In this document: positions 1 to 44,793 of the stretch, one piece after another
Layout of the letters: the number at the start of each line of letters is the position of its first letter
Numbering within the stretch: position 1 is the stretch's first letter
DNA from: Myxococcota bacterium
GTDB taxonomy: Bacteria; Myxococcota_A; UBA796; CAJQPC01
DNA: 44,793 nucleotides
Direction of reading: 5' to 3'
Assembly (NCBI GenBank): GCA_023150845.1
Contig: JAKLKD010000023.1
Coordinates: forward strand, 1-44,793
The notes under the pieces: model-generated
Seen by the model: only the letters and a program-made list of their open reading frames with translations
Database searches by the model: none
Told to the model about the DNA's origin: nothing
Program-made: the position numbers and the translations under genes

Positions 1-1129
1 CCGCCGGGGGCCGCAGCGGCGGGCCGAGGTTGGTCCGGGTGACGGTGTCGTCGCGGCTGGCGCCGAGGCCGGGGTGGTCCGTGGCCCGATCCTCGTCGTC
101 CTCCACCAAGGGGCCGCCGCCGACAGGCAAGGGGCGGGTCTCTTGGTCCCGGAGGTTCGTCACCGTCGGGGTGCGCTTGAGCTTCGCCGACTCAGGGAAC
201 AGGCCCTTCAAGAACCCGGCGAGGGTCGCGGGGGTGAAGATGAACCCGGCGTCGTGGGCGTAGCGGTTGAGCGCGTCCTTAAACTCCGTCGCCGTGGCGT
301 AGCGGGCCTCGCGGTCCCGGGCCAAGGCGCGGTCGATGATCACCTCAAGGGGGTAATCCACGACGGAGTTCACCGCGCTCGGCGGGGTGTACTCGCCGCG
401 GCGGATGGCCTCGATCGTCTTGATCTCGCTCTTCTGGTGGAAGGGGTGCGTCCCGCAGAGCAGCTCGTAGAGCAGCACCCCCGCGGCGAAGAGGTCCGTG
501 CGGGGGTCGACGTCCTCGCCGCTGGCCTGCTCCGGGCTCATGTAGTCAAACTTGCCCTTGATGACGCCGGAGAGCGTCTCCAGGGCCTTCACGTTGGCCT
601 TGGCGATGCCAAAGTCGGTGAGCTTGACCTCGCCCTGCAGGCTCACGAGCACGTTCGACGGCGAGACGTCCCGGTGCACGATGTTGAGCGGCACGGGCTT
701 GTTGCCCCGGAGGATCTGGCGCTTGTGGGCGTACTCCAGGCCCTTGAGCACCTCGATGAGCACAAACACGGCCTGGGGCACGGGCAGGGTGATGCCCCGC
801 TGGCGGCAGCGCTCAAGGATCTGGCCGAGGTCCGGGCCGTCCACGAGCTCCATGGCGACGTAGTACTGCCCGTCCACCTGGCCCAGATCGAGGATCTGCA
901 CGATGTTCGCGTGGGAGAGCAGGCCCGCGATCTTGGCCTCATCGACGAGCATGTCGATGTACTCGCGGTTCGTGCTCAGGCTCGGCAAGATCCGCTTGAT
1001 GGCGTAGAGCCGGTGGAACCCGCCGATGCCCTCCATGCGGGCCTTGAAGATCTCGGCCATCCCCCCGCGCGCGATGCGCTCAAGGATCTGGTACTTACCG
1101 AACTGCTCGATGGGGGCAGGCAGGGCCAC
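1..1129 (-). CDS. Ser/Thr protein kinase (3' end cut by window)
   Basis: A cytoplasmic Hanks-type Ser/Thr kinase read on the minus strand with no stop before the window edge, so the C-terminus is missing (376 codons visible). The start is a GTG at 1129 with GGAG seven bases upstream. The kinase core is intact: glycine-rich loop ARGGMAE near residue 20, ATP-binding Lys near 45 (AIKRI), catalytic HRDVSP near 152, DFG near 172 (TDFGIAK) and YMSPEQ in the activation segment. After the kinase domain comes a Thr/Asp-rich linker typical of myxobacterial kinases that carry a membrane or sensor region further on, but no such region is visible here. The substrate is unknown. The fold and active residues are clear; the complete architecture is not. 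Confidence 0.93.
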   Translation of the reverse strand, partial: MALPAPIEQFGKYQILERIARGGMAEIFKARMEGIGGFHRLYAIKRILPSLSTNREYIDMLVDEAKIAGLLSHANIVQILDLGQVDGQYYVAMELVDGPDLGQILERCRQRGITLPVPQAVFVLIEVLKGLEYAHKRQILRGNKPVPLNIVHRDVSPSNVLVSLQGEVKLTDFGIAKANVKALETLSGVIKGKFDYMSPEQASGEDVDPRTDLFAAGVLLYELLCGTHPFHQKSEIKTIEAIRRGEYTPPSAVNSVVDYPLEVIIDRALARDREARYATATEFKDALNRYAHDAGFIFTPATLAGFLKGLFPESAKLKRTPTVTNLRDQETRPLPVGGGPLVEDDEDRATDHPGLGASRDDTVTRTNLGPPLRPPA

Positions 1130-1213
1130 GGGGGCGCTCCGAATGGGGCGGCGCTCAAGGATAGCCCAGGACAGGGCGATAGGTTGGGAGAACGCGCAAG
1201 CGGCTCAGAGAGA

Positions 1214-1567
1214 TCAGCCCTCGGAGGCCTCGCTCGGCCCGCAGACCTGGGTGCAGGCCGCCGGGAAGCGGCCCTCGTCGTAGGACGGGCAGGCCAGCGT
1301 GGTGAGGTCCTCTACGCAGGCCTTGCCGACCCCAGCGTCAAAGTCGCAGGTCTCGTCGTCGGAGGTGCCGCCGCTCTCCGCCCGGGCCTCCTCACGGAAG
1401 AGCACACACTCCTCGACGGTGGCGTAGGGGAGGAAGGGGATGGCGTCCTCCTCCTCACACTCGAAGACCTTCTCGCAGAAGGCGAGGTCATACGCCGCGT
1501 CGTGGTCGTCGGGGGAGTAACAACCGACAGCGAAGACGAAGGTGAGCAGCGCGGCGCGTGACGACAT
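1214..1567 (-). CDS. Small cysteine-rich lipoprotein
   Basis: A 117-residue predicted lipoprotein. The start chosen is the ATG at 1567 because AGGAG lies six bases upstream; an in-frame ATG at 1573 sits directly against that AGGAG. The signal peptide ends in the lipobox FAVGC near residue 16. The mature part is acidic and contains seven cysteines spread over about 85 residues (for example AFCEKVFECEE and CTQVCG), suggesting a disulfide-stabilised periplasmic or surface domain. Small Cys-rich lipoproteins of this type are common in myxobacteria, but no named family was recognised. It is transcribed divergently from the START-domain gene and lies 84 bases upstream of the kinase start. Confidence 0.75.
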   Translation of the reverse strand: MSSRAALLTFVFAVGCYSPDDHDAAYDLAFCEKVFECEEEDAIPFLPYATVEECVLFREEARAESGGTSDDETCDFDAGVGKACVEDLTTLACPSYDEGRFPAACTQVCGPSEASEG

Positions 1568-1682
1568 GAGCATCTCCTGAGAGAGCGCGGTGGATCCCGG
1601 TATTCTCTGGCTCACGCGGAGGCAAGCGGCGCGCGCGCGGCGAAGACAACAGCATGACTGGCAGAGCGCGTGATTTTGCCGC

Positions 1683-1688
1683 TATACT
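1683..1688 (+). promoter_or_regulatory. Possible -10 element of START-domain gene
   Basis: TATACT stands out in GC-rich sequence 26 bases before the ATG at 1714. No convincing -35 is visible at 16-18 bases. The call rests on the match and on similar -10 boxes elsewhere in this window (11938, 13814, 14966). Confidence 0.35.
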
Positions 1689-1713
1689 CTGCGCGTCTCC
1701 CGAGCGAGCGCAC

Positions 1714-2415
1714 ATGGCCGCTGTCATCCCCGCCCGACCGATCCCCGCGTCCCCCGCCGATCCCCTCCGGGCGCAGGCCCTCGACGATCTCCGCTTCATG
1801 GACGACCCAAGCTGGGAGCCCCGCGTCGAAGAGCTGGGCCTGAGCGTCTCTGAGCGCTCGGTGCCCGACAGCCCCCTGCGCGCCCAGCTCGCCGTCATCG
1901 ACGTGCAGGCGCCCTTCGCCTTGGGCCTGCGGGCCTTGACCGCCGACCTCCTGCCGATGTTGCGCCGCTGGAGCCCGCTCTTCTACAAAGGCCGGGTGCT
2001 CCGGGGCTCCGACGCCTTCAACGACACCCTGCACCTCGTCTTCCACTCCGCCGGGGCCGGGGTCCACCCACGAGACTTGGTGCTGCAACGCAGCATGACG
2101 CTGATGCCCGACGGCGCGGCCCTGTTCTCTTACCGCTCCGTCGAGTCGCCCCAGGCCCCGCCCCACCCGCGCATCGTGCGCGCCCGGGCGCTGCGGGCCG
2201 CCCACGAGCTGAGCCTCACGCCTTGGGGCTGCCGCCTGCGGGCGCTCTGGCACCTCGACCCGGCGGGGGCGCTGCCGAGCTTCGTCGTGAACCACGCCGC
2301 CATCCAGCTCAGCGAGCAGGTCCACCGCCGCCTCAAGAAGCTCCTCTTCACCCTCCAGAACGAGACGCGCCGCTTCGGGGAGAAGCGGCCGCGTCAGGTG
2401 GATTACCGGGGCTGA
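1714..2415 (+). CDS. START-domain lipid-binding protein
   Basis: A 233-residue protein that is one START/SRPBCC-type lipid-binding domain. The diagnostic stretch runs from RDLVLQRS through SYRSVESPQAPP and VRARAL to GCRLRALWHLDP and PSFVVNHAA, which follows the family order closely. No signal peptide is visible, so it should act in the cytoplasm and could bind a sterol, fatty acid or polyketide-like ligand; the ligand cannot be told from sequence. The ATG at 1714 is preferred over an upstream in-frame start at 1654 because a TATACT promoter box lies between them and the family domain needs no extension. It is a single gene, followed two bases later by the end of the convergent CreD-like gene. 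Confidence 0.8.
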   Translation: MAAVIPARPIPASPADPLRAQALDDLRFMDDPSWEPRVEELGLSVSERSVPDSPLRAQLAVIDVQAPFALGLRALTADLLPMLRRWSPLFYKGRVLRGSDAFNDTLHLVFHSAGAGVHPRDLVLQRSMTLMPDGAALFSYRSVESPQAPPHPRIVRARALRAAHELSLTPWGCRLRALWHLDPAGALPSFVVNHAAIQLSEQVHRRLKKLLFTLQNETRRFGEKRPRQVDYRG

Positions 2416-2417
2416 GG

Positions 2418-3704
2418 CTACGGCGCCGCGGGGGGCGTCGGGCGCGGTGCGGGCTCGTTGGAGCGGGCGAGGGCCTCGGTCCAGCGCACCCGGCCGGTGA
2501 GCTGCATGAGCAAGAACAAGGTCGCGATGGAGAGCACGGTCACGGTGAGCCCGGTGAAGCCGTCGAAGAAGTGCGCCAAGGAGAAGCCCACCAGGTAGAT
2601 GAGCTGGGCGATGGCGGCCTCGATGAAGGCGAAGCGGGAGGAGACGACGAGGCGCAGGTAGCTGACGACCAGGGCGACGCTCACGACGCTGGAGAGCCCG
2701 AAGGCCTGCTCGACGGGGAGGTGGTCGGCGCTGTACGCGAAGAGCAGGTGGAAGGCGAAGAAGGCCCCGGCGATGAGCGCGTAGTTGATGGGGTGAATCT
2801 CGATGCCGCGCATCATCGAGAGCATAAAGATGACCAAGAAGAAGAAGAACAGGCTGATGGGCGCGGAGAAGCTCAGCTCCGTGGCGAGCTCGCCGGGCTG
2901 CACCCGCTGGGGCATCACCATGCCGACGCCGTAGCCGGTCACGACCTGGCTGAAGTCCCAGTCCAGGCGCCAGCCGTCGCCCTCTTGGGTCTTCGTGGAG
3001 GGGCTCATGGTCTGGGCGGGGAAGTCGATGTCGGCGAAGTCCGTCACCACGGAGACGTGGAAGCTCTCCAGGTTGGAGACGCTGCTCGTGGGGCTGTAGC
3101 GCCACTCGTCCAGGCCCCGGCTCTTGTACCCGGCGCCGACGCTCACCACGTCGCCGGCCTTCACGGGCACCCGGGCGGTGACGGCGCCGTTCTCAGGGAC
3201 GAGCTCCCGGGCGCGGTCCACGCCGTTGATCACGAAGGTGAAGTCGTCGTAGATGCCCTGCTGGTCGGGGAAGGCGAAGCTCACGTCGAGCACGCCGCTC
3301 TCCGGGTGGTCGTGGCGGTAGGTCCAGGCGCCGCTCATCTCGACGTCGTAGAGCGCGTACCAGACGAGGCCCTTGCGGCGGGGGTCGAGGTTGAGCTTGG
3401 TGTTGATGTCCGTCGAGGCGGGCATCCGCAGGAGCTCGTGGTCGATGCGGTTCACGCCGCGCACCTCGACGGCTTTGCCGTCTTGGGTCTCGGTGCGGAC
3501 GAAGGGCTCCTCCGTGGCCCAGCGGAAGATCATCGTCGGCGCCCGCTGCACCTGGGGGGTGCCCCAGAGCTCGGTGATCTGCCCCTCCATCTCGTAGGTC
3601 TGGGTGTTGGTGCGGCTCTTGGTGATGCCCGCGAGGGTGACCCACGCGATGGCGGACACGACAAAGACGACGATGATGCCGAAGATTCTGAGGACTGGGT
3701 GCAT
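2418..3704 (-). CDS. CreD-like inner-membrane protein
   Basis: A 428-residue inner-membrane protein resembling the CreD family. It has one N-terminal transmembrane segment (about residues 5-27), a long extracytoplasmic region of about 250 residues, then roughly five hydrophobic helices beginning near ISLFFFFLVIF. The segment HPINYALIAGAFFAFHLL and the following helices match the conserved C-terminal part of CreD. In enterobacteria CreD is induced by the CreBC two-component system and affects envelope stress and beta-lactam response, but its molecular activity is unknown and no creBC genes are nearby. The ATG at 3704 has GAGG about nine bases upstream. The C-terminus ends in a Pro/Ala-rich tail. 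Confidence 0.65.
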   Translation of the reverse strand: MHPVLRIFGIIVVFVVSAIAWVTLAGITKSRTNTQTYEMEGQITELWGTPQVQRAPTMIFRWATEEPFVRTETQDGKAVEVRGVNRIDHELLRMPASTDINTKLNLDPRRKGLVWYALYDVEMSGAWTYRHDHPESGVLDVSFAFPDQQGIYDDFTFVINGVDRARELVPENGAVTARVPVKAGDVVSVGAGYKSRGLDEWRYSPTSSVSNLESFHVSVVTDFADIDFPAQTMSPSTKTQEGDGWRLDWDFSQVVTGYGVGMVMPQRVQPGELATELSFSAPISLFFFFLVIFMLSMMRGIEIHPINYALIAGAFFAFHLLFAYSADHLPVEQAFGLSSVVSVALVVSYLRLVVSSRFAFIEAAIAQLIYLVGFSLAHFFDGFTGLTVTVLSIATLFLLMQLTGRVRWTEALARSNEPAPRPTPPAAP

Positions 3705-3753
3705 GTTGAGCGAGCCTCTGGTTGACCCGCTCTTTGTACCCCCCAGATCGCGC

Positions 3754-3782
3754 AGGCCCGGCGCCTTGACTGCGCCGGGCCT
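3754..3782 (-). terminator. Strong stem-loop between two minus-strand genes
   Basis: A perfect 11-bp inverted repeat (3754-3764 and 3772-3782, arm AGGCCCGGCGC) with a 7-base loop lies just after the stop of the Ig-like lipoprotein gene and before the CreD-like gene. There is no T-run on either side, so it is either a terminator without the usual U-tract or an mRNA-stabilising hairpin. Confidence 0.55.
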
Positions 3783-3829
3783 GAGGAGAGTTTGTGCAGA
3801 GCTTCAGCAGGGCGCTCAGCCCAGGCGGA

Positions 3830-4897
3830 TCAGAGCGGGCCGCTCTCGTCCTGACGCACGATGACCACGTCGGGCACGAGGTTCGCCTTGATCTCTTCGC
3901 CGCGTAAGAACAGGCAGTAGGTCTCGCCGTCGGGGCAAGGCTCACACTGCGCGCCGACCCCGGCGACGAAGTTGCAGAGGTACTCCGGGTCGTCCTGGTC
4001 GAGCAGGGCGTCCATCTCCCGGGTGTCGGCCAGGCCCCAGAGCTTGCCGCCCGCGAAGGAGCTGCCGTCGGCGGCGAAGGTGCCCTCGAGGTGGAAGTCC
4101 CAGACCGGGATGCTCACGCCGCTGTAGGTGATGGTGATGCCCGAGTTGTCGGCGGAGAAGAAGGGCGGCTCGGCGAAGTTGACGCCGGTGAAGTCCCAGG
4201 TGGGGATGTACTCGCCGTCGAGCTTCTTGAGCTGGAAGTACTCGCCGTCCGAAGACACGCGGCCCTGGGCGCCGACGAGGCTCATGTCGACGCCGTCCAG
4301 GGCCGTCACGCCGACGAGGATCGGCACGTCGATGTACAGCGACAGCAGGCCGCCGATGCCCACGGGCTCGGTGAAGTTCACGTCGCCGAACTCGATGACG
4401 TAGGTGCGGGTGACCAGCTCCGCCGGGTCGATGGTGAGCGGGGCGCCGTACTCCGAGGTGGTGAAGAAGGTCTCGTAGCTCGCGCCGCAGACGTCGATGA
4501 CGAGGCTGTGGCGGGTGCTCGCGGCGAGGCCGCCGGAGCGGGTCAGCGTGGCGATCTCCGCGCTGGCGTTCCACTCGGTCTCGAGGGTGTAGGCCTCGCC
4601 GGTGTCGGCGTTGGTGAGGCTGAACGTGGCGTCGTCGGCCTCGACGGGCACGGTGAACTGCACGGTGATGGGGTCGCGGTAGAAGACGTTCTCTTCGTCC
4701 TCCAGGGGGATGATCGCCTTGGGCTTGGCGTCGCAGGGGATCTCGGTCTCGGTGTCGTCGCCGCCGCCGCTGTCGTCGGTGGCGCTGTCGTCGCCGCCGC
4801 CGCTGTCGGTGGTGACGGTCGAGTCATCCGTCGTCGTCCCGTCGTCATCCCCCTTGCAGGCGATGAGCGCCAGCAAAGCCAGCATCGATGTGCGCAT
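3830..4897 (-). CDS. Surface lipoprotein with Ig-like domain
   Basis: A 355-residue lipoprotein. The ATG at 4897 is preceded by GGAGGAGACC. The signal peptide ends in the lipobox LIAC at about residue 14, followed by a roughly 35-residue spacer made almost entirely of Asp, Ser, Thr and Gly (DDSTVTTDSGGGDD and similar). Residues 60-140 look like a bacterial Ig-like (SbsA/Big_5-type) domain, with VFYRDPITVQFTVPVE and RHSLVIDVCG. The rest is a beta-rich region with a Cys-containing end (PEYLCNF, CEPCPDGETYC). It probably sits on the outer-membrane surface; no enzyme motif was seen. Only 24 bases separate it from the upstream lipoprotein gene ending at 4922, so the two are likely co-transcribed. 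Confidence 0.75.
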   Translation of the reverse strand: MRTSMLALLALIACKGDDDGTTTDDSTVTTDSGGGDDSATDDSGGGDDTETEIPCDAKPKAIIPLEDEENVFYRDPITVQFTVPVEADDATFSLTNADTGEAYTLETEWNASAEIATLTRSGGLAASTRHSLVIDVCGASYETFFTTSEYGAPLTIDPAELVTRTYVIEFGDVNFTEPVGIGGLLSLYIDVPILVGVTALDGVDMSLVGAQGRVSSDGEYFQLKKLDGEYIPTWDFTGVNFAEPPFFSADNSGITITYSGVSIPVWDFHLEGTFAADGSSFAGGKLWGLADTREMDALLDQDDPEYLCNFVAGVGAQCEPCPDGETYCLFLRGEEIKANLVPDVVIVRQDESGPL

Positions 4898-4921
4898 GGT
4901 CTCCTCCAGAGAGCGGCCGGG

Positions 4922-5878
4922 TCAGTTGACCTCGACCTCGATGATGTACCAGTACAGATCGCCGTAGGGGGTCTCGGGCCGGTACCTCACCTTGAGGTAC
5001 CAGATCGAGCCGTCGCCCGCGGCGCGGGTGAAGTCGGGGTCTAAGCTCGCGCTCTCGCTGCTCTTGTCCCAGGTGTCTTGGAGCACATCCGACATCGTGC
5101 CGTCGCTCTCTTCTTTGGTGAAGTAGAGCTGCAGTCGGGCGGTGAGCGGCGAGCCGAAGGTCTGGGCCTGAATCTTCACGCTCACCGTGGACTTCTCCGT
5201 CGGCGTCGTGAAGGCGTACCAGTCGAACTCGGTGGCGCTGGTGACGGTGCCGAAGATGCGCTGGCCGACGACGATGGGCTGGGCCGTCTCCCAGGTGGCG
5301 TGGTCTTCGGACTCCATGTCCGTCCAGGTGGTCGGCGGCTTCGTGGTGGACGCCAAGAAGCGGTAGTCGTGATCTTCGCCGAAGCCCTGGTAGCCGTCGG
5401 TCATGAAGACGGTCCACACGTCAGACTTCGCCACGGGCACGACGAGGAGCGGGTCGTTTGAGGTGGCCCCGCGGTACACCGCGGCGCTGTAGCCGCGCTG
5501 GGACTCGACGTTCATCACCGGGTCGGCCTCGGAGCCGCGGTCGGCCGCGTCTACGTCGATCTTGAGCCAGCCGCCCTCGGGCATCGAGAACTTGTACACG
5601 TCGAAGTCGCCCTTCTCGCCGAAGTTCCCGCAGGCGAAGGACTCCATCACGATCTCGTTGGCGACGTCCGTGTTGTAGTTCGGCTCGACCTCGGGCTGAT
5701 CACAGGGCGGCGGAGGGGTGGTGTCCTCCGGCGGGGTGGTGTCGATGGGGCTGTCTTCAGTCTCGGACTCTTCAGTCTCGGACTCCTCCGGGGGGTCCGG
5801 CGGCAGCCCTGGGTTGAAGCAGGAGGCGAAGCACCCTTTGCAGGCGGTGAACAGGCCGAGCGCTAAGAAGGGTCGCAT
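4922..5878 (-). CDS. Lipoprotein with two PPC-like beta domains
   Basis: A 318-residue predicted lipoprotein with lipobox FTAC near residue 13, followed by a Glu/Ser/Thr/Pro-rich spacer containing ESETE repeats. Two regions resemble PPC (bacterial pre-peptidase C-terminal) beta-sandwich domains: one around residues 65-150 (EPNYNTD, GDFDVYKFSMPEGGWLKIDV, GSEADPVMNV) and one around 190-318 (ATWETAQPIVVGQRIFGTV, EFDWYAFTTP). PPC domains usually accompany secreted proteases, but no catalytic domain is present, so a binding or structural role at the cell surface is more likely. It is the first gene of a probable two-gene minus-strand unit and is divergent from the lipoprotein at 6018. Confidence 0.72.
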   Translation of the reverse strand: MRPFLALGLFTACKGCFASCFNPGLPPDPPEESETEESETEDSPIDTTPPEDTTPPPPCDQPEVEPNYNTDVANEIVMESFACGNFGEKGDFDVYKFSMPEGGWLKIDVDAADRGSEADPVMNVESQRGYSAAVYRGATSNDPLLVVPVAKSDVWTVFMTDGYQGFGEDHDYRFLASTTKPPTTWTDMESEDHATWETAQPIVVGQRIFGTVTSATEFDWYAFTTPTEKSTVSVKIQAQTFGSPLTARLQLYFTKEESDGTMSDVLQDTWDKSSESASLDPDFTRAAGDGSIWYLKVRYRPETPYGDLYWYIIEVEVN

Positions 5879-5991
5879 TGAGTGAAGGCTCCTCTCATCC
5901 CAGCCACCTTAACGTGAACCCGACGGGCCTTGCAGTGATTCCCGCGTGGCTTCACCCGCGCTCTCGCGTAGCGACGCGGTTGAGAGGGCGC

Positions 5992-5997
5992 TATGAT
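5992..5997 (+). promoter_or_regulatory. Possible -10 element of lipoprotein at 6018
   Basis: TATGAT lies 21 bases before the ATG at 6018, in the 139-base gap between two divergent lipoprotein genes. No clear -35 was found. On the other strand TAAGGT precedes the 5878 start, but with a poor -35. Confidence 0.3.
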
Positions 5998-6017
5998 GCT
6001 AACTTGGAGACGCAACC

Positions 6018-7544
6018 ATGAAAAACAGCGCCTTTCTGCTTCGGCTTCCGCTCGTGCTCCTCGCCATCGCGGGCTGTGACGGCTCCGAGAACAACGTCAA
6101 CCAGCTCTTCCCTGAGATCCTTGTCAGCCCCACCGAGGTGGACTTTGGCGAGGTCGTCAAGGATTACCCCGCCACGGTGGCGCTCGAGATCATCAACGGC
6201 GGTCGCGCGCCCCTCAAGATCAGCAGCATCGCGGTGCGTGGTGACGGCGTGGTGCCTTACTCCGTCGACATTAGCGAGGCCGAGATCGGCTGGAACAACA
6301 CCGAGGAGGACCCCACCGCCGACCGCGAGGTGGTGAACCTGACCTTCTTGCCGCCGAACTACTTCACCTACGACGCCGAGCTGGTCATCAACTCGAACGA
6401 CCCCGACTACCCCGAGTGGGTCGTGCCGGTCACCGGCATCGGCAGCGACGGCCCGACGCCGGACATCGAGCTTGAGCCGATGTCGCTCGACTACGGTGAG
6501 GTCACCCCGGGCACCATCTCGACGAAGTGGGTCACCCTCAAGAACGTCGGTGACGGCGACCTCGTCATCAACTCCACCGCCCAGACCGGCTCCGGCGACT
6601 TCTCCATCGCGACCGACCCCCGCGGCCAGACCATCGTGGCCGGGGGCAGCGTGCAGATGATCGTGCTGTACTCGCCGAACATCCCCGACGTTGAGGGCGA
6701 AGAGATCGGCGACGACGGCGTGATCACCCTCACCACGAACGATCCCGACGAGTCCACCGTCGAGATTCAGCTCGTCGGCAACGGCGGCAGCACGTTTGAG
6801 TACCCCATCGCCGACATCGACTGCCCCGGCGTCGGCGCCCCGCCGGAGACCATCGTGCTCGACGGCTCGGGCAGCGTCGATCCCATGGGCTACGCGCTCG
6901 TGGAGTACAACTGGTACTTCCCCAACGGCGAAGACGACGACTGCCCCGACGGCTCCACCTGCACGCTCCAGGCCTCGGCGGGCACGACGAGCGAGCTCTA
7001 CATGGACATCGCCGGGGAGTACGAGGTGAACCTCCAGGTCACCAACGAGATCGGCGTCAAGTCTGCCCCGGCGCGCTGCGTCATCGACGCCATCCCCCAG
7101 GATCAGATCCACGTCGAGCTGCTCTGGGACACCCCCCGCGCCGACCTCGACCTGCACATGTCGAACGCCACGGGCGTCTCGCTCTTTGACTCCCCCGACG
7201 ACGTGGCCTACTGCAACCCGCACCCGGAGTGGGGCGACAGCAGCACCACCCTGGACGACCCGCGCTTGGACATCGACGATCTCTCGGGCTACGGCCCGGA
7301 GAACATCAACGTCCAGGAGCCCTACCCCGGCGAGTACCCCGTGCGGGTGCACTACTTCGACGACAACGGCGACGGCGCCACCACGGCGACGGTGCGCTTC
7401 TACATCTACGGCACCTTGGCCGGGACCTACAGCCGCGTGCTGGAGCGGAACGAGGTCTGGAGCGTCGCTACGATCCGCTGGCCGGACGCTCTCATCGTCG
7501 ATGAGGACAGCATCGCCACGGCCTCCGCGCGGACCTGCTTCTAA
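6018..7544 (+). CDS. Multidomain lipoprotein: ASH x2, PKD-like, DUF2135-like
   Basis: A 508-residue surface lipoprotein. GGAG sits eight bases before the ATG, and the signal peptide ends in lipobox AIAGC near residue 20. Residues 30-140 and about 150-255 are two Ig-like domains of the ASH/HYDIN type, each opening with a V/M-x-x-DFGEV or LDYGEV motif and ending in NDPD repeats (SNDPDYPEW, TNDPDES). A PKD-like segment follows (VLDGSGSVDP, YNWYFPNG, AGEYEVNLQVTN). The C-terminal 150 residues (LLWDTPRADLDLHM, GPENINVQEPYPGEY, VRVHYF) resemble the DUF2135/YfaP domain. The domain set suggests adhesion or cell-envelope scaffolding. No catalytic residues are evident. Confidence 0.82.
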   Translation: MKNSAFLLRLPLVLLAIAGCDGSENNVNQLFPEILVSPTEVDFGEVVKDYPATVALEIINGGRAPLKISSIAVRGDGVVPYSVDISEAEIGWNNTEEDPTADREVVNLTFLPPNYFTYDAELVINSNDPDYPEWVVPVTGIGSDGPTPDIELEPMSLDYGEVTPGTISTKWVTLKNVGDGDLVINSTAQTGSGDFSIATDPRGQTIVAGGSVQMIVLYSPNIPDVEGEEIGDDGVITLTTNDPDESTVEIQLVGNGGSTFEYPIADIDCPGVGAPPETIVLDGSGSVDPMGYALVEYNWYFPNGEDDDCPDGSTCTLQASAGTTSELYMDIAGEYEVNLQVTNEIGVKSAPARCVIDAIPQDQIHVELLWDTPRADLDLHMSNATGVSLFDSPDDVAYCNPHPEWGDSSTTLDDPRLDIDDLSGYGPENINVQEPYPGEYPVRVHYFDDNGDGATTATVRFYIYGTLAGTYSRVLERNEVWSVATIRWPDALIVDEDSIATASARTCF

Positions 7545-7562
7545 GCGCCTGTCCCGCCGCCA

Positions 7563-7620
7563 AAGGCCCGCGCCCTGCGCCCTCGGAGAGCCCCTCCGGG
7601 GGCGTCGTGCTCTGGGCCTT
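7563..7620 (+). terminator. Nested inverted repeat after lipoprotein gene
   Basis: An outer 7-bp stem (AAGGCCC at 7563-7569, GGGCCTT at 7614-7620) encloses a 5-bp hairpin (CGGAG 7584-7588, CTCCG 7594-7598). It starts 18 bases after the stop at 7544. There is no T-run, so termination is only inferred. Confidence 0.35.
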
Positions 7621-7652
7621 GACGGTCGTCGTCTCGGTGTAAAAGATCGTCA

Positions 7653-7676
7653 TGCGCATACATTAAAATATGCGCA
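7653..7676. promoter_or_regulatory. Palindromic operator-like site before SPFH gene
   Basis: A perfect 8-bp inverted repeat, TGCGCATA (7653-7660) and TATGCGCA (7669-7676), is separated by the AT-rich 8 bases CATTAAAA. It sits 30 bases upstream of the SPFH lipoprotein start in an otherwise GC-rich gap and includes a -10-like TAAAAT (7664-7669). Symmetry, spacing and position suit a dimeric repressor site over the promoter. A hairpin role in RNA is possible but less likely because the gap is AT-rich just here. Confidence 0.45.
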
Positions 7677-7705
7677 CATGATCTCTAACCGCCCACGGAG
7701 GTACG

Positions 7706-8518
7706 ATGACCGGCACCCGCCTCACCCTCGCCGCGAGCGCGCTCACCCTCTTCACCGGCTGCGCGGTGATCCACGCCGACCAGGTCGGGGTGAAGACGCG
7801 CCTCGGGCGCCTCGCCCCGGAGGTCTACGAGCCTGGCCCCGTGGTCTACAACCCCCTGGTGAGCCGGGTGATCGCCCTGCCGACACGCACGGTGAACCTG
7901 GAGGTGAAGCTCGACCTCCCGAGCAGCGAGGGCCTCAACATCCGGGCGGAGATCTCGATCCTCTACAGCATCGACCCCAACTACGCCGACGACATCGTGC
8001 GCACCATCGGCACAAACTACGAGGAGGTGATGATCTTGAGCGTCTTCCGCTCGGCGGCGGCGGACGTCTGCGCCCAGTTCATGGCGAAGGACATGTACAC
8101 GAGCGCCCGCCAAGACATCGAGCGGGAGATCAAGGCCCGGATGGACAGCATCCTCGCGCCCCGCGGCTTCACCATCGAGAACGTGCTCCTCAAGAGCATC
8201 CAGCTCCCGCCGGGGCTCCAGGCCGCCATCGAGGACAAGCTTGAGGCGGAGCAGGCCGCCCAACGGATGGAGTTTGTGCTCTTGCAGGAGCAGCAGGAGG
8301 CCGAGCGCCGCCGCATCGAGGCCGAGGGTGTCGCCCAGGCCCACGCCTTGCTCACCGAGAGCCTCAACGACGAGATCATCGCCTGGCAGTCCCTCGTCGT
8401 CTTCCAGGAGCTCGCGTCGTCCCCGAGCACGAAGGTCATCATCACCGACGGCGCCACGCCGATGCTCATCGACGCCGAGGCGACGGCCCCGCCGCCGTCG
8501 AAGGTGGCGCCCCGCTGA
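7706..8518 (+). CDS. SPFH/prohibitin-domain lipoprotein
   Basis: A 270-residue protein with GGAGG four bases before the ATG and a lipoprotein signal ending in LFTGC near residue 19. The SPFH (stomatin/prohibitin/flotillin/HflK) domain spans about residues 25-190: ADQVGVKTRLGR, EPGPVVYNPL, VNLEVKLDLPSSEGLNI, SILYSIDP and the long helix QAAIEDKLEAEQAAQRMEF rich in Glu, Gln and Arg. SPFH proteins oligomerise on membranes and scaffold protein complexes or proteases. Most bacterial members use an N-terminal transmembrane helix, whereas this one appears to be lipid-anchored outside the cytoplasm, similar to prohibitin-like lipoproteins of other phyla. It is preceded by a palindromic site and appears to be transcribed alone. 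Confidence 0.85.
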   Translation: MTGTRLTLAASALTLFTGCAVIHADQVGVKTRLGRLAPEVYEPGPVVYNPLVSRVIALPTRTVNLEVKLDLPSSEGLNIRAEISILYSIDPNYADDIVRTIGTNYEEVMILSVFRSAAADVCAQFMAKDMYTSARQDIEREIKARMDSILAPRGFTIENVLLKSIQLPPGLQAAIEDKLEAEQAAQRMEFVLLQEQQEAERRRIEAEGVAQAHALLTESLNDEIIAWQSLVVFQELASSPSTKVIITDGATPMLIDAEATAPPPSKVAPR

Positions 8519-8533
8519 GCCCGGCGAACCCGG

Positions 8534-9853
8534 TCAGCGACGCAGGGCGGGCCAGCGGTCGAGCAGCCCCCGGGCGGCGAGCGCCAGCTCCCCGCCCGTG
8601 TAGGGCTTGCTCAAGAAGCCCTCGTTGATCTCGGGCGTCATGCCCGAGGTCTCCGGGGTGAGGCTCGACGTCCAGAGGATCGGCGCGTTCACCCCGCGGG
8701 CGCGGAGCTGGTGGGAGAGGCTCAGCGGGGCGCGGTCAGGCAGCCCGGCGTCGAGGATGAGCAGGTGGGGGCGCGGCGTAGCGGGATCCTCGGCGGCGCT
8801 GAGCAGGGCGTCCGCGCGCTGGAAGGTGCGCACCTCGTAGCCCAGGCCCCGCAGGCGGATGCCCGCGAGGTCCACGAGCTCGGCGAGGGCGTCGGCCACC
8901 CAGACCCGCTCATCCCCCCGCGGGGGCTCAGCCCGGCTGCGCGGCGCGGGGTCGATGCCCGCGGGGCGGAGCTCGGTGAGGTCGCGGAAGATGCCGAGCA
9001 GAAGGCGCTCCCCGCTGAGGGGGTCGGTGATGGCGCGGGTGGAGACCTCGACGGGGCGCTCCTCGCCGCCGCGGCAGGTGATGAGCCAGCGGGCGCGGTA
9101 GCCGTCCGAGCGCAGCAGCTCGCGGATCGTCGCGGTCACCTGGGCGCGGTAGGCCGGGTCGGGGTAGGCGAGGTTCAGCCAGCCGACCCGATCGACGTCG
9201 GCGCGGGACCAGCCGGAGAGCTCGGCGAGGCGGTCGTTGTAGTGGAGGATCTCCCCAGACTCCGAGGCGACGATCACCCCCTGGTCCGTGCCGGCCATGA
9301 GCGCGTTGAGCATGCCTTCTGCGACGGTGTGGCGGGCGCTGGCCTGCACGCCGAGGTCGTGGGCGCAGGTGAGGCGCACGATGAGGTCGAGCTCGCTGAG
9401 CTGCTCCTCGGTGAAGGCCTTGTCTTGGGGGAATATGGCGATGCCCCAAGAGAGCTTGCCCCGCCGAAGCGGTAAGATCGCGCAGTAGCGAATGCCGTGC
9501 TGGCGGGCGGCGACGCCGAGGTCGTCGTCGGGGTCGGGGTCGGGCAAGGCGTAGTGGTAAGGCGCGCCGCTGCTCAGCACCTCCCAGACCATCTCCGTCT
9601 GGAGCGTGAAGGTGTTGGAGAGCTGCCGCAGCTCGCCCCGCTCGTCGGTGGTCACCAGGCGTTGAAGCTCATCCTCCCTGCGGTTGAGCATAAAGACCGC
9701 GCCAACAAAACCGTGATGCACCCGGAGGTAAGCGAGGCTGAGCGCCCAGAGGCCCTTCGTGTCGGCGACGTCCGCGAGCGCGCGCACCAAGGCGTCGTGG
9801 TCCTTGGGCGGCGGGATGTCGTTGAGCGTGTCCAGGGCGTTGCGTTGGTTCAC
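8534..9853 (-). CDS. GAF-PAS-receiver signalling protein
   Basis: A 439-residue cytoplasmic signalling protein without a kinase or output domain. Residues about 10-165 form a GAF-like sensor (HHGFVGAVFML, IRYCAILPLRRG, SELDLIVRLTCAHD). Residues 180-300 form a PAS domain (GVIVASESGEILHYNDRLAELSG, GIFRDLTE). The last 115 residues form a response-regulator receiver with phospho-acceptor Asp in LILDAGLPD, conserved Thr/Ser in LWTSS and Lys in LSKPY. The start is the GTG at 9853: GGAAG lies seven bases upstream, and a good promoter ends at 9891, after a possible TTG start at 9919, which would therefore fall inside the promoter. It may relay a phosphate or act as a regulated adaptor for a kinase encoded elsewhere. 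Confidence 0.82.
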   Translation of the reverse strand: MNQRNALDTLNDIPPPKDHDALVRALADVADTKGLWALSLAYLRVHHGFVGAVFMLNRREDELQRLVTTDERGELRQLSNTFTLQTEMVWEVLSSGAPYHYALPDPDPDDDLGVAARQHGIRYCAILPLRRGKLSWGIAIFPQDKAFTEEQLSELDLIVRLTCAHDLGVQASARHTVAEGMLNALMAGTDQGVIVASESGEILHYNDRLAELSGWSRADVDRVGWLNLAYPDPAYRAQVTATIRELLRSDGYRARWLITCRGGEERPVEVSTRAITDPLSGERLLLGIFRDLTELRPAGIDPAPRSRAEPPRGDERVWVADALAELVDLAGIRLRGLGYEVRTFQRADALLSAAEDPATPRPHLLILDAGLPDRAPLSLSHQLRARGVNAPILWTSSLTPETSGMTPEINEGFLSKPYTGGELALAARGLLDRWPALRR

Positions 9854-9890
9854 GTCGTGGCTTCCGTGGCAATCGTGGGACAAGTCTCGG

Positions 9891-9919
9891 GATATACCAG
9901 GAAGATCCCAAGGCTTCAA
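9891..9919 (-). promoter_or_regulatory. Sigma-70-type promoter of GAF-PAS-receiver gene
   Basis: On the minus strand TTGAAG (9919-9914), a 17-base spacer and TATATC (9896-9891) form a near-consensus promoter. Transcription would begin near 9884, about 30 bases before the GTG at 9853. Confidence 0.6.
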
Positions 9920-9955
9920 CCACCGACCGCCGCTTTCTCGCGCCGCTCGCCCTCG

Positions 9956-10171
9956 TCAATAGTGCGGGGGACGCTCGTCCTCCAAGCGGTTCACCTGGCC
10001 CGAAGGCTGGGCGACCTGGGCGCGCAGGGCCTCGACCTCGCGGGTCAGGGTGTCCACGCGGTCGTGGAGGGCCTGGGTCACCTCGTCGAGCTGACGGATG
10101 AGGTCCTCCTGAAAGGCGTGGCGGATCTCCAGATCATCCAGCCGGGCCGTGAGCCGCTCCAGCTCTGTCAT
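9956..10171 (-). CDS. slyX: SlyX family protein
   Basis: A 71-residue protein matching SlyX: an N-terminal ERLTARLDDLEIRHAFQED segment, a continuous coiled coil to about residue 50, a Pro/Gln break and the terminal RPPHY, which resembles the family's PPPHY ending. SlyX is a small coiled-coil protein of unknown function found in many proteobacteria. The ATG at 10171 overlaps the stop of the acyl-CoA dehydrogenase gene by four bases (ATGA), so translation is coupled to it. Length and both ends agree with the family. Confidence 0.85.
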   Translation of the reverse strand: MTELERLTARLDDLEIRHAFQEDLIRQLDEVTQALHDRVDTLTREVEALRAQVAQPSGQVNRLEDERPPHY

Positions 10172-11844
10172 GGGGCCTCCGCGCGGCGCAACAGCGCAGG
10201 ATAATTGGCAGTTTCTGCCAAGCTGCCGTCGCCGCCGCCGCCGAGGTGCCGCCGGGCGAGGAGCTCGGCCCGGGCCTGGGTGCCCTCGTGGTGGAGCCCT
10301 TGCAGCCCGGCGAGCTGGACCAAGGTCGCCATGCGGTCGGCCACGCCGCGCATCCGTAAGGTGTCGAGGCCCTCGGGCTGGGCCAAGGTGGCGTCGAAGG
10401 CCTGGACGACGGGGTCCACGAGCCCGGGATCGAGGCGGGCGCGCAGGGTCTCAAAGAAGCCCTGGTGTACGCCGAGCCGCCGGGCGTCGCGGAGCACCTG
10501 GGCGCGGAGCACGTTGTGGGTGCCCTCCCAGTTCTCGCAGACGACGTTGTCGCGGAGCAGGCGCGGCAGGGCGGAGAAGCTCTCGATGGCGCCGTTGCCG
10601 CCGAGCACCTCGATGCCCCGAAGGATGACGTCGTGGGCCTGAATCGCAGTGCGCAGCTTGTTGAGGTTTAAGGCGACGCGGAAGAAGGCCCGCTCGGCCT
10701 CGTCGCTCTGGCCCAGATCCAGGCGCTCCTGCACCCCGGCGAGGAGCCAGCTCGCGGCCAAGGCCCCCTCCACGTCGGCGCGCATCCAGGCCAAGGTCTC
10801 GGCCACGAGGGGGTAATCGACGATGCGCTGGCCGAAGGCCCGGCGGTGGTGGGCGTAGCCCGAGGCGATGAGCAGGGCGCGGCTGGCGAGGCCGGCCACG
10901 GAGAAGGCGTTGTAGAGGCGGCTCGTGTTGATCACCTCCTCCATCGTCGTGCGGAAGCCGTGCTCGACGGGGCCCAAGGGCTCGGCCCAGGCGCCGTTGA
11001 GGTCGATCTCCGCCGAGGCCATGCTGCGGGTGCCGAGCTTGTCCTTGAGGCGGCGCAGGCGGTAGTGGTTGTAGCTGCCGTCGGGGAGGCGCTCGGGCAT
11101 GAGGTAGAGGCCGAGGCCCCGGGTGCCGGGCGCGCCGCCCTCGGGCCGTGCGGTGAGCAGGATCACGTCGGCGTCGGCGTTGCTGCAGAACCACTTCTCG
11201 CCGTGCAGGGTGACCCCGCCGTCGCCCGCGGGCCGGGCGATGACGCCGTTGTTGCCGACGTCGGAGCCGCCCTGGACCTCGGTGAGGAACTGCGCGGCGG
11301 TGAAGTTGTGGTCCCAGCGGGGGTCGAGCAGGCGCGGCAGGGCCCACTCACGCTGGGCGGGGCTGCCGACGCGCTGAATCGCCCGGATGGCCCCGGCCGT
11401 GCAGGCCAAGGGGCAGTTGTGGCCGCCTTCGCCGACGTGGCTCGACAAGAAGAACAAGGAGAGGATGTGCTGGTGGGGCGTCGGGGTCTCACCATACGCC
11501 GCCATGACGCCGGAGCCGTAGATGATGCGCCCGGCCTCGGCGTAGGTCGGGTGGTGCACGATGGCCTTCTGGCGGCGCCCGACGCCGTCGTAGGGGTCGA
11601 GCACGGGGAGGTTCCGGTGCAGGTTGTTCTCGGTGACCACGGCGTCGAGGGGGCCCGCCGCGGCCGCGCCGAAGCTGCGCAGCGCGGGGAGGCGACGCGC
11701 GCGCTCCGCCTCGGGCCAGTCCCGCTCGATGAGGCGCGTCAGCAGGGGGACCGCCTCAAAGAAGCTCTTGGGCTGGTCGTCGCGCCAGGCGCCGAGGGCC
11801 TCGCGGCCAATCATCGCGGGATCAACGGGGCTCTTGGAGTGCAT
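10168..11844 (-). CDS. AidB-like acyl-CoA dehydrogenase
   Basis: A 558-residue flavoprotein of the acyl-CoA dehydrogenase family, closest in layout to AidB-like members (about 540-600 residues, longer than classical 380-residue enzymes). Visible landmarks are FLTEVQGGSDVGNN and HGEKWFCSNADAD (FAD/substrate-binding middle domain), LKDKLGTRSMASAEI, RRAFGQRIVDYPLV, LRGIEVLGGNGAIE and the catalytic-Glu motif NWEGTHNVLR near residue 433. E. coli AidB binds DNA and is linked to alkylation damage, while other members oxidise acyl-CoA; which applies here cannot be decided. Two ATGs are possible (11847 and 11844); 11844 lies six bases after GGAG. It is the first gene of a two-gene unit with slyX. Confidence 0.88.
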   Translation of the reverse strand: MHSKSPVDPAMIGREALGAWRDDQPKSFFEAVPLLTRLIERDWPEAERARRLPALRSFGAAAAGPLDAVVTENNLHRNLPVLDPYDGVGRRQKAIVHHPTYAEAGRIIYGSGVMAAYGETPTPHQHILSLFFLSSHVGEGGHNCPLACTAGAIRAIQRVGSPAQREWALPRLLDPRWDHNFTAAQFLTEVQGGSDVGNNGVIARPAGDGGVTLHGEKWFCSNADADVILLTARPEGGAPGTRGLGLYLMPERLPDGSYNHYRLRRLKDKLGTRSMASAEIDLNGAWAEPLGPVEHGFRTTMEEVINTSRLYNAFSVAGLASRALLIASGYAHHRRAFGQRIVDYPLVAETLAWMRADVEGALAASWLLAGVQERLDLGQSDEAERAFFRVALNLNKLRTAIQAHDVILRGIEVLGGNGAIESFSALPRLLRDNVVCENWEGTHNVLRAQVLRDARRLGVHQGFFETLRARLDPGLVDPVVQAFDATLAQPEGLDTLRMRGVADRMATLVQLAGLQGLHHEGTQARAELLARRHLGGGGDGSLAETANYPALLRRAEAP

Positions 11845-11914
11845 CATGGGCTCCACCACGGGGGGTGTCGTTATATCCGGCCGCCGCCTCGGTTGGGCCG
11901 CCGCGCGGTTTTTC

Positions 11915-11943
11915 AGGACAAGGGCGGCGCACGCTCATATACT
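11915..11943 (+). promoter_or_regulatory. Promoter of near-leaderless kinase gene
   Basis: AGGACA (11915-11920), a 17-base spacer and TATACT (11938-11943) lie just before the GTG at 11952. A start point about seven bases after the -10 would leave only a few untranslated bases, which agrees with the absence of a Shine-Dalgarno sequence. Confidence 0.5.
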
Positions 11944-11951
11944 CCCGACCT

Positions 11952-13739
11952 GTGCGTCTCCAGTCCTCTCACCTCGGCGCGTTCACCCTCGAAGAGCCCA
12001 TCGCCACGGGCGGCATGGGGGTCGTGTGGCGCGGTTCGGCTCCGGCGCGGCGCCCGGAGGACCCTCCGCTCACCGTCGCGGTGAAGGTGCTCAGCGCCGA
12101 GGGCGCCCGGGAGCCCACGCAGCGCGCGGCCTTCTTGAACGAGGTCCGGGCGATCTGCGCCCTGGACCACCCGAACGTCGTGACCTTGTTCGACGCGGGG
12201 GAGGTGCCGGACGCGCCGGGGCTGCCTGAAGGCATCACCCCGGGGAGCCCGTGGATGGCGATGGAGTACGCCGACCAGGGCACCCTGGTGGACCGCACCC
12301 AGGCCCGGCACTGGGAGGTCGAGCGCCGCCTCTTACGCTCGCTCTTGGAGGCCCTGGCCCACACCCACGCCCGGGGCGTGCTGCACCGCGACCTCAAGCC
12401 CTCGAACGTGCTCATCGTCGGCCGCGACCGCCGCCCCAAGCTCTCGGACTTCGGGCTGTCCATCGGGCCTTGGCAGCGCCACAGCCTGCACCGCCCGGAG
12501 CTCTGGCCCCTGGTGGAGCCCGAGGGCCTGGAGCCGAGCCACCGCCCCGACCCCGACGACGAGCACTTCCAGTGGGGCACCCCGGCCTACATGGCGCCGG
12601 AGCAGCTCCGTGAGGGTGAGCTGCGCCTCGGCCCCTGGACGGACCTCTACGCCTTGGGCTGCATCGCCTGGACCCGCTCCATGGGCGCGCCGCCCTTCGG
12701 CAACGGCCCCGTCGAGGAGGTCGTCACCCGGCAGCTCTACGCGCCGCTGCCCCGGCTCAAGCCGATGGAGCCCGTGCCTTTGGACTTTGAGTCTTGGGTG
12801 CGCCGCCTGCTCCAGAAGCACCCCGAGGACCGCTACCAGCGGGCCTCCGACGCCTTGGCCGACCTCAACAGCCTCGGCGACGCGCTCTCCCCCCAGGCCC
12901 GGCGGTACCGGCCGTCGATGCTCTCCCAAGAGCCGACCTTGCCCCGGGAGCGCCGGGCGGTGGTGCCTTCAGGGCCGACGCCGCCGCGCTCCCCGGTGGA
13001 GTCGCGGCCCGGCCTGCCCCCGGTGCCCGAGACCTGGCGGCCCCAGCGCCGCGTCACGGCGACGCCGCGCCCGGCCGCGGTGGGCTTAGGCGTGCTGGAG
13101 CTGCGGGAGCCGCCCTTGGTGGGCCGGGACCGTGTGCTCGACCGGGTGTGGACCAACCTCTGGCGTGTGGCGTCCCGGGAGCAGGGGAGGGTGGTGCTGC
13201 TCGCCGGGCCGACGGGCTCGGGGCGTGAGCGTGTGGCGAGCTTCGTCGGCCAGCGCGCGCACGAGCTCGGCGTCACCCACAACCTCAGCCTGCACCTGCC
13301 GACGCCGACGAGCGGCCGCCGCCCCTGGCCTGACGTGACCCTCGATCAGCTCCGCCAGGCCGCCCGGCGCCGGGTGCCGCTCCTCCAGATCACCGGCGAT
13401 CCCCACGCCGACGGCCTGCCCGAGCTCCTCGACGCCGTGCTTGACCCCGACGAGGCGGTGACGGCCCTGGTGCTCGTGCGCTGCGCCCCGGAGGACCTCC
13501 GCGTCGGCCGCCTCGCCGAGCTGCTGGAGCGTGAGGGCGTCGAGGGCGTGACCTTGGGCCCCTTGGCCATCGACGACCTGCGCCAGTCCTTCGGGGAGGG
13601 GTTGGGGCTCGCCGACTCGCTCTGCGACCAGCTCTGGCGGGAGAGCGGCGGCGTGCCCGGCCTGGCTCTGCGCCTGCTGACGACCTGGGCGAAGGACGGC
13701 GTGTTGCGAGAGGGCGGCGAGGGGATTGAGCGGGGGTGA
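11952..13739 (+). CDS. Ser/Thr kinase with degenerate P-loop ATPase region
   Basis: A 595-residue protein. Residues 8-300 are a Hanks-type kinase: glycine loop ATGGMGVV near 20, ATP-binding Lys 45 (VAVKVL), catalytic HRDLKPSN near 145, SDFGLS near 166 and GTPAYMAPEQL. A Pro/Arg-rich linker (about 310-390) follows. The C-terminal 190 residues look like an ATPase of the kind fused to large regulatory kinases, with VVLLAGPTGSGRE near residue 419, but the essential Walker A Lys is replaced by Arg, and the domain stops after about 190 residues without the TPR region usual in such fusions. The GTG at 11952 is used because the promoter ends nine bases upstream. No transmembrane segment is present. 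Confidence 0.85.
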   Translation: MRLQSSHLGAFTLEEPIATGGMGVVWRGSAPARRPEDPPLTVAVKVLSAEGAREPTQRAAFLNEVRAICALDHPNVVTLFDAGEVPDAPGLPEGITPGSPWMAMEYADQGTLVDRTQARHWEVERRLLRSLLEALAHTHARGVLHRDLKPSNVLIVGRDRRPKLSDFGLSIGPWQRHSLHRPELWPLVEPEGLEPSHRPDPDDEHFQWGTPAYMAPEQLREGELRLGPWTDLYALGCIAWTRSMGAPPFGNGPVEEVVTRQLYAPLPRLKPMEPVPLDFESWVRRLLQKHPEDRYQRASDALADLNSLGDALSPQARRYRPSMLSQEPTLPRERRAVVPSGPTPPRSPVESRPGLPPVPETWRPQRRVTATPRPAAVGLGVLELREPPLVGRDRVLDRVWTNLWRVASREQGRVVLLAGPTGSGRERVASFVGQRAHELGVTHNLSLHLPTPTSGRRPWPDVTLDQLRQAARRRVPLLQITGDPHADGLPELLDAVLDPDEAVTALVLVRCAPEDLRVGRLAELLEREGVEGVTLGPLAIDDLRQSFGEGLGLADSLCDQLWRESGGVPGLALRLLTTWAKDGVLREGGEGIERG

Positions 13740-13790
13740 GGGGGCTTGGTGGTCAACGCCAGATCCAGATCAGCCCTCAGCTCGGTCGCC

Positions 13791-13819
13791 TTGTGAGGGG
13801 GTGAGTCTGCCCGGATACT
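13791..13819 (+). promoter_or_regulatory. Promoter of first tandem paralogue
   Basis: TTGTGA (13791-13796), a 17-base spacer and GATACT (13814-13819), followed by GGCG. The -10 ends 46 bases before the ATG at 13865, the same distance as in the downstream paralogue. Confidence 0.6.
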
Positions 13820-13864
13820 GGCGTCACAGCGGGCACCTCGCCCCTCTCCCCAGCTGAGGACACC

Positions 13865-14890
13865 ATGGACCGACGTGACTTTTTGGGCGGCATGTCCGCG
13901 ATCTTCGCCGCCGGGCTCATGACGGAGGAGGCCGAGGCCGCCGGGCCGCCGCCGACCACGCCCGACGAGGTCGAGCCTTGGCTGGCCAAGCTGGACCAAG
14001 ACCTCCAGCGGATGCAGGCCCAGTCGCCCACCGAGGGCGTCTCTGAGGCGCTTCACGAGGCCGGGCTCCCGCCGAGGCTCATGGGCGAGACCTTCGCCAC
14101 CTTGTCGTTGTTCGCCGCCTGGAGAGACAGCGACGAAGACGTCCGCCAGCACCCGGCGTTTCAGGCCCGCATGTTTCGCGCCGCCGACGCCTTGGCGCGC
14201 CGTACGGTCGTGATGGCCGACTGGATGGAGGGGGTGGACCGCGCACGTCGCCGGTCGATCGGCGCGCTGCTCTCTCGACCCAACCGGCTGATGGCGATCC
14301 TCGATCATGCGCTGATCCGCAAAGGCGAACGGATGAACCCGGCCCGCCGCCGGGCCCTGCGGGGCACCTTGGGCGACATCGCCCGGGCCACTCGCAAGGC
14401 GGGCGCGAAGCCTGAAGCGTTTCTCGACGAGCTGATCTTGGCTGTGGACCACGCGGCTCGGGAGGAGGGGGTGGATCGCCACGCCCTCTCCGCCCAGGAG
14501 CGCGCCGCCCAGGAGCGTGGCGAGCAGACCAACGCTACGATGGAGACCGTGGAGGAGACCTCGCGGCTCGACAAGTGGTTCAGCAGCCCTGACGAGACGA
14601 TCCGGCTGGGGCTGAGGCTCATGGGCCTCGCGGTCCTGGTCTCCCTCGGGGGCGTCGTCCTCTTTTTCCTCTCTGTGGCGGTGTTCCAAGCGCTGGTTGG
14701 TGTGGCGCTCATCCTCACCGGCCTCATGTGCTTCGTGATCGGCCCGCTGATGCTCCTGACGGGCCTTGTGCTCCTGATCGTCGGGAGCGTGAGGCGCAGG
14801 CGAGACGCCAAGGAGGCGCTGGAGGCTGAGGACGAGGCGCTGCTGCAGCTGCTCGGCCCAGAGGAGCCATGGAGCCCCCAGCCCGCCTGA
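13865..14890 (+). CDS. Tat-signal membrane protein, tandem copy 1
   Basis: A 341-residue protein of no recognised family. The N-terminus MDRRDFLGGMSAIFAAG looks like a twin-arginine export signal ending near AEAAG. Residues 35-215 are a helical, charged domain beginning PDEVEPWLAKLDQDL and containing GLPPRLMGETFATL, ADWMEGVDRARRR, ALLSRPNRLM and RRALRGTLGD. Two to three closely packed hydrophobic helices lie at about 255-315, followed by a positively charged RRRRD and an acidic tail. The ATG at 13865 follows TGAGG. It is strikingly similar to the next gene over the N-terminal 215 residues, indicating a tandem duplication. Function is unknown; the sequence suggests a membrane-bound protein with its main domain outside the cytoplasm. 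Confidence 0.8.
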   Translation: MDRRDFLGGMSAIFAAGLMTEEAEAAGPPPTTPDEVEPWLAKLDQDLQRMQAQSPTEGVSEALHEAGLPPRLMGETFATLSLFAAWRDSDEDVRQHPAFQARMFRAADALARRTVVMADWMEGVDRARRRSIGALLSRPNRLMAILDHALIRKGERMNPARRRALRGTLGDIARATRKAGAKPEAFLDELILAVDHAAREEGVDRHALSAQERAAQERGEQTNATMETVEETSRLDKWFSSPDETIRLGLRLMGLAVLVSLGGVVLFFLSVAVFQALVGVALILTGLMCFVIGPLMLLTGLVLLIVGSVRRRRDAKEALEAEDEALLQLLGPEEPWSPQPA

Positions 14891-14942
14891 GCGCGCGCTT
14901 CGTCACAACCGCAGATCGGGGCCAGCGTTCAGGCGATGCGCC

Positions 14943-14971
14943 TTGTGGGCGTCGGAGCCCGATTTGATACT
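14943..14971 (+). promoter_or_regulatory. Promoter of second tandem paralogue
   Basis: TTGTGG (14943-14948), a 17-base spacer and GATACT (14966-14971), followed by GGCG as in the first copy. The -10 ends 46 bases before the GTG at 15017. Confidence 0.6.
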
Positions 14972-15016
14972 GGCGAGACGAACGGCGAGCAGACCCCTTC
15001 ATCCGCGGAGTCCACC

Positions 15017-16138
15017 GTGAACCGACGAGAGCTCTTGGGCGGCCTGTCCGCGCTCTTCGCCGCTGGCCTCGTGCTGGATGACGCTGAGGCCGCTGGGCCG
15101 CCGCCGACCTCACCCCAGGCGCTTGAGCGTTGGCTCGCCGCGCTCGACCAGGACCTCGAGCGTATGCGCGCGCGGGCGCCCGCCGCGGAGGTCTCCGCGG
15201 CCCTCCGTGAGGCGGGGCTGCCGCCGAGGCTCATGGGGGAGACCTTCGCGACGCTCACCCTGTTCTCCGCCTGGCGAGAGAGCGATGAGGGGGTCCGCCA
15301 GCACCCCGCGTTTCAGGCGCGGCTGTTCCGCGCCGCCGACCTCTTGGCCCGCCGCGCCGTGGTGATGGCGGGCTGGATGGAGGGCGTAGACCGCGCGAGG
15401 CGCCGGGCCATCGGCGCGCTGCTCTCGCGACCCAACCGGCTGATGACGATCCTCGATCATGCGCTCATCCGCAAAGGGGAACGCATGAACCCCGCGCGGC
15501 GAAGGGCCTTACGAGGCACCCTCGGTGACCTCGCCCGAGCCACTCGGCGGGCCGGGGCGAGGCCTGAGGCCTTCCTCGACGAGCTGATCCTGTTTGTGGA
15601 CCACGCCGCGCGGGAGGAGGGGGTGGACCGACACGCCCTCGCCGCCCAAGAGCGCGCCGCCCTGGCGCGGGGCGAGGGGACGAGCGCCACGATGGAGACC
15701 GTCGAGGACGTGCCCGCGCCGTCTGAGCCCGCGCCGTCTGAGCCCGCGCCGTCTGAGCCCGCGCCGTCTGAGCCCGCGCCGTCTGAGCCCGCGCCGTCTG
15801 AGCCCGCGCTGTATGAGCCCGCGCTGTATGAGCCGCGGCGGTGGGGCCAGTGGCTGTTGACCCCGGAGGAGACCGTCCTGCTCGGCCTCAAGCTCATGGG
15901 CATCGGGGCCTCGGTCACCGTCGGGGGTCTCCTGCTCTCCATCGCGCTCCCGGCGCTGTTGGGCATGGGCCCGATCGTCCTCGGCTACGTCTTCTGCCTC
16001 TTCTTGGGCCCTGCGCTGCTCCTGACCGGCTTGGCCCTCGTGCTCTTTGGGATCTACATCCCCATCTTCGAGCGCTTTGATGAGGAGGCGCTCCTGCGGA
16101 TCCTCGGGACCGCGGACCCGCCGCCGCGCCCGGCGTGA
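15017..16138 (+). CDS. Tat-signal membrane protein, tandem copy 2
   Basis: A 373-residue paralogue of the preceding gene. The GTG at 15017 is chosen over an upstream ATG at 14936 because GGAG lies six bases before it, it gives the matching N-terminus VNRRELLGGLSALFAAG, and the promoter -10 falls between the two candidates. The helical domain retains the same blocks as copy 1 (GLPPRLMGETFATLTLFSAW, MEGVDRARRRAIGALLSRPNR, RRALRGTLGDLARATRRAG). It differs by an inserted repeat of six APSEP and two ALYEP units, where copy 1 has a short linker, and by diverged transmembrane helices at about 290-350. Export by the Tat route and anchoring through the C-terminal helices are inferred. Confidence 0.8.
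   Translation: MNRRELLGGLSALFAAGLVLDDAEAAGPPPTSPQALERWLAALDQDLERMRARAPAAEVSAALREAGLPPRLMGETFATLTLFSAWRESDEGVRQHPAFQARLFRAADLLARRAVVMAGWMEGVDRARRRAIGALLSRPNRLMTILDHALIRKGERMNPARRRALRGTLGDLARATRRAGARPEAFLDELILFVDHAAREEGVDRHALAAQERAALARGEGTSATMETVEDVPAPSEPAPSEPAPSEPAPSEPAPSEPAPSEPALYEPALYEPRRWGQWLLTPEETVLLGLKLMGIGASVTVGGLLLSIALPALLGMGPIVLGYVFCLFLGPALLLTGLALVLFGIYIPIFERFDEEALLRILGTADPPPRPA
15716..15835 (+). repeat. 15-bp coding tandem repeat (APSEP/ALYEP)
   Basis: Eight head-to-tail 15-bp units lie inside the second paralogue: six identical GCGCCGTCTGAGCCC units, then two GCGCTGTATGAGCC(C/G) variants. They encode a Pro/Glu spacer between the helical domain and the membrane helices. The near-identity of units implies recent slippage, so copy number probably varies between strains. 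Confidence 0.95.
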
Positions 16139-16184
16139 GGCCTTGGCCCCTTCGGGCGCGACGCGCCGGGATAGGTCGGGTGGG

Positions 16185-17729
16185 ATGACCGCGCGCGCAG
16201 ACCTCGACGGCACGACCTCCGACGGCAGGACCTCATGCGACAGGCTCCCTGAGGTTGTTGTCCAGGCCATCGGCCTCGCCACGGCGGCGGGTCGGGGCTG
16301 GGCCGCGCTCAAAGCCGCCTTAGAGGCCGGGCGACCGCTCTCTTCGCCAGAGCGCTCCGCTGAAGCCCTGCTCTTTGAGGCCCTGGAGGACGCGGCCTTG
16401 GCGCCGCTGCCCCAAGACGCCGGGCTGATCTTCGCCACGGCCTCCGGTGGGCTTGGCGACGACTGGTCGCCTTGGCACACCGCCGCCCTCGCCGGAGACC
16501 CCTCGCCGCCGCCTTTGCGCCCTCGGCAGGCCCCCGGCGACGCCTTGGCCGCGCGGCTCGGCGTCTTGGGCCCGCGGGCGAACGTCTCCTTGGCCTGCGC
16601 GTCGGGCACGGCGGCCTTGGGCATGGCCCTGGACTGGCTGCAGGCGGGCCGGGCGCGGGTCGTCGTCGTCGCCGCGGTGGACGGGGTGTGCCCGTTCGTG
16701 TTGGCGGGTTTTGAGGCGCTCAAGCTCGTGGATCCCCAGGGCTGCCGCCCGCTCACGCCGGGCTCGCGGGGCTTTCATCTGGGCGCCGCCGCCGCGATCC
16801 TCGTCTTGGCGGTGGGTGAAGGGGGCGTCCAGCTCACCGGCGCGGCCTCGTCCCAAGACGCCTGGCACCCGCTCACCCCACACCCCGAGGGCCGAGGGCT
16901 CATCGACGCCGCCCGCCTCGCCTTGGCCCGGGGCGGAGGTCACCCCGCGCAGCTCGTCTCGATTCATGGCACGGGCACCCCAGCGAACGATCAGGCCGAG
17001 ACCGCGGCGCTCCACACCTTGTTCGGTGAGCAGAGGCCGCCGCTTCAGGCGCTCAAGCCCGTCTTGGGGCACACCATGGGCGCCGCGGGGCTCGTCGAGG
17101 CCGCAGCCCTGATGTTGAGCCTGGGGGAACAACTGCCCGTCAGTTGGCCAGAGAGCAGAGAGTTGGCGGAGGCGCCCCACACCGGGATCTCCTGGTCCAT
17201 GGCCTTCGGCGGGGTGAACGCCGCGGTGGTGTTCAGCCTTGAGCCCGGCGCTGGGCTCCCGTCGGCGCCGCCCATCGCCGTGGTCACCCAGCGGGCGATC
17301 GTCGTGGAGGCCCAGGCCAGCCCCGCGGGCGAAGACCCCAGCCACGTCGCGACGCGGCGGGCGCTCCTCGCCTTGGCGCCACCACAAGACGCCGGGCTGA
17401 TCCTGAGCGCGCCGCGGGGCTCGGTCCTCGCGGATCTACGCCACCACGCCCGGCTTGTGCATGAGGGCCCAGCCCTCGTCTCGCCCCGAACCTTCGCCGC
17501 GACGGTCCCCGGCGCGCCGCTCATGGGCCCCGGCTTGACCCTTGGCCTGCGCGGGCCGGTGATGGCGCTCTTGGACCCGCCGGAGGTCGCCCTCGCCCTC
17601 GCTGAAGACTGGCTGCGCCTGGGCCGCTGCGAGGCGGTGGTCGTGGCGCTGCTGGAGGTCGGCGGCGAAGATCTGCTTGGCGAGGGCGCCTGGGCCCGGG
17701 CCGACGCGCGGCTTTTGGGGGTCGGGTGA
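16185..17729 (+). CDS. Beta-ketoacyl synthase with extra CLF-like tail
   Basis: A 514-residue protein. Residues 20-370 form a type II beta-ketoacyl-ACP synthase that would condense an acyl thioester with malonyl-ACP. Its catalytic set is complete: Cys about 138 in LACASGTAA, His about 261 in HGTGTPANDQ, Lys about 291 and His about 296 in KPVLGHTMGAAG. Residues 370-514 form a second thiolase-like piece (LVSPRTFAATVP, LGLRGPVMALLDPPE, LRLGRCEAVVVALLEV) that matches the N-terminal half of a ketosynthase but has no Cys at the active position, as in chain-length factors. The ATG at 16185 is the first reasonable start after the upstream gene ends at 16138. It is translationally coupled to the propeller gene (GTGA overlap). 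Confidence 0.85.
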   Translation: MTARADLDGTTSDGRTSCDRLPEVVVQAIGLATAAGRGWAALKAALEAGRPLSSPERSAEALLFEALEDAALAPLPQDAGLIFATASGGLGDDWSPWHTAALAGDPSPPPLRPRQAPGDALAARLGVLGPRANVSLACASGTAALGMALDWLQAGRARVVVVAAVDGVCPFVLAGFEALKLVDPQGCRPLTPGSRGFHLGAAAAILVLAVGEGGVQLTGAASSQDAWHPLTPHPEGRGLIDAARLALARGGGHPAQLVSIHGTGTPANDQAETAALHTLFGEQRPPLQALKPVLGHTMGAAGLVEAAALMLSLGEQLPVSWPESRELAEAPHTGISWSMAFGGVNAAVVFSLEPGAGLPSAPPIAVVTQRAIVVEAQASPAGEDPSHVATRRALLALAPPQDAGLILSAPRGSVLADLRHHARLVHEGPALVSPRTFAATVPGAPLMGPGLTLGLRGPVMALLDPPEVALALAEDWLRLGRCEAVVVALLEVGGEDLLGEGAWARADARLLGVG

Positions 17730-18760
17730 AGGCCCTGGTCACCGTGGTCATGGAGAACTTTGTCGAGGTGCGCGCGGCGCTCCAGTCCGCTGGGAGGCCG
17801 CCGCCAGGGCGCATCGGCGCGCCGGACCCTGTGCCCGAGGCCCTCGTCGGCCAGATGGGCGGGCGGCTCCTGGCCGTGGACCTCAGCCGCGGCGTCGTGC
17901 TGGGAGAGCGCCACCTGCCGACGCCGAGCGGCCTGTGCTGGCCCGACCCCGCCGGGCCGATCTGGGTGGCGTCGATGTGGGGCGACACGCTCCTCGCCGT
18001 GGACCCCGAGACCGGGCGGACCCTTCGCGCCCTCTCACACCCGGCGTTCAACGACCTGCACACCGTCGTGCCGAGCGGCGGGGGCCTGCTCGTGACCTGC
18101 TCCGGGGTGGACGCCGTCGTCGCGCTTCACCCCGACGAGGCCCCGGAGCGCGCCTGGGTGTGGTGGGCGCCGCCTTGGCCCACGCCGATCCCCGGCCCTG
18201 AGCGCGCCGACCCACACGCCGATCACCGCGGCCGCCGCTACGCGACCCTGGGCCGGGCCCTGCACCTCAACAGCGCCTTGCCTTGGGGCGACGGGGTGTT
18301 GTTGTCGTCGTTCCACACCGGGGAGCTCCTGGCGCTTGGCCGAGACGACGGCGCCCTCAGCCGCCGCCGGGCGGGGCTCGATCACCCCCACGCCTTGTGT
18401 CTGGCCGGGGAAGAGGGCGGCCTGCCGCCGGGGAGCCTCGTGCTCTGCGAGAGCCCACGCGGCGCCGTGCGTGCGCTTCACGCCGACGATCTCTCCGATC
18501 ACGCCACGTTCAGCCCCGGCCTGCGCTGGGTGCAGGCGGCCTGCCCCTCGGGGCGCGGCACCCTGCTGCTGCTCGACAACCCCCACTTCGGCGCCGGGCG
18601 GCGCGGGGCGGGGCCCCCCAAGATCGTCGAGCTCGACCCCAGGAGCGGGCGCAGCACGACGCGCCTGGAGCTGCCCGCCGGCTGGCGGTTGTTCTCCCTC
18701 ACACCCCTCACAGACGCGCAGACCTCACGCATCGGGTGGATTCATGACGACGGACGTTGA
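17726..18760 (+). CDS. Beta-propeller protein of unknown function
   Basis: A 344-residue protein without signal peptide, made of repeated beta-strand blocks such as GRLLAVDLSRG, DTLLAVDPETGRTLRAL, GVLLSSFHTGELLAL and KIVELDPRSG, which indicate an NHL/YVTN-like propeller. Histidines recur in conserved-looking positions (FNDLHTVV near 113, ALHLNSALPWGDG near 180, LDHPHALCL near 225), which could form a metal or ligand site at the centre of the propeller. It lies between a ketosynthase gene (4-bp overlap) and a halogenase-like gene (17-bp overlap), so it should act in the same pathway. An enzymatic role on the polyketide product or a scaffolding role are both possible. No named family was recognised with confidence. 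Confidence 0.65.
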   Translation: MKALVTVVMENFVEVRAALQSAGRPPPGRIGAPDPVPEALVGQMGGRLLAVDLSRGVVLGERHLPTPSGLCWPDPAGPIWVASMWGDTLLAVDPETGRTLRALSHPAFNDLHTVVPSGGGLLVTCSGVDAVVALHPDEAPERAWVWWAPPWPTPIPGPERADPHADHRGRRYATLGRALHLNSALPWGDGVLLSSFHTGELLALGRDDGALSRRRAGLDHPHALCLAGEEGGLPPGSLVLCESPRGAVRALHADDLSDHATFSPGLRWVQAACPSGRGTLLLLDNPHFGAGRRGAGPPKIVELDPRSGRSTTRLELPAGWRLFSLTPLTDAQTSRIGWIHDDGR

Positions 18761-20312
18761 CGTGTTGATCCTCGGCGGCGGGCTGGCGGGCGGGCTCTTG
18801 GCCCGGCACCTCCGGCGCGCGCTGCCTTCGGTCTCCATCGGGGTGGTCGAGCGCCGCCTGACGTCGGACTGGAAGGTGGGCGAGTCCACGGTGGAGCTCG
18901 CCGGGCACTACCTCGTCAAGCGCCTCGGGCTCTCGTCCTTGCTCTACCGCGAGCACCTGCCCAAGAACGGCCTGCGCTTCTTCTTTGACCAGCCCGGCCG
19001 CGACGCGCCGATCCCCGCGCAGAGCGAGCTGGGGACGACGAGCTTCGCGGTGAACCCGAGCTTTCAGGTCGATCGGGCGCGCCTGGAGGAGCGGCTCTTG
19101 GCCTTGGCCGTGGCCGACGGCGTGACGCTCTGGCGTGGGGCGAAGGTGACCCAGGTGAGCCTGGGCGAGCCCCATGAGACGCAGATCGAGCAAGACGGCG
19201 CTGTCCAGACCGTTCGGTCTAGGTGGGTGGTGGACGCCTCGGGGCGCAGCCGCCTGCTCGCCCGAAAGCTCGGCCTCAGCCGCGCCGTGCCCGAGCACCA
19301 GATGATCGCCGCCTGGGGTCGCGTGCACGGCCTCGGCGACCTCGACGCCTTGGGTGATGAGGGCTGGCGCGCCCGCGCTCGGCACACCAGCCGGATGCTC
19401 TCGACGACCCACCTCAACTACCCGGGCTACTGGATCTGGCTCATCCCCCTGCGCGACGGGCTCACCAGCGTCGGCGTGGTCGGCGTGCCCCAAGACCAAG
19501 GCGGGCCGCTCTCTCCCCGCGCGCTGCGCTCTCAGGCCGGGCTCTGGGAGTTTCTCAGGGAACACAAAGGTTTAGACGAGCTCCTGCGGCGCTCGGAGGA
19601 GCCCGAGGGCGCCCGACTCCTCGACCACGGCGCCTATCTGGGCCTCGCCCATCGCAGCGAGCGCTACTTCAGCCCGGCGCGCTGGGCCTTGGTCGGCGAG
19701 GCGGGCTCGTTCACCGACCCCTTCTACAGCCCCGGCAGCGACTTCATCGCCCAGTCCAACGACCTCACCGTCGAGGCCATCCGCCGCGACCTCGCCGGGG
19801 AGGACCTCCACACCTTCACCGAGCTCGCCAGCGGCTTCATCCAGCATCAGGTGAGCCTCTCGGTGAGCGTCTACCGCGACCAGTACATGAACCTGGGCAG
19901 CTACGACCTCTTCCGCCTGCGCTACCTGTACGACCTCTACAACTACTTCAACCTGCTCACGCCCTACGCCCAAGACGTGCACCTGGACCCGGTCTGGCTG
20001 CGGGAGCGGCTCAACATGAAGGAGCGCACCGAGGGCGCCCTCGCCGAGGCCGGCCAGCTCTTCGCGCAGCTCGGGCGGCGGCTGCGTGAGGAGGGGCGCT
20101 ACTTCTCGGGCAACCTCGGCGGCTTCGACGGGCACTTCGACCGCGCGGTGCAAGACCCGACGGGGCGCAGCCTGGACGACGTGGCCCGCACCCAGCGCCG
20201 CTTACACCACGGGGTCATGCGGCGGCTGCGGCGGTGGCTGGCCGGGGACATGGCGGCGCCGCCCTCGAGCGGCTGGATGGCCGAGCTGTGGTCGGAGTGC
20301 GCGGCGACTTGA
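18744..20312 (+). CDS. Flavin-dependent halogenase-like oxidoreductase
   Basis: A 522-residue FAD-binding protein resembling the tryptophan/phenol halogenase superfamily. The N-terminal Rossmann motif is ILGGGLAGG (residues 9-17), followed by WKVGEST (43-49), a candidate catalytic Lys 74 in LPKNGLRF, DASGRSRLLAR and the halogenase signature WxWxIP as WIWLIP (230-235). A second FAD motif, LVGEAGSFTDPFYSPGSDF, lies at 317-334. The Glu conserved in PrnA-type tryptophan halogenases appears to be replaced by Tyr here (PFYSPG for PLESTG), so tryptophan is an unlikely substrate; a carrier-bound phenol or polyene is plausible, and plain oxygenation is not excluded. These enzymes need FADH2 and O2. 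The ATG at 18744 overlaps the propeller gene. Confidence 0.78.
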   Translation: MTTDVDVLILGGGLAGGLLARHLRRALPSVSIGVVERRLTSDWKVGESTVELAGHYLVKRLGLSSLLYREHLPKNGLRFFFDQPGRDAPIPAQSELGTTSFAVNPSFQVDRARLEERLLALAVADGVTLWRGAKVTQVSLGEPHETQIEQDGAVQTVRSRWVVDASGRSRLLARKLGLSRAVPEHQMIAAWGRVHGLGDLDALGDEGWRARARHTSRMLSTTHLNYPGYWIWLIPLRDGLTSVGVVGVPQDQGGPLSPRALRSQAGLWEFLREHKGLDELLRRSEEPEGARLLDHGAYLGLAHRSERYFSPARWALVGEAGSFTDPFYSPGSDFIAQSNDLTVEAIRRDLAGEDLHTFTELASGFIQHQVSLSVSVYRDQYMNLGSYDLFRLRYLYDLYNYFNLLTPYAQDVHLDPVWLRERLNMKERTEGALAEAGQLFAQLGRRLREEGRYFSGNLGGFDGHFDRAVQDPTGRSLDDVARTQRRLHHGVMRRLRRWLAGDMAAPPSSGWMAELWSECAAT

Positions 20313-20319
20313 GCGAGGC

Positions 20320-20859
20320 TCAGGCCCGCGCCCGGCGGGCGGCGTCCCAGTGGAAGAGGTCCGCCTGAATCCACAAGAGCTTCGACCACGCCCGCGCCGC
20401 GGCGAATCGACGCTCGACGGGCAGGTCGAGCTCGGCCACGGCGCCGATGACCTGGTCGGTGATGAAGGCCAAGAGCCCGCTCACCTCGACGAGCGGCACG
20501 ACGATCCGGGGGTCGCCGCCGTCAGGGCCGTGGGCGCGGGCGACGTGGTCCAGGTAGACCGCGAGCTGGGCCTCGTCCCGAGGGCGCAAGATCGTGTCGA
20601 CGTAGGCCCGCAGGTGCACCGTGACCATCGCCGGAGGCAGGCCGTCAAAGTGCCGGGCGGTGTTGCTAAAGCCGAGCAGCCGCCCCTCGATGGCCACCAT
20701 CAGCGCGTCGAGCCACGGCGTGAGGTGGGGTCGAGAGGCGCGGATCAGCGCCCGATCGACCTCGGTGAGCCCGACAACCGCGGTCAGGTAGGCGACCCGG
20801 TAGGCCGGATCCACCTCAAGGCGGGCGACGTCGACGGCCTGGGGATCCACCGCGCTCAA
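20320..20859 (-). CDS. Protoglobin-domain protein
   Basis: A 179-residue protein that is one protoglobin/globin-sensor domain. It shows LTEVDRALIRASRPHLTPWLDAL early, LDHVARAH with the likely proximal haem His at 110, GDPRIVVPLVEVSGLL and the terminal block KLLWIQADLFH, all in family order. It should bind haem and a diatomic gas such as O2 and has no output domain. The start is uncertain: TTG at 20859 overlaps the ACP stop (TTGA), while a GTG at 20850 is also in frame; neither has a clear Shine-Dalgarno. It is the last gene of the ketosynthase/ACP operon and ends seven bases from the convergent halogenase gene, which suggests oxygen sensing or supply for that pathway. Confidence 0.75.
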   Translation of the reverse strand: MSAVDPQAVDVARLEVDPAYRVAYLTAVVGLTEVDRALIRASRPHLTPWLDALMVAIEGRLLGFSNTARHFDGLPPAMVTVHLRAYVDTILRPRDEAQLAVYLDHVARAHGPDGGDPRIVVPLVEVSGLLAFITDQVIGAVAELDLPVERRFAAARAWSKLLWIQADLFHWDAARRARA

Positions 20860-21152
20860 CGAGCGCCCTGGGCGCGCAGGTAAGCGACGATGCTGCCGAT
20901 GGAGGCGTAGATCTCGCGGGTCTCCTCGCCGTCGGGCATGCGCACGCCGAGCGTCCGCTCCAGCTCGACGGCGAGCTCAATGGCGTCGACGCTGTCGAGC
21001 TTCATCCCGCCATCCGCCCACAGCGGCGCGTCGTCGGCGAGGTCCGCCGGGGTGATGTCGGTGAGCAGGAGCGCGCGGATGAGCGCCTCCTTCACCTTAA
21101 GCGTCAGGGTGTCTGGGGCCTCGTCGGCGGGATCTACGGCGGTGGGGCTCAT
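20856..21152 (-). CDS. Acyl carrier protein
   Basis: A 98-residue acyl carrier protein. The phosphopantetheine attachment site is Ser 54 in KLDSVDAIELA, followed by helix II-III features VELERTLGVRMPDGEE and a C-terminal helix SIGSIVAYLRAQ. It would carry the growing chain for the neighbouring ketosynthases and dehydratases. The first 20 residues are an acidic extension. The ATG at 21152 lacks a Shine-Dalgarno sequence; 24 bases separate it from the chain-length-factor gene upstream. It overlaps the protoglobin gene at its 3' end. Confidence 0.85.
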   Translation of the reverse strand: MSPTAVDPADEAPDTLTLKVKEALIRALLLTDITPADLADDAPLWADGGMKLDSVDAIELAVELERTLGVRMPDGEETREIYASIGSIVAYLRAQGAR

Positions 21153-21176
21153 CGGAGGATCATAGCCCAGGCCCCC

Positions 21177-21926
21177 TCAGGGCGCGAAGCTCACCCGGGC
21201 GCGGAGCGCGCCGCCGACGCCGAGCTCACCGACCACGCCGCCGCGCCCGCCCTCGGCGAGGGCCACCACGCCGATCAAGGCCCCGACGCCGACCTCACCA
21301 AAAGCTGCGCTCGGTCGTAGTTCAGAGGCGCCCTCCTCGACGGTGACCCGCGGGCCGACGCCGCCTCGGGTGAACAAGAGCGCCGCGGCCACCCCGCCCG
21401 GGGGCTTGGCCCCGGCCGCCTGAAGCACAGGATGAGGCGCCTCAGCGCCCACGACGAGCACCGTCTCGCAGGCGCCCAGGGCGAGGAGGGTCTCCGCCCG
21501 GAGCAAGGCCGCGCCGCCCGCCCCGCGCCCGGCGAAGGTCTCCACCGAGGCGCAGCGTCCGGGCGCGGCCTGCTCGGCGGCGATGGAGAGGATCGCCCCC
21601 GCCGTGCTCGGCAGCGAGGCCTGAAACGCCGCCGCGCTGAGCTGCCCCGGGCCCTCCTCCGCGAGCCGCCCCAAGAAGCGCCCGGTGGCGTCGAGCTCAC
21701 CCAGGCCGCAGGCCCAGAGCAGGATCGTCGGCTCTTGGGGCAGCAGCGGCAGCCCGACGCTCAAGGCGAGGCGGCCCAAGGCCCCCGCGCGCCGCCAGAG
21801 GCCCGAATCGACCCCCTCCGGGCGCGGCGGCTCGCTGAGGGGGCCCAGGCGCTCCCCGGCCTCGATGGCCGCGAGCCACGCCGAGGTTGGCGCCCCGGCG
21901 AGGCCGCGCCAAGCCTTGAGGATCAT
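21177..21926 (-). CDS. Beta-ketoacyl synthase-like chain-length factor
   Basis: A 249-residue ketosynthase-like protein lacking the active-site Cys. The region where ketosynthases have C-x-x-G reads VETFAGRGAGGAALLRAETLL, and no His pair of the HGTGT or GHTxGA type is present, so it should be a non-condensing partner (chain-length factor) of the ketosynthase encoded next to it. Other recognisable blocks are QLSAAAFQASLPSTAG and ETVLVVGAEAP. It is short compared with chain-length factors of type II polyketide systems (about 400 residues) but matches the small N-terminal-like ketosynthase proteins of aryl-polyene clusters. The ATG at 21926 overlaps the upstream stop (ATGA), indicating translational coupling and a 1:1 heterodimer. 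Confidence 0.75.
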   Translation of the reverse strand: MILKAWRGLAGAPTSAWLAAIEAGERLGPLSEPPRPEGVDSGLWRRAGALGRLALSVGLPLLPQEPTILLWACGLGELDATGRFLGRLAEEGPGQLSAAAFQASLPSTAGAILSIAAEQAAPGRCASVETFAGRGAGGAALLRAETLLALGACETVLVVGAEAPHPVLQAAGAKPPGGVAAALLFTRGGVGPRVTVEEGASELRPSAAFGEVGVGALIGVVALAEGGRGGVVGELGVGGALRARVSFAP

Positions 21927-23032
21927 GGCGCCTCCCAAGAGAGCGCCACGCCGCCGCCGCCGAACCCGAAGGCCAAGGACAAGGCCCGCGGCGCTGAGAG
22001 CCGACGAGGCCCGCCGCGCACCACGTCGAGGCCGGCCACGGGCGACTCCGTGCCCGCCGACGGCGGGATCCAGCCGCCGCCCAAGGAGCAGATCGCCACC
22101 GCCGCGCCCAAGGCCCCGGCGGCGCCGAGCGTGTGCCCCAAGGCGCCCTTCGTGCCCGAGACCGGCACCCCGGGCAGGCTCGCCGAGATCGCCTCGGCCT
22201 CGACCTGATCGTTCTGCGGGGTGCCCGTCGCGTGGGCGTGGACCCAGCCGATCGGGTCACGCCGCCCGCCCAAGGCCCCGGCGATGGCCGCCCGCGCCCC
22301 ACGCCCGTCTGGGCGCGGCGCGACGAGGCTGAAGCTCTCCGACACGCCGCTGGCGCCGCTCAAGGTCGCCAGGGCGCGCCGAGGTCCGCCCGCGGGCTCC
22401 AGCAGGATCGCCGCCGCACCTTCGCCGAGGTTGAGGCCCCCACGATGAAGGTCCATCGGGCGGCAGGGGCCCTGGGCCTGGAGCGAGAGCGCGCCGAAGC
22501 CATACCAGAGGAGCTGGCTGAGCGCGTCGACGCCGACGGCGAGGGCGGCGGCGGCTCGCCCGCAGCGCACAAGATCCGCGGCGACCTGGACGGCGACGGC
22601 GCCCGCCGTACACGCCGTGGAGACCGCGAGGGCAGGGGGCTTCGCGCCCAAGGCCTCACGCACCCGCTCTGCCGGTCGGTCGGGGAGCTGCGGCCAGAGC
22701 AGCGAAGGCGCCGCGAAGGGCTCACCCCGATGCCACGCACACCAGGCCGCCTCCCCCTCGGCCATGTCCGCCGCGCTCGTCCCGCAGACCACCCACATAC
22801 CATCCGCCGACCGGCCGCCCAGGGCTTGCTGTGATGCAGCAATGGCCATCTCCGAGGCCGTGCGCGCAGGGCCCTTGACCTGGCCCGCCCACCAGTCTTG
22901 GTCGGGGCGCGCCGGGGGCCACGGGCCGGGGCCCAGGCCACGCTCGCCGTCGAGCAGGCGCCGGTAGAGCTCCTCCGGGCTCGACCCCAAGGCCGAGACC
23001 ACGCCCAGGCCGGTGACCACGACCGGGATCAC
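21923..23032 (-). CDS. Beta-ketoacyl-ACP synthase (KAS II type)
   Basis: A 369-residue condensing enzyme with a complete triad: Cys about 141 in VSTACTAGAVAV, His about 267 in HATGTPQNDQVEAEA and Lys 295/His 300 in GTKGALGHTLGAAG. The N-terminus IPVVVTGLGVVSALG and the glycine-rich LSLAFGFGGGG near the end are typical of KAS II. The start at GTG 23032 is preferred to GTG 23038 because AGGGGG lies seven bases upstream and it gives a GTGA overlap with the preceding dehydratase gene. It would elongate ACP-bound chains with the chain-length factor encoded immediately downstream. Sequence and context suggest an aryl-polyene-like ketosynthase rather than housekeeping FabF. Confidence 0.88.
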   Translation of the reverse strand: MIPVVVTGLGVVSALGSSPEELYRRLLDGERGLGPGPWPPARPDQDWWAGQVKGPARTASEMAIAASQQALGGRSADGMWVVCGTSAADMAEGEAAWCAWHRGEPFAAPSLLWPQLPDRPAERVREALGAKPPALAVSTACTAGAVAVQVAADLVRCGRAAAALAVGVDALSQLLWYGFGALSLQAQGPCRPMDLHRGGLNLGEGAAAILLEPAGGPRRALATLSGASGVSESFSLVAPRPDGRGARAAIAGALGGRRDPIGWVHAHATGTPQNDQVEAEAISASLPGVPVSGTKGALGHTLGAAGALGAAVAICSLGGGWIPPSAGTESPVAGLDVVRGGPRRLSAPRALSLAFGFGGGGVALSWEAP

Positions 23033-23295
23033 GGCCACGCCCCCTGGACCTGCGCCACGCCCCAGGCGCAGACCCCGTGGGGCCCCTCAACGGTGAACTC
23101 CACGTCCTCGCCGCGGGGGGTGAGCGTGAGGCGCGCGGTCTCTCCCGGGCGAAGGGGCGCGGTGAACCTCACCCGGCGCACGCCGACGAGCCCCGGCAGC
23201 GCCTCTTGCACCCAGGCCAAGAGCGCCGCCCCCGGCACCAGCGGGTCGCCGTCGAAGTGCCCCGGGACGTCCACAAAGGCCCGCTCCGTCGTCAT
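23029..23295 (-). CDS. Short FabA/FabZ-like hotdog dehydratase
   Basis: An 88-residue hotdog-fold protein. The block PGHFDGDPLVPGAALLAWVQEAL matches the FabA/FabZ/ApeI 3-hydroxyacyl-ACP dehydratase motif, including the catalytic His in GHF, and is followed by VRFTAPLRPGE and the strand VEFTVEG. It is shorter than usual (about 110-150 residues), lacking the N-terminal strand region. It probably removes water from 3-hydroxyacyl-ACP, perhaps as a heterodimer with the second hotdog protein just upstream, whose stop overlaps this start (ATGA). Confidence 0.72.
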   Translation of the reverse strand: MTTERAFVDVPGHFDGDPLVPGAALLAWVQEALPGLVGVRRVRFTAPLRPGETARLTLTPRGEDVEFTVEGPHGVCAWGVAQVQGAWP

Positions 23296-23636
23296 CCAGA
23301 CACCTTGAGGGTGAGCCGCGCCTCGAGCACCCCCGGGAGGCGCACGAAGACCCGCGGCAGCGGAGGCTCGGCGCGCTCGACCTCCAGCTCCGGGACGAGC
23401 CTTGTGCCCCCGGCGACCGTGCGCGCGGCGAGGCGCAGCTCCCGCACCTCGACGAGCACCCCGGCGCGGGCGGCGGTGGACGACGCTAGCGCGCGCCCCG
23501 CGAGCTGCGCGGCCAGCTCGACGAGGGCGCAGCTCAGGTACACCCCGTCGTGGGCGAGGGGATGATCCATCGGCAGCACCACGGCGCCGTCCTCCTCCAC
23601 CTCAAACCGGGCGGGCGGGGTGTGTGGGATGCCCAC
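23292..23636 (-). CDS. ApeP-like hotdog dehydratase subunit
   Basis: A 114-residue hotdog-fold protein resembling ApeP-type 3-hydroxyacyl-ACP dehydratases of aryl-polyene clusters. It shows LPMDHPLAHDGVYLSCALVE followed by a helix (LAAQLAGRALA) and strands VREVRELRL-like and LVPELEVERA. Asp-His in MDHPL marks the expected active-site loop. The GTG at 23636 has AGGAGG eight bases upstream, located in the 15-base gap after phaR, so this is the first biosynthetic gene of the operon but is very likely on the phaR transcript. A heterodimer with the next hotdog protein is inferred from their overlap and small size. Confidence 0.68.
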   Translation of the reverse strand: MGIPHTPPARFEVEEDGAVVLPMDHPLAHDGVYLSCALVELAAQLAGRALASSTAARAGVLVEVRELRLAARTVAGGTRLVPELEVERAEPPLPRVFVRLPGVLEARLTLKVSG

Positions 23637-23651
23637 GGCGCGGCCCTCCTC

Positions 23652-24197
23652 TCACCCCTTCTTCAGCCGCTTCTCCAGCGCGTCGAGCCGCGCCCGCAGG
23701 GCGTCAACCTCACCCGCCTCACCGCTCGGCGGGGCCTTCGGGGGCGGCGGGGCCTCCTCGGGCTCGGGCTCGGGCTCCGGGGCGGCCTGGCTCGTGGACG
23801 GCGCGCTGGGCTTCGGGGTGAAGCGCTCGAAGGGGTTCGCGCCGGGAGGCATGCCCGCCGTGGCGAGGCCCATCACCTGCTCCACCCGGTCGAGCTGAGT
23901 GTGCAGCAGCTCCAGCCCGGCGATGAACTGCTTCCGCACGAGGGCCTGAACGGGGTCGTCGGAGCTCAGGCGAATGAGGCGGCGCAGCATGGCCGTCGGC
24001 AGGAGCGCGTCGCCTTTGAGCACCTCCAGCACCACCTGCATGAGCACCTCGTGGGTGAGGTCCTCGTTCGTCTTCGCGTCCACCACCTGCACGGCCTCGC
24101 CCGCGCGGATGATCGCCGCGAGCTCGTCGAGGTTGATGTACCGGGACCGGGCGCTGTCGTAGAGGCGGCGGTTGCCGTACTTCTTGATGATGACCAT
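23652..24197 (-). CDS. phaR: PHA synthesis repressor PhaR
   Basis: A 181-residue regulator with the PhaR/PHB-accumulation DNA-binding domain at residues 1-65: IKKYGNRRLYDSARSRYINLDELA and VVDAKTNEDLTHEVL match the family almost position for position. The second region (about 70-115) fits the PHA-binding helical part. A Pro/Glu linker and a C-terminal coiled coil (DALRARLDALEKRLKK) follow. In known systems PhaR binds both nascent PHA granules and DNA, repressing the phasin gene and itself until granules form. It is divergent from the phasin gene. Unusually, only 15 bases separate it from the downstream hotdog gene, so it also leads the ketosynthase operon. Confidence 0.93.
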   Translation of the reverse strand: MVIIKKYGNRRLYDSARSRYINLDELAAIIRAGEAVQVVDAKTNEDLTHEVLMQVVLEVLKGDALLPTAMLRRLIRLSSDDPVQALVRKQFIAGLELLHTQLDRVEQVMGLATAGMPPGANPFERFTPKPSAPSTSQAAPEPEPEPEEAPPPPKAPPSGEAGEVDALRARLDALEKRLKKG

Positions 24198-24243
24198 TCA
24201 GGCTCCAGGAGCGGGCGGGGGCCCTCGGCGAATCAACGCTCTC

Positions 24244-24272
24244 GCTATCCCGGGGATCGTTCATGCTGCCAT
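24244..24272 (-). promoter_or_regulatory. Possible phaR promoter
   Basis: On the minus strand ATGGCA (24272-24267), a 17-base spacer and GATAGC (24249-24244). The -35 lies within the TGC-rich candidate PhaR site, which would allow autoregulation. Confidence 0.4.
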
Positions 24273-24300
24273 GCAAAAAAGATTCTTGACGCACTGCAAC
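24262..24300. promoter_or_regulatory. TGC-rich candidate PhaR operator
   Basis: The stretch contains ATGCTGCCATGCAA at its left end and GCACTGCAAC at its right, i.e. repeated TGC/GCA half-sites. PhaR of Paracoccus is known to bind TGC-rich sites near phasin and phaR promoters. Here the site spans the -35 boxes of both divergent promoters (24267-24272 minus strand, 24286-24291 plus strand). The assignment to PhaR is inferred from motif and position. Confidence 0.5.
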
Positions 24301-24314
24301 ATAAGGTTTAGGTT
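24286..24314 (+). promoter_or_regulatory. Phasin/PHA operon promoter
   Basis: TTGACG (24286-24291), a 17-base spacer and TAGGTT (24309-24314) lie about 80 bases before the phasin ATG, leaving a fairly long leader. It is the best sigma-70-type match in the phaR-phasin gap. Confidence 0.6.
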
Positions 24315-24395
24315 GTGGGTGTCGGGCGGAGATGTCGCCGCCCCAAGACAACCGCTGACGACCGGCGCACGACCGGCAACCTCCTGGAGACTCCC

Positions 24396-24629
24396 ATGAC
24401 CAACCTCTTCAACGTCAACAACAACGCCCGCTCCTTCGCGCACGAGATGATCGCCGCCCAGAAGCAGGTGTTCGAGTGGCAGATGGCGCAGCTCAAGGTG
24501 ATGGACCAGCAGTCCCGCGCGTTCACCGACGCCGCCCGCGCTGGCGTCGAGATGTCCCAGAAGACGATGCTCGACATGAGCAAGACCCTGGTCGACACCT
24601 TCATGCCCGCCGAGGCCGCCAAGGCCTGA
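24396..24629 (+). CDS. Small phasin
   Basis: A 77-residue, almost entirely helical amphipathic protein (ARSFAHEMIAAQKQVFEWQ, MAQLKVMDQQSRAFTDAAR, MSQKTMLDMSKTLVDTFMP) resembling small phasins, the proteins that coat PHA granules and control their size. The ATG at 24396 has GGAG six bases upstream. It is the first gene after the PHA promoter and is separated from the synthase genes by a large hairpin, a usual arrangement when the granule coat is needed in excess. Identity as a phasin rests on helical character and position between phaR and the synthase genes. Confidence 0.72.
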   Translation: MTNLFNVNNNARSFAHEMIAAQKQVFEWQMAQLKVMDQQSRAFTDAARAGVEMSQKTMLDMSKTLVDTFMPAEAAKA

Positions 24630-24646
24630 GCCGAGCCCTTCCCCCC

Positions 24647-24692
24647 ATGGCCCTGTCGAAGCGCGTGACTCCCTCGCGCCCGACAGGGCCAT
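24647..24692 (+). terminator. Large hairpin between phasin and phaE-like gene
   Basis: A perfect 12-bp inverted repeat (ATGGCCCTGTCG at 24647-24658, CGACAGGGCCAT at 24681-24692) encloses a second 5-bp stem (GCGCG/CGCGC at 24661-24665 and 24675-24679). No T-run follows. It may be a partial terminator or a 3'-end stabiliser that raises phasin mRNA over the synthase mRNA. Confidence 0.65.
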
Positions 24693-24726
24693 CTCCCGTT
24701 CTGACCCCCACGTCTTTGGAGCTCCC

Positions 24727-25215
24727 ATGAGCGACACCTCCCCCGACCTCTCCAAGCTCTCCGGCGAGCTGTACCGCCAGTGGGAGAAGGGCATGGCCCA
24801 GTGGTGGGATCAGGTCCTGGAGTCCCCGGCCTTCCTCTCGGGCATGGGGCAGAGCCTCTCCGGCCAGGCCCAGGCCCGCGCCAACTACGAGCAGGCCGTC
24901 GATCAGACCCTTGAGCAGCTCCACATCCCGAGCCGCAAAGACTTCATCCGGCTCACCCGCGTCGCCACGATGCTTGAGGACAAGCTCCTGAGCCTGGAGG
25001 ACAAGCTCCTCGCCGTGAGCGACCAGCTCGCCGCCCAGGAGCGCGAGACGCTCCTCGCCCGGGTGGACGCCGCCGAGGCCCGTATCGAGGCCCGTGAGCA
25101 GCTCGCCGCGCTCCAGGCCCGCCTCGATGCCTTGGAGGGCAAGGCCGCCCCCGCCGCCACCGAGCCCGCTGAGCAGAAGGGCCGCGCCCGCCGCGGCAAG
25201 GAGGAGTCGGCATGA
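24727..25215 (+). CDS. Short PhaE-like PHA synthase subunit
   Basis: A 162-residue protein resembling the PhaE subunit of class III PHA synthases but less than half its usual length (about 350). Tell-tale parts are the N-terminal YRQWEKGMAQWWDQVL, the central HIPSRKDFIRLTR, typical of the PhaE/PhaR-subunit region that contacts PhaC, and a long coiled coil (LEDKLLSLEDKLLAVSDQ to ALQARLDALEG) ending in a basic tail. GGAG lies five bases before the ATG. Its stop overlaps the first phaC start (ATGATG), so it is made together with the synthase and presumably activates or docks it on granules. Confidence 0.75.
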   Translation: MSDTSPDLSKLSGELYRQWEKGMAQWWDQVLESPAFLSGMGQSLSGQAQARANYEQAVDQTLEQLHIPSRKDFIRLTRVATMLEDKLLSLEDKLLAVSDQLAAQERETLLARVDAAEARIEAREQLAALQARLDALEGKAAPAATEPAEQKGRARRGKEESA

Positions 25216-26231
25216 TGACGCTCTTCGACCGCACGGCGACCACCGCCCGTTACCTCAGCCAGCGCCCCGCGGAGCGCCTGCGCATCGGCGTCACGCCGCA
25301 CCAGGTCATCTTCCGCCAGAACAAGGCCACCCTGCGCTACTTCGCGCCGACCCACCCCCAGGGCCAGCAGCACACGCCGATCTTCGTGTCGATGCCGCTG
25401 ATCAACAAGTGGGAGGTCTGGGACCTGCTCCCCGGCCGCTCGGTGATGGAGGACCTCACCGCCGCGGGCGTGCCGGTCTACCTGCTCGACTGGGGCACCC
25501 CCGGCCCTGAAGACCAAGGCGTCACCTTGGGCAAGCTCGTGGACGACCTGCTCGTGCGTATGTTTGACCGCGCCCGGCGCCACGCGGGCCAGGCGCTCGA
25601 CGCCGTGGGTTACTGCGTCGGCGGCACCTTCTTGGCCGTGCACCTCTCCCGCCATGAGAGCGCCCGCCGCGCGGCGTTTGTGTGTACGCCCATCGACTTC
25701 CACAGCTCCGGCCGCCTCGCGGTCTGGGCCCAGCCCTCGTGTTTCCCCGTAGACGCCGCCATCGACGGCTTCGGCAACTACCCCGGCCGGGTCATCCGCG
25801 AGGCCTTCTCCTGGCTGCGCCCCGAAGGACAGACCCGCAAGTGGGTCGGCCTCTGGGAGAAGATCGAGGATCCCGAGTTCCGCGACCTCTGGGCGGCCCT
25901 GGAGAAGTGGAACACCGACGCCGTGGACTTCCCCGGCGAGGCCTATCGGGAGTACGTCCGGCGCTGCTACTTTGAGAACACGCTCCTCAAGCACGTCGGG
26001 GATCCCGGGGTCTGGATCTTGGACGGCAAACCCGTCGATCTCCAGAACGCCAAGATCGAGGCGCACTCCATCGCCGCCGACCGCGACCACATCGTCCCCC
26101 CGGCCGCGGCCCACGCCCTGGCTGATGCCTGGGGCGGGGCGGTCACCACCAAGACGGTTAAAGGAGGCCACGTCGCCATCGCGGCGAACGGCGTGATCTC
26201 CAAGAGCCTCCTGGAGTGGATCCGGCGATGA
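25212..26231 (+). CDS. phaC: PHA synthase, PhaC type (first copy)
   Basis: A 339-residue alpha/beta-hydrolase-fold polymerase of class III PhaC type, which links hydroxyacyl-CoA units into polyester. The lipase-like box is GYCVGG with catalytic Cys 135; Asp 292 (DRDHIVPP) and His 320 (KGGHVAI) complete the triad. YLLDWGTPGPED and the cap-region residues also agree with the family. Translation can start at ATG 25212 or 25215; 25212 overlaps the phaE-like stop by four bases. It overlaps the second synthase gene by four bases (ATGA). Confidence 0.88.
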   Translation: MMTLFDRTATTARYLSQRPAERLRIGVTPHQVIFRQNKATLRYFAPTHPQGQQHTPIFVSMPLINKWEVWDLLPGRSVMEDLTAAGVPVYLLDWGTPGPEDQGVTLGKLVDDLLVRMFDRARRHAGQALDAVGYCVGGTFLAVHLSRHESARRAAFVCTPIDFHSSGRLAVWAQPSCFPVDAAIDGFGNYPGRVIREAFSWLRPEGQTRKWVGLWEKIEDPEFRDLWAALEKWNTDAVDFPGEAYREYVRRCYFENTLLKHVGDPGVWILDGKPVDLQNAKIEAHSIAADRDHIVPPAAAHALADAWGGAVTTKTVKGGHVAIAANGVISKSLLEWIRR

Positions 26232-27334
26232 GCACCCCCCTCGTAGATCCCTTCGCCCCCTTCGGCGCCTTGTTGTCTGGGTTTGAGGGGCTCTACGAGC
26301 TGGAGCGCATCCGCCGCGGCATGTTTGTGCACGCCACGGCGCCGCGCCCCGACGTGGGGGTCACGCCCCACGTCATCGTGCATGAGCAGGACAAGCTGAA
26401 GCTGCGCTACTACGCGCCCAAGCGGGATGAGGGCCTGCCCCCGGTGGTGCTGGTCCCCTCGCTCATCAACCGGGCGTACATCCTCGACTTAGAGGCCGAC
26501 CGCAGCATGGTCGCGAGCCTCGCGGGGATGAACCACCCGGTCTACCTCGTGGACTGGGGTGAGCCCGGCCCTGAAGACGCCGACGAGGACGTGGCCTACG
26601 TCGTGCTGGAGCTCCTCGACCGCGCCGTGCGCCGGGCCTGCCGCCACGCCCGGGCCCCCAAGGCCGCGGTGTTCGGCTACTGCATGGGCGGCACCTTGGT
26701 GGCGATGTACGCCGCCTTACGCCCCGAGCGGCTCCTGGGCTTCACGACCCTGAACGCCCCGGTGCACTTCGCCGAGGCCGGGCGCTTCCGCGAGTTCGTG
26801 AGCCCTGACGTGGTCAACGTGGACGAGGTCTTCCCCGCGGGCACCCTCGTCCCCACCTGGCTGATGAAGCCGGTGTTCCAGATGCTCGACCCCATGGGCA
26901 GCTTCACGAAGTACGCGGCCATCGAGGAGGCCGCCGCCGACCCCAAGAAGCTCAGCCGCACCATGGCCCGGGAGCGCTGGCTGGAGGAGCACGTCCCCTG
27001 CGCCAGCGCCTTCTGCCGGGAGTTCGTCCGCCACGCCTACCAAGAGGACGCGCTCATCGCGGGGCGCTGGTCCTTAAACGGCGAGACCGTGCGCCTGGAG
27101 GACATCCGGTCCCCGGCGCTCATCGTCGTGTGTAAACGCGACTTCATCGCGCCGTCCCGGTCGGGCCTGCCGCTCTTTGAGCGCATCCAGTCCGCCGACA
27201 AAGAGCTCGTTGAGCCTGACGCCGGGCATATCGGCGTCGTGGTCGGCGCGACGGGGCCCCGCTACTTCTTCCCGCTGCTCGACCGATGGCTGCGGCGGAT
27301 CGCCAAGGGTGAGCCCCAGGCCCCGAAGGAGTGA
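26228..27334 (+). CDS. phaC: PHA synthase, PhaC type (second copy)
   Basis: A 368-residue PhaC-type polymerase paralogous to the preceding protein but clearly diverged. The triad is complete: Cys about 152 in FGYCMGGT, Asp about 305 in CKRDFIAP and His about 334 in DAGHIGVVVG, the last closely resembling class III PhaC (GHIG). YLVDWGEPGPED is shared with copy 1. The ATG at 26228 overlaps the upstream stop (ATGA). Two intact, adjacent PhaC-type genes with one PhaE-like subunit suggest a mixed enzyme complex or two synthases of different substrate range. Confidence 0.88.
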   Translation: MSTPLVDPFAPFGALLSGFEGLYELERIRRGMFVHATAPRPDVGVTPHVIVHEQDKLKLRYYAPKRDEGLPPVVLVPSLINRAYILDLEADRSMVASLAGMNHPVYLVDWGEPGPEDADEDVAYVVLELLDRAVRRACRHARAPKAAVFGYCMGGTLVAMYAALRPERLLGFTTLNAPVHFAEAGRFREFVSPDVVNVDEVFPAGTLVPTWLMKPVFQMLDPMGSFTKYAAIEEAAADPKKLSRTMARERWLEEHVPCASAFCREFVRHAYQEDALIAGRWSLNGETVRLEDIRSPALIVVCKRDFIAPSRSGLPLFERIQSADKELVEPDAGHIGVVVGATGPRYFFPLLDRWLRRIAKGEPQAPKE

Positions 27335-27338
27335 CGGC

Positions 27339-28805
27339 GTGAAGGCGACGACGAACTGGCTTGAGATGCACACGCGCTTTCGGCCCCAGGCCGAGGCGCT
27401 CTTTGACGTAGAGCAGGGCCGCCGCTGGACCTACGCCCAGCTCTACGAGGACAGCCTGCGCTGGGCGGGCCGCCTCGCGGCGATGGGGGTGGGCCCCGGC
27501 GACCGGGTGTCCTTGTTGGCCCACAACCGCGGCGACACCTTCGCCATCCTCTTCGCCTGCGCCGAGCGCGGGGCGATGCTCTGCCCGATGAACTGGCGCC
27601 TGAGCCCGGCGGAGCTCGCCTTCCAGATTCACGACGCCGAGCCCAAGGTGCTCCTCACCGACGCCACCTTCGCCGGGGTGGTCGAGGCGCCCCAGACCTT
27701 GCGCGTCGAAGACGGCCCCGACCACGCCCCGGAGGAGGGCCCCGGAAGCGCCTTGAGCGACCCCTGGGTGCTCATGTACACCTCGGGCACGACGGGCAAA
27801 CCCAAAGGCGCGCTCATCACGCACAACCAGCTCCACTGGAACGCCCTCAACACCTTCTTCGCCTGCGACCTCACCCCGCAAGACAGCACGCTGACCTTCA
27901 CGCCGCTGTTCCACACCGGCGGGCTGAACTCGCTCTCGACGCCGTTGTTGCACCGCGGCGGGAGGGTGGTGCTCACCCGCGGGGTGGACCCCGGCCAGGC
28001 CCTCCGGCTCATCGGCGAGGAGCGAATCACCCTGCTCATGGGCGTGCCCACCATCTTCCAGATGTTGGCGGACCACCCCGACTTTGAGCACACGGACCTC
28101 AGCTCCGTGCGGGACGCGCTCTGCGGCGGGGCGCCCTTAGGCGTCGAGCTCTGGACCCGATACTTACAGCGTAAGGTTCCTCTCCGCCAAGGCTTCGGCA
28201 TGACCGAGGTGGGCCCCAACTGCTTCTCGATGCCCCACGCCGCGAGCGAGGCGAAGATGGGCGCGGTGGGCAAGGCCATCCACCACGTCGCCATGCGGCT
28301 CGTGCGCCCCGACGGCGGCGAGTGTGCCGTTGATGAGGCCGGTGAGCTGGTGCTCGGCGGCCCGGCGGTGTTCGGCGGCTACTGGCGGCGGCCCGAGGCG
28401 ACGGCGTCGAGCCTACGCGACGGCTGGTTCTACACCGGCGACGTGCTCTCCCGAGACGCTGAGGGCTTCTTCTGGGTGCGCGGACGCGCCAAGGAGATGT
28501 ACAAGAGCGGCGGCGAGAACGTCTACCCGGCGGAGGTCGAGGCGGCGATCCTGTCGCTCCACGGCGTCGGGCAGGTCGCCGTGGTCGGCGTCCCCGATCC
28601 GCGCTGGGGCGAGGTCGGCGTGGCCTTCGTTGAGCCCGCGCCGGAGCATCACCTCACCGAGGCGGGCCTGCGTGAGGCGCTCAGCGGTCGCCTCGCCCGG
28701 TTCAAGATGCCCAAGCGGTTTATCCTGACGGTTAGCCTGCCCCGCACCGCCAGCGGCAAGATCGACAAGCCAGCGCTCACCCGCACTCTGGAGATGGAGA
28801 CATGA
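27339..28805 (+). CDS. Acyl-CoA ligase (AMP-forming)
   Basis: A 488-residue member of the ANL superfamily that would activate a free acid to its CoA thioester via acyl-AMP. Motifs are YTSGTTGKPKG (P-loop, residues about 145-155), FGMTEVGPN, the adenylate-binding GWFYTGDVL, the hinge VRGRAKEMYKSGGENVYPAEVE and catalytic Lys near the end in RTASGKIDK. Length is close to fatty-acyl-CoA synthetases with short N-terminal parts. The GTG at 27339 has AAGGAG seven bases upstream and lies four bases after the second synthase gene. In this operon it most likely makes hydroxyacyl-CoA or acyl-CoA for PHA synthesis from acids released by the downstream hydrolases. Confidence 0.88.
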   Translation: MKATTNWLEMHTRFRPQAEALFDVEQGRRWTYAQLYEDSLRWAGRLAAMGVGPGDRVSLLAHNRGDTFAILFACAERGAMLCPMNWRLSPAELAFQIHDAEPKVLLTDATFAGVVEAPQTLRVEDGPDHAPEEGPGSALSDPWVLMYTSGTTGKPKGALITHNQLHWNALNTFFACDLTPQDSTLTFTPLFHTGGLNSLSTPLLHRGGRVVLTRGVDPGQALRLIGEERITLLMGVPTIFQMLADHPDFEHTDLSSVRDALCGGAPLGVELWTRYLQRKVPLRQGFGMTEVGPNCFSMPHAASEAKMGAVGKAIHHVAMRLVRPDGGECAVDEAGELVLGGPAVFGGYWRRPEATASSLRDGWFYTGDVLSRDAEGFFWVRGRAKEMYKSGGENVYPAEVEAAILSLHGVGQVAVVGVPDPRWGEVGVAFVEPAPEHHLTEAGLREALSGRLARFKMPKRFILTVSLPRTASGKIDKPALTRTLEMET

Positions 28806-29362
28806 CGCGTTCCTTCACCCTGCTGCTCCTCGCCCTCGGCGCCTGCACCGGGGATCCCTACAAAGACGACGGCCCGACCGACGACAGCACCACCACGGAT
28901 GACAGCACGGTCACCGATGACTCCACCGCGGACGACAGCGCGGATCCCGTCATCGACTCCAAGCTCGTCGGGTCTTGGCTCTCCGAGGGTGAGAACCTGA
29001 GCCCGCTCTTCGCGGGCCGCTTCTTCAAGTACGTCTCGGTGAGCGCCGAGTTTAAGGCCGACGCGAGCTACGTCGTGCAGGCCGTCGATCAGGCGGGCTC
29101 GACCTACGACTTCACGGGCAGCTTCGTCATCGACGAGTCCACGTCCCCGGCGACCATCGTGCTCACCCAGGCGACGCCGAGCGTGGTGACCGCTGAGGGC
29201 ATCTACGCCATCGACGAGGCGGACCTGCTCACCTACGAGGTCGTGCAGACCGATCCCAACCCCAACGGCTTCGTCGCGCCGACGCCGGAGACGGGCTTCG
29301 GCTCGACCTCGGGCCCCGGCCTGAACCCCGGCGACAACGTCCAGAAGTACGTGCGCCAGTGA
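28802..29362 (+). CDS. Lipoprotein with Asp/Thr/Ser spacer
   Basis: A 186-residue lipoprotein. The signal peptide ends in lipobox LGAC near residue 15, followed by a spacer of Asp, Ser and Thr (TDDSTTTDDS and similar) to about residue 48. The folded part starts at KLVGSWLSEGENL and consists of alternating beta-strands (ASYVVQAVDQAG, TYDFTGSFVIDE, PATIVLTQATP), consistent with a lipocalin-like or small beta-barrel binding domain. The ATG at 28802 overlaps the ligase stop (ATGA). A role in presenting or carrying hydrophobic acids at the outer membrane would fit the operon, but no ligand site can be identified. Confidence 0.7.
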   Translation: MTRSFTLLLLALGACTGDPYKDDGPTDDSTTTDDSTVTDDSTADDSADPVIDSKLVGSWLSEGENLSPLFAGRFFKYVSVSAEFKADASYVVQAVDQAGSTYDFTGSFVIDESTSPATIVLTQATPSVVTAEGIYAIDEADLLTYEVVQTDPNPNGFVAPTPETGFGSTSGPGLNPGDNVQKYVRQ

Positions 29363-30999
29363 GCCGCCTCGCCGCCTGCACCCTCCTCCCGCTGCTCTGG
29401 CCGTCGTTGGCCCTGGCCCAAGACCAGGCCGCGCCGCTGGAGAGCCGCGCCGCCGCGGCGGAGGAGGAGCTGGCGGCGATGGCCGCGCCGCCCGAGAGGA
29501 GCGCGCCCGAGGCCACGCCTGAGGTGAGCGCGCCCGCGCTGCCCGACGTGCTGCCGAAAGCGCCCAAGCCCGACACGGGCCTCAAGTTTTTGGGGCTCAT
29601 GCAGACGAAAGCCACGGCCTCGAACCTCACGAGCACGAACCCGTTCTTGGACGGCCAGGTGCTCGGCACCTTAGGCGGCACGAACGGGCTCACCGTGGGT
29701 GAGGGGCGCAGCGCCGCCGTCGAGCAGCGCCTCACGGGCTTCTTCACCTACGCCCCGCCGGTGCTCAGCGGCCGGGCGAGCCTCACCGCGGGCTTTGAGG
29801 TGGACTACGCCTTCGGCGACCAGTCCTACGTCTCCGGCGGCAACGTCGGCGGGGCCTTCGGCGCCGACGCGGTGAACCTCCAGACCCGCCGCCTCATGGC
29901 GACGATCAAGCCGAACCTCGGCGACCAGCTCCGCCTGAGCCTCGTGCTCGGCCAGCAGTTTGTGTCGGATTCGGTGAACGACCCCGCCGTCTCGGGCCCG
30001 GACGAGCTGTTCCGCTCCGGCGGCAAGCTCATGTTCTTCGGCTCCGAGGCCACGGGCGTCAGCGCCTACGCCCGGCTGCGCAACGGCTGGGGCGACGTGG
30101 TGAAGGGCCGACTCGGCGCCTACACCCTCTATGAGCGTGGCACCTACGAGCAAGACGACGTGTGGCTCGTGATGGCCGACGTGCAGGTGAACCCGCTCTT
30201 CGCGACCCACTTTGGCGCGCACCTCTGGACGCTCCGCGACCGCAGCGGCGGCAACCAGGGCATCTTCGGCATCGGCCCGACCTCGTCCTTGGCGGAGCTG
30301 CAAGGCGCCGCCCGCCTCGACCTCCGCCCTGAGGGCGAGACGATCGCCCCGGCGGTGAGCGCGGATCTGTACTGGGTGACCTTCGACGCCGCCTTTAACC
30401 GCGACCTGCGCCTCTCGCCGATCGGCGCGACGGCGATGGTCACCGCCAACACCGGCACGCTCTACGCCGACGGCGCGGACAACGTCGCCGTGCGCGGTGC
30501 CCTGGCCAACGCCGAGGTCCGCCTGCGTTACGCCCCCGGCGAGGGCAGCGTCGCCCGGCTGGAGGCCCTCTGGTCGAGCGCCGATGACGCCGACCCGCTG
30601 ACCTACTCCGGCGTGATCACCGGCAACAGCTACGGCATCGTCGGCGCGATCTACGCGAGCCACGGCACCCTGCTCTTGTTCTCGGATCTGTTCTCGATCA
30701 ACCGTATGGCGTCTGTGGTGTATGACGTCTCCGGCGGCGGCGGCGGCGTGCGCGCCTTGACCGGCAGCGTCGGCTACGACCTCGTGCCCGGCCGGGTGAC
30801 CGTCGCCGTGGGCGGCGGCCACGCCCGGGACGGCTCCGGGTCGCCCTACGGCAGCGAGCTGAACCTCCGTGTGGTGACCGAGCCCTACCTCTTCATGCGG
30901 GTGGGTCTCTGGGGCGCCATGATGACCCCTGGCGAGGCCGCGCTCGTCGATCAGACGGCCTACGCGGCTTACCTCGGCTTCGACTGGCTGGTGTTCTGA
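29359..30999 (+). CDS. Outer-membrane beta-barrel protein
   Basis: A 546-residue exported protein. A signal peptide (LAACTLLPLLWPSLALAQ) ends near residue 21, a Pro/Ala-rich segment reaches about residue 75, and the rest is a long run of amphipathic strands with aromatic ends typical of an outer-membrane barrel (for example ASLTAGFEVDYAFG, LRLSLVLGQQFV, VSADLYWVTFDAAF). It ends in FDWLVF, the C-terminal Phe expected for BAM-assembled barrels. The GTG at 29359 overlaps the lipoprotein stop (GTGA). It is probably a porin or transporter; its place between a CoA ligase and secreted hydrolases suggests uptake of hydrolysis products. Confidence 0.75.
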   Translation: MSRLAACTLLPLLWPSLALAQDQAAPLESRAAAAEEELAAMAAPPERSAPEATPEVSAPALPDVLPKAPKPDTGLKFLGLMQTKATASNLTSTNPFLDGQVLGTLGGTNGLTVGEGRSAAVEQRLTGFFTYAPPVLSGRASLTAGFEVDYAFGDQSYVSGGNVGGAFGADAVNLQTRRLMATIKPNLGDQLRLSLVLGQQFVSDSVNDPAVSGPDELFRSGGKLMFFGSEATGVSAYARLRNGWGDVVKGRLGAYTLYERGTYEQDDVWLVMADVQVNPLFATHFGAHLWTLRDRSGGNQGIFGIGPTSSLAELQGAARLDLRPEGETIAPAVSADLYWVTFDAAFNRDLRLSPIGATAMVTANTGTLYADGADNVAVRGALANAEVRLRYAPGEGSVARLEALWSSADDADPLTYSGVITGNSYGIVGAIYASHGTLLLFSDLFSINRMASVVYDVSGGGGGVRALTGSVGYDLVPGRVTVAVGGGHARDGSGSPYGSELNLRVVTEPYLFMRVGLWGAMMTPGEAALVDQTAYAAYLGFDWLVF

Positions 31000-31964
31000 T
31001 GCGACGCTCTCCGCTCATCCGCCTGATCCTGCCGCTCACCCTGGGCCTCGTCGTGTCGGGCTGTGTGCCCCGTTACGCGGAGCTGCCGCCGATGAGCCCC
31101 GCCGAGCTGACCACCCCCTTGCCGCTGCAGCACGCCGTCGTGAACGGCGTGAAGGTCGCCTACGTCGACAGCGGCGGCGCCGGGGAGGTGATCGTGCTGA
31201 TTCACGGCCTGTCCTCGACCATCGGCTTCTGGGAGCGCCAGGTGCAGCCCTTGGCCGCTGCCGGGTACCGGGTGCTCGCCCTCGATCTCCCGGGCTTCGG
31301 CGCTTCAGGCCGTCCCGACGCGCCCTACACCCCGCCTTGGTACGCCGCGCTCATCCGCGCTTGGCTCGACGGCCTGGGCGTGGCCTCGGCCCACCTCGTC
31401 GGGCACAGCATGGGCGGCCAGATCGCCATCACCCTCGCCCTTGAGACGCCCGACCGTGTAGAGAGCCTCATTCTGAGCGCCCCGGCGGGTATTGAGCGCT
31501 TCACGCCCGGCGAGGGCGAGTGGATGAAGACCTACTGGACGGAGACGCGCACGCTGGAGGCCAGCGAGCAGGACGTGCGGGCGAACTTCACGATGTTGGC
31601 GTTCAACCGCTACGATGAGGGTGTGGAGCGCCTTATCCAAGAGCGCGTCCGGATGTCGAGCACGCCCGAGTTTAAGGGCACCTCCGTCGCCGTGTCTCGC
31701 TGCGTGGCGGGCATGGTCGACCACCCCGTCGCCAACCGGCTGGGGGAGCTCGGGTCGCCCACCTTGATCATCTTCGGCGAGGACGATCACATGATCCCCA
31801 ACCCGATCTTTCATGGGGGCCGCACGAGGACGGTCGCCGAGGCCGGGCAAGAAGGAATCCCCGGAAGCCGGCTCGTCTTGATCCCCAAGGCGGGCCACAC
31901 CGTACACCACGACGCCCCCGACGCCTTCAACGCCGCCGTCTTGGAGTTCTTGGAGTCCACATGA
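30999..31964 (+). CDS. Alpha/beta-hydrolase lipoprotein (esterase-like)
   Basis: A 321-residue alpha/beta hydrolase anchored as a lipoprotein (lipobox VVSGC, Cys about 22). The oxyanion-hole block is VLIHGLSS (67-73), the nucleophile elbow GHSMGG with Ser 137, the acid Asp about 262-263 in FGEDDHM and the His about 300 in PKAGHTVHHD. This is a complete catalytic triad of the lipase/esterase type. Its start overlaps the barrel gene stop by one base (TGATG). It should hydrolyse small esters or oligomers in the periplasm or at the cell surface. The natural substrate cannot be read from the sequence. Confidence 0.85.
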   Translation: MRRSPLIRLILPLTLGLVVSGCVPRYAELPPMSPAELTTPLPLQHAVVNGVKVAYVDSGGAGEVIVLIHGLSSTIGFWERQVQPLAAAGYRVLALDLPGFGASGRPDAPYTPPWYAALIRAWLDGLGVASAHLVGHSMGGQIAITLALETPDRVESLILSAPAGIERFTPGEGEWMKTYWTETRTLEASEQDVRANFTMLAFNRYDEGVERLIQERVRMSSTPEFKGTSVAVSRCVAGMVDHPVANRLGELGSPTLIIFGEDDHMIPNPIFHGGRTRTVAEAGQEGIPGSRLVLIPKAGHTVHHDAPDAFNAAVLEFLEST

Positions 31965-33775
31965 ACCCGATGTTCTGGCTGCTCCCCTCTCTCCTCGTCT
32001 CTCAGGCGATGGCGACGGAGGGATACGACCCCTCCGCCCCGTTGAAGACCTTCACCGGCAAAGAGACCTACACCCAGGACGGCGTCTCGAAGCTCTGGAG
32101 CGCTGTCGAGCGCCATGACGACCCCGACCGGCGTCTGTTTGGGCCCCTCGAGTACAACACCCTCACGGCCTGGCCTGAAGAGGCCGACTACGCCCCGTGG
32201 ATCGCCGATCTCTTCGGCAGCACCGAGCCCGACTCCTCCACGTTCTTGCTGCACATCGGCGCGAACGAGGCCACGGCGACGGGCACGCCGATCCTGTTTG
32301 TGCACGGCGCCGGGGACAACGGCAGCCGCGGCTTCGCGGGCCTGAGCATCCACATGGACACCCGCGGCCGCCCGGTGTACGCGCTGACCTTCCCGAACGC
32401 CCAGCAGGACATGTTCCAGCAGGCGGAGATCGTCGCGGACGCCATCGCCCGGGTGAAGGAGCGCACCGGCGCGAAGAAGGTGGACCTCGTCGGCCACAGC
32501 AAGGGCGGCATCGCCGTGGCGATCTACATCTCCAACGCCAAAGACGCGGAGTGGGGCGACACGGTCTACAGCGAGGTCGGCACCGTCTACCGCGACGACG
32601 TCCGGAAGGTTGTGCTCATGGGCACCCCTCTGGGCGGCATCGACACCGGCTTCCGCTGGCCCTCGGCGAACATCCTCTCTTTAGACACCGAGACGGCCCT
32701 CGCCCCGACCTCCTGGAGCGAGTACTACCCCTACGGCACGGGCTACTACTGGATCTACGAGGATCTCAGCGCCCAGGACTTCTTCCCCGGCGACGGCGAC
32801 CTCTTCCCCGGCCAGGACCAGCTCCTCGCCCGCCACGACGAGTACCCCTTGCCCGGCAGCCTGCCTTGGCTGGGCAGCTACGCCTTCCAGATCGACTGGT
32901 ACACGTCTTATGAGGGCGGCTTCGGGTACTACACCTACAGCGAGGGCATCGACGCGGCCATTGAGTCGGGGGACCACCTCATCTCCCGCCTCGCCGCCAA
33001 CGGCGCGGACCCCGCGCTCCAGATCTACCTCCTCGGCGGCGAGAACCCCCTGATGCCCAACGGCACTGAGGACTTCTTGGCCCTGATGTTCGGCGAGGCC
33101 TTCGTCGACATGGCCACGGCCACCTCGGATCAGTGGGCGGCGTTCTACGCGAGCCTCGTCGGCGACGGCCTCGTCTCCGTTGGCATCACTGAAGAGGAGG
33201 TCCAGGGCCTCGCCCAAGGCAAGCTGATGATCGGCGAGGTCACCGGGCCCAGCGACGGCCTGGTGTTCACGACGAGCGCGCTCAACGAGGACGCCCTCAA
33301 CGCCCGCGGCGCGGTCATCGTCGAGGCCCGGGCGGCGAACTTGAGCCACCTCGACCTGCTCTACGCCTCCCCGGTCACCGCCGCGGTGCTCGAGGCCGAG
33401 GCCGCCGCGGACCCCGTCGAGGACGGCTGGAAGCTCGCCTTGGCCCGCCGTTACGCCGAGGAGGACACCATCGGCTGGGTGCGTGAGGCCCTTGCGGACG
33501 AGGCCACGGAGCCTGAAGACACCGGCGGCCCCGACGACAGCGGCGCCCCCGACGACAGCGCCGAGCCCGACGACAGCGCCGAGCCCCAAGAGACCGGCGA
33601 CGACGACAGCGGCGTTCCCGAGGACAGCGAGCCCGCCGACGACACCGGCGAGGACGACCCCGGCAAGGCCTGCTCTACGGGCGGCGCGGGCGCGGACGCG
33701 GGCGCGGGCGCAGCCCTCGGCGTGATGCTCGCGGCGGCGGCCCTGGTGAGCCGTCGGCGGCGCCCGTCGGCGTGA
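31961..33775 (+). CDS. Secreted lipase-like hydrolase with MYXO-CTERM tail
   Basis: A 604-residue exported hydrolase. A short signal peptide ends near residue 18. The hydrolase domain shows FVHGAGDNG (114-121) as oxyanion loop and the nucleophile elbow GHSKGG with Ser 180, followed by KVVLMGTPLGG; this pattern resembles class 2 lipases, a group whose fold also includes the PHB depolymerase PhaZ7. A roughly 60-residue Asp/Ser/Glu/Pro-rich stalk (about 505-565) leads to a C-terminal sorting signal: a Cys, a Gly/Ala-rich hydrophobic helix and RRRR at the end, as in MYXO-CTERM proteins, implying surface display. Start overlaps the previous stop (ATGA). It ends the operon; ester or polyester cleavage outside the cell is inferred. 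Confidence 0.82.
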   Translation: MNPMFWLLPSLLVSQAMATEGYDPSAPLKTFTGKETYTQDGVSKLWSAVERHDDPDRRLFGPLEYNTLTAWPEEADYAPWIADLFGSTEPDSSTFLLHIGANEATATGTPILFVHGAGDNGSRGFAGLSIHMDTRGRPVYALTFPNAQQDMFQQAEIVADAIARVKERTGAKKVDLVGHSKGGIAVAIYISNAKDAEWGDTVYSEVGTVYRDDVRKVVLMGTPLGGIDTGFRWPSANILSLDTETALAPTSWSEYYPYGTGYYWIYEDLSAQDFFPGDGDLFPGQDQLLARHDEYPLPGSLPWLGSYAFQIDWYTSYEGGFGYYTYSEGIDAAIESGDHLISRLAANGADPALQIYLLGGENPLMPNGTEDFLALMFGEAFVDMATATSDQWAAFYASLVGDGLVSVGITEEEVQGLAQGKLMIGEVTGPSDGLVFTTSALNEDALNARGAVIVEARAANLSHLDLLYASPVTAAVLEAEAAADPVEDGWKLALARRYAEEDTIGWVREALADEATEPEDTGGPDDSGAPDDSAEPDDSAEPQETGDDDSGVPEDSEPADDTGEDDPGKACSTGGAGADAGAGAALGVMLAAAALVSRRRRPSA

Positions 33776-33799
33776 CATCCTCTGCGGCGGCGCTATAAT
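33772..33799 (+). promoter_or_regulatory. Promoter of Uma2-family gene
   Basis: GTGACA (33772-33777), a 16-base spacer and TATAAT (33794-33799), the best -10 in the window, lie just before the ATG at 33818. The -35 overlaps the stop codon of the preceding lipase gene. Confidence 0.6.
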
Positions 33800-33817
33800 G
33801 GCCTCGTGAGGTGACTC

Positions 33818-34633
33818 ATGGCGCCGCTCCGCAAGATGCTCGCTCCGGGCCCGTTCCGGGCCGACCAGCTCTCCTCAGGCACGCCCTACGAGCTGTCGCG
33901 GGGCCACTCCATCCTCTGCGCGCCGACGGGCGCTCGGGGATCGGGGCCTCAGCTCGCGGGCGGCTACGTTATCGCCAGCGACCCCGCCGTCGCCGTCGCG
34001 GGGGTTGACCTCGGCTTCTCTCCCGAGCCGGGCACCCTGCGCGCCCCCGACGTGGCGGTGTACGGAGATCCTTCGGAGCTGCACAAGGCGGGCTGGGCGA
34101 AGACGGCGCCGCCGCTGGCCGTGGAGTACGCCGATCGCGGCGGCGACGAGGCGGAGCTTCTGGAGCGCATCAGCGACCTCCTCCAGCACGGCACCCGCTA
34201 CGTCTGGGTGGTGCGGCTCGTCGGCCCACGCCGCGTCGAGGTCTACGAGCCCGATCGCCCGATGCGGGTGGTCACCGCTGAAGAGCCGCTCATCGCCGAG
34301 GGTGTGCTCACGAACCCGGTGAACGTCGACGCGCTCTACGACCCGGACCACGCCGAGGCCGCGGTCTTTCGGAACCTGCTCAACCGGCGCGGGGTGGCGA
34401 GCTTAGAGGCGCTGCGTGAGGAGGCCCTCGCCGAGGGTGAGGCGGCGGGTGAAGCCAAGGGCGAACGTGAGGCGCTCCAGCGCGCCCTGCGGGCGATCCT
34501 CGGCGCTCGTGGCCTGTCCTTGACCTCCGCCCAAGAGGCCCTCATCGACGCGGCGGAGCGCGCGGCCCTCGACGGCTGGATCGTCCGCGCGGCGGTCTCG
34601 ACCAGCGCCGACGCCCTCTTCAGCCCGAGCTGA
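33818..34633 (+). CDS. Uma2-family (DUF820) PD-(D/E)XK nuclease-like protein
   Basis: A 271-residue protein with a Uma2-type restriction-endonuclease-like fold: GYVIASDPAV, APDVAVYG, PLAVEYADRGGD, SDLLQHGTRYVWVV and VEVYEPDRP follow the family order, with acidic residues in PDVAV and AVEYAD as candidates for the metal site. The usual Lys after the second acid is not obvious, so activity is uncertain. The last 85 residues form a charged helical extension (AEGEAAGEAKGEREAL, ALRAILGARGL) like those on Rpn/PD-(D/E)XK proteins. RBS is GAGG, about nine bases before the ATG. Uma2 proteins are abundant in myxobacteria and cyanobacteria and are mostly uncharacterised. It overlaps the convergent gene's end by 14 bases. 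Confidence 0.75.
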   Translation: MAPLRKMLAPGPFRADQLSSGTPYELSRGHSILCAPTGARGSGPQLAGGYVIASDPAVAVAGVDLGFSPEPGTLRAPDVAVYGDPSELHKAGWAKTAPPLAVEYADRGGDEAELLERISDLLQHGTRYVWVVRLVGPRRVEVYEPDRPMRVVTAEEPLIAEGVLTNPVNVDALYDPDHAEAAVFRNLLNRRGVASLEALREEALAEGEAAGEAKGEREALQRALRAILGARGLSLTSAQEALIDAAERAALDGWIVRAAVSTSADALFSPS

Positions 34634-35231
34634 TCGACGTGGCCTTGAGGTAGAGCTCCTCGATGAGGCGCAGCGTCGCCGCCGTCTCGCCGCTCTTGGA
34701 GACCACCCCGCCGCCGGTCGGCTCAAAGCTGCGCTCAAAGATCAGGCGGGTGCCGCCGCTCGGCGCCGGGCTCACCTCAAAGCGCCCGGTGTCGATCTCG
34801 ACGATGAGGTCGTCGCTGCGCTGCTGGGGGGCCTTGGTCCAGGAGAGCACGAGGGTCTCGCCCCGGCGCTCTTGGGTGACGCTGAGATCGGCGCTCTGGT
34901 CGGGGAACCCTTTGCCGGTGTAGCCGACCCGCAGCACGAGGGGCTGGCCCTCGTCCTCTTTGATCACGACGCTGCGGCTGAGGTGGGAGAAGGTCGTGTC
35001 CCAGCCGCTCAGGTCGACGATCACCCGCTCGACCCGGGCGGCGGCGATCTTCGGCCAGTCACACTCGGCCCGCAGGGTGTGGTAGCCGCTCTCCCGGGGG
35101 TCGCTGATGAGGAAGGAGCAGCCGTGGGCCTCCTTGAGATCGTGGAACGCGGGCCCGGCCTGGCCGCTTGGGGCGAACGCCAGGGCCAGCCCGAGGGCGA
35201 GGACTCCGATGGGGACGGCGGTTACGCGCAT
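34620..35231 (-). CDS. Secreted SRPBCC/START-like protein
   Basis: A 203-residue protein with a Sec signal (MRVTAVPIGVLALGLALAFA, cut near GQA). The mature part has the strand pattern of an SRPBCC lipid-binding fold: HTLRAECDWPKIAAARVERVI, a central VIDLSGW-like block (VDLSGWDTTF), RGETLVLSWTKAP, FEVSPAPSGGTRLIFERSFE, and a C-terminal helix ATLRLIEELYLKA. A periplasmic START-like carrier is inferred. The ATG at 35231 is used because GGAG precedes it by five to six bases; an upstream in-frame start at 35267 would disrupt the signal peptide. It is divergent from the DAO-type flavoenzyme gene. Confidence 0.68.
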   Translation of the reverse strand: MRVTAVPIGVLALGLALAFAPSGQAGPAFHDLKEAHGCSFLISDPRESGYHTLRAECDWPKIAAARVERVIVDLSGWDTTFSHLSRSVVIKEDEGQPLVLRVGYTGKGFPDQSADLSVTQERRGETLVLSWTKAPQQRSDDLIVEIDTGRFEVSPAPSGGTRLIFERSFEPTGGGVVSKSGETAATLRLIEELYLKATSISSG

Positions 35232-35351
35232 GGGGGCTCCAGAGGGCTCAGGGCAGGAGCATAACACCTCAGCGGCCGCGCTCGTCCCGAAGGGGGCGGT
35301 CTGTCAGAGGCAGGGGCGCCGCGTTAGGGAGCCAGCGCGGAGGTTCTCGGT

Positions 35352-36581
35352 ATGGTCGGTCCCTCACGACGGGTCGTGCTCATCGGCGGCGGCATCACCG
35401 GGACGCTCACGGCGGTCGCCCTGGCGCGCTCGGGCTGGGAGGTCGTGCTCGCTGAAGGCGCGCACATCGGCGCCGGGTCGTCCTCTCGCACGGCGGCGGG
35501 CATCCGCCAGCAGTTCTCCACCCGGGAGAGCGTCGTCGGCATGCGTTACGCCGTGGACTTCTTCCGGCGCTGGCGGGAGCTCATCGGCGGCCCCCTGAGC
35601 CCCATCCACCAGAGCGGCTACCTCTTCCTCTACGACGACGCCAAGGCCTGGCAGGCCGCCTTGGAGCGCGCCGAGCGCCAGCGCGGCTGGGGGCTCACCG
35701 AGGTGGAGACCCTCGCCGCCCCGGCGCTCCAGGCACGTTTCCCCTACGTCTCCGAGGCCATGGTCGGCGGCACCTTCTGCCCCACCGACGGCTTCTTGCG
35801 CCCTGACGCCGTGTACAACGACGCCGCGGACTGCGCCCGGCGCCTCGGCGCGACGATCCTCCAGCAGGCGCCGCTCCTGAGCGCGCGCGCGGCGGGCGGG
35901 CGCCTGCGCTCGGTGACCACGGCGAAGGGGGAGCTGGAGGCCGACCTCTTCATCGACTGCACGAACGCCTGGGCACGCCGCACGGCGCGTGTCCTCGGCG
36001 GCGTCGACCTCCCCGTCGCGGCGTTTAAGCGCTACCTCTGGTTCGCCGAGCGCGGCGAGGCCCTGCCCGCGGAGACCCTGCTCGGCATGCCCCTCGTCGT
36101 CGCCCCCGGCGGCGCCTACTGCCGCCCCGAGAACGGCGACTCCTTGCTCATGGGCTGGAAACACGACGCCCCGGACGTGGCGCTCTCCTTCGACTACGCC
36201 GATCAGGACAGCATCGAGGAGGCCCACGACCACCGGGGCGGCGCCGAGTCTCGGGCGGTGATGGCCTGGATGCAGCTCGCCGAGGCGATGCCGCCGCTCG
36301 GGGAGCTCGCCGGGCTCAGCGCCACGACGGCGGGCTTCTACGGCAGCACCCCCGACCACAACCCCTTCTTGGACTTCGACCCCCAGGTGCCGAACCTGAT
36401 TCGCCTCGTCGGCTTCTCCGGCCACGGGGCGATGTTTGGGCCCTTCACCGCCGCCGTCGCCGCCGCCTTGGCCGAGGCCGGGCGCCCGCTGGACGCCTTG
36501 GAGCTGCCCACGGGCCAGGCGGACCTCGCCGCGTTCCGAATCGGCCGCCCGATGCACCACGGCGAATCGATGGTGATTTGA
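35352..36581 (+). CDS. DAO-family FAD-dependent oxidoreductase
   Basis: A 409-residue flavoenzyme of the D-amino-acid/sarcosine oxidase (DAO) family. The N-terminal FAD motif is VVLIGGGITGTLTAVALA, followed by VVLAEGAHIGAGSSSRTAAGIRQ, where the GxGSSxRxxGxxR pattern is typical of sarcosine/dimethylglycine oxidase-like members. The C-terminal FAD contact is GFSGHGAMFGPFTA. It would oxidise the C-N bond of an amino acid, N-methyl amino acid or related amine. The ATG at 35352 has GGAGG eight bases upstream. It begins a tight operon with a phosphoesterase (37-base gap) and a ferritin/ATP-grasp fusion, pointing to a specialised small-molecule pathway rather than plain amino acid catabolism. Confidence 0.85.
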   Translation: MVGPSRRVVLIGGGITGTLTAVALARSGWEVVLAEGAHIGAGSSSRTAAGIRQQFSTRESVVGMRYAVDFFRRWRELIGGPLSPIHQSGYLFLYDDAKAWQAALERAERQRGWGLTEVETLAAPALQARFPYVSEAMVGGTFCPTDGFLRPDAVYNDAADCARRLGATILQQAPLLSARAAGGRLRSVTTAKGELEADLFIDCTNAWARRTARVLGGVDLPVAAFKRYLWFAERGEALPAETLLGMPLVVAPGGAYCRPENGDSLLMGWKHDAPDVALSFDYADQDSIEEAHDHRGGAESRAVMAWMQLAEAMPPLGELAGLSATTAGFYGSTPDHNPFLDFDPQVPNLIRLVGFSGHGAMFGPFTAAVAAALAEAGRPLDALELPTGQADLAAFRIGRPMHHGESMVI

Positions 36582-36618
36582 TGACGCGCCGCGGGCGGGC
36601 CCACGATAGAGGCTCCTG

Positions 36619-37479
36619 ATGCGTCTCTGGGCCCTGAGCGATCTCCACGTCGCCTACCCGATCAACCGGGAGGCCATCGCCCAGCTCCCGGCGCACCCCC
36701 AGGACTGGCTGATCTTGGGCGGTGACCTCGGGGAGACGCCGGAGCACGTCCGCTGGATCCTCGACGTGCTCGGGGGCCGCTACCAGCGCATCCTCTGGGT
36801 GCCGGGCAACCACGAGCTCTACACGACGAGCAAGGACCCGGTGCAGCTCAACGGCGTCGCCCGCTACGAGCACCTCGTCGCCCTCTGCCGCCGCGCCGGG
36901 GTGCTCACCCCCGAGGACCCCTGGCCGCTCTGGCCGGGCGACGGCCCGCCGACGATGCTCGCGCCGCTGTTTGTGCCCTACGACTACAGCTTCGGCCCAC
37001 CGGGGCTCGACCGGGAGCAGGTGAAGGCCTGGGCGCGTGATGAGCACATCATCTCGACGGACGAGCTGCTCATCAAGCCAGAGCCCTACGCCCACATCGG
37101 CGAGTGGTGCGCCGCCCGGGTGAAGCTCACCGAGGCCCGGCTGAGGGAGGTGCCGCCGGGGGTGCGCCTCGTGCTCATCAACCACTGGCCCCTGCGCCAA
37201 GACCTCGTGCGGCTCTACCGCATCCCACGCTTCGCGCCTTGGTGTGGCACGACGGCGACGGAGCCCTGGCTGCGCCGTTTCCCCGTCGATGTGGTGGTCT
37301 ACGGCCACCTGCACATGCGCTCGACGGACTGGCGGGAGGGCGTGCGCCACGAGGAGGTCAGCCTCGGCTACCCCCGCCACTGGCGCCAAGAGGCCGGGGT
37401 GTCCCACTACCTGCGGCAGATCCTCCCGGGGCCGCCCGCCCCGGCGAGCGGGGAGTCGGGGCCGGAGTGGCGTCGATGA
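36619..37479 (+). CDS. Metallophosphoesterase
   Basis: A 286-residue calcineurin-like phosphoesterase. The metal-binding motifs are in order: SDLHVAY (Asp 8, His 10), GGDLGE (Asp near 37), PGNHELY, INHWPLR and GHLHMRS. No signal peptide is present, so it acts in the cytoplasm on a phosphoester such as a nucleotide or phospho-metabolite. The ATG at 36619 is preceded by GAGG at six bases. It overlaps the ferritin/ATP-grasp gene by four bases (ATGA), tying it to that enzyme. Confidence 0.88.
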   Translation: MRLWALSDLHVAYPINREAIAQLPAHPQDWLILGGDLGETPEHVRWILDVLGGRYQRILWVPGNHELYTTSKDPVQLNGVARYEHLVALCRRAGVLTPEDPWPLWPGDGPPTMLAPLFVPYDYSFGPPGLDREQVKAWARDEHIISTDELLIKPEPYAHIGEWCAARVKLTEARLREVPPGVRLVLINHWPLRQDLVRLYRIPRFAPWCGTTATEPWLRRFPVDVVVYGHLHMRSTDWREGVRHEEVSLGYPRHWRQEAGVSHYLRQILPGPPAPASGESGPEWRR

Positions 37480-39533
37480 GCGGCGCCGAGGAGCTCTCGG
37501 CCTACGCCGAGCGGGTGCTCTTCTCCGACGCCATCGAGGACAAGCTCCGCCGCCCGGAGTCCTTCGCCGACGCCGCCCCCGGCCCGGCGGTCGGGGAGGT
37601 GGCGCTCCCGGCCCGGCCGCCGGGGCTCCGCCTCGACAGCCTCCGGGGCAAGGCCGAGTTCCCCCGGGACCTCGCGCCCGCCGCCGCCCGGGGCCGCGCC
37701 TTACACTTTTTCGCCAACCACGAGCTCCTGGCGATGGAGCTGATGGCGCTCGGGCTCCTGCGTTTCCCCCAGGCCCCCGCCGAGTTCCGCCTCGGCCTCG
37801 CCAACGCCCTGCGCGACGAGCAGCGCCACCTCGGGCTCTACCTCAGCCGCATGGAGGCCCTCGGGGTTCAGCTCGGGGAGCTGCCCGTGAGCCGCTTCTT
37901 CTGGGACGCGCTCTCCGGGGTGGGCTCCCCGGCGGAGCTGGCCGCGGGCCTGGGCCTCGTCTTGGAGCAGGCGAACCTCGACTTCTGCGTGCACTACGCC
38001 GCGGCCTTCCGCGCGGTCGGCGACGACGAGAGCGGCGCGCTCATGGACCAGATCCTCCGGGATGAGCTGCGCCACGTCCGGCACGGCCTGCGCTGGGTGC
38101 GCCACTGGCAGTCCGACGAGGAGGACCTCTTCTCGGCCTGGGAGCGCCTGCTCAAGCCGCCCTTGAGCCCCGCCCGCGCCCGGGGCCTCTCCTTTGACGC
38201 CGCGCCCCGCCGGGCCGTGGGGCTGCCCGAGGACTTCATCCAGCGCCTCGCGTCCTATGGGCGCTCGAAGGGCAGGCCCCCGGTGGTGCGGGCCTTCGTC
38301 GCCAGCGGCGAGGAGGAGTGGCGCGGCGAGCCGCCCTCGGCGGTGTCCCGGGCCTTGGCGCGAGACCTCGGCCTCTTGCCCGCCTTGCTCTCCGGCGAAG
38401 ATGACCTCGTGGTGCTGCCCCAGGCGCCGTCCCCGGCCTTCTTGGCCGACTGGCGCCGCCTCGGCCTGCCGGTCCCAGAGCTCATGGAGGCGCCCACCCT
38501 CGCCGACGCGGCGCCGCGCCTCGCCGCCCGGGCCACCGCCGCGGTGGAGCCTTGGGCCTGGACGCCGAGCTTACGCGCCGCCGGGCTCAACGCCGGGGAG
38601 GCGCCGGGACGCGGCGCCGAGCAGCTCGCCTCGAAGGCCCTCGCCGCCGAGCTCCTAGGCCGGGTGTTGGCGGCGGAGACCGACCCCCGCCTCGACCCGC
38701 CGAGCCTCGCCGGGGCCGTGTTAAACACTGTTCAACAGGTCCTCGACGCCGTGGCGGCGCTCCTTCACGACGGGGCGCCGGAGGTGATCGTGAAGGCCGC
38801 GCTCTCCACAGCGGGCCGCGACCGCCTGCGCCTGCGCGCCGCCCCGGACGAGCGGGGCCTCGCGGCGCTCCACCGCCTCACCGCCATGGGCCCCGTCGTC
38901 GTCGAGCCTTGGCTCCACCGGGTGCTCGACCTCAGCCTGCTCGTCGAGGTCGGCGCCGACGGCGCGCTCACCGTGCGCGGCCTGCACCGCTTCTTCACCT
39001 CCCCCGGCGGCCGGTACCTCGGGAGCTGGGTGGGCCGCCCCACCGTCGGCCTTGACCCCCGGATCGCCCGCTTCGTCACCGGGGAGGGCCAGTCCCCGGC
39101 CTGGCTGGAGCGCGCCTTGACCCGCGCCGCCCGGGTCGCCGCCGCCGAGGCCCACCGCCTCGGGTACGCCGGGCCCATCGGCCTCGACGCCCTCATCCAC
39201 GAGACCCCGGACGGCCTGCGCCTGCGGCCCCTCGTCGAGCTGAACCCCCGCCTCTCGATGGGCCGGGTGGCCTTGGCCTTGGGGCGTCGCCTCGGCCCCG
39301 GCGCCGTCGGGGTGTGGCGGGTGCTGTCGGTCCAGGATCTCAAACGCGCCGGGCATCGGGGCGTCGCCGCCTGGGCGGCCGCTCGCCCGGCCCCCGCCCT
39401 TGACCCCCGCGGCCTCTGGCGCGGCGGGGTGGTGTTCACGACGGAGCCCCGCCCCGACGCCCAGTTCATCTCCGCCATCGGCGTCGGGGAGAACGAGGCC
39501 GCCTGCCTTCACGCCCTCGGAGTCCCCTGGTGA
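37476..39533 (+). CDS. DUF455 ferritin-like / ATP-grasp fusion
   Basis: A 685-residue fusion. Residues 60-215 are a DUF455 ferritin-like four-helix domain with a full di-iron ligand set: NHELLAMELM (Glu 83, Glu 88), RDEQRH (Glu 115, His 118), Glu 164 in LEQANLDF and RDELRH (Glu 197, His 200). Residues about 255-400 look like the pre-ATP-grasp region, and about 420-620 form an ATP-grasp domain: EVIVKAAL with an ATP-binding Lys, VVVEPWL, YAGPIGLDALI and the metal-binding VELNPRLSMG near 587. ATP-grasp enzymes join a carboxylate to an amine or thiol; DUF455 proteins are presumed oxygenases or metal-binding proteins. A joint ligation/oxidation activity is inferred. The ATG at 37476 overlaps the phosphoesterase stop. 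Confidence 0.85.
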   Translation: MSGAEELSAYAERVLFSDAIEDKLRRPESFADAAPGPAVGEVALPARPPGLRLDSLRGKAEFPRDLAPAAARGRALHFFANHELLAMELMALGLLRFPQAPAEFRLGLANALRDEQRHLGLYLSRMEALGVQLGELPVSRFFWDALSGVGSPAELAAGLGLVLEQANLDFCVHYAAAFRAVGDDESGALMDQILRDELRHVRHGLRWVRHWQSDEEDLFSAWERLLKPPLSPARARGLSFDAAPRRAVGLPEDFIQRLASYGRSKGRPPVVRAFVASGEEEWRGEPPSAVSRALARDLGLLPALLSGEDDLVVLPQAPSPAFLADWRRLGLPVPELMEAPTLADAAPRLAARATAAVEPWAWTPSLRAAGLNAGEAPGRGAEQLASKALAAELLGRVLAAETDPRLDPPSLAGAVLNTVQQVLDAVAALLHDGAPEVIVKAALSTAGRDRLRLRAAPDERGLAALHRLTAMGPVVVEPWLHRVLDLSLLVEVGADGALTVRGLHRFFTSPGGRYLGSWVGRPTVGLDPRIARFVTGEGQSPAWLERALTRAARVAAAEAHRLGYAGPIGLDALIHETPDGLRLRPLVELNPRLSMGRVALALGRRLGPGAVGVWRVLSVQDLKRAGHRGVAAWAAARPAPALDPRGLWRGGVVFTTEPRPDAQFISAIGVGENEAACLHALGVPW

Positions 39534-39949
39534 AGCCCTCGCCCAACGCCCCTTGCCCCTGCGGGTCCACCAAGAAGGCCAAACGCTGCTGCGGCCCGCT
39601 CCTCGACGGCCAGCCCGCGCCGAGCCCCGAGGCGCTCATGCGCAGCCGCTACGTCGCTTATAGCGTCGGCGACGTGCCCTATGTGCAGCGCACCACCCAC
39701 AGCCTCAGCCCCCACCGCGAGGCGAACCTCAGCGCCTGGACCGCCCGGCTGCGGGAGTTCTGCGCCCAGACGACCTTCCTCGGCCTGCAGGTGCTCAGCG
39801 CCGAGACCGCCGGGGAGCAGGGCGTGGTGCGCTTCTGGGTGAGCCTCAAACAAGGGGAGCAGGACACGAGCTTCGGCGAAGAGAGCCGCTTCGCCAAGGA
39901 GGGCGGCCGCTGGGTCTACCTCGCCGGGCGGCCCATCCCGCCGCCTTAG
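39530..39949 (+). CDS. YchJ-family SEC-C protein
   Basis: A 139-residue protein of the YchJ family. The N-terminal SEC-C zinc motif is CPCGSTKKAKRCCGP, followed by the family blocks SPEALMRSRYVAYSVGD and a NTF2-like domain (QVLSAETAGEQGVVRFWVSL, WVYLAGRP). The function of YchJ is not established; SEC-C motifs bind zinc and often protein partners. The GTG at 39530 overlaps the upstream stop (GTGA). Its length is typical of the family (about 150). Confidence 0.85.
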   Translation: MKPSPNAPCPCGSTKKAKRCCGPLLDGQPAPSPEALMRSRYVAYSVGDVPYVQRTTHSLSPHREANLSAWTARLREFCAQTTFLGLQVLSAETAGEQGVVRFWVSLKQGEQDTSFGEESRFAKEGGRWVYLAGRPIPPP

Positions 39950-39970
39950 GGGGGTCGGGTTCGCCGGAGC

Positions 39971-40030
39971 CCCTGTGCAGCGCCGTGCGCCGCTGTGCGC
40001 CCCTGTGCAGCGCCGTGCGCCCCTGTGCAG
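39971..40030 (+). repeat. Short direct repeats upstream of gabT-like gene
   Basis: Three copies of CCCTGTGCAG (39971, 40001, 40021) and near-copies of CGCCGTGCGC alternate in 10-bp blocks, giving a perfect 20-bp direct repeat at 39971-39990 and 40001-40020 with 30-bp period. The last unit can form a small CCCT/AGGG hairpin followed by CC and five T (to 40039), so part of the block may act as a weak terminator for the YchJ-like gene. A regulator-binding array is an alternative. Confidence 0.6.
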
Positions 40031-40116
40031 GGCCTTTTTGGCGGGCGCGTCGGGGCTCGCGCCTGGGGTTCGGGGAGAATAGGAGGGCTCAGCGCCGCGC
40101 CACCCCGAGGTCCGCC

Positions 40117-41496
40117 ATGTCCCAGAAGAGCCGCTCCATTCGCCTCGTCACCGAGATCCCCGGCCCCAAGAGCCAGGCGATCGTCCGCCGCCGCGAGGCC
40201 GCCACCCCCCAAGGCGCCGCCAAGCTCACCCCCATCGCCGTAGAGTCCGCCCACGGCGCCGTCGTCACCGACGTAGACGGCAACCAGCTCCTCGACCTCG
40301 CCGGGGGCATCGGCGTCTTGGCCGTGGGCCACACCCCCGCCGCCGTCGTGGACGCCGTGAAGGCCCAGGCCGAGCGCCTCCTGCACATGTGCGCCATCGT
40401 CTCGACCTATGAGCCCTACGTCGAGGTCGTCGAGCGCCTCAACGCCCTCACCCCCGGGGACTTCCCCAAGAAGACGGTGCTCTTGAACACCGGCGCCGAG
40501 GCCGTCGAGGCCGCCGTGGCCATCTGCCGCTCCTACACCAAACGCCAGGGCGTCGTGGTGTTTGAGGGCGCCTACCACGGCCGCTCCAACCTCACGATGG
40601 CGATGACCTCGAAGTTCAACCTCTTCAAGAAGGGCTTCGGGCCGTTCTCCCCCGAGGTCTACCGCTTCCCGTTCCCGAACGTCTACCGGCGCCCCAAAGA
40701 GATGAGCGCCGAGGCCTTCGTGGACTGGCACATCCAGAACCTCGACCACTGCTTCATGGGCATCGTGGACCCCTCCCACGTCGCCTGCGTGGTGATTGAG
40801 CCCGTGCTCGGCGAGGGCGGCTTCTTGCCGGTGCCCGCGCCCTTCTTGCAGGCGCTCCGGCGGCTCTGCACCCAGCACGGCATCGTGCTCGTCGCCGACG
40901 AGGTGCAGGCGGGCATGGGCCGCACGGGCAAGCTCTACGCCATCGAGCACTCCGGCGTCGTGCCGGACGTGGTCGTGAGCGCGAAGTCCCTCGCCGCCGG
41001 GATGCCGCTCTCCGCGGTCACCGGCCGCGCCGAGATCATGGACGCGCCCCACCCCGGCGGCCTCGGCGGCACCTACTCCGGCAACCCCCTCTCTTGTGTG
41101 GCGGCGCTGGCGGCGCTGGACGAGCTGACCACCCCGGCCTTCCTTAGCCGCGCGGCGGAGGTCGGGGAGCGCCTGCGCGCCCGGCTGCTCCAGATTCAGG
41201 CCGAGCACCCCGAGCAGGTCGGCGACGTGCGCGGCCTGGGCTCGATGCTCGTGATGGAGCTGGTCAAGGACTCCGAGAGCAAGGCCCCCTGGATGGAGCT
41301 CTGCGCGTCGCTCTGCGCCGAGACGGTGAAGCGGGGGGTCATCACGATCCGCGCCGGGCTGTTCTCCAACTGTGTGCGGTTCTTGCCGCCGCTGAACCTC
41401 AGCGACGAGCAGCTCGACGAGGCGATGGACGTCGTCGCCGAGAGCCTCCGCGTCGTGCTGGAGCGCCACGGGGTGTCGAAGGGCGGTGCCGCGTGA
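40117..41496 (+). CDS. gabT: GABA-type class III aminotransferase
   Basis: A 459-residue PLP-dependent class III aminotransferase closely matching GabT (4-aminobutyrate:2-oxoglutarate transaminase): NTGAEAVEAAVAICRSYTKR, FEGAYHGRSNLTMAMTSK, IEPVLGEGGF, VADEVQAGMGRTG and the PLP Lys about 290 in SAKSLAAGMPL, then GGLGGTYSGNPLSCVAAL. It would convert GABA or a related omega-amino acid to the semialdehyde. The ATG at 40117 has GAGG six bases upstream; an upstream in-frame start at 39985 would read through the repeats. Its stop overlaps the next gene's GTG (GTGA), so it works with the C45-family hydrolase. The exact amine donor is not certain. Confidence 0.88.
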   Translation: MSQKSRSIRLVTEIPGPKSQAIVRRREAATPQGAAKLTPIAVESAHGAVVTDVDGNQLLDLAGGIGVLAVGHTPAAVVDAVKAQAERLLHMCAIVSTYEPYVEVVERLNALTPGDFPKKTVLLNTGAEAVEAAVAICRSYTKRQGVVVFEGAYHGRSNLTMAMTSKFNLFKKGFGPFSPEVYRFPFPNVYRRPKEMSAEAFVDWHIQNLDHCFMGIVDPSHVACVVIEPVLGEGGFLPVPAPFLQALRRLCTQHGIVLVADEVQAGMGRTGKLYAIEHSGVVPDVVVSAKSLAAGMPLSAVTGRAEIMDAPHPGGLGGTYSGNPLSCVAALAALDELTTPAFLSRAAEVGERLRARLLQIQAEHPEQVGDVRGLGSMLVMELVKDSESKAPWMELCASLCAETVKRGVITIRAGLFSNCVRFLPPLNLSDEQLDEAMDVVAESLRVVLERHGVSKGGAA

Positions 41497-42560
41497 GCAA
41501 GACCATCCGGCGGCTCACCTTGGCCGGCACCCCCGAGGCCCGGGGGGCGCTCCACGGGGCCACCTACGCCGAGTCCATCGCCGTCTACGCCCAGTCCCGG
41601 GTGCGGCTCTCGACCCTCGGCACGCGCCTGGGCCGCGAGGACGCCCTGGACCTCGCCACACGCTGCCTGCCGCACCACGAACGTTACGCCCCAGACCTCA
41701 CCGCGGAGCTCTTGGCGATGTGCGCCGCGGCGGGCATCAGCCCGGCGGAGGGGGTCATCGTCGGGGGATACACCGACTTCTTGGACGTGGTGCGCGCCGT
41801 AGACATGGGCGCCCCCATCGAGGACACCTGCACCGCGGCCCTCGTGCCGCCCTCGGCCACGGGCGGGCTCGGCGGGCTGTTCACGCAGACCTGGGACATG
41901 CACGCCTCGGCGACGCCCCACGTCGTGATGCTGCGCCACGAGCCCACAGAGGGCCTCGCGGCCTTGACCTTCACGACCGTCGGCTGCTTGGGGCAGATCG
42001 GCATGAACGAGGCCGGGATCTGCGTCGGCATCAACGACCTCTCGTCCTTGGGCGGGCGGCTGGGCGTCACCTGGCCCTTCGTGGTGCGGAAGGTGCTCCA
42101 GCAGGACAACCTCAACGACGCCGTGCGGGCCGTGGTGGAGGCGCCCCTCGCCGGGGGGCACAACTACCAGCTCATGGACCGCCACGGCGCCGGGGTCAAC
42201 ATCGAGTGGATGCCGGGCCGGGTCGAGGTCACGCCCCTCGGCGAGACGCCCATCGCCCACAGCAACCACTGCGTGCTGCCGAGCACCCGGGCGCTCCAGG
42301 CCCCGCGCCCCGAGGCCCTGCAGCGCTCGTCCTTGGAGCGCCTGCGGCACGCCGACGCATTGTTGGACGTTCGACCAATCAACGTCGAGACCCTCATGGC
42401 GCTCACCCGGGACGAGACCTGGATCTGCCGCCACCCCGACCCGCCCTTTGAGTACGAGACCTGCGGGGCGGTGGTGATGCGCCCGGCGGCGCGGCAGCTC
42501 TGGGCGGTCTGGGGCCGCCCCTCCGAGGGCGAGTACGAGGCCTTCGACCTCAACCCCTAA
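41493..42560 (+). CDS. C45-family acyltransferase/hydrolase
   Basis: A 355-residue protein of the peptidase C45 family (acyl-CoA:6-aminopenicillanate acyltransferase type), N-terminal nucleophile hydrolases that self-cleave before a Cys. The candidate nucleophile is Cys 113 in EDTCTAA, followed by QTWDMHASAT, TVGCLGQIGMNEAGICVGINDL and HSNHCVLP, all family landmarks. These enzymes hydrolyse or transfer acyl groups on amides. The GTG at 41493 overlaps the aminotransferase stop, so a joint pathway is likely, for example release of an amine from an N-acyl compound followed by transamination. Its 3' end overlaps the convergent kinase gene by four bases. Confidence 0.85.
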   Translation: MSKTIRRLTLAGTPEARGALHGATYAESIAVYAQSRVRLSTLGTRLGREDALDLATRCLPHHERYAPDLTAELLAMCAAAGISPAEGVIVGGYTDFLDVVRAVDMGAPIEDTCTAALVPPSATGGLGGLFTQTWDMHASATPHVVMLRHEPTEGLAALTFTTVGCLGQIGMNEAGICVGINDLSSLGGRLGVTWPFVVRKVLQQDNLNDAVRAVVEAPLAGGHNYQLMDRHGAGVNIEWMPGRVEVTPLGETPIAHSNHCVLPSTRALQAPRPEALQRSSLERLRHADALLDVRPINVETLMALTRDETWICRHPDPPFEYETCGAVVMRPAARQLWAVWGRPSEGEYEAFDLNP

Positions 42561-44638
42561 GGCGCCTTCGTCTTGGCGGGCGGCTTGTCGGGGCGCTTCT
42601 CCTGCGGGACGGCTGGCGGCTGGCGGCGGCCCCCGGACTGCGTCGGCACGGCGGCGCCGGGCTTCTGGAGGATGACCCCGAGCTTCACGGCCTTGAGGCC
42701 CTTCGTCGGCATCGGCTCGGTGCGCAGGCCCTTGAGCAGGCAGTTGCCCTGCTCTTGGGTGACCCCGGCCATCTTCGCCCGACGCAGGCGGCCCGTGGGC
42801 TCGATGGTCAAGGTCAGCTCGATGGGGCCGACCTCTTGCAGGCCGCAGGGCTCCCGCAGGGCGGACACCCGGGCGGTCACGGCGTCGGTGAGGGCGGTGT
42901 GCACCGGCGAGCCGACCTTGAGCGCCCGGGCCGGGGGCAGCAGCTCGTCGGGGAAGCTCCAGGGGGCGACCCACCAGGCCGTGAAGCCGAGGCCCCCGGC
43001 GAAGCCGCCGAGGAGCAAGAAGCCGAGGACGATCCACCAGCCCCAGCTCCGGGGCGGCGGCCACTCCGCGGTCATGTCGTGGGGGTCCGGCGGCGGGATG
43101 AAGCTCGGCTTGGGGCTGAGGTCGGTCTCAAGCGCGGGGGGCGGCGTCGAGGCGCTGGGGCTGAGGCCCGGCGGGAGGCGCTCCGGCGGCGGCGGCTCAA
43201 AGACGGGGACCTGGCTTGGGACCGGCGGGGCGTCGGGGTCGGGGGCCGTGGTGCGGGAGCGCACGGCGCCGGGGAGCGGCGGCGGGACGCTGGCCTCGAC
43301 GGGCAGGGGCGGCGGGCCACCGGGGTCGGGCGGCGGGAAGACGGGGTCGTCGCCTTGGGGGCCGGTGTAGACCGGCGGGGGCTCGTTGAGGGCGCTGTCG
43401 TCGTTGGCCATGGTGGTCGGTGCGTCGTCCGCCGAGCGGGACCCGGCGAGGGTGGTGGGGGCGTCCGCGCCGTCGAAGGAGGGCAGCTCCAGGGCGGCGG
43501 AGGACACGGCGACGGCCTGGCTCGTGCTCAGGTCGATGACCTCACCGTCGTCGAAGGTGTCCTCGGCGGCGTGGGGGGCGTCAGGCGGCGGCGGGGCGGG
43601 CGGCGGGGTCGCCGGGGCGCCCACGGCGGGCAAGGGGAGGTCGGCGGCGATGGCGAAGAGCAGCTCCCGGGCCTGGGCCATGGTCACCCGGCGGGCGGGG
43701 TCGGGCTGCATCGTCGCGGCGAGGAGCTGGTTCCACCCGGCGACCCGCTCGGCGCGGTCCCAGCCGTCGCCGAGGCGCGGGGGCAAAGCGACGCGCAGGC
43801 TGTCGAGGGTGCGCTCGGGGTCGAAGTTGAGGCCCTCGTCGTCGGTGAGGTGCCGCAAGGTGACGCAGAAGTGCAGCACGGCGGCCAAGGCGAAGAGGTC
43901 GGTGCTCGCCGTGGGCGCCTGGCCCTCAAACTGCTCCGGGGCGGCGTACTGCGGGGTGCCGACGAAGGCCCCGGCCCGGGTGAGGCCCTCGCCGACCCCG
44001 CCGCTCACCTTGGCGATGCCCCAGTCTGTGAGGCGCACCATCGGCACCTCGCCGGGGCCGGGGGTGCGGGTGAGCAGGATGTTCTCGGGCTTCATGTCGC
44101 GGTGGATGACGCCCTTGGCGTGGGCCACGCTCAGGGCGTCGCAGAGCTGCACACCGACGGCGGCCGCGGCGGTGACGCTCATGCGGCCTTGGTTCGAGAG
44201 GTGGTCGAGGAGGCTGCCGCCCTCCTCAAAGCGGGTCACGAGGTAGGGGGAGTGCCCGGCGCGGTGCACAAAGCCCAGGATCTGCACGATTCCGGGGTGG
44301 TCGAGCTCGGTGAGGATCTGGGCCTCGGTGGCGAGGCGGCGCAGGTAAGGGCCCTGGTCGCGGTGGGCGTAGAGCACCTTGATCGCCAGCCGTGGGCCGA
44401 TGAGCTCCTGGTGATCGCTGAGCTCCTGGGCGAGGTAGGTGGCCCCGGCGCCGCCGATGGCGAGGCAACGATCGACCTTGTACCGGCGATCCAGGACGTC
44501 GCTGGGGTTCAGGAGCTCGCCCCAGCCGTCGCGGCGGCGGCGGGCGCGGCAGGCGAGGTTGGGGCAGGACTCAGGGTCGCCCTCAAACGTGGTGAGGCAG
44601 CGGCTGCAGTACTTTGTGCGAGGCGCCGGGCTGCTCAT
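42557..44638 (-). CDS. Zinc-ribbon Ser/Thr kinase with transmembrane segment
   Basis: A 693-residue membrane-anchored Hanks-type kinase. Cys 11, 14, 25 and 30 (YCSRC, SCPNLAC) form an N-terminal zinc ribbon. The kinase domain follows, with glycine loop IGGAGATYL, ATP-binding Lys 87 (LAIKVL), HRDMKPEN (Asp 181) and GTPQYAAPEQF. The metal-binding motif is DWG (Asp 205) instead of DFG. A long Pro/Ala/Asp-rich linker (about 335-520) leads to one transmembrane helix near 530-553 and a C-terminal extracytoplasmic domain of about 80 residues (VTARVSALREPCG, LTLTIEPTGRLRRAKM) resembling the TonB/AgmX-type C-terminal domains attached to myxobacterial proteins. A basic Pro/Lys tail ends the protein. 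It is divergent from the lipoprotein at 44712. Confidence 0.88.
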   Translation of the reverse strand: MSSPAPRTKYCSRCLTTFEGDPESCPNLACRARRRRDGWGELLNPSDVLDRRYKVDRCLAIGGAGATYLAQELSDHQELIGPRLAIKVLYAHRDQGPYLRRLATEAQILTELDHPGIVQILGFVHRAGHSPYLVTRFEEGGSLLDHLSNQGRMSVTAAAAVGVQLCDALSVAHAKGVIHRDMKPENILLTRTPGPGEVPMVRLTDWGIAKVSGGVGEGLTRAGAFVGTPQYAAPEQFEGQAPTASTDLFALAAVLHFCVTLRHLTDDEGLNFDPERTLDSLRVALPPRLGDGWDRAERVAGWNQLLAATMQPDPARRVTMAQARELLFAIAADLPLPAVGAPATPPPAPPPPDAPHAAEDTFDDGEVIDLSTSQAVAVSSAALELPSFDGADAPTTLAGSRSADDAPTTMANDDSALNEPPPVYTGPQGDDPVFPPPDPGGPPPLPVEASVPPPLPGAVRSRTTAPDPDAPPVPSQVPVFEPPPPERLPPGLSPSASTPPPALETDLSPKPSFIPPPDPHDMTAEWPPPRSWGWWIVLGFLLLGGFAGGLGFTAWWVAPWSFPDELLPPARALKVGSPVHTALTDAVTARVSALREPCGLQEVGPIELTLTIEPTGRLRRAKMAGVTQEQGNCLLKGLRTEPMPTKGLKAVKLGVILQKPGAAVPTQSGGRRQPPAVPQEKRPDKPPAKTKAP

Positions 44639-44711
44639 GGACCCTCCGACCGATGACGAGCGAGGCTCGCCTAACCCGACGGGGGCGGCGAAGCCCGGTT
44701 AAACAGCCGAG

Positions 44712-44793
44712 ATGCGCGCGCTCTTCCTGCTCTGCTTGTCCTTTCTGGCCGCCTGCCGCTGCGCCGAGGCGCCGCCCCCCGAGGCGCGGCTGT
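44712..44793 (+). CDS. Lipoprotein (5' end only)
   Basis: The window ends 27 codons into this gene. The visible part, MRALFLLCLSFLAACRCAEAP and onward, is a lipoprotein signal peptide with lipobox LAAC at about residue 15. Upstream GC-rich sequence contains no obvious Shine-Dalgarno. Nothing can be said about the mature protein. Confidence 0.55.
   Translation, partial: MRALFLLCLSFLAACRCAEAPPPEARL

Follow-up and report, generated by a model that had tools for sequence, protein, structure and literature searches.

Extracellular breakdown of polyesters and intracellular synthesis of PHA are usually handled as separate systems and, to our knowledge, surface hydrolases are normally encoded apart from pha operons. 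The synthesis genes closest to those considered here are found in class III phaEC operons, e.g. of Rhizobium hidalgonense (L178), in which a PhaE-like gene directly precedes that of a short class III-type PhaC. Related degrading enzymes are PhaZ7, an extracellular native PHB depolymerase with a lipase-like fold, and Lip1 of Burkholderia vietnamiensis, an exported lipase-fold enzyme that acts as extracellular mcl-PHA depolymerase and is encoded in a lipase/chaperone cluster; the authors of the latter study warn that a lipase annotation alone is insufficient to imply this activity (PMC13101487). PhaZBd of Bdellovibrio is an extracellular-type depolymerase which feeds the predator on the PHA of its prey (PMC7174725). 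Within the Myxococcota, PHA granules accumulate in the predatory Bradymonas sediminis during predation (PMC7460792) and PHA genes have been reported for most bins of the phylum from activated sludge (PMC11821767). A limited search of the open-licence literature on PHA in Myxococcota, on PhaZ7, on the uptake of PHA and on operons that combine phaC with a lipase gene returned no locus of the kind described below.

The analysed window is an entire contig of 44.8 kb (G000:C401) from the genome of an uncultured Myxococcota bacterium (7.1 Mb in 444 contigs). Between positions 24396 and 33775, nine plus-strand ORFs with high third-position GC succeed one another, encoding a phasin-like protein, a PhaE/PhaR-like protein, the synthases PhaC-A and PhaC-B, an AMP-forming acyl-CoA ligase, a lipoprotein, an outer-membrane barrel, an alpha/beta-hydrolase lipoprotein (Abh) and a MYXO-CTERM lipase-like enzyme (MyxLip). 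The locus resembles the class III phaEC operons in that a candidate PhaE-like gene directly precedes a short class III-type phaC, but adds a second, divergent PhaC, the ligase, the barrel and two exported hydrolases. MyxLip shares with PhaZ7 a lipase-like fold and a weak match at the lipase box; in contrast to PhaZ7, it lacks full-length similarity and has a MYXO-CTERM anchor, a large insert and a linkage to phaC. It resembles Lip1 as an exported lipase-fold enzyme, whereas its gene accompanies a PHA synthase. For PhaZBd, the accessible part of the account describes degradation and mentions no linkage to synthase or uptake genes (PMC7174725). Judged from its genes, the locus would join a pha operon to a module for scavenging esters at the surface, a new combination of known kinds of components with a predicted function. 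We consider it, with a probability of roughly 0.55, to be a scavenge-and-store unit for a PHA-like or oligoester substrate.

Operon organization and the two synthases

The arrangement as a putative plus-strand operon of nine genes with mostly 1–4 bp overlaps, as put forward in the preliminary description, was borne out. Six of the eight junctions overlap, those of phaE/phaC-A, phaC-A/phaC-B, ligase/lipoprotein, lipoprotein/barrel and abh/myxlip by 4 bp each and that of barrel/abh by 1 bp; the other two are spaced by 97 bp (phasin to phaE) and 4 bp (phaC-B to the ligase, whose GTG start at 27339 is preceded by GAAGGAG). In consensus scans, none of the promoter matches fell within the operon, and no terminator was convincing. 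The translational coupling of the genes counts in favour of a scavenge-and-store unit.

Upstream and in divergent orientation lies a gene for a PHB_acc-type (PhaR) regulator (23652–24197, minus strand; PF07879, E=2.9e-25), which is kept beside the operon in most relatives. Neither this regulator nor the PhaE-like gene had been picked out in the earlier description. The first operon gene (24396–24629, plus strand, as are all further genes of the operon) encodes a protein of 77 residues that matches no Pfam or NCBIfam family; position, size and the recurrence of similar small ORFs at the same place in about 11 loci suggest a phasin-like granule protein. The second (24727–25215), adjoining phaC-A, matches PF09712 and TIGR02132 with E=9e-4, i.e. 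below cut-off, and is a candidate PhaE/PhaR-like synthase subunit with a homologue in 27 relatives.

PhaC-A (25212–26231) and PhaC-B (26228–27334) match TIGR01836 with E=1.3e-58 and 1.8e-61, respectively. Class III is the best-scoring class for both, but as their scores of 199 and 208 bits lie under the cut-off of 365 bits, we label them only class III-like. The catalytic triads (C135/D292/H320 in PhaC-A and C152/D305/H334 in PhaC-B) and the Gly-x-Cys-x-Gly-Gly box are invariant in 25 PhaC-A and 27 PhaC-B sequences, and PhaC-B aligns with the C. necator PhaC structure 5hz2 (E=5e-34) with matching triad residues. Both are predicted to be PHA synthases, and the invariant triad rules out PhaC-B as a degenerate copy. 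Within the order they form separate clades (support 99/97 for PhaC-A and 100/100 for PhaC-B), whose tentative deep placement among the known classes involves long stems. Apart from these two proteins, the genome gave no PhaC_N match. PhaC-A is missing from the loci of four relatives (G002, G015, G046 and G057); PhaC-B and PhaE therefore represent the constant core. A search with TIGR01829 for a dedicated acetoacetyl-CoA reductase gave at best 236 of the 302 bits set as threshold. Near ten of the loci there is a gene for a 3-ketoacyl reductase-type SDR, in several of them directly behind the lipase gene.

Linkage of synthase and envelope genes among relatives

The preliminary description had singled out the combination of synthase and hydrolase genes and named gene order in relatives as a check, which upheld it. 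In 20 relatives, which represent four families of the order, the genes from phaE and phaC-B through ligase, lipoprotein, barrel and abh to myxlip form a colinear string on a single contig, with about 45–65% amino-acid identity; 17 of these also possess phaC-A. Outside the class, the same string with one PhaC recurs in three families (f24, f38 and f46; loci L147, L148 and L150). The genes on either side are shared within the genus at most, a downstream Uma2 gene being common to the congener only and the tested upstream ketosynthase/ACP genes (fatty-acid-synthesis-like) being matched in none of the relatives; background synteny is therefore ruled out as cause of the conservation. A rearranged version of the string is present in a further family. 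Rearranged sets with PhaC, Abh, a lipoprotein and a different AlgE-like barrel are found in L060 (G014), L093 and L146, and the barrel of L060 matches TIGR04551 with E=5e-108. Judged by these loci, the linkage from synthase to lipase is ancient.

Strong PhaC matches were obtained in 30 of 57 relatives. Of these 30, 28 have the barrel, which is absent from all of the remaining 27 (p=3e-14); MyxLip is present in all 30 and in three of the 27, two of these three being fragments (p=4e-13). Both p-values overstate the case because related genomes are treated as independent, and the scattered presence and absence together with the rearranged loci is the better argument.

It is conceivable that no metabolic relay connects the two parts and that synthase and envelope modules only share a starvation or feast regulon, the hydrolases serving general nutrition. 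Such a modular organization would agree with G015, where lipoprotein, barrel and abh genes stand beside a TetR-type gene on another contig, away from PhaC (L163), with G054, where synthase and hydrolase genes are on different contigs, and with other phyla, in which the lipase family is linked to PhaC also without barrel or Abh. The near-perfect match in presence and absence with PhaC, the overlapping coupled genes and the retention of the same set in rearranged loci nevertheless render this explanation improbable.

In four lineages the locus is joined by a Na+/solute symporter of one family (39–61% identity; L038, L054, L060 and L150), which fits an import function. The only SSF gene found in the present genome is a homologue of this symporter (58%) but is located on another contig, unlinked to the operon. 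Only 8 of the 57 relatives possess the symporter, and two of these lack PhaC. We count this distribution against the scavenge-and-store unit; as an obligatory partner the symporter is ruled out.

Ligase, barrel and putative surface hydrolases

The AMP-forming acyl-CoA ligase (27339–28805; PF00501, E=3e-84) has fatty-acyl/feruloyl-CoA synthetases as closest solved structures (8weu and 8wev, E about 1e-111), and by this kinship lipids or other acids would fit equally well as its substrates. It is followed by a predicted lipoprotein (28802–29362) with the lipobox LGAC, a Thr/Asp/Ser-rich linker and a homologue in 22 loci.

The barrel (29359–30999) produced no Pfam match, PF13372 included, and its sequence found no match in the PDB. 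Its AlphaFold model (pLDDT 73, pTM 0.77) was assigned by Foldseek to the alginate export barrel AlgE (best 3rbh, E=3.8e-20, TM about 0.53/0.67), which fills the first 16 ranks and is followed by MOMP and Occ carboxylate channels. On the basis of this model, the protein is predicted to have an AlgE-like outer-membrane fold; it differs from AlgE in sharing only 12% identity with it and in having no recognised alginate genes nearby. AlgE is an exporter, which counts against certainty about inward transport through the barrel. Hydroxyacids or oligomers from the cell's own PHA might accordingly leave through it and be trimmed at the surface, a scenario also compatible with profile searches of this genome, which yielded neither a TIGR01849-type intracellular PHA depolymerase nor a PF10503 esterase. 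However, the acid-activating ligase and the importing symporter family point inwards, and high-polymer PHA is water-insoluble and cytosolic, so that we judge such an export highly improbable.

Both hydrolases carry export signals in the order of the window. Abh (30999–31964; PF00561, E=2e-31) has the lipobox VSGC and the triad S137/D263/H300, which is kept in 23–24 of 24 sequences; in L050 its 3' end is frame-shifted. MyxLip (31961–33775; PF01674, E=8e-6, and domain matches to PF01674/PF00561 with E about 1e-6) has the triad S180/D432/H463, invariant in 24 sequences. Its C-terminus consists of a KACSTGG Cys motif, a hydrophobic transmembrane helix and an Arg-rich tail of the RRRRRPSA type, with nearly invariant Cys and Arg, and scores 17 of 20 bits with the MYXO-CTERM model, i.e. 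below cut-off. Proteins of this type are anchored at the cell surface through myxosortase (PMC11980579). The signal peptides of MyxLip and of its homologues were judged by eye and by hydropathy; within the order of the window they are remarkably short. We infer from these features that MyxLip and Abh are putative exported ester hydrolases.

In profile searches MyxLip matched class-2 lipases (E=2.5e-11), while a match to PhaZ7 (E=7e-4) was confined to about 27 residues at the lipase box. With the PhaZ7-type model NF050060 it reached 24 bits over 30 residues at a cut-off of 450 bits, which rules out membership in that family, and a search with NF050089 gave generic alpha/beta-hydrolase matches only. 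MyxLip is closer to class-2 lipases than to any PHA depolymerase, which counts against a scavenge-and-store unit operating on PHA. Its structural model is poor in the lid region (pLDDT 62) and too weak for further conclusions.

Homologues with 28–39% identity are encoded in MAGs named Eremiobacterota, Wallbacteria, Riflebacteria/Ozemobacter, Desulfotomaculum, Syntrophomonadaceae, Cyanobacteria/Tanganyikabacteria and others. When loci of 8 kb or more are counted, strong homologues outside the order are accompanied by PhaC on 22 of 29 loci, as against 0 of 19 for weakly matching lipases (p=7e-8). The N-terminus of the Bacillota homologues (L102, L104, L110, L112 and L115), whose genes adjoin phaC/phaE, has no signal peptide, while the forms of Myxococcota, Wallbacteria, Ozemobacter and cyanobacteria have an N-terminal signal peptide or lipobox. 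This pattern fits a lipase family that is cytosolic in Bacillota and exported in diderms. Since the lipase accompanies the PHA synthase in its cytosolic as well as in its exported form, PHA or its oligomers would most simply be the family's substrate.

The lipase folds with their best matches to class-2 lipases, the kinship of the ligase to fatty-acyl-CoA ligases and the PHA synthesis from fatty-acid beta-oxidation proposed for the related predatory Bradymonabacteria (PMC7460792) can also be combined differently: the enzymes might act on lipids of prey or debris, the fatty acids passing a FadL-like barrel and a FadD-like ligase, and beta-oxidation intermediates feeding PhaC. Yet the recurrent neighbours include no recognisable gene for beta-oxidation, for an R-hydratase or for FadL, the barrel is AlgE-like, and a signal-free lipase beside phaC, as in Bacillota, would be odd for an enzyme of external lipids. 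Furthermore, the synthases look like class III enzymes, which usually produce short-chain polymers. We thus regard a lipid-based route as unlikely, albeit worth serious consideration, and PHA or an oligoester is favoured as the probable substrate.

Proposed scavenging and storage route

Gene content, intact triads, conservation and co-occurrence form the observed basis for reading the locus as a scavenge-and-store unit. Further points in its favour are the SDR genes near ten loci, the PHA accumulation of a predatory relative (PMC7460792) and the mcl-PHA depolymerase activity of Lip1 (PMC13101487). Cleavage of an external ester followed by uptake, CoA activation and storage is the simplest sequence that gives every component a role, and we propose the following scenario, in which the substrate, the specificity of the ligase, the direction in which the barrel transports, regulation and enzyme activities are inferred. 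Surface-anchored MyxLip and Abh would act outside the cell on a polyester, an oligoester or another ester, most likely PHA or hydroxyacyl oligomers, and the released acids would cross the outer membrane via the AlgE-like barrel and the inner membrane via a carboxylate transporter, in some relatives perhaps the symporter encoded in the locus. The ligase would then convert the acids to acyl-CoA, which the PhaC-A/PhaC-B/PhaE synthase together with the phasin would store as PHA, the PhaR-type regulator presumably controlling the storage genes. Of this route, already outlined in the preliminary description, the conserved linkage has strong support, the full triads and the export signals stand and the symporter fits import; as a whole, the route is partly supported.

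A more far-reaching interpretation, possible but somewhat doubtful at present, would be a locus dedicated to scavenging and restoring polyester, a counterpart to polysaccharide utilisation loci, at whose core stands an unnamed multi-phylum family of lipase-fold PHA hydrolases with linkage to PhaC, which stays in the cytosol of Bacillota and has been transferred to the surface in diderms. If the proposed function is true, extracellular polyester breakdown and intracellular PHA synthesis would be joined in one heritable unit of Myxococcota, and synteny would have led to a new candidate family of PHA hydrolases for bioplastic degradation. It would also provide a mechanism for the observation that Bradymonas, a predator, becomes filled with PHA as it feeds (PMC7460792).

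Flanking regions of the PHA operon

A compact gene set on the minus strand (20856-23636) lies immediately beyond the divergent PHB_acc-type regulator and comprises two ketosynthase genes (21177-21938 and 21923-23038), an acyl carrier protein gene (20856-21152), one ORF resembling MaoC and one further, small ORF. This ketosynthase/acyl carrier protein set was not found next to the PHA locus in relatives. At the opposite end, a near-consensus sigma-70 promoter-like site on the plus strand (33772-33799; GTGACA-16-TATAAT, 11/12) is located directly 3' of the lipase gene and 5' of a Uma2-family ORF (33818-34633).

Variant loci and record names

A second locus of the relative G014 (L062:7154-10741) contains three ORFs in a row, encoding a ligase related to that of the operon (47%), a ketoacyl-synthase-III-like protein and a hydrolase with distant similarity to PhaC (29%). 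In one relative, the lipoprotein and barrel genes are separated by the insertion of a further lipoprotein gene, which encodes an FGE-sulfatase domain (L044:6968-8026, minus strand). The genome G015 carries lipoprotein, barrel and a second alpha/beta-hydrolase gene as a separate unit (L163:8052-11720), which adjoins a TetR-type regulator and lies apart from the PHA synthase. The Myxococcota-type PHA locus is also present in MAG records that bear the name Klebsiella pneumoniae or Bifidobacterium breve (L070, L073, L076, L089, L095); these records match genomes of the window's order, and their titles look wrong.

PHA depolymerases and lipase homologues

No PHA depolymerase of the TIGR01849 or PF10503 type was found in the genome holding the window, where PHA synthases are present, and an NF050089 search of this genome matched only generic alpha/beta-hydrolases. 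In several other phyla, phaC/phaE adjoin homologues of the lipase gene (L102, L103-L106, L108, L111-L113, L116, L117, L120-L122). These linked homologues, which are not assigned to any specific Pfam or NCBIfam family, may constitute a new group of PHA hydrolases.
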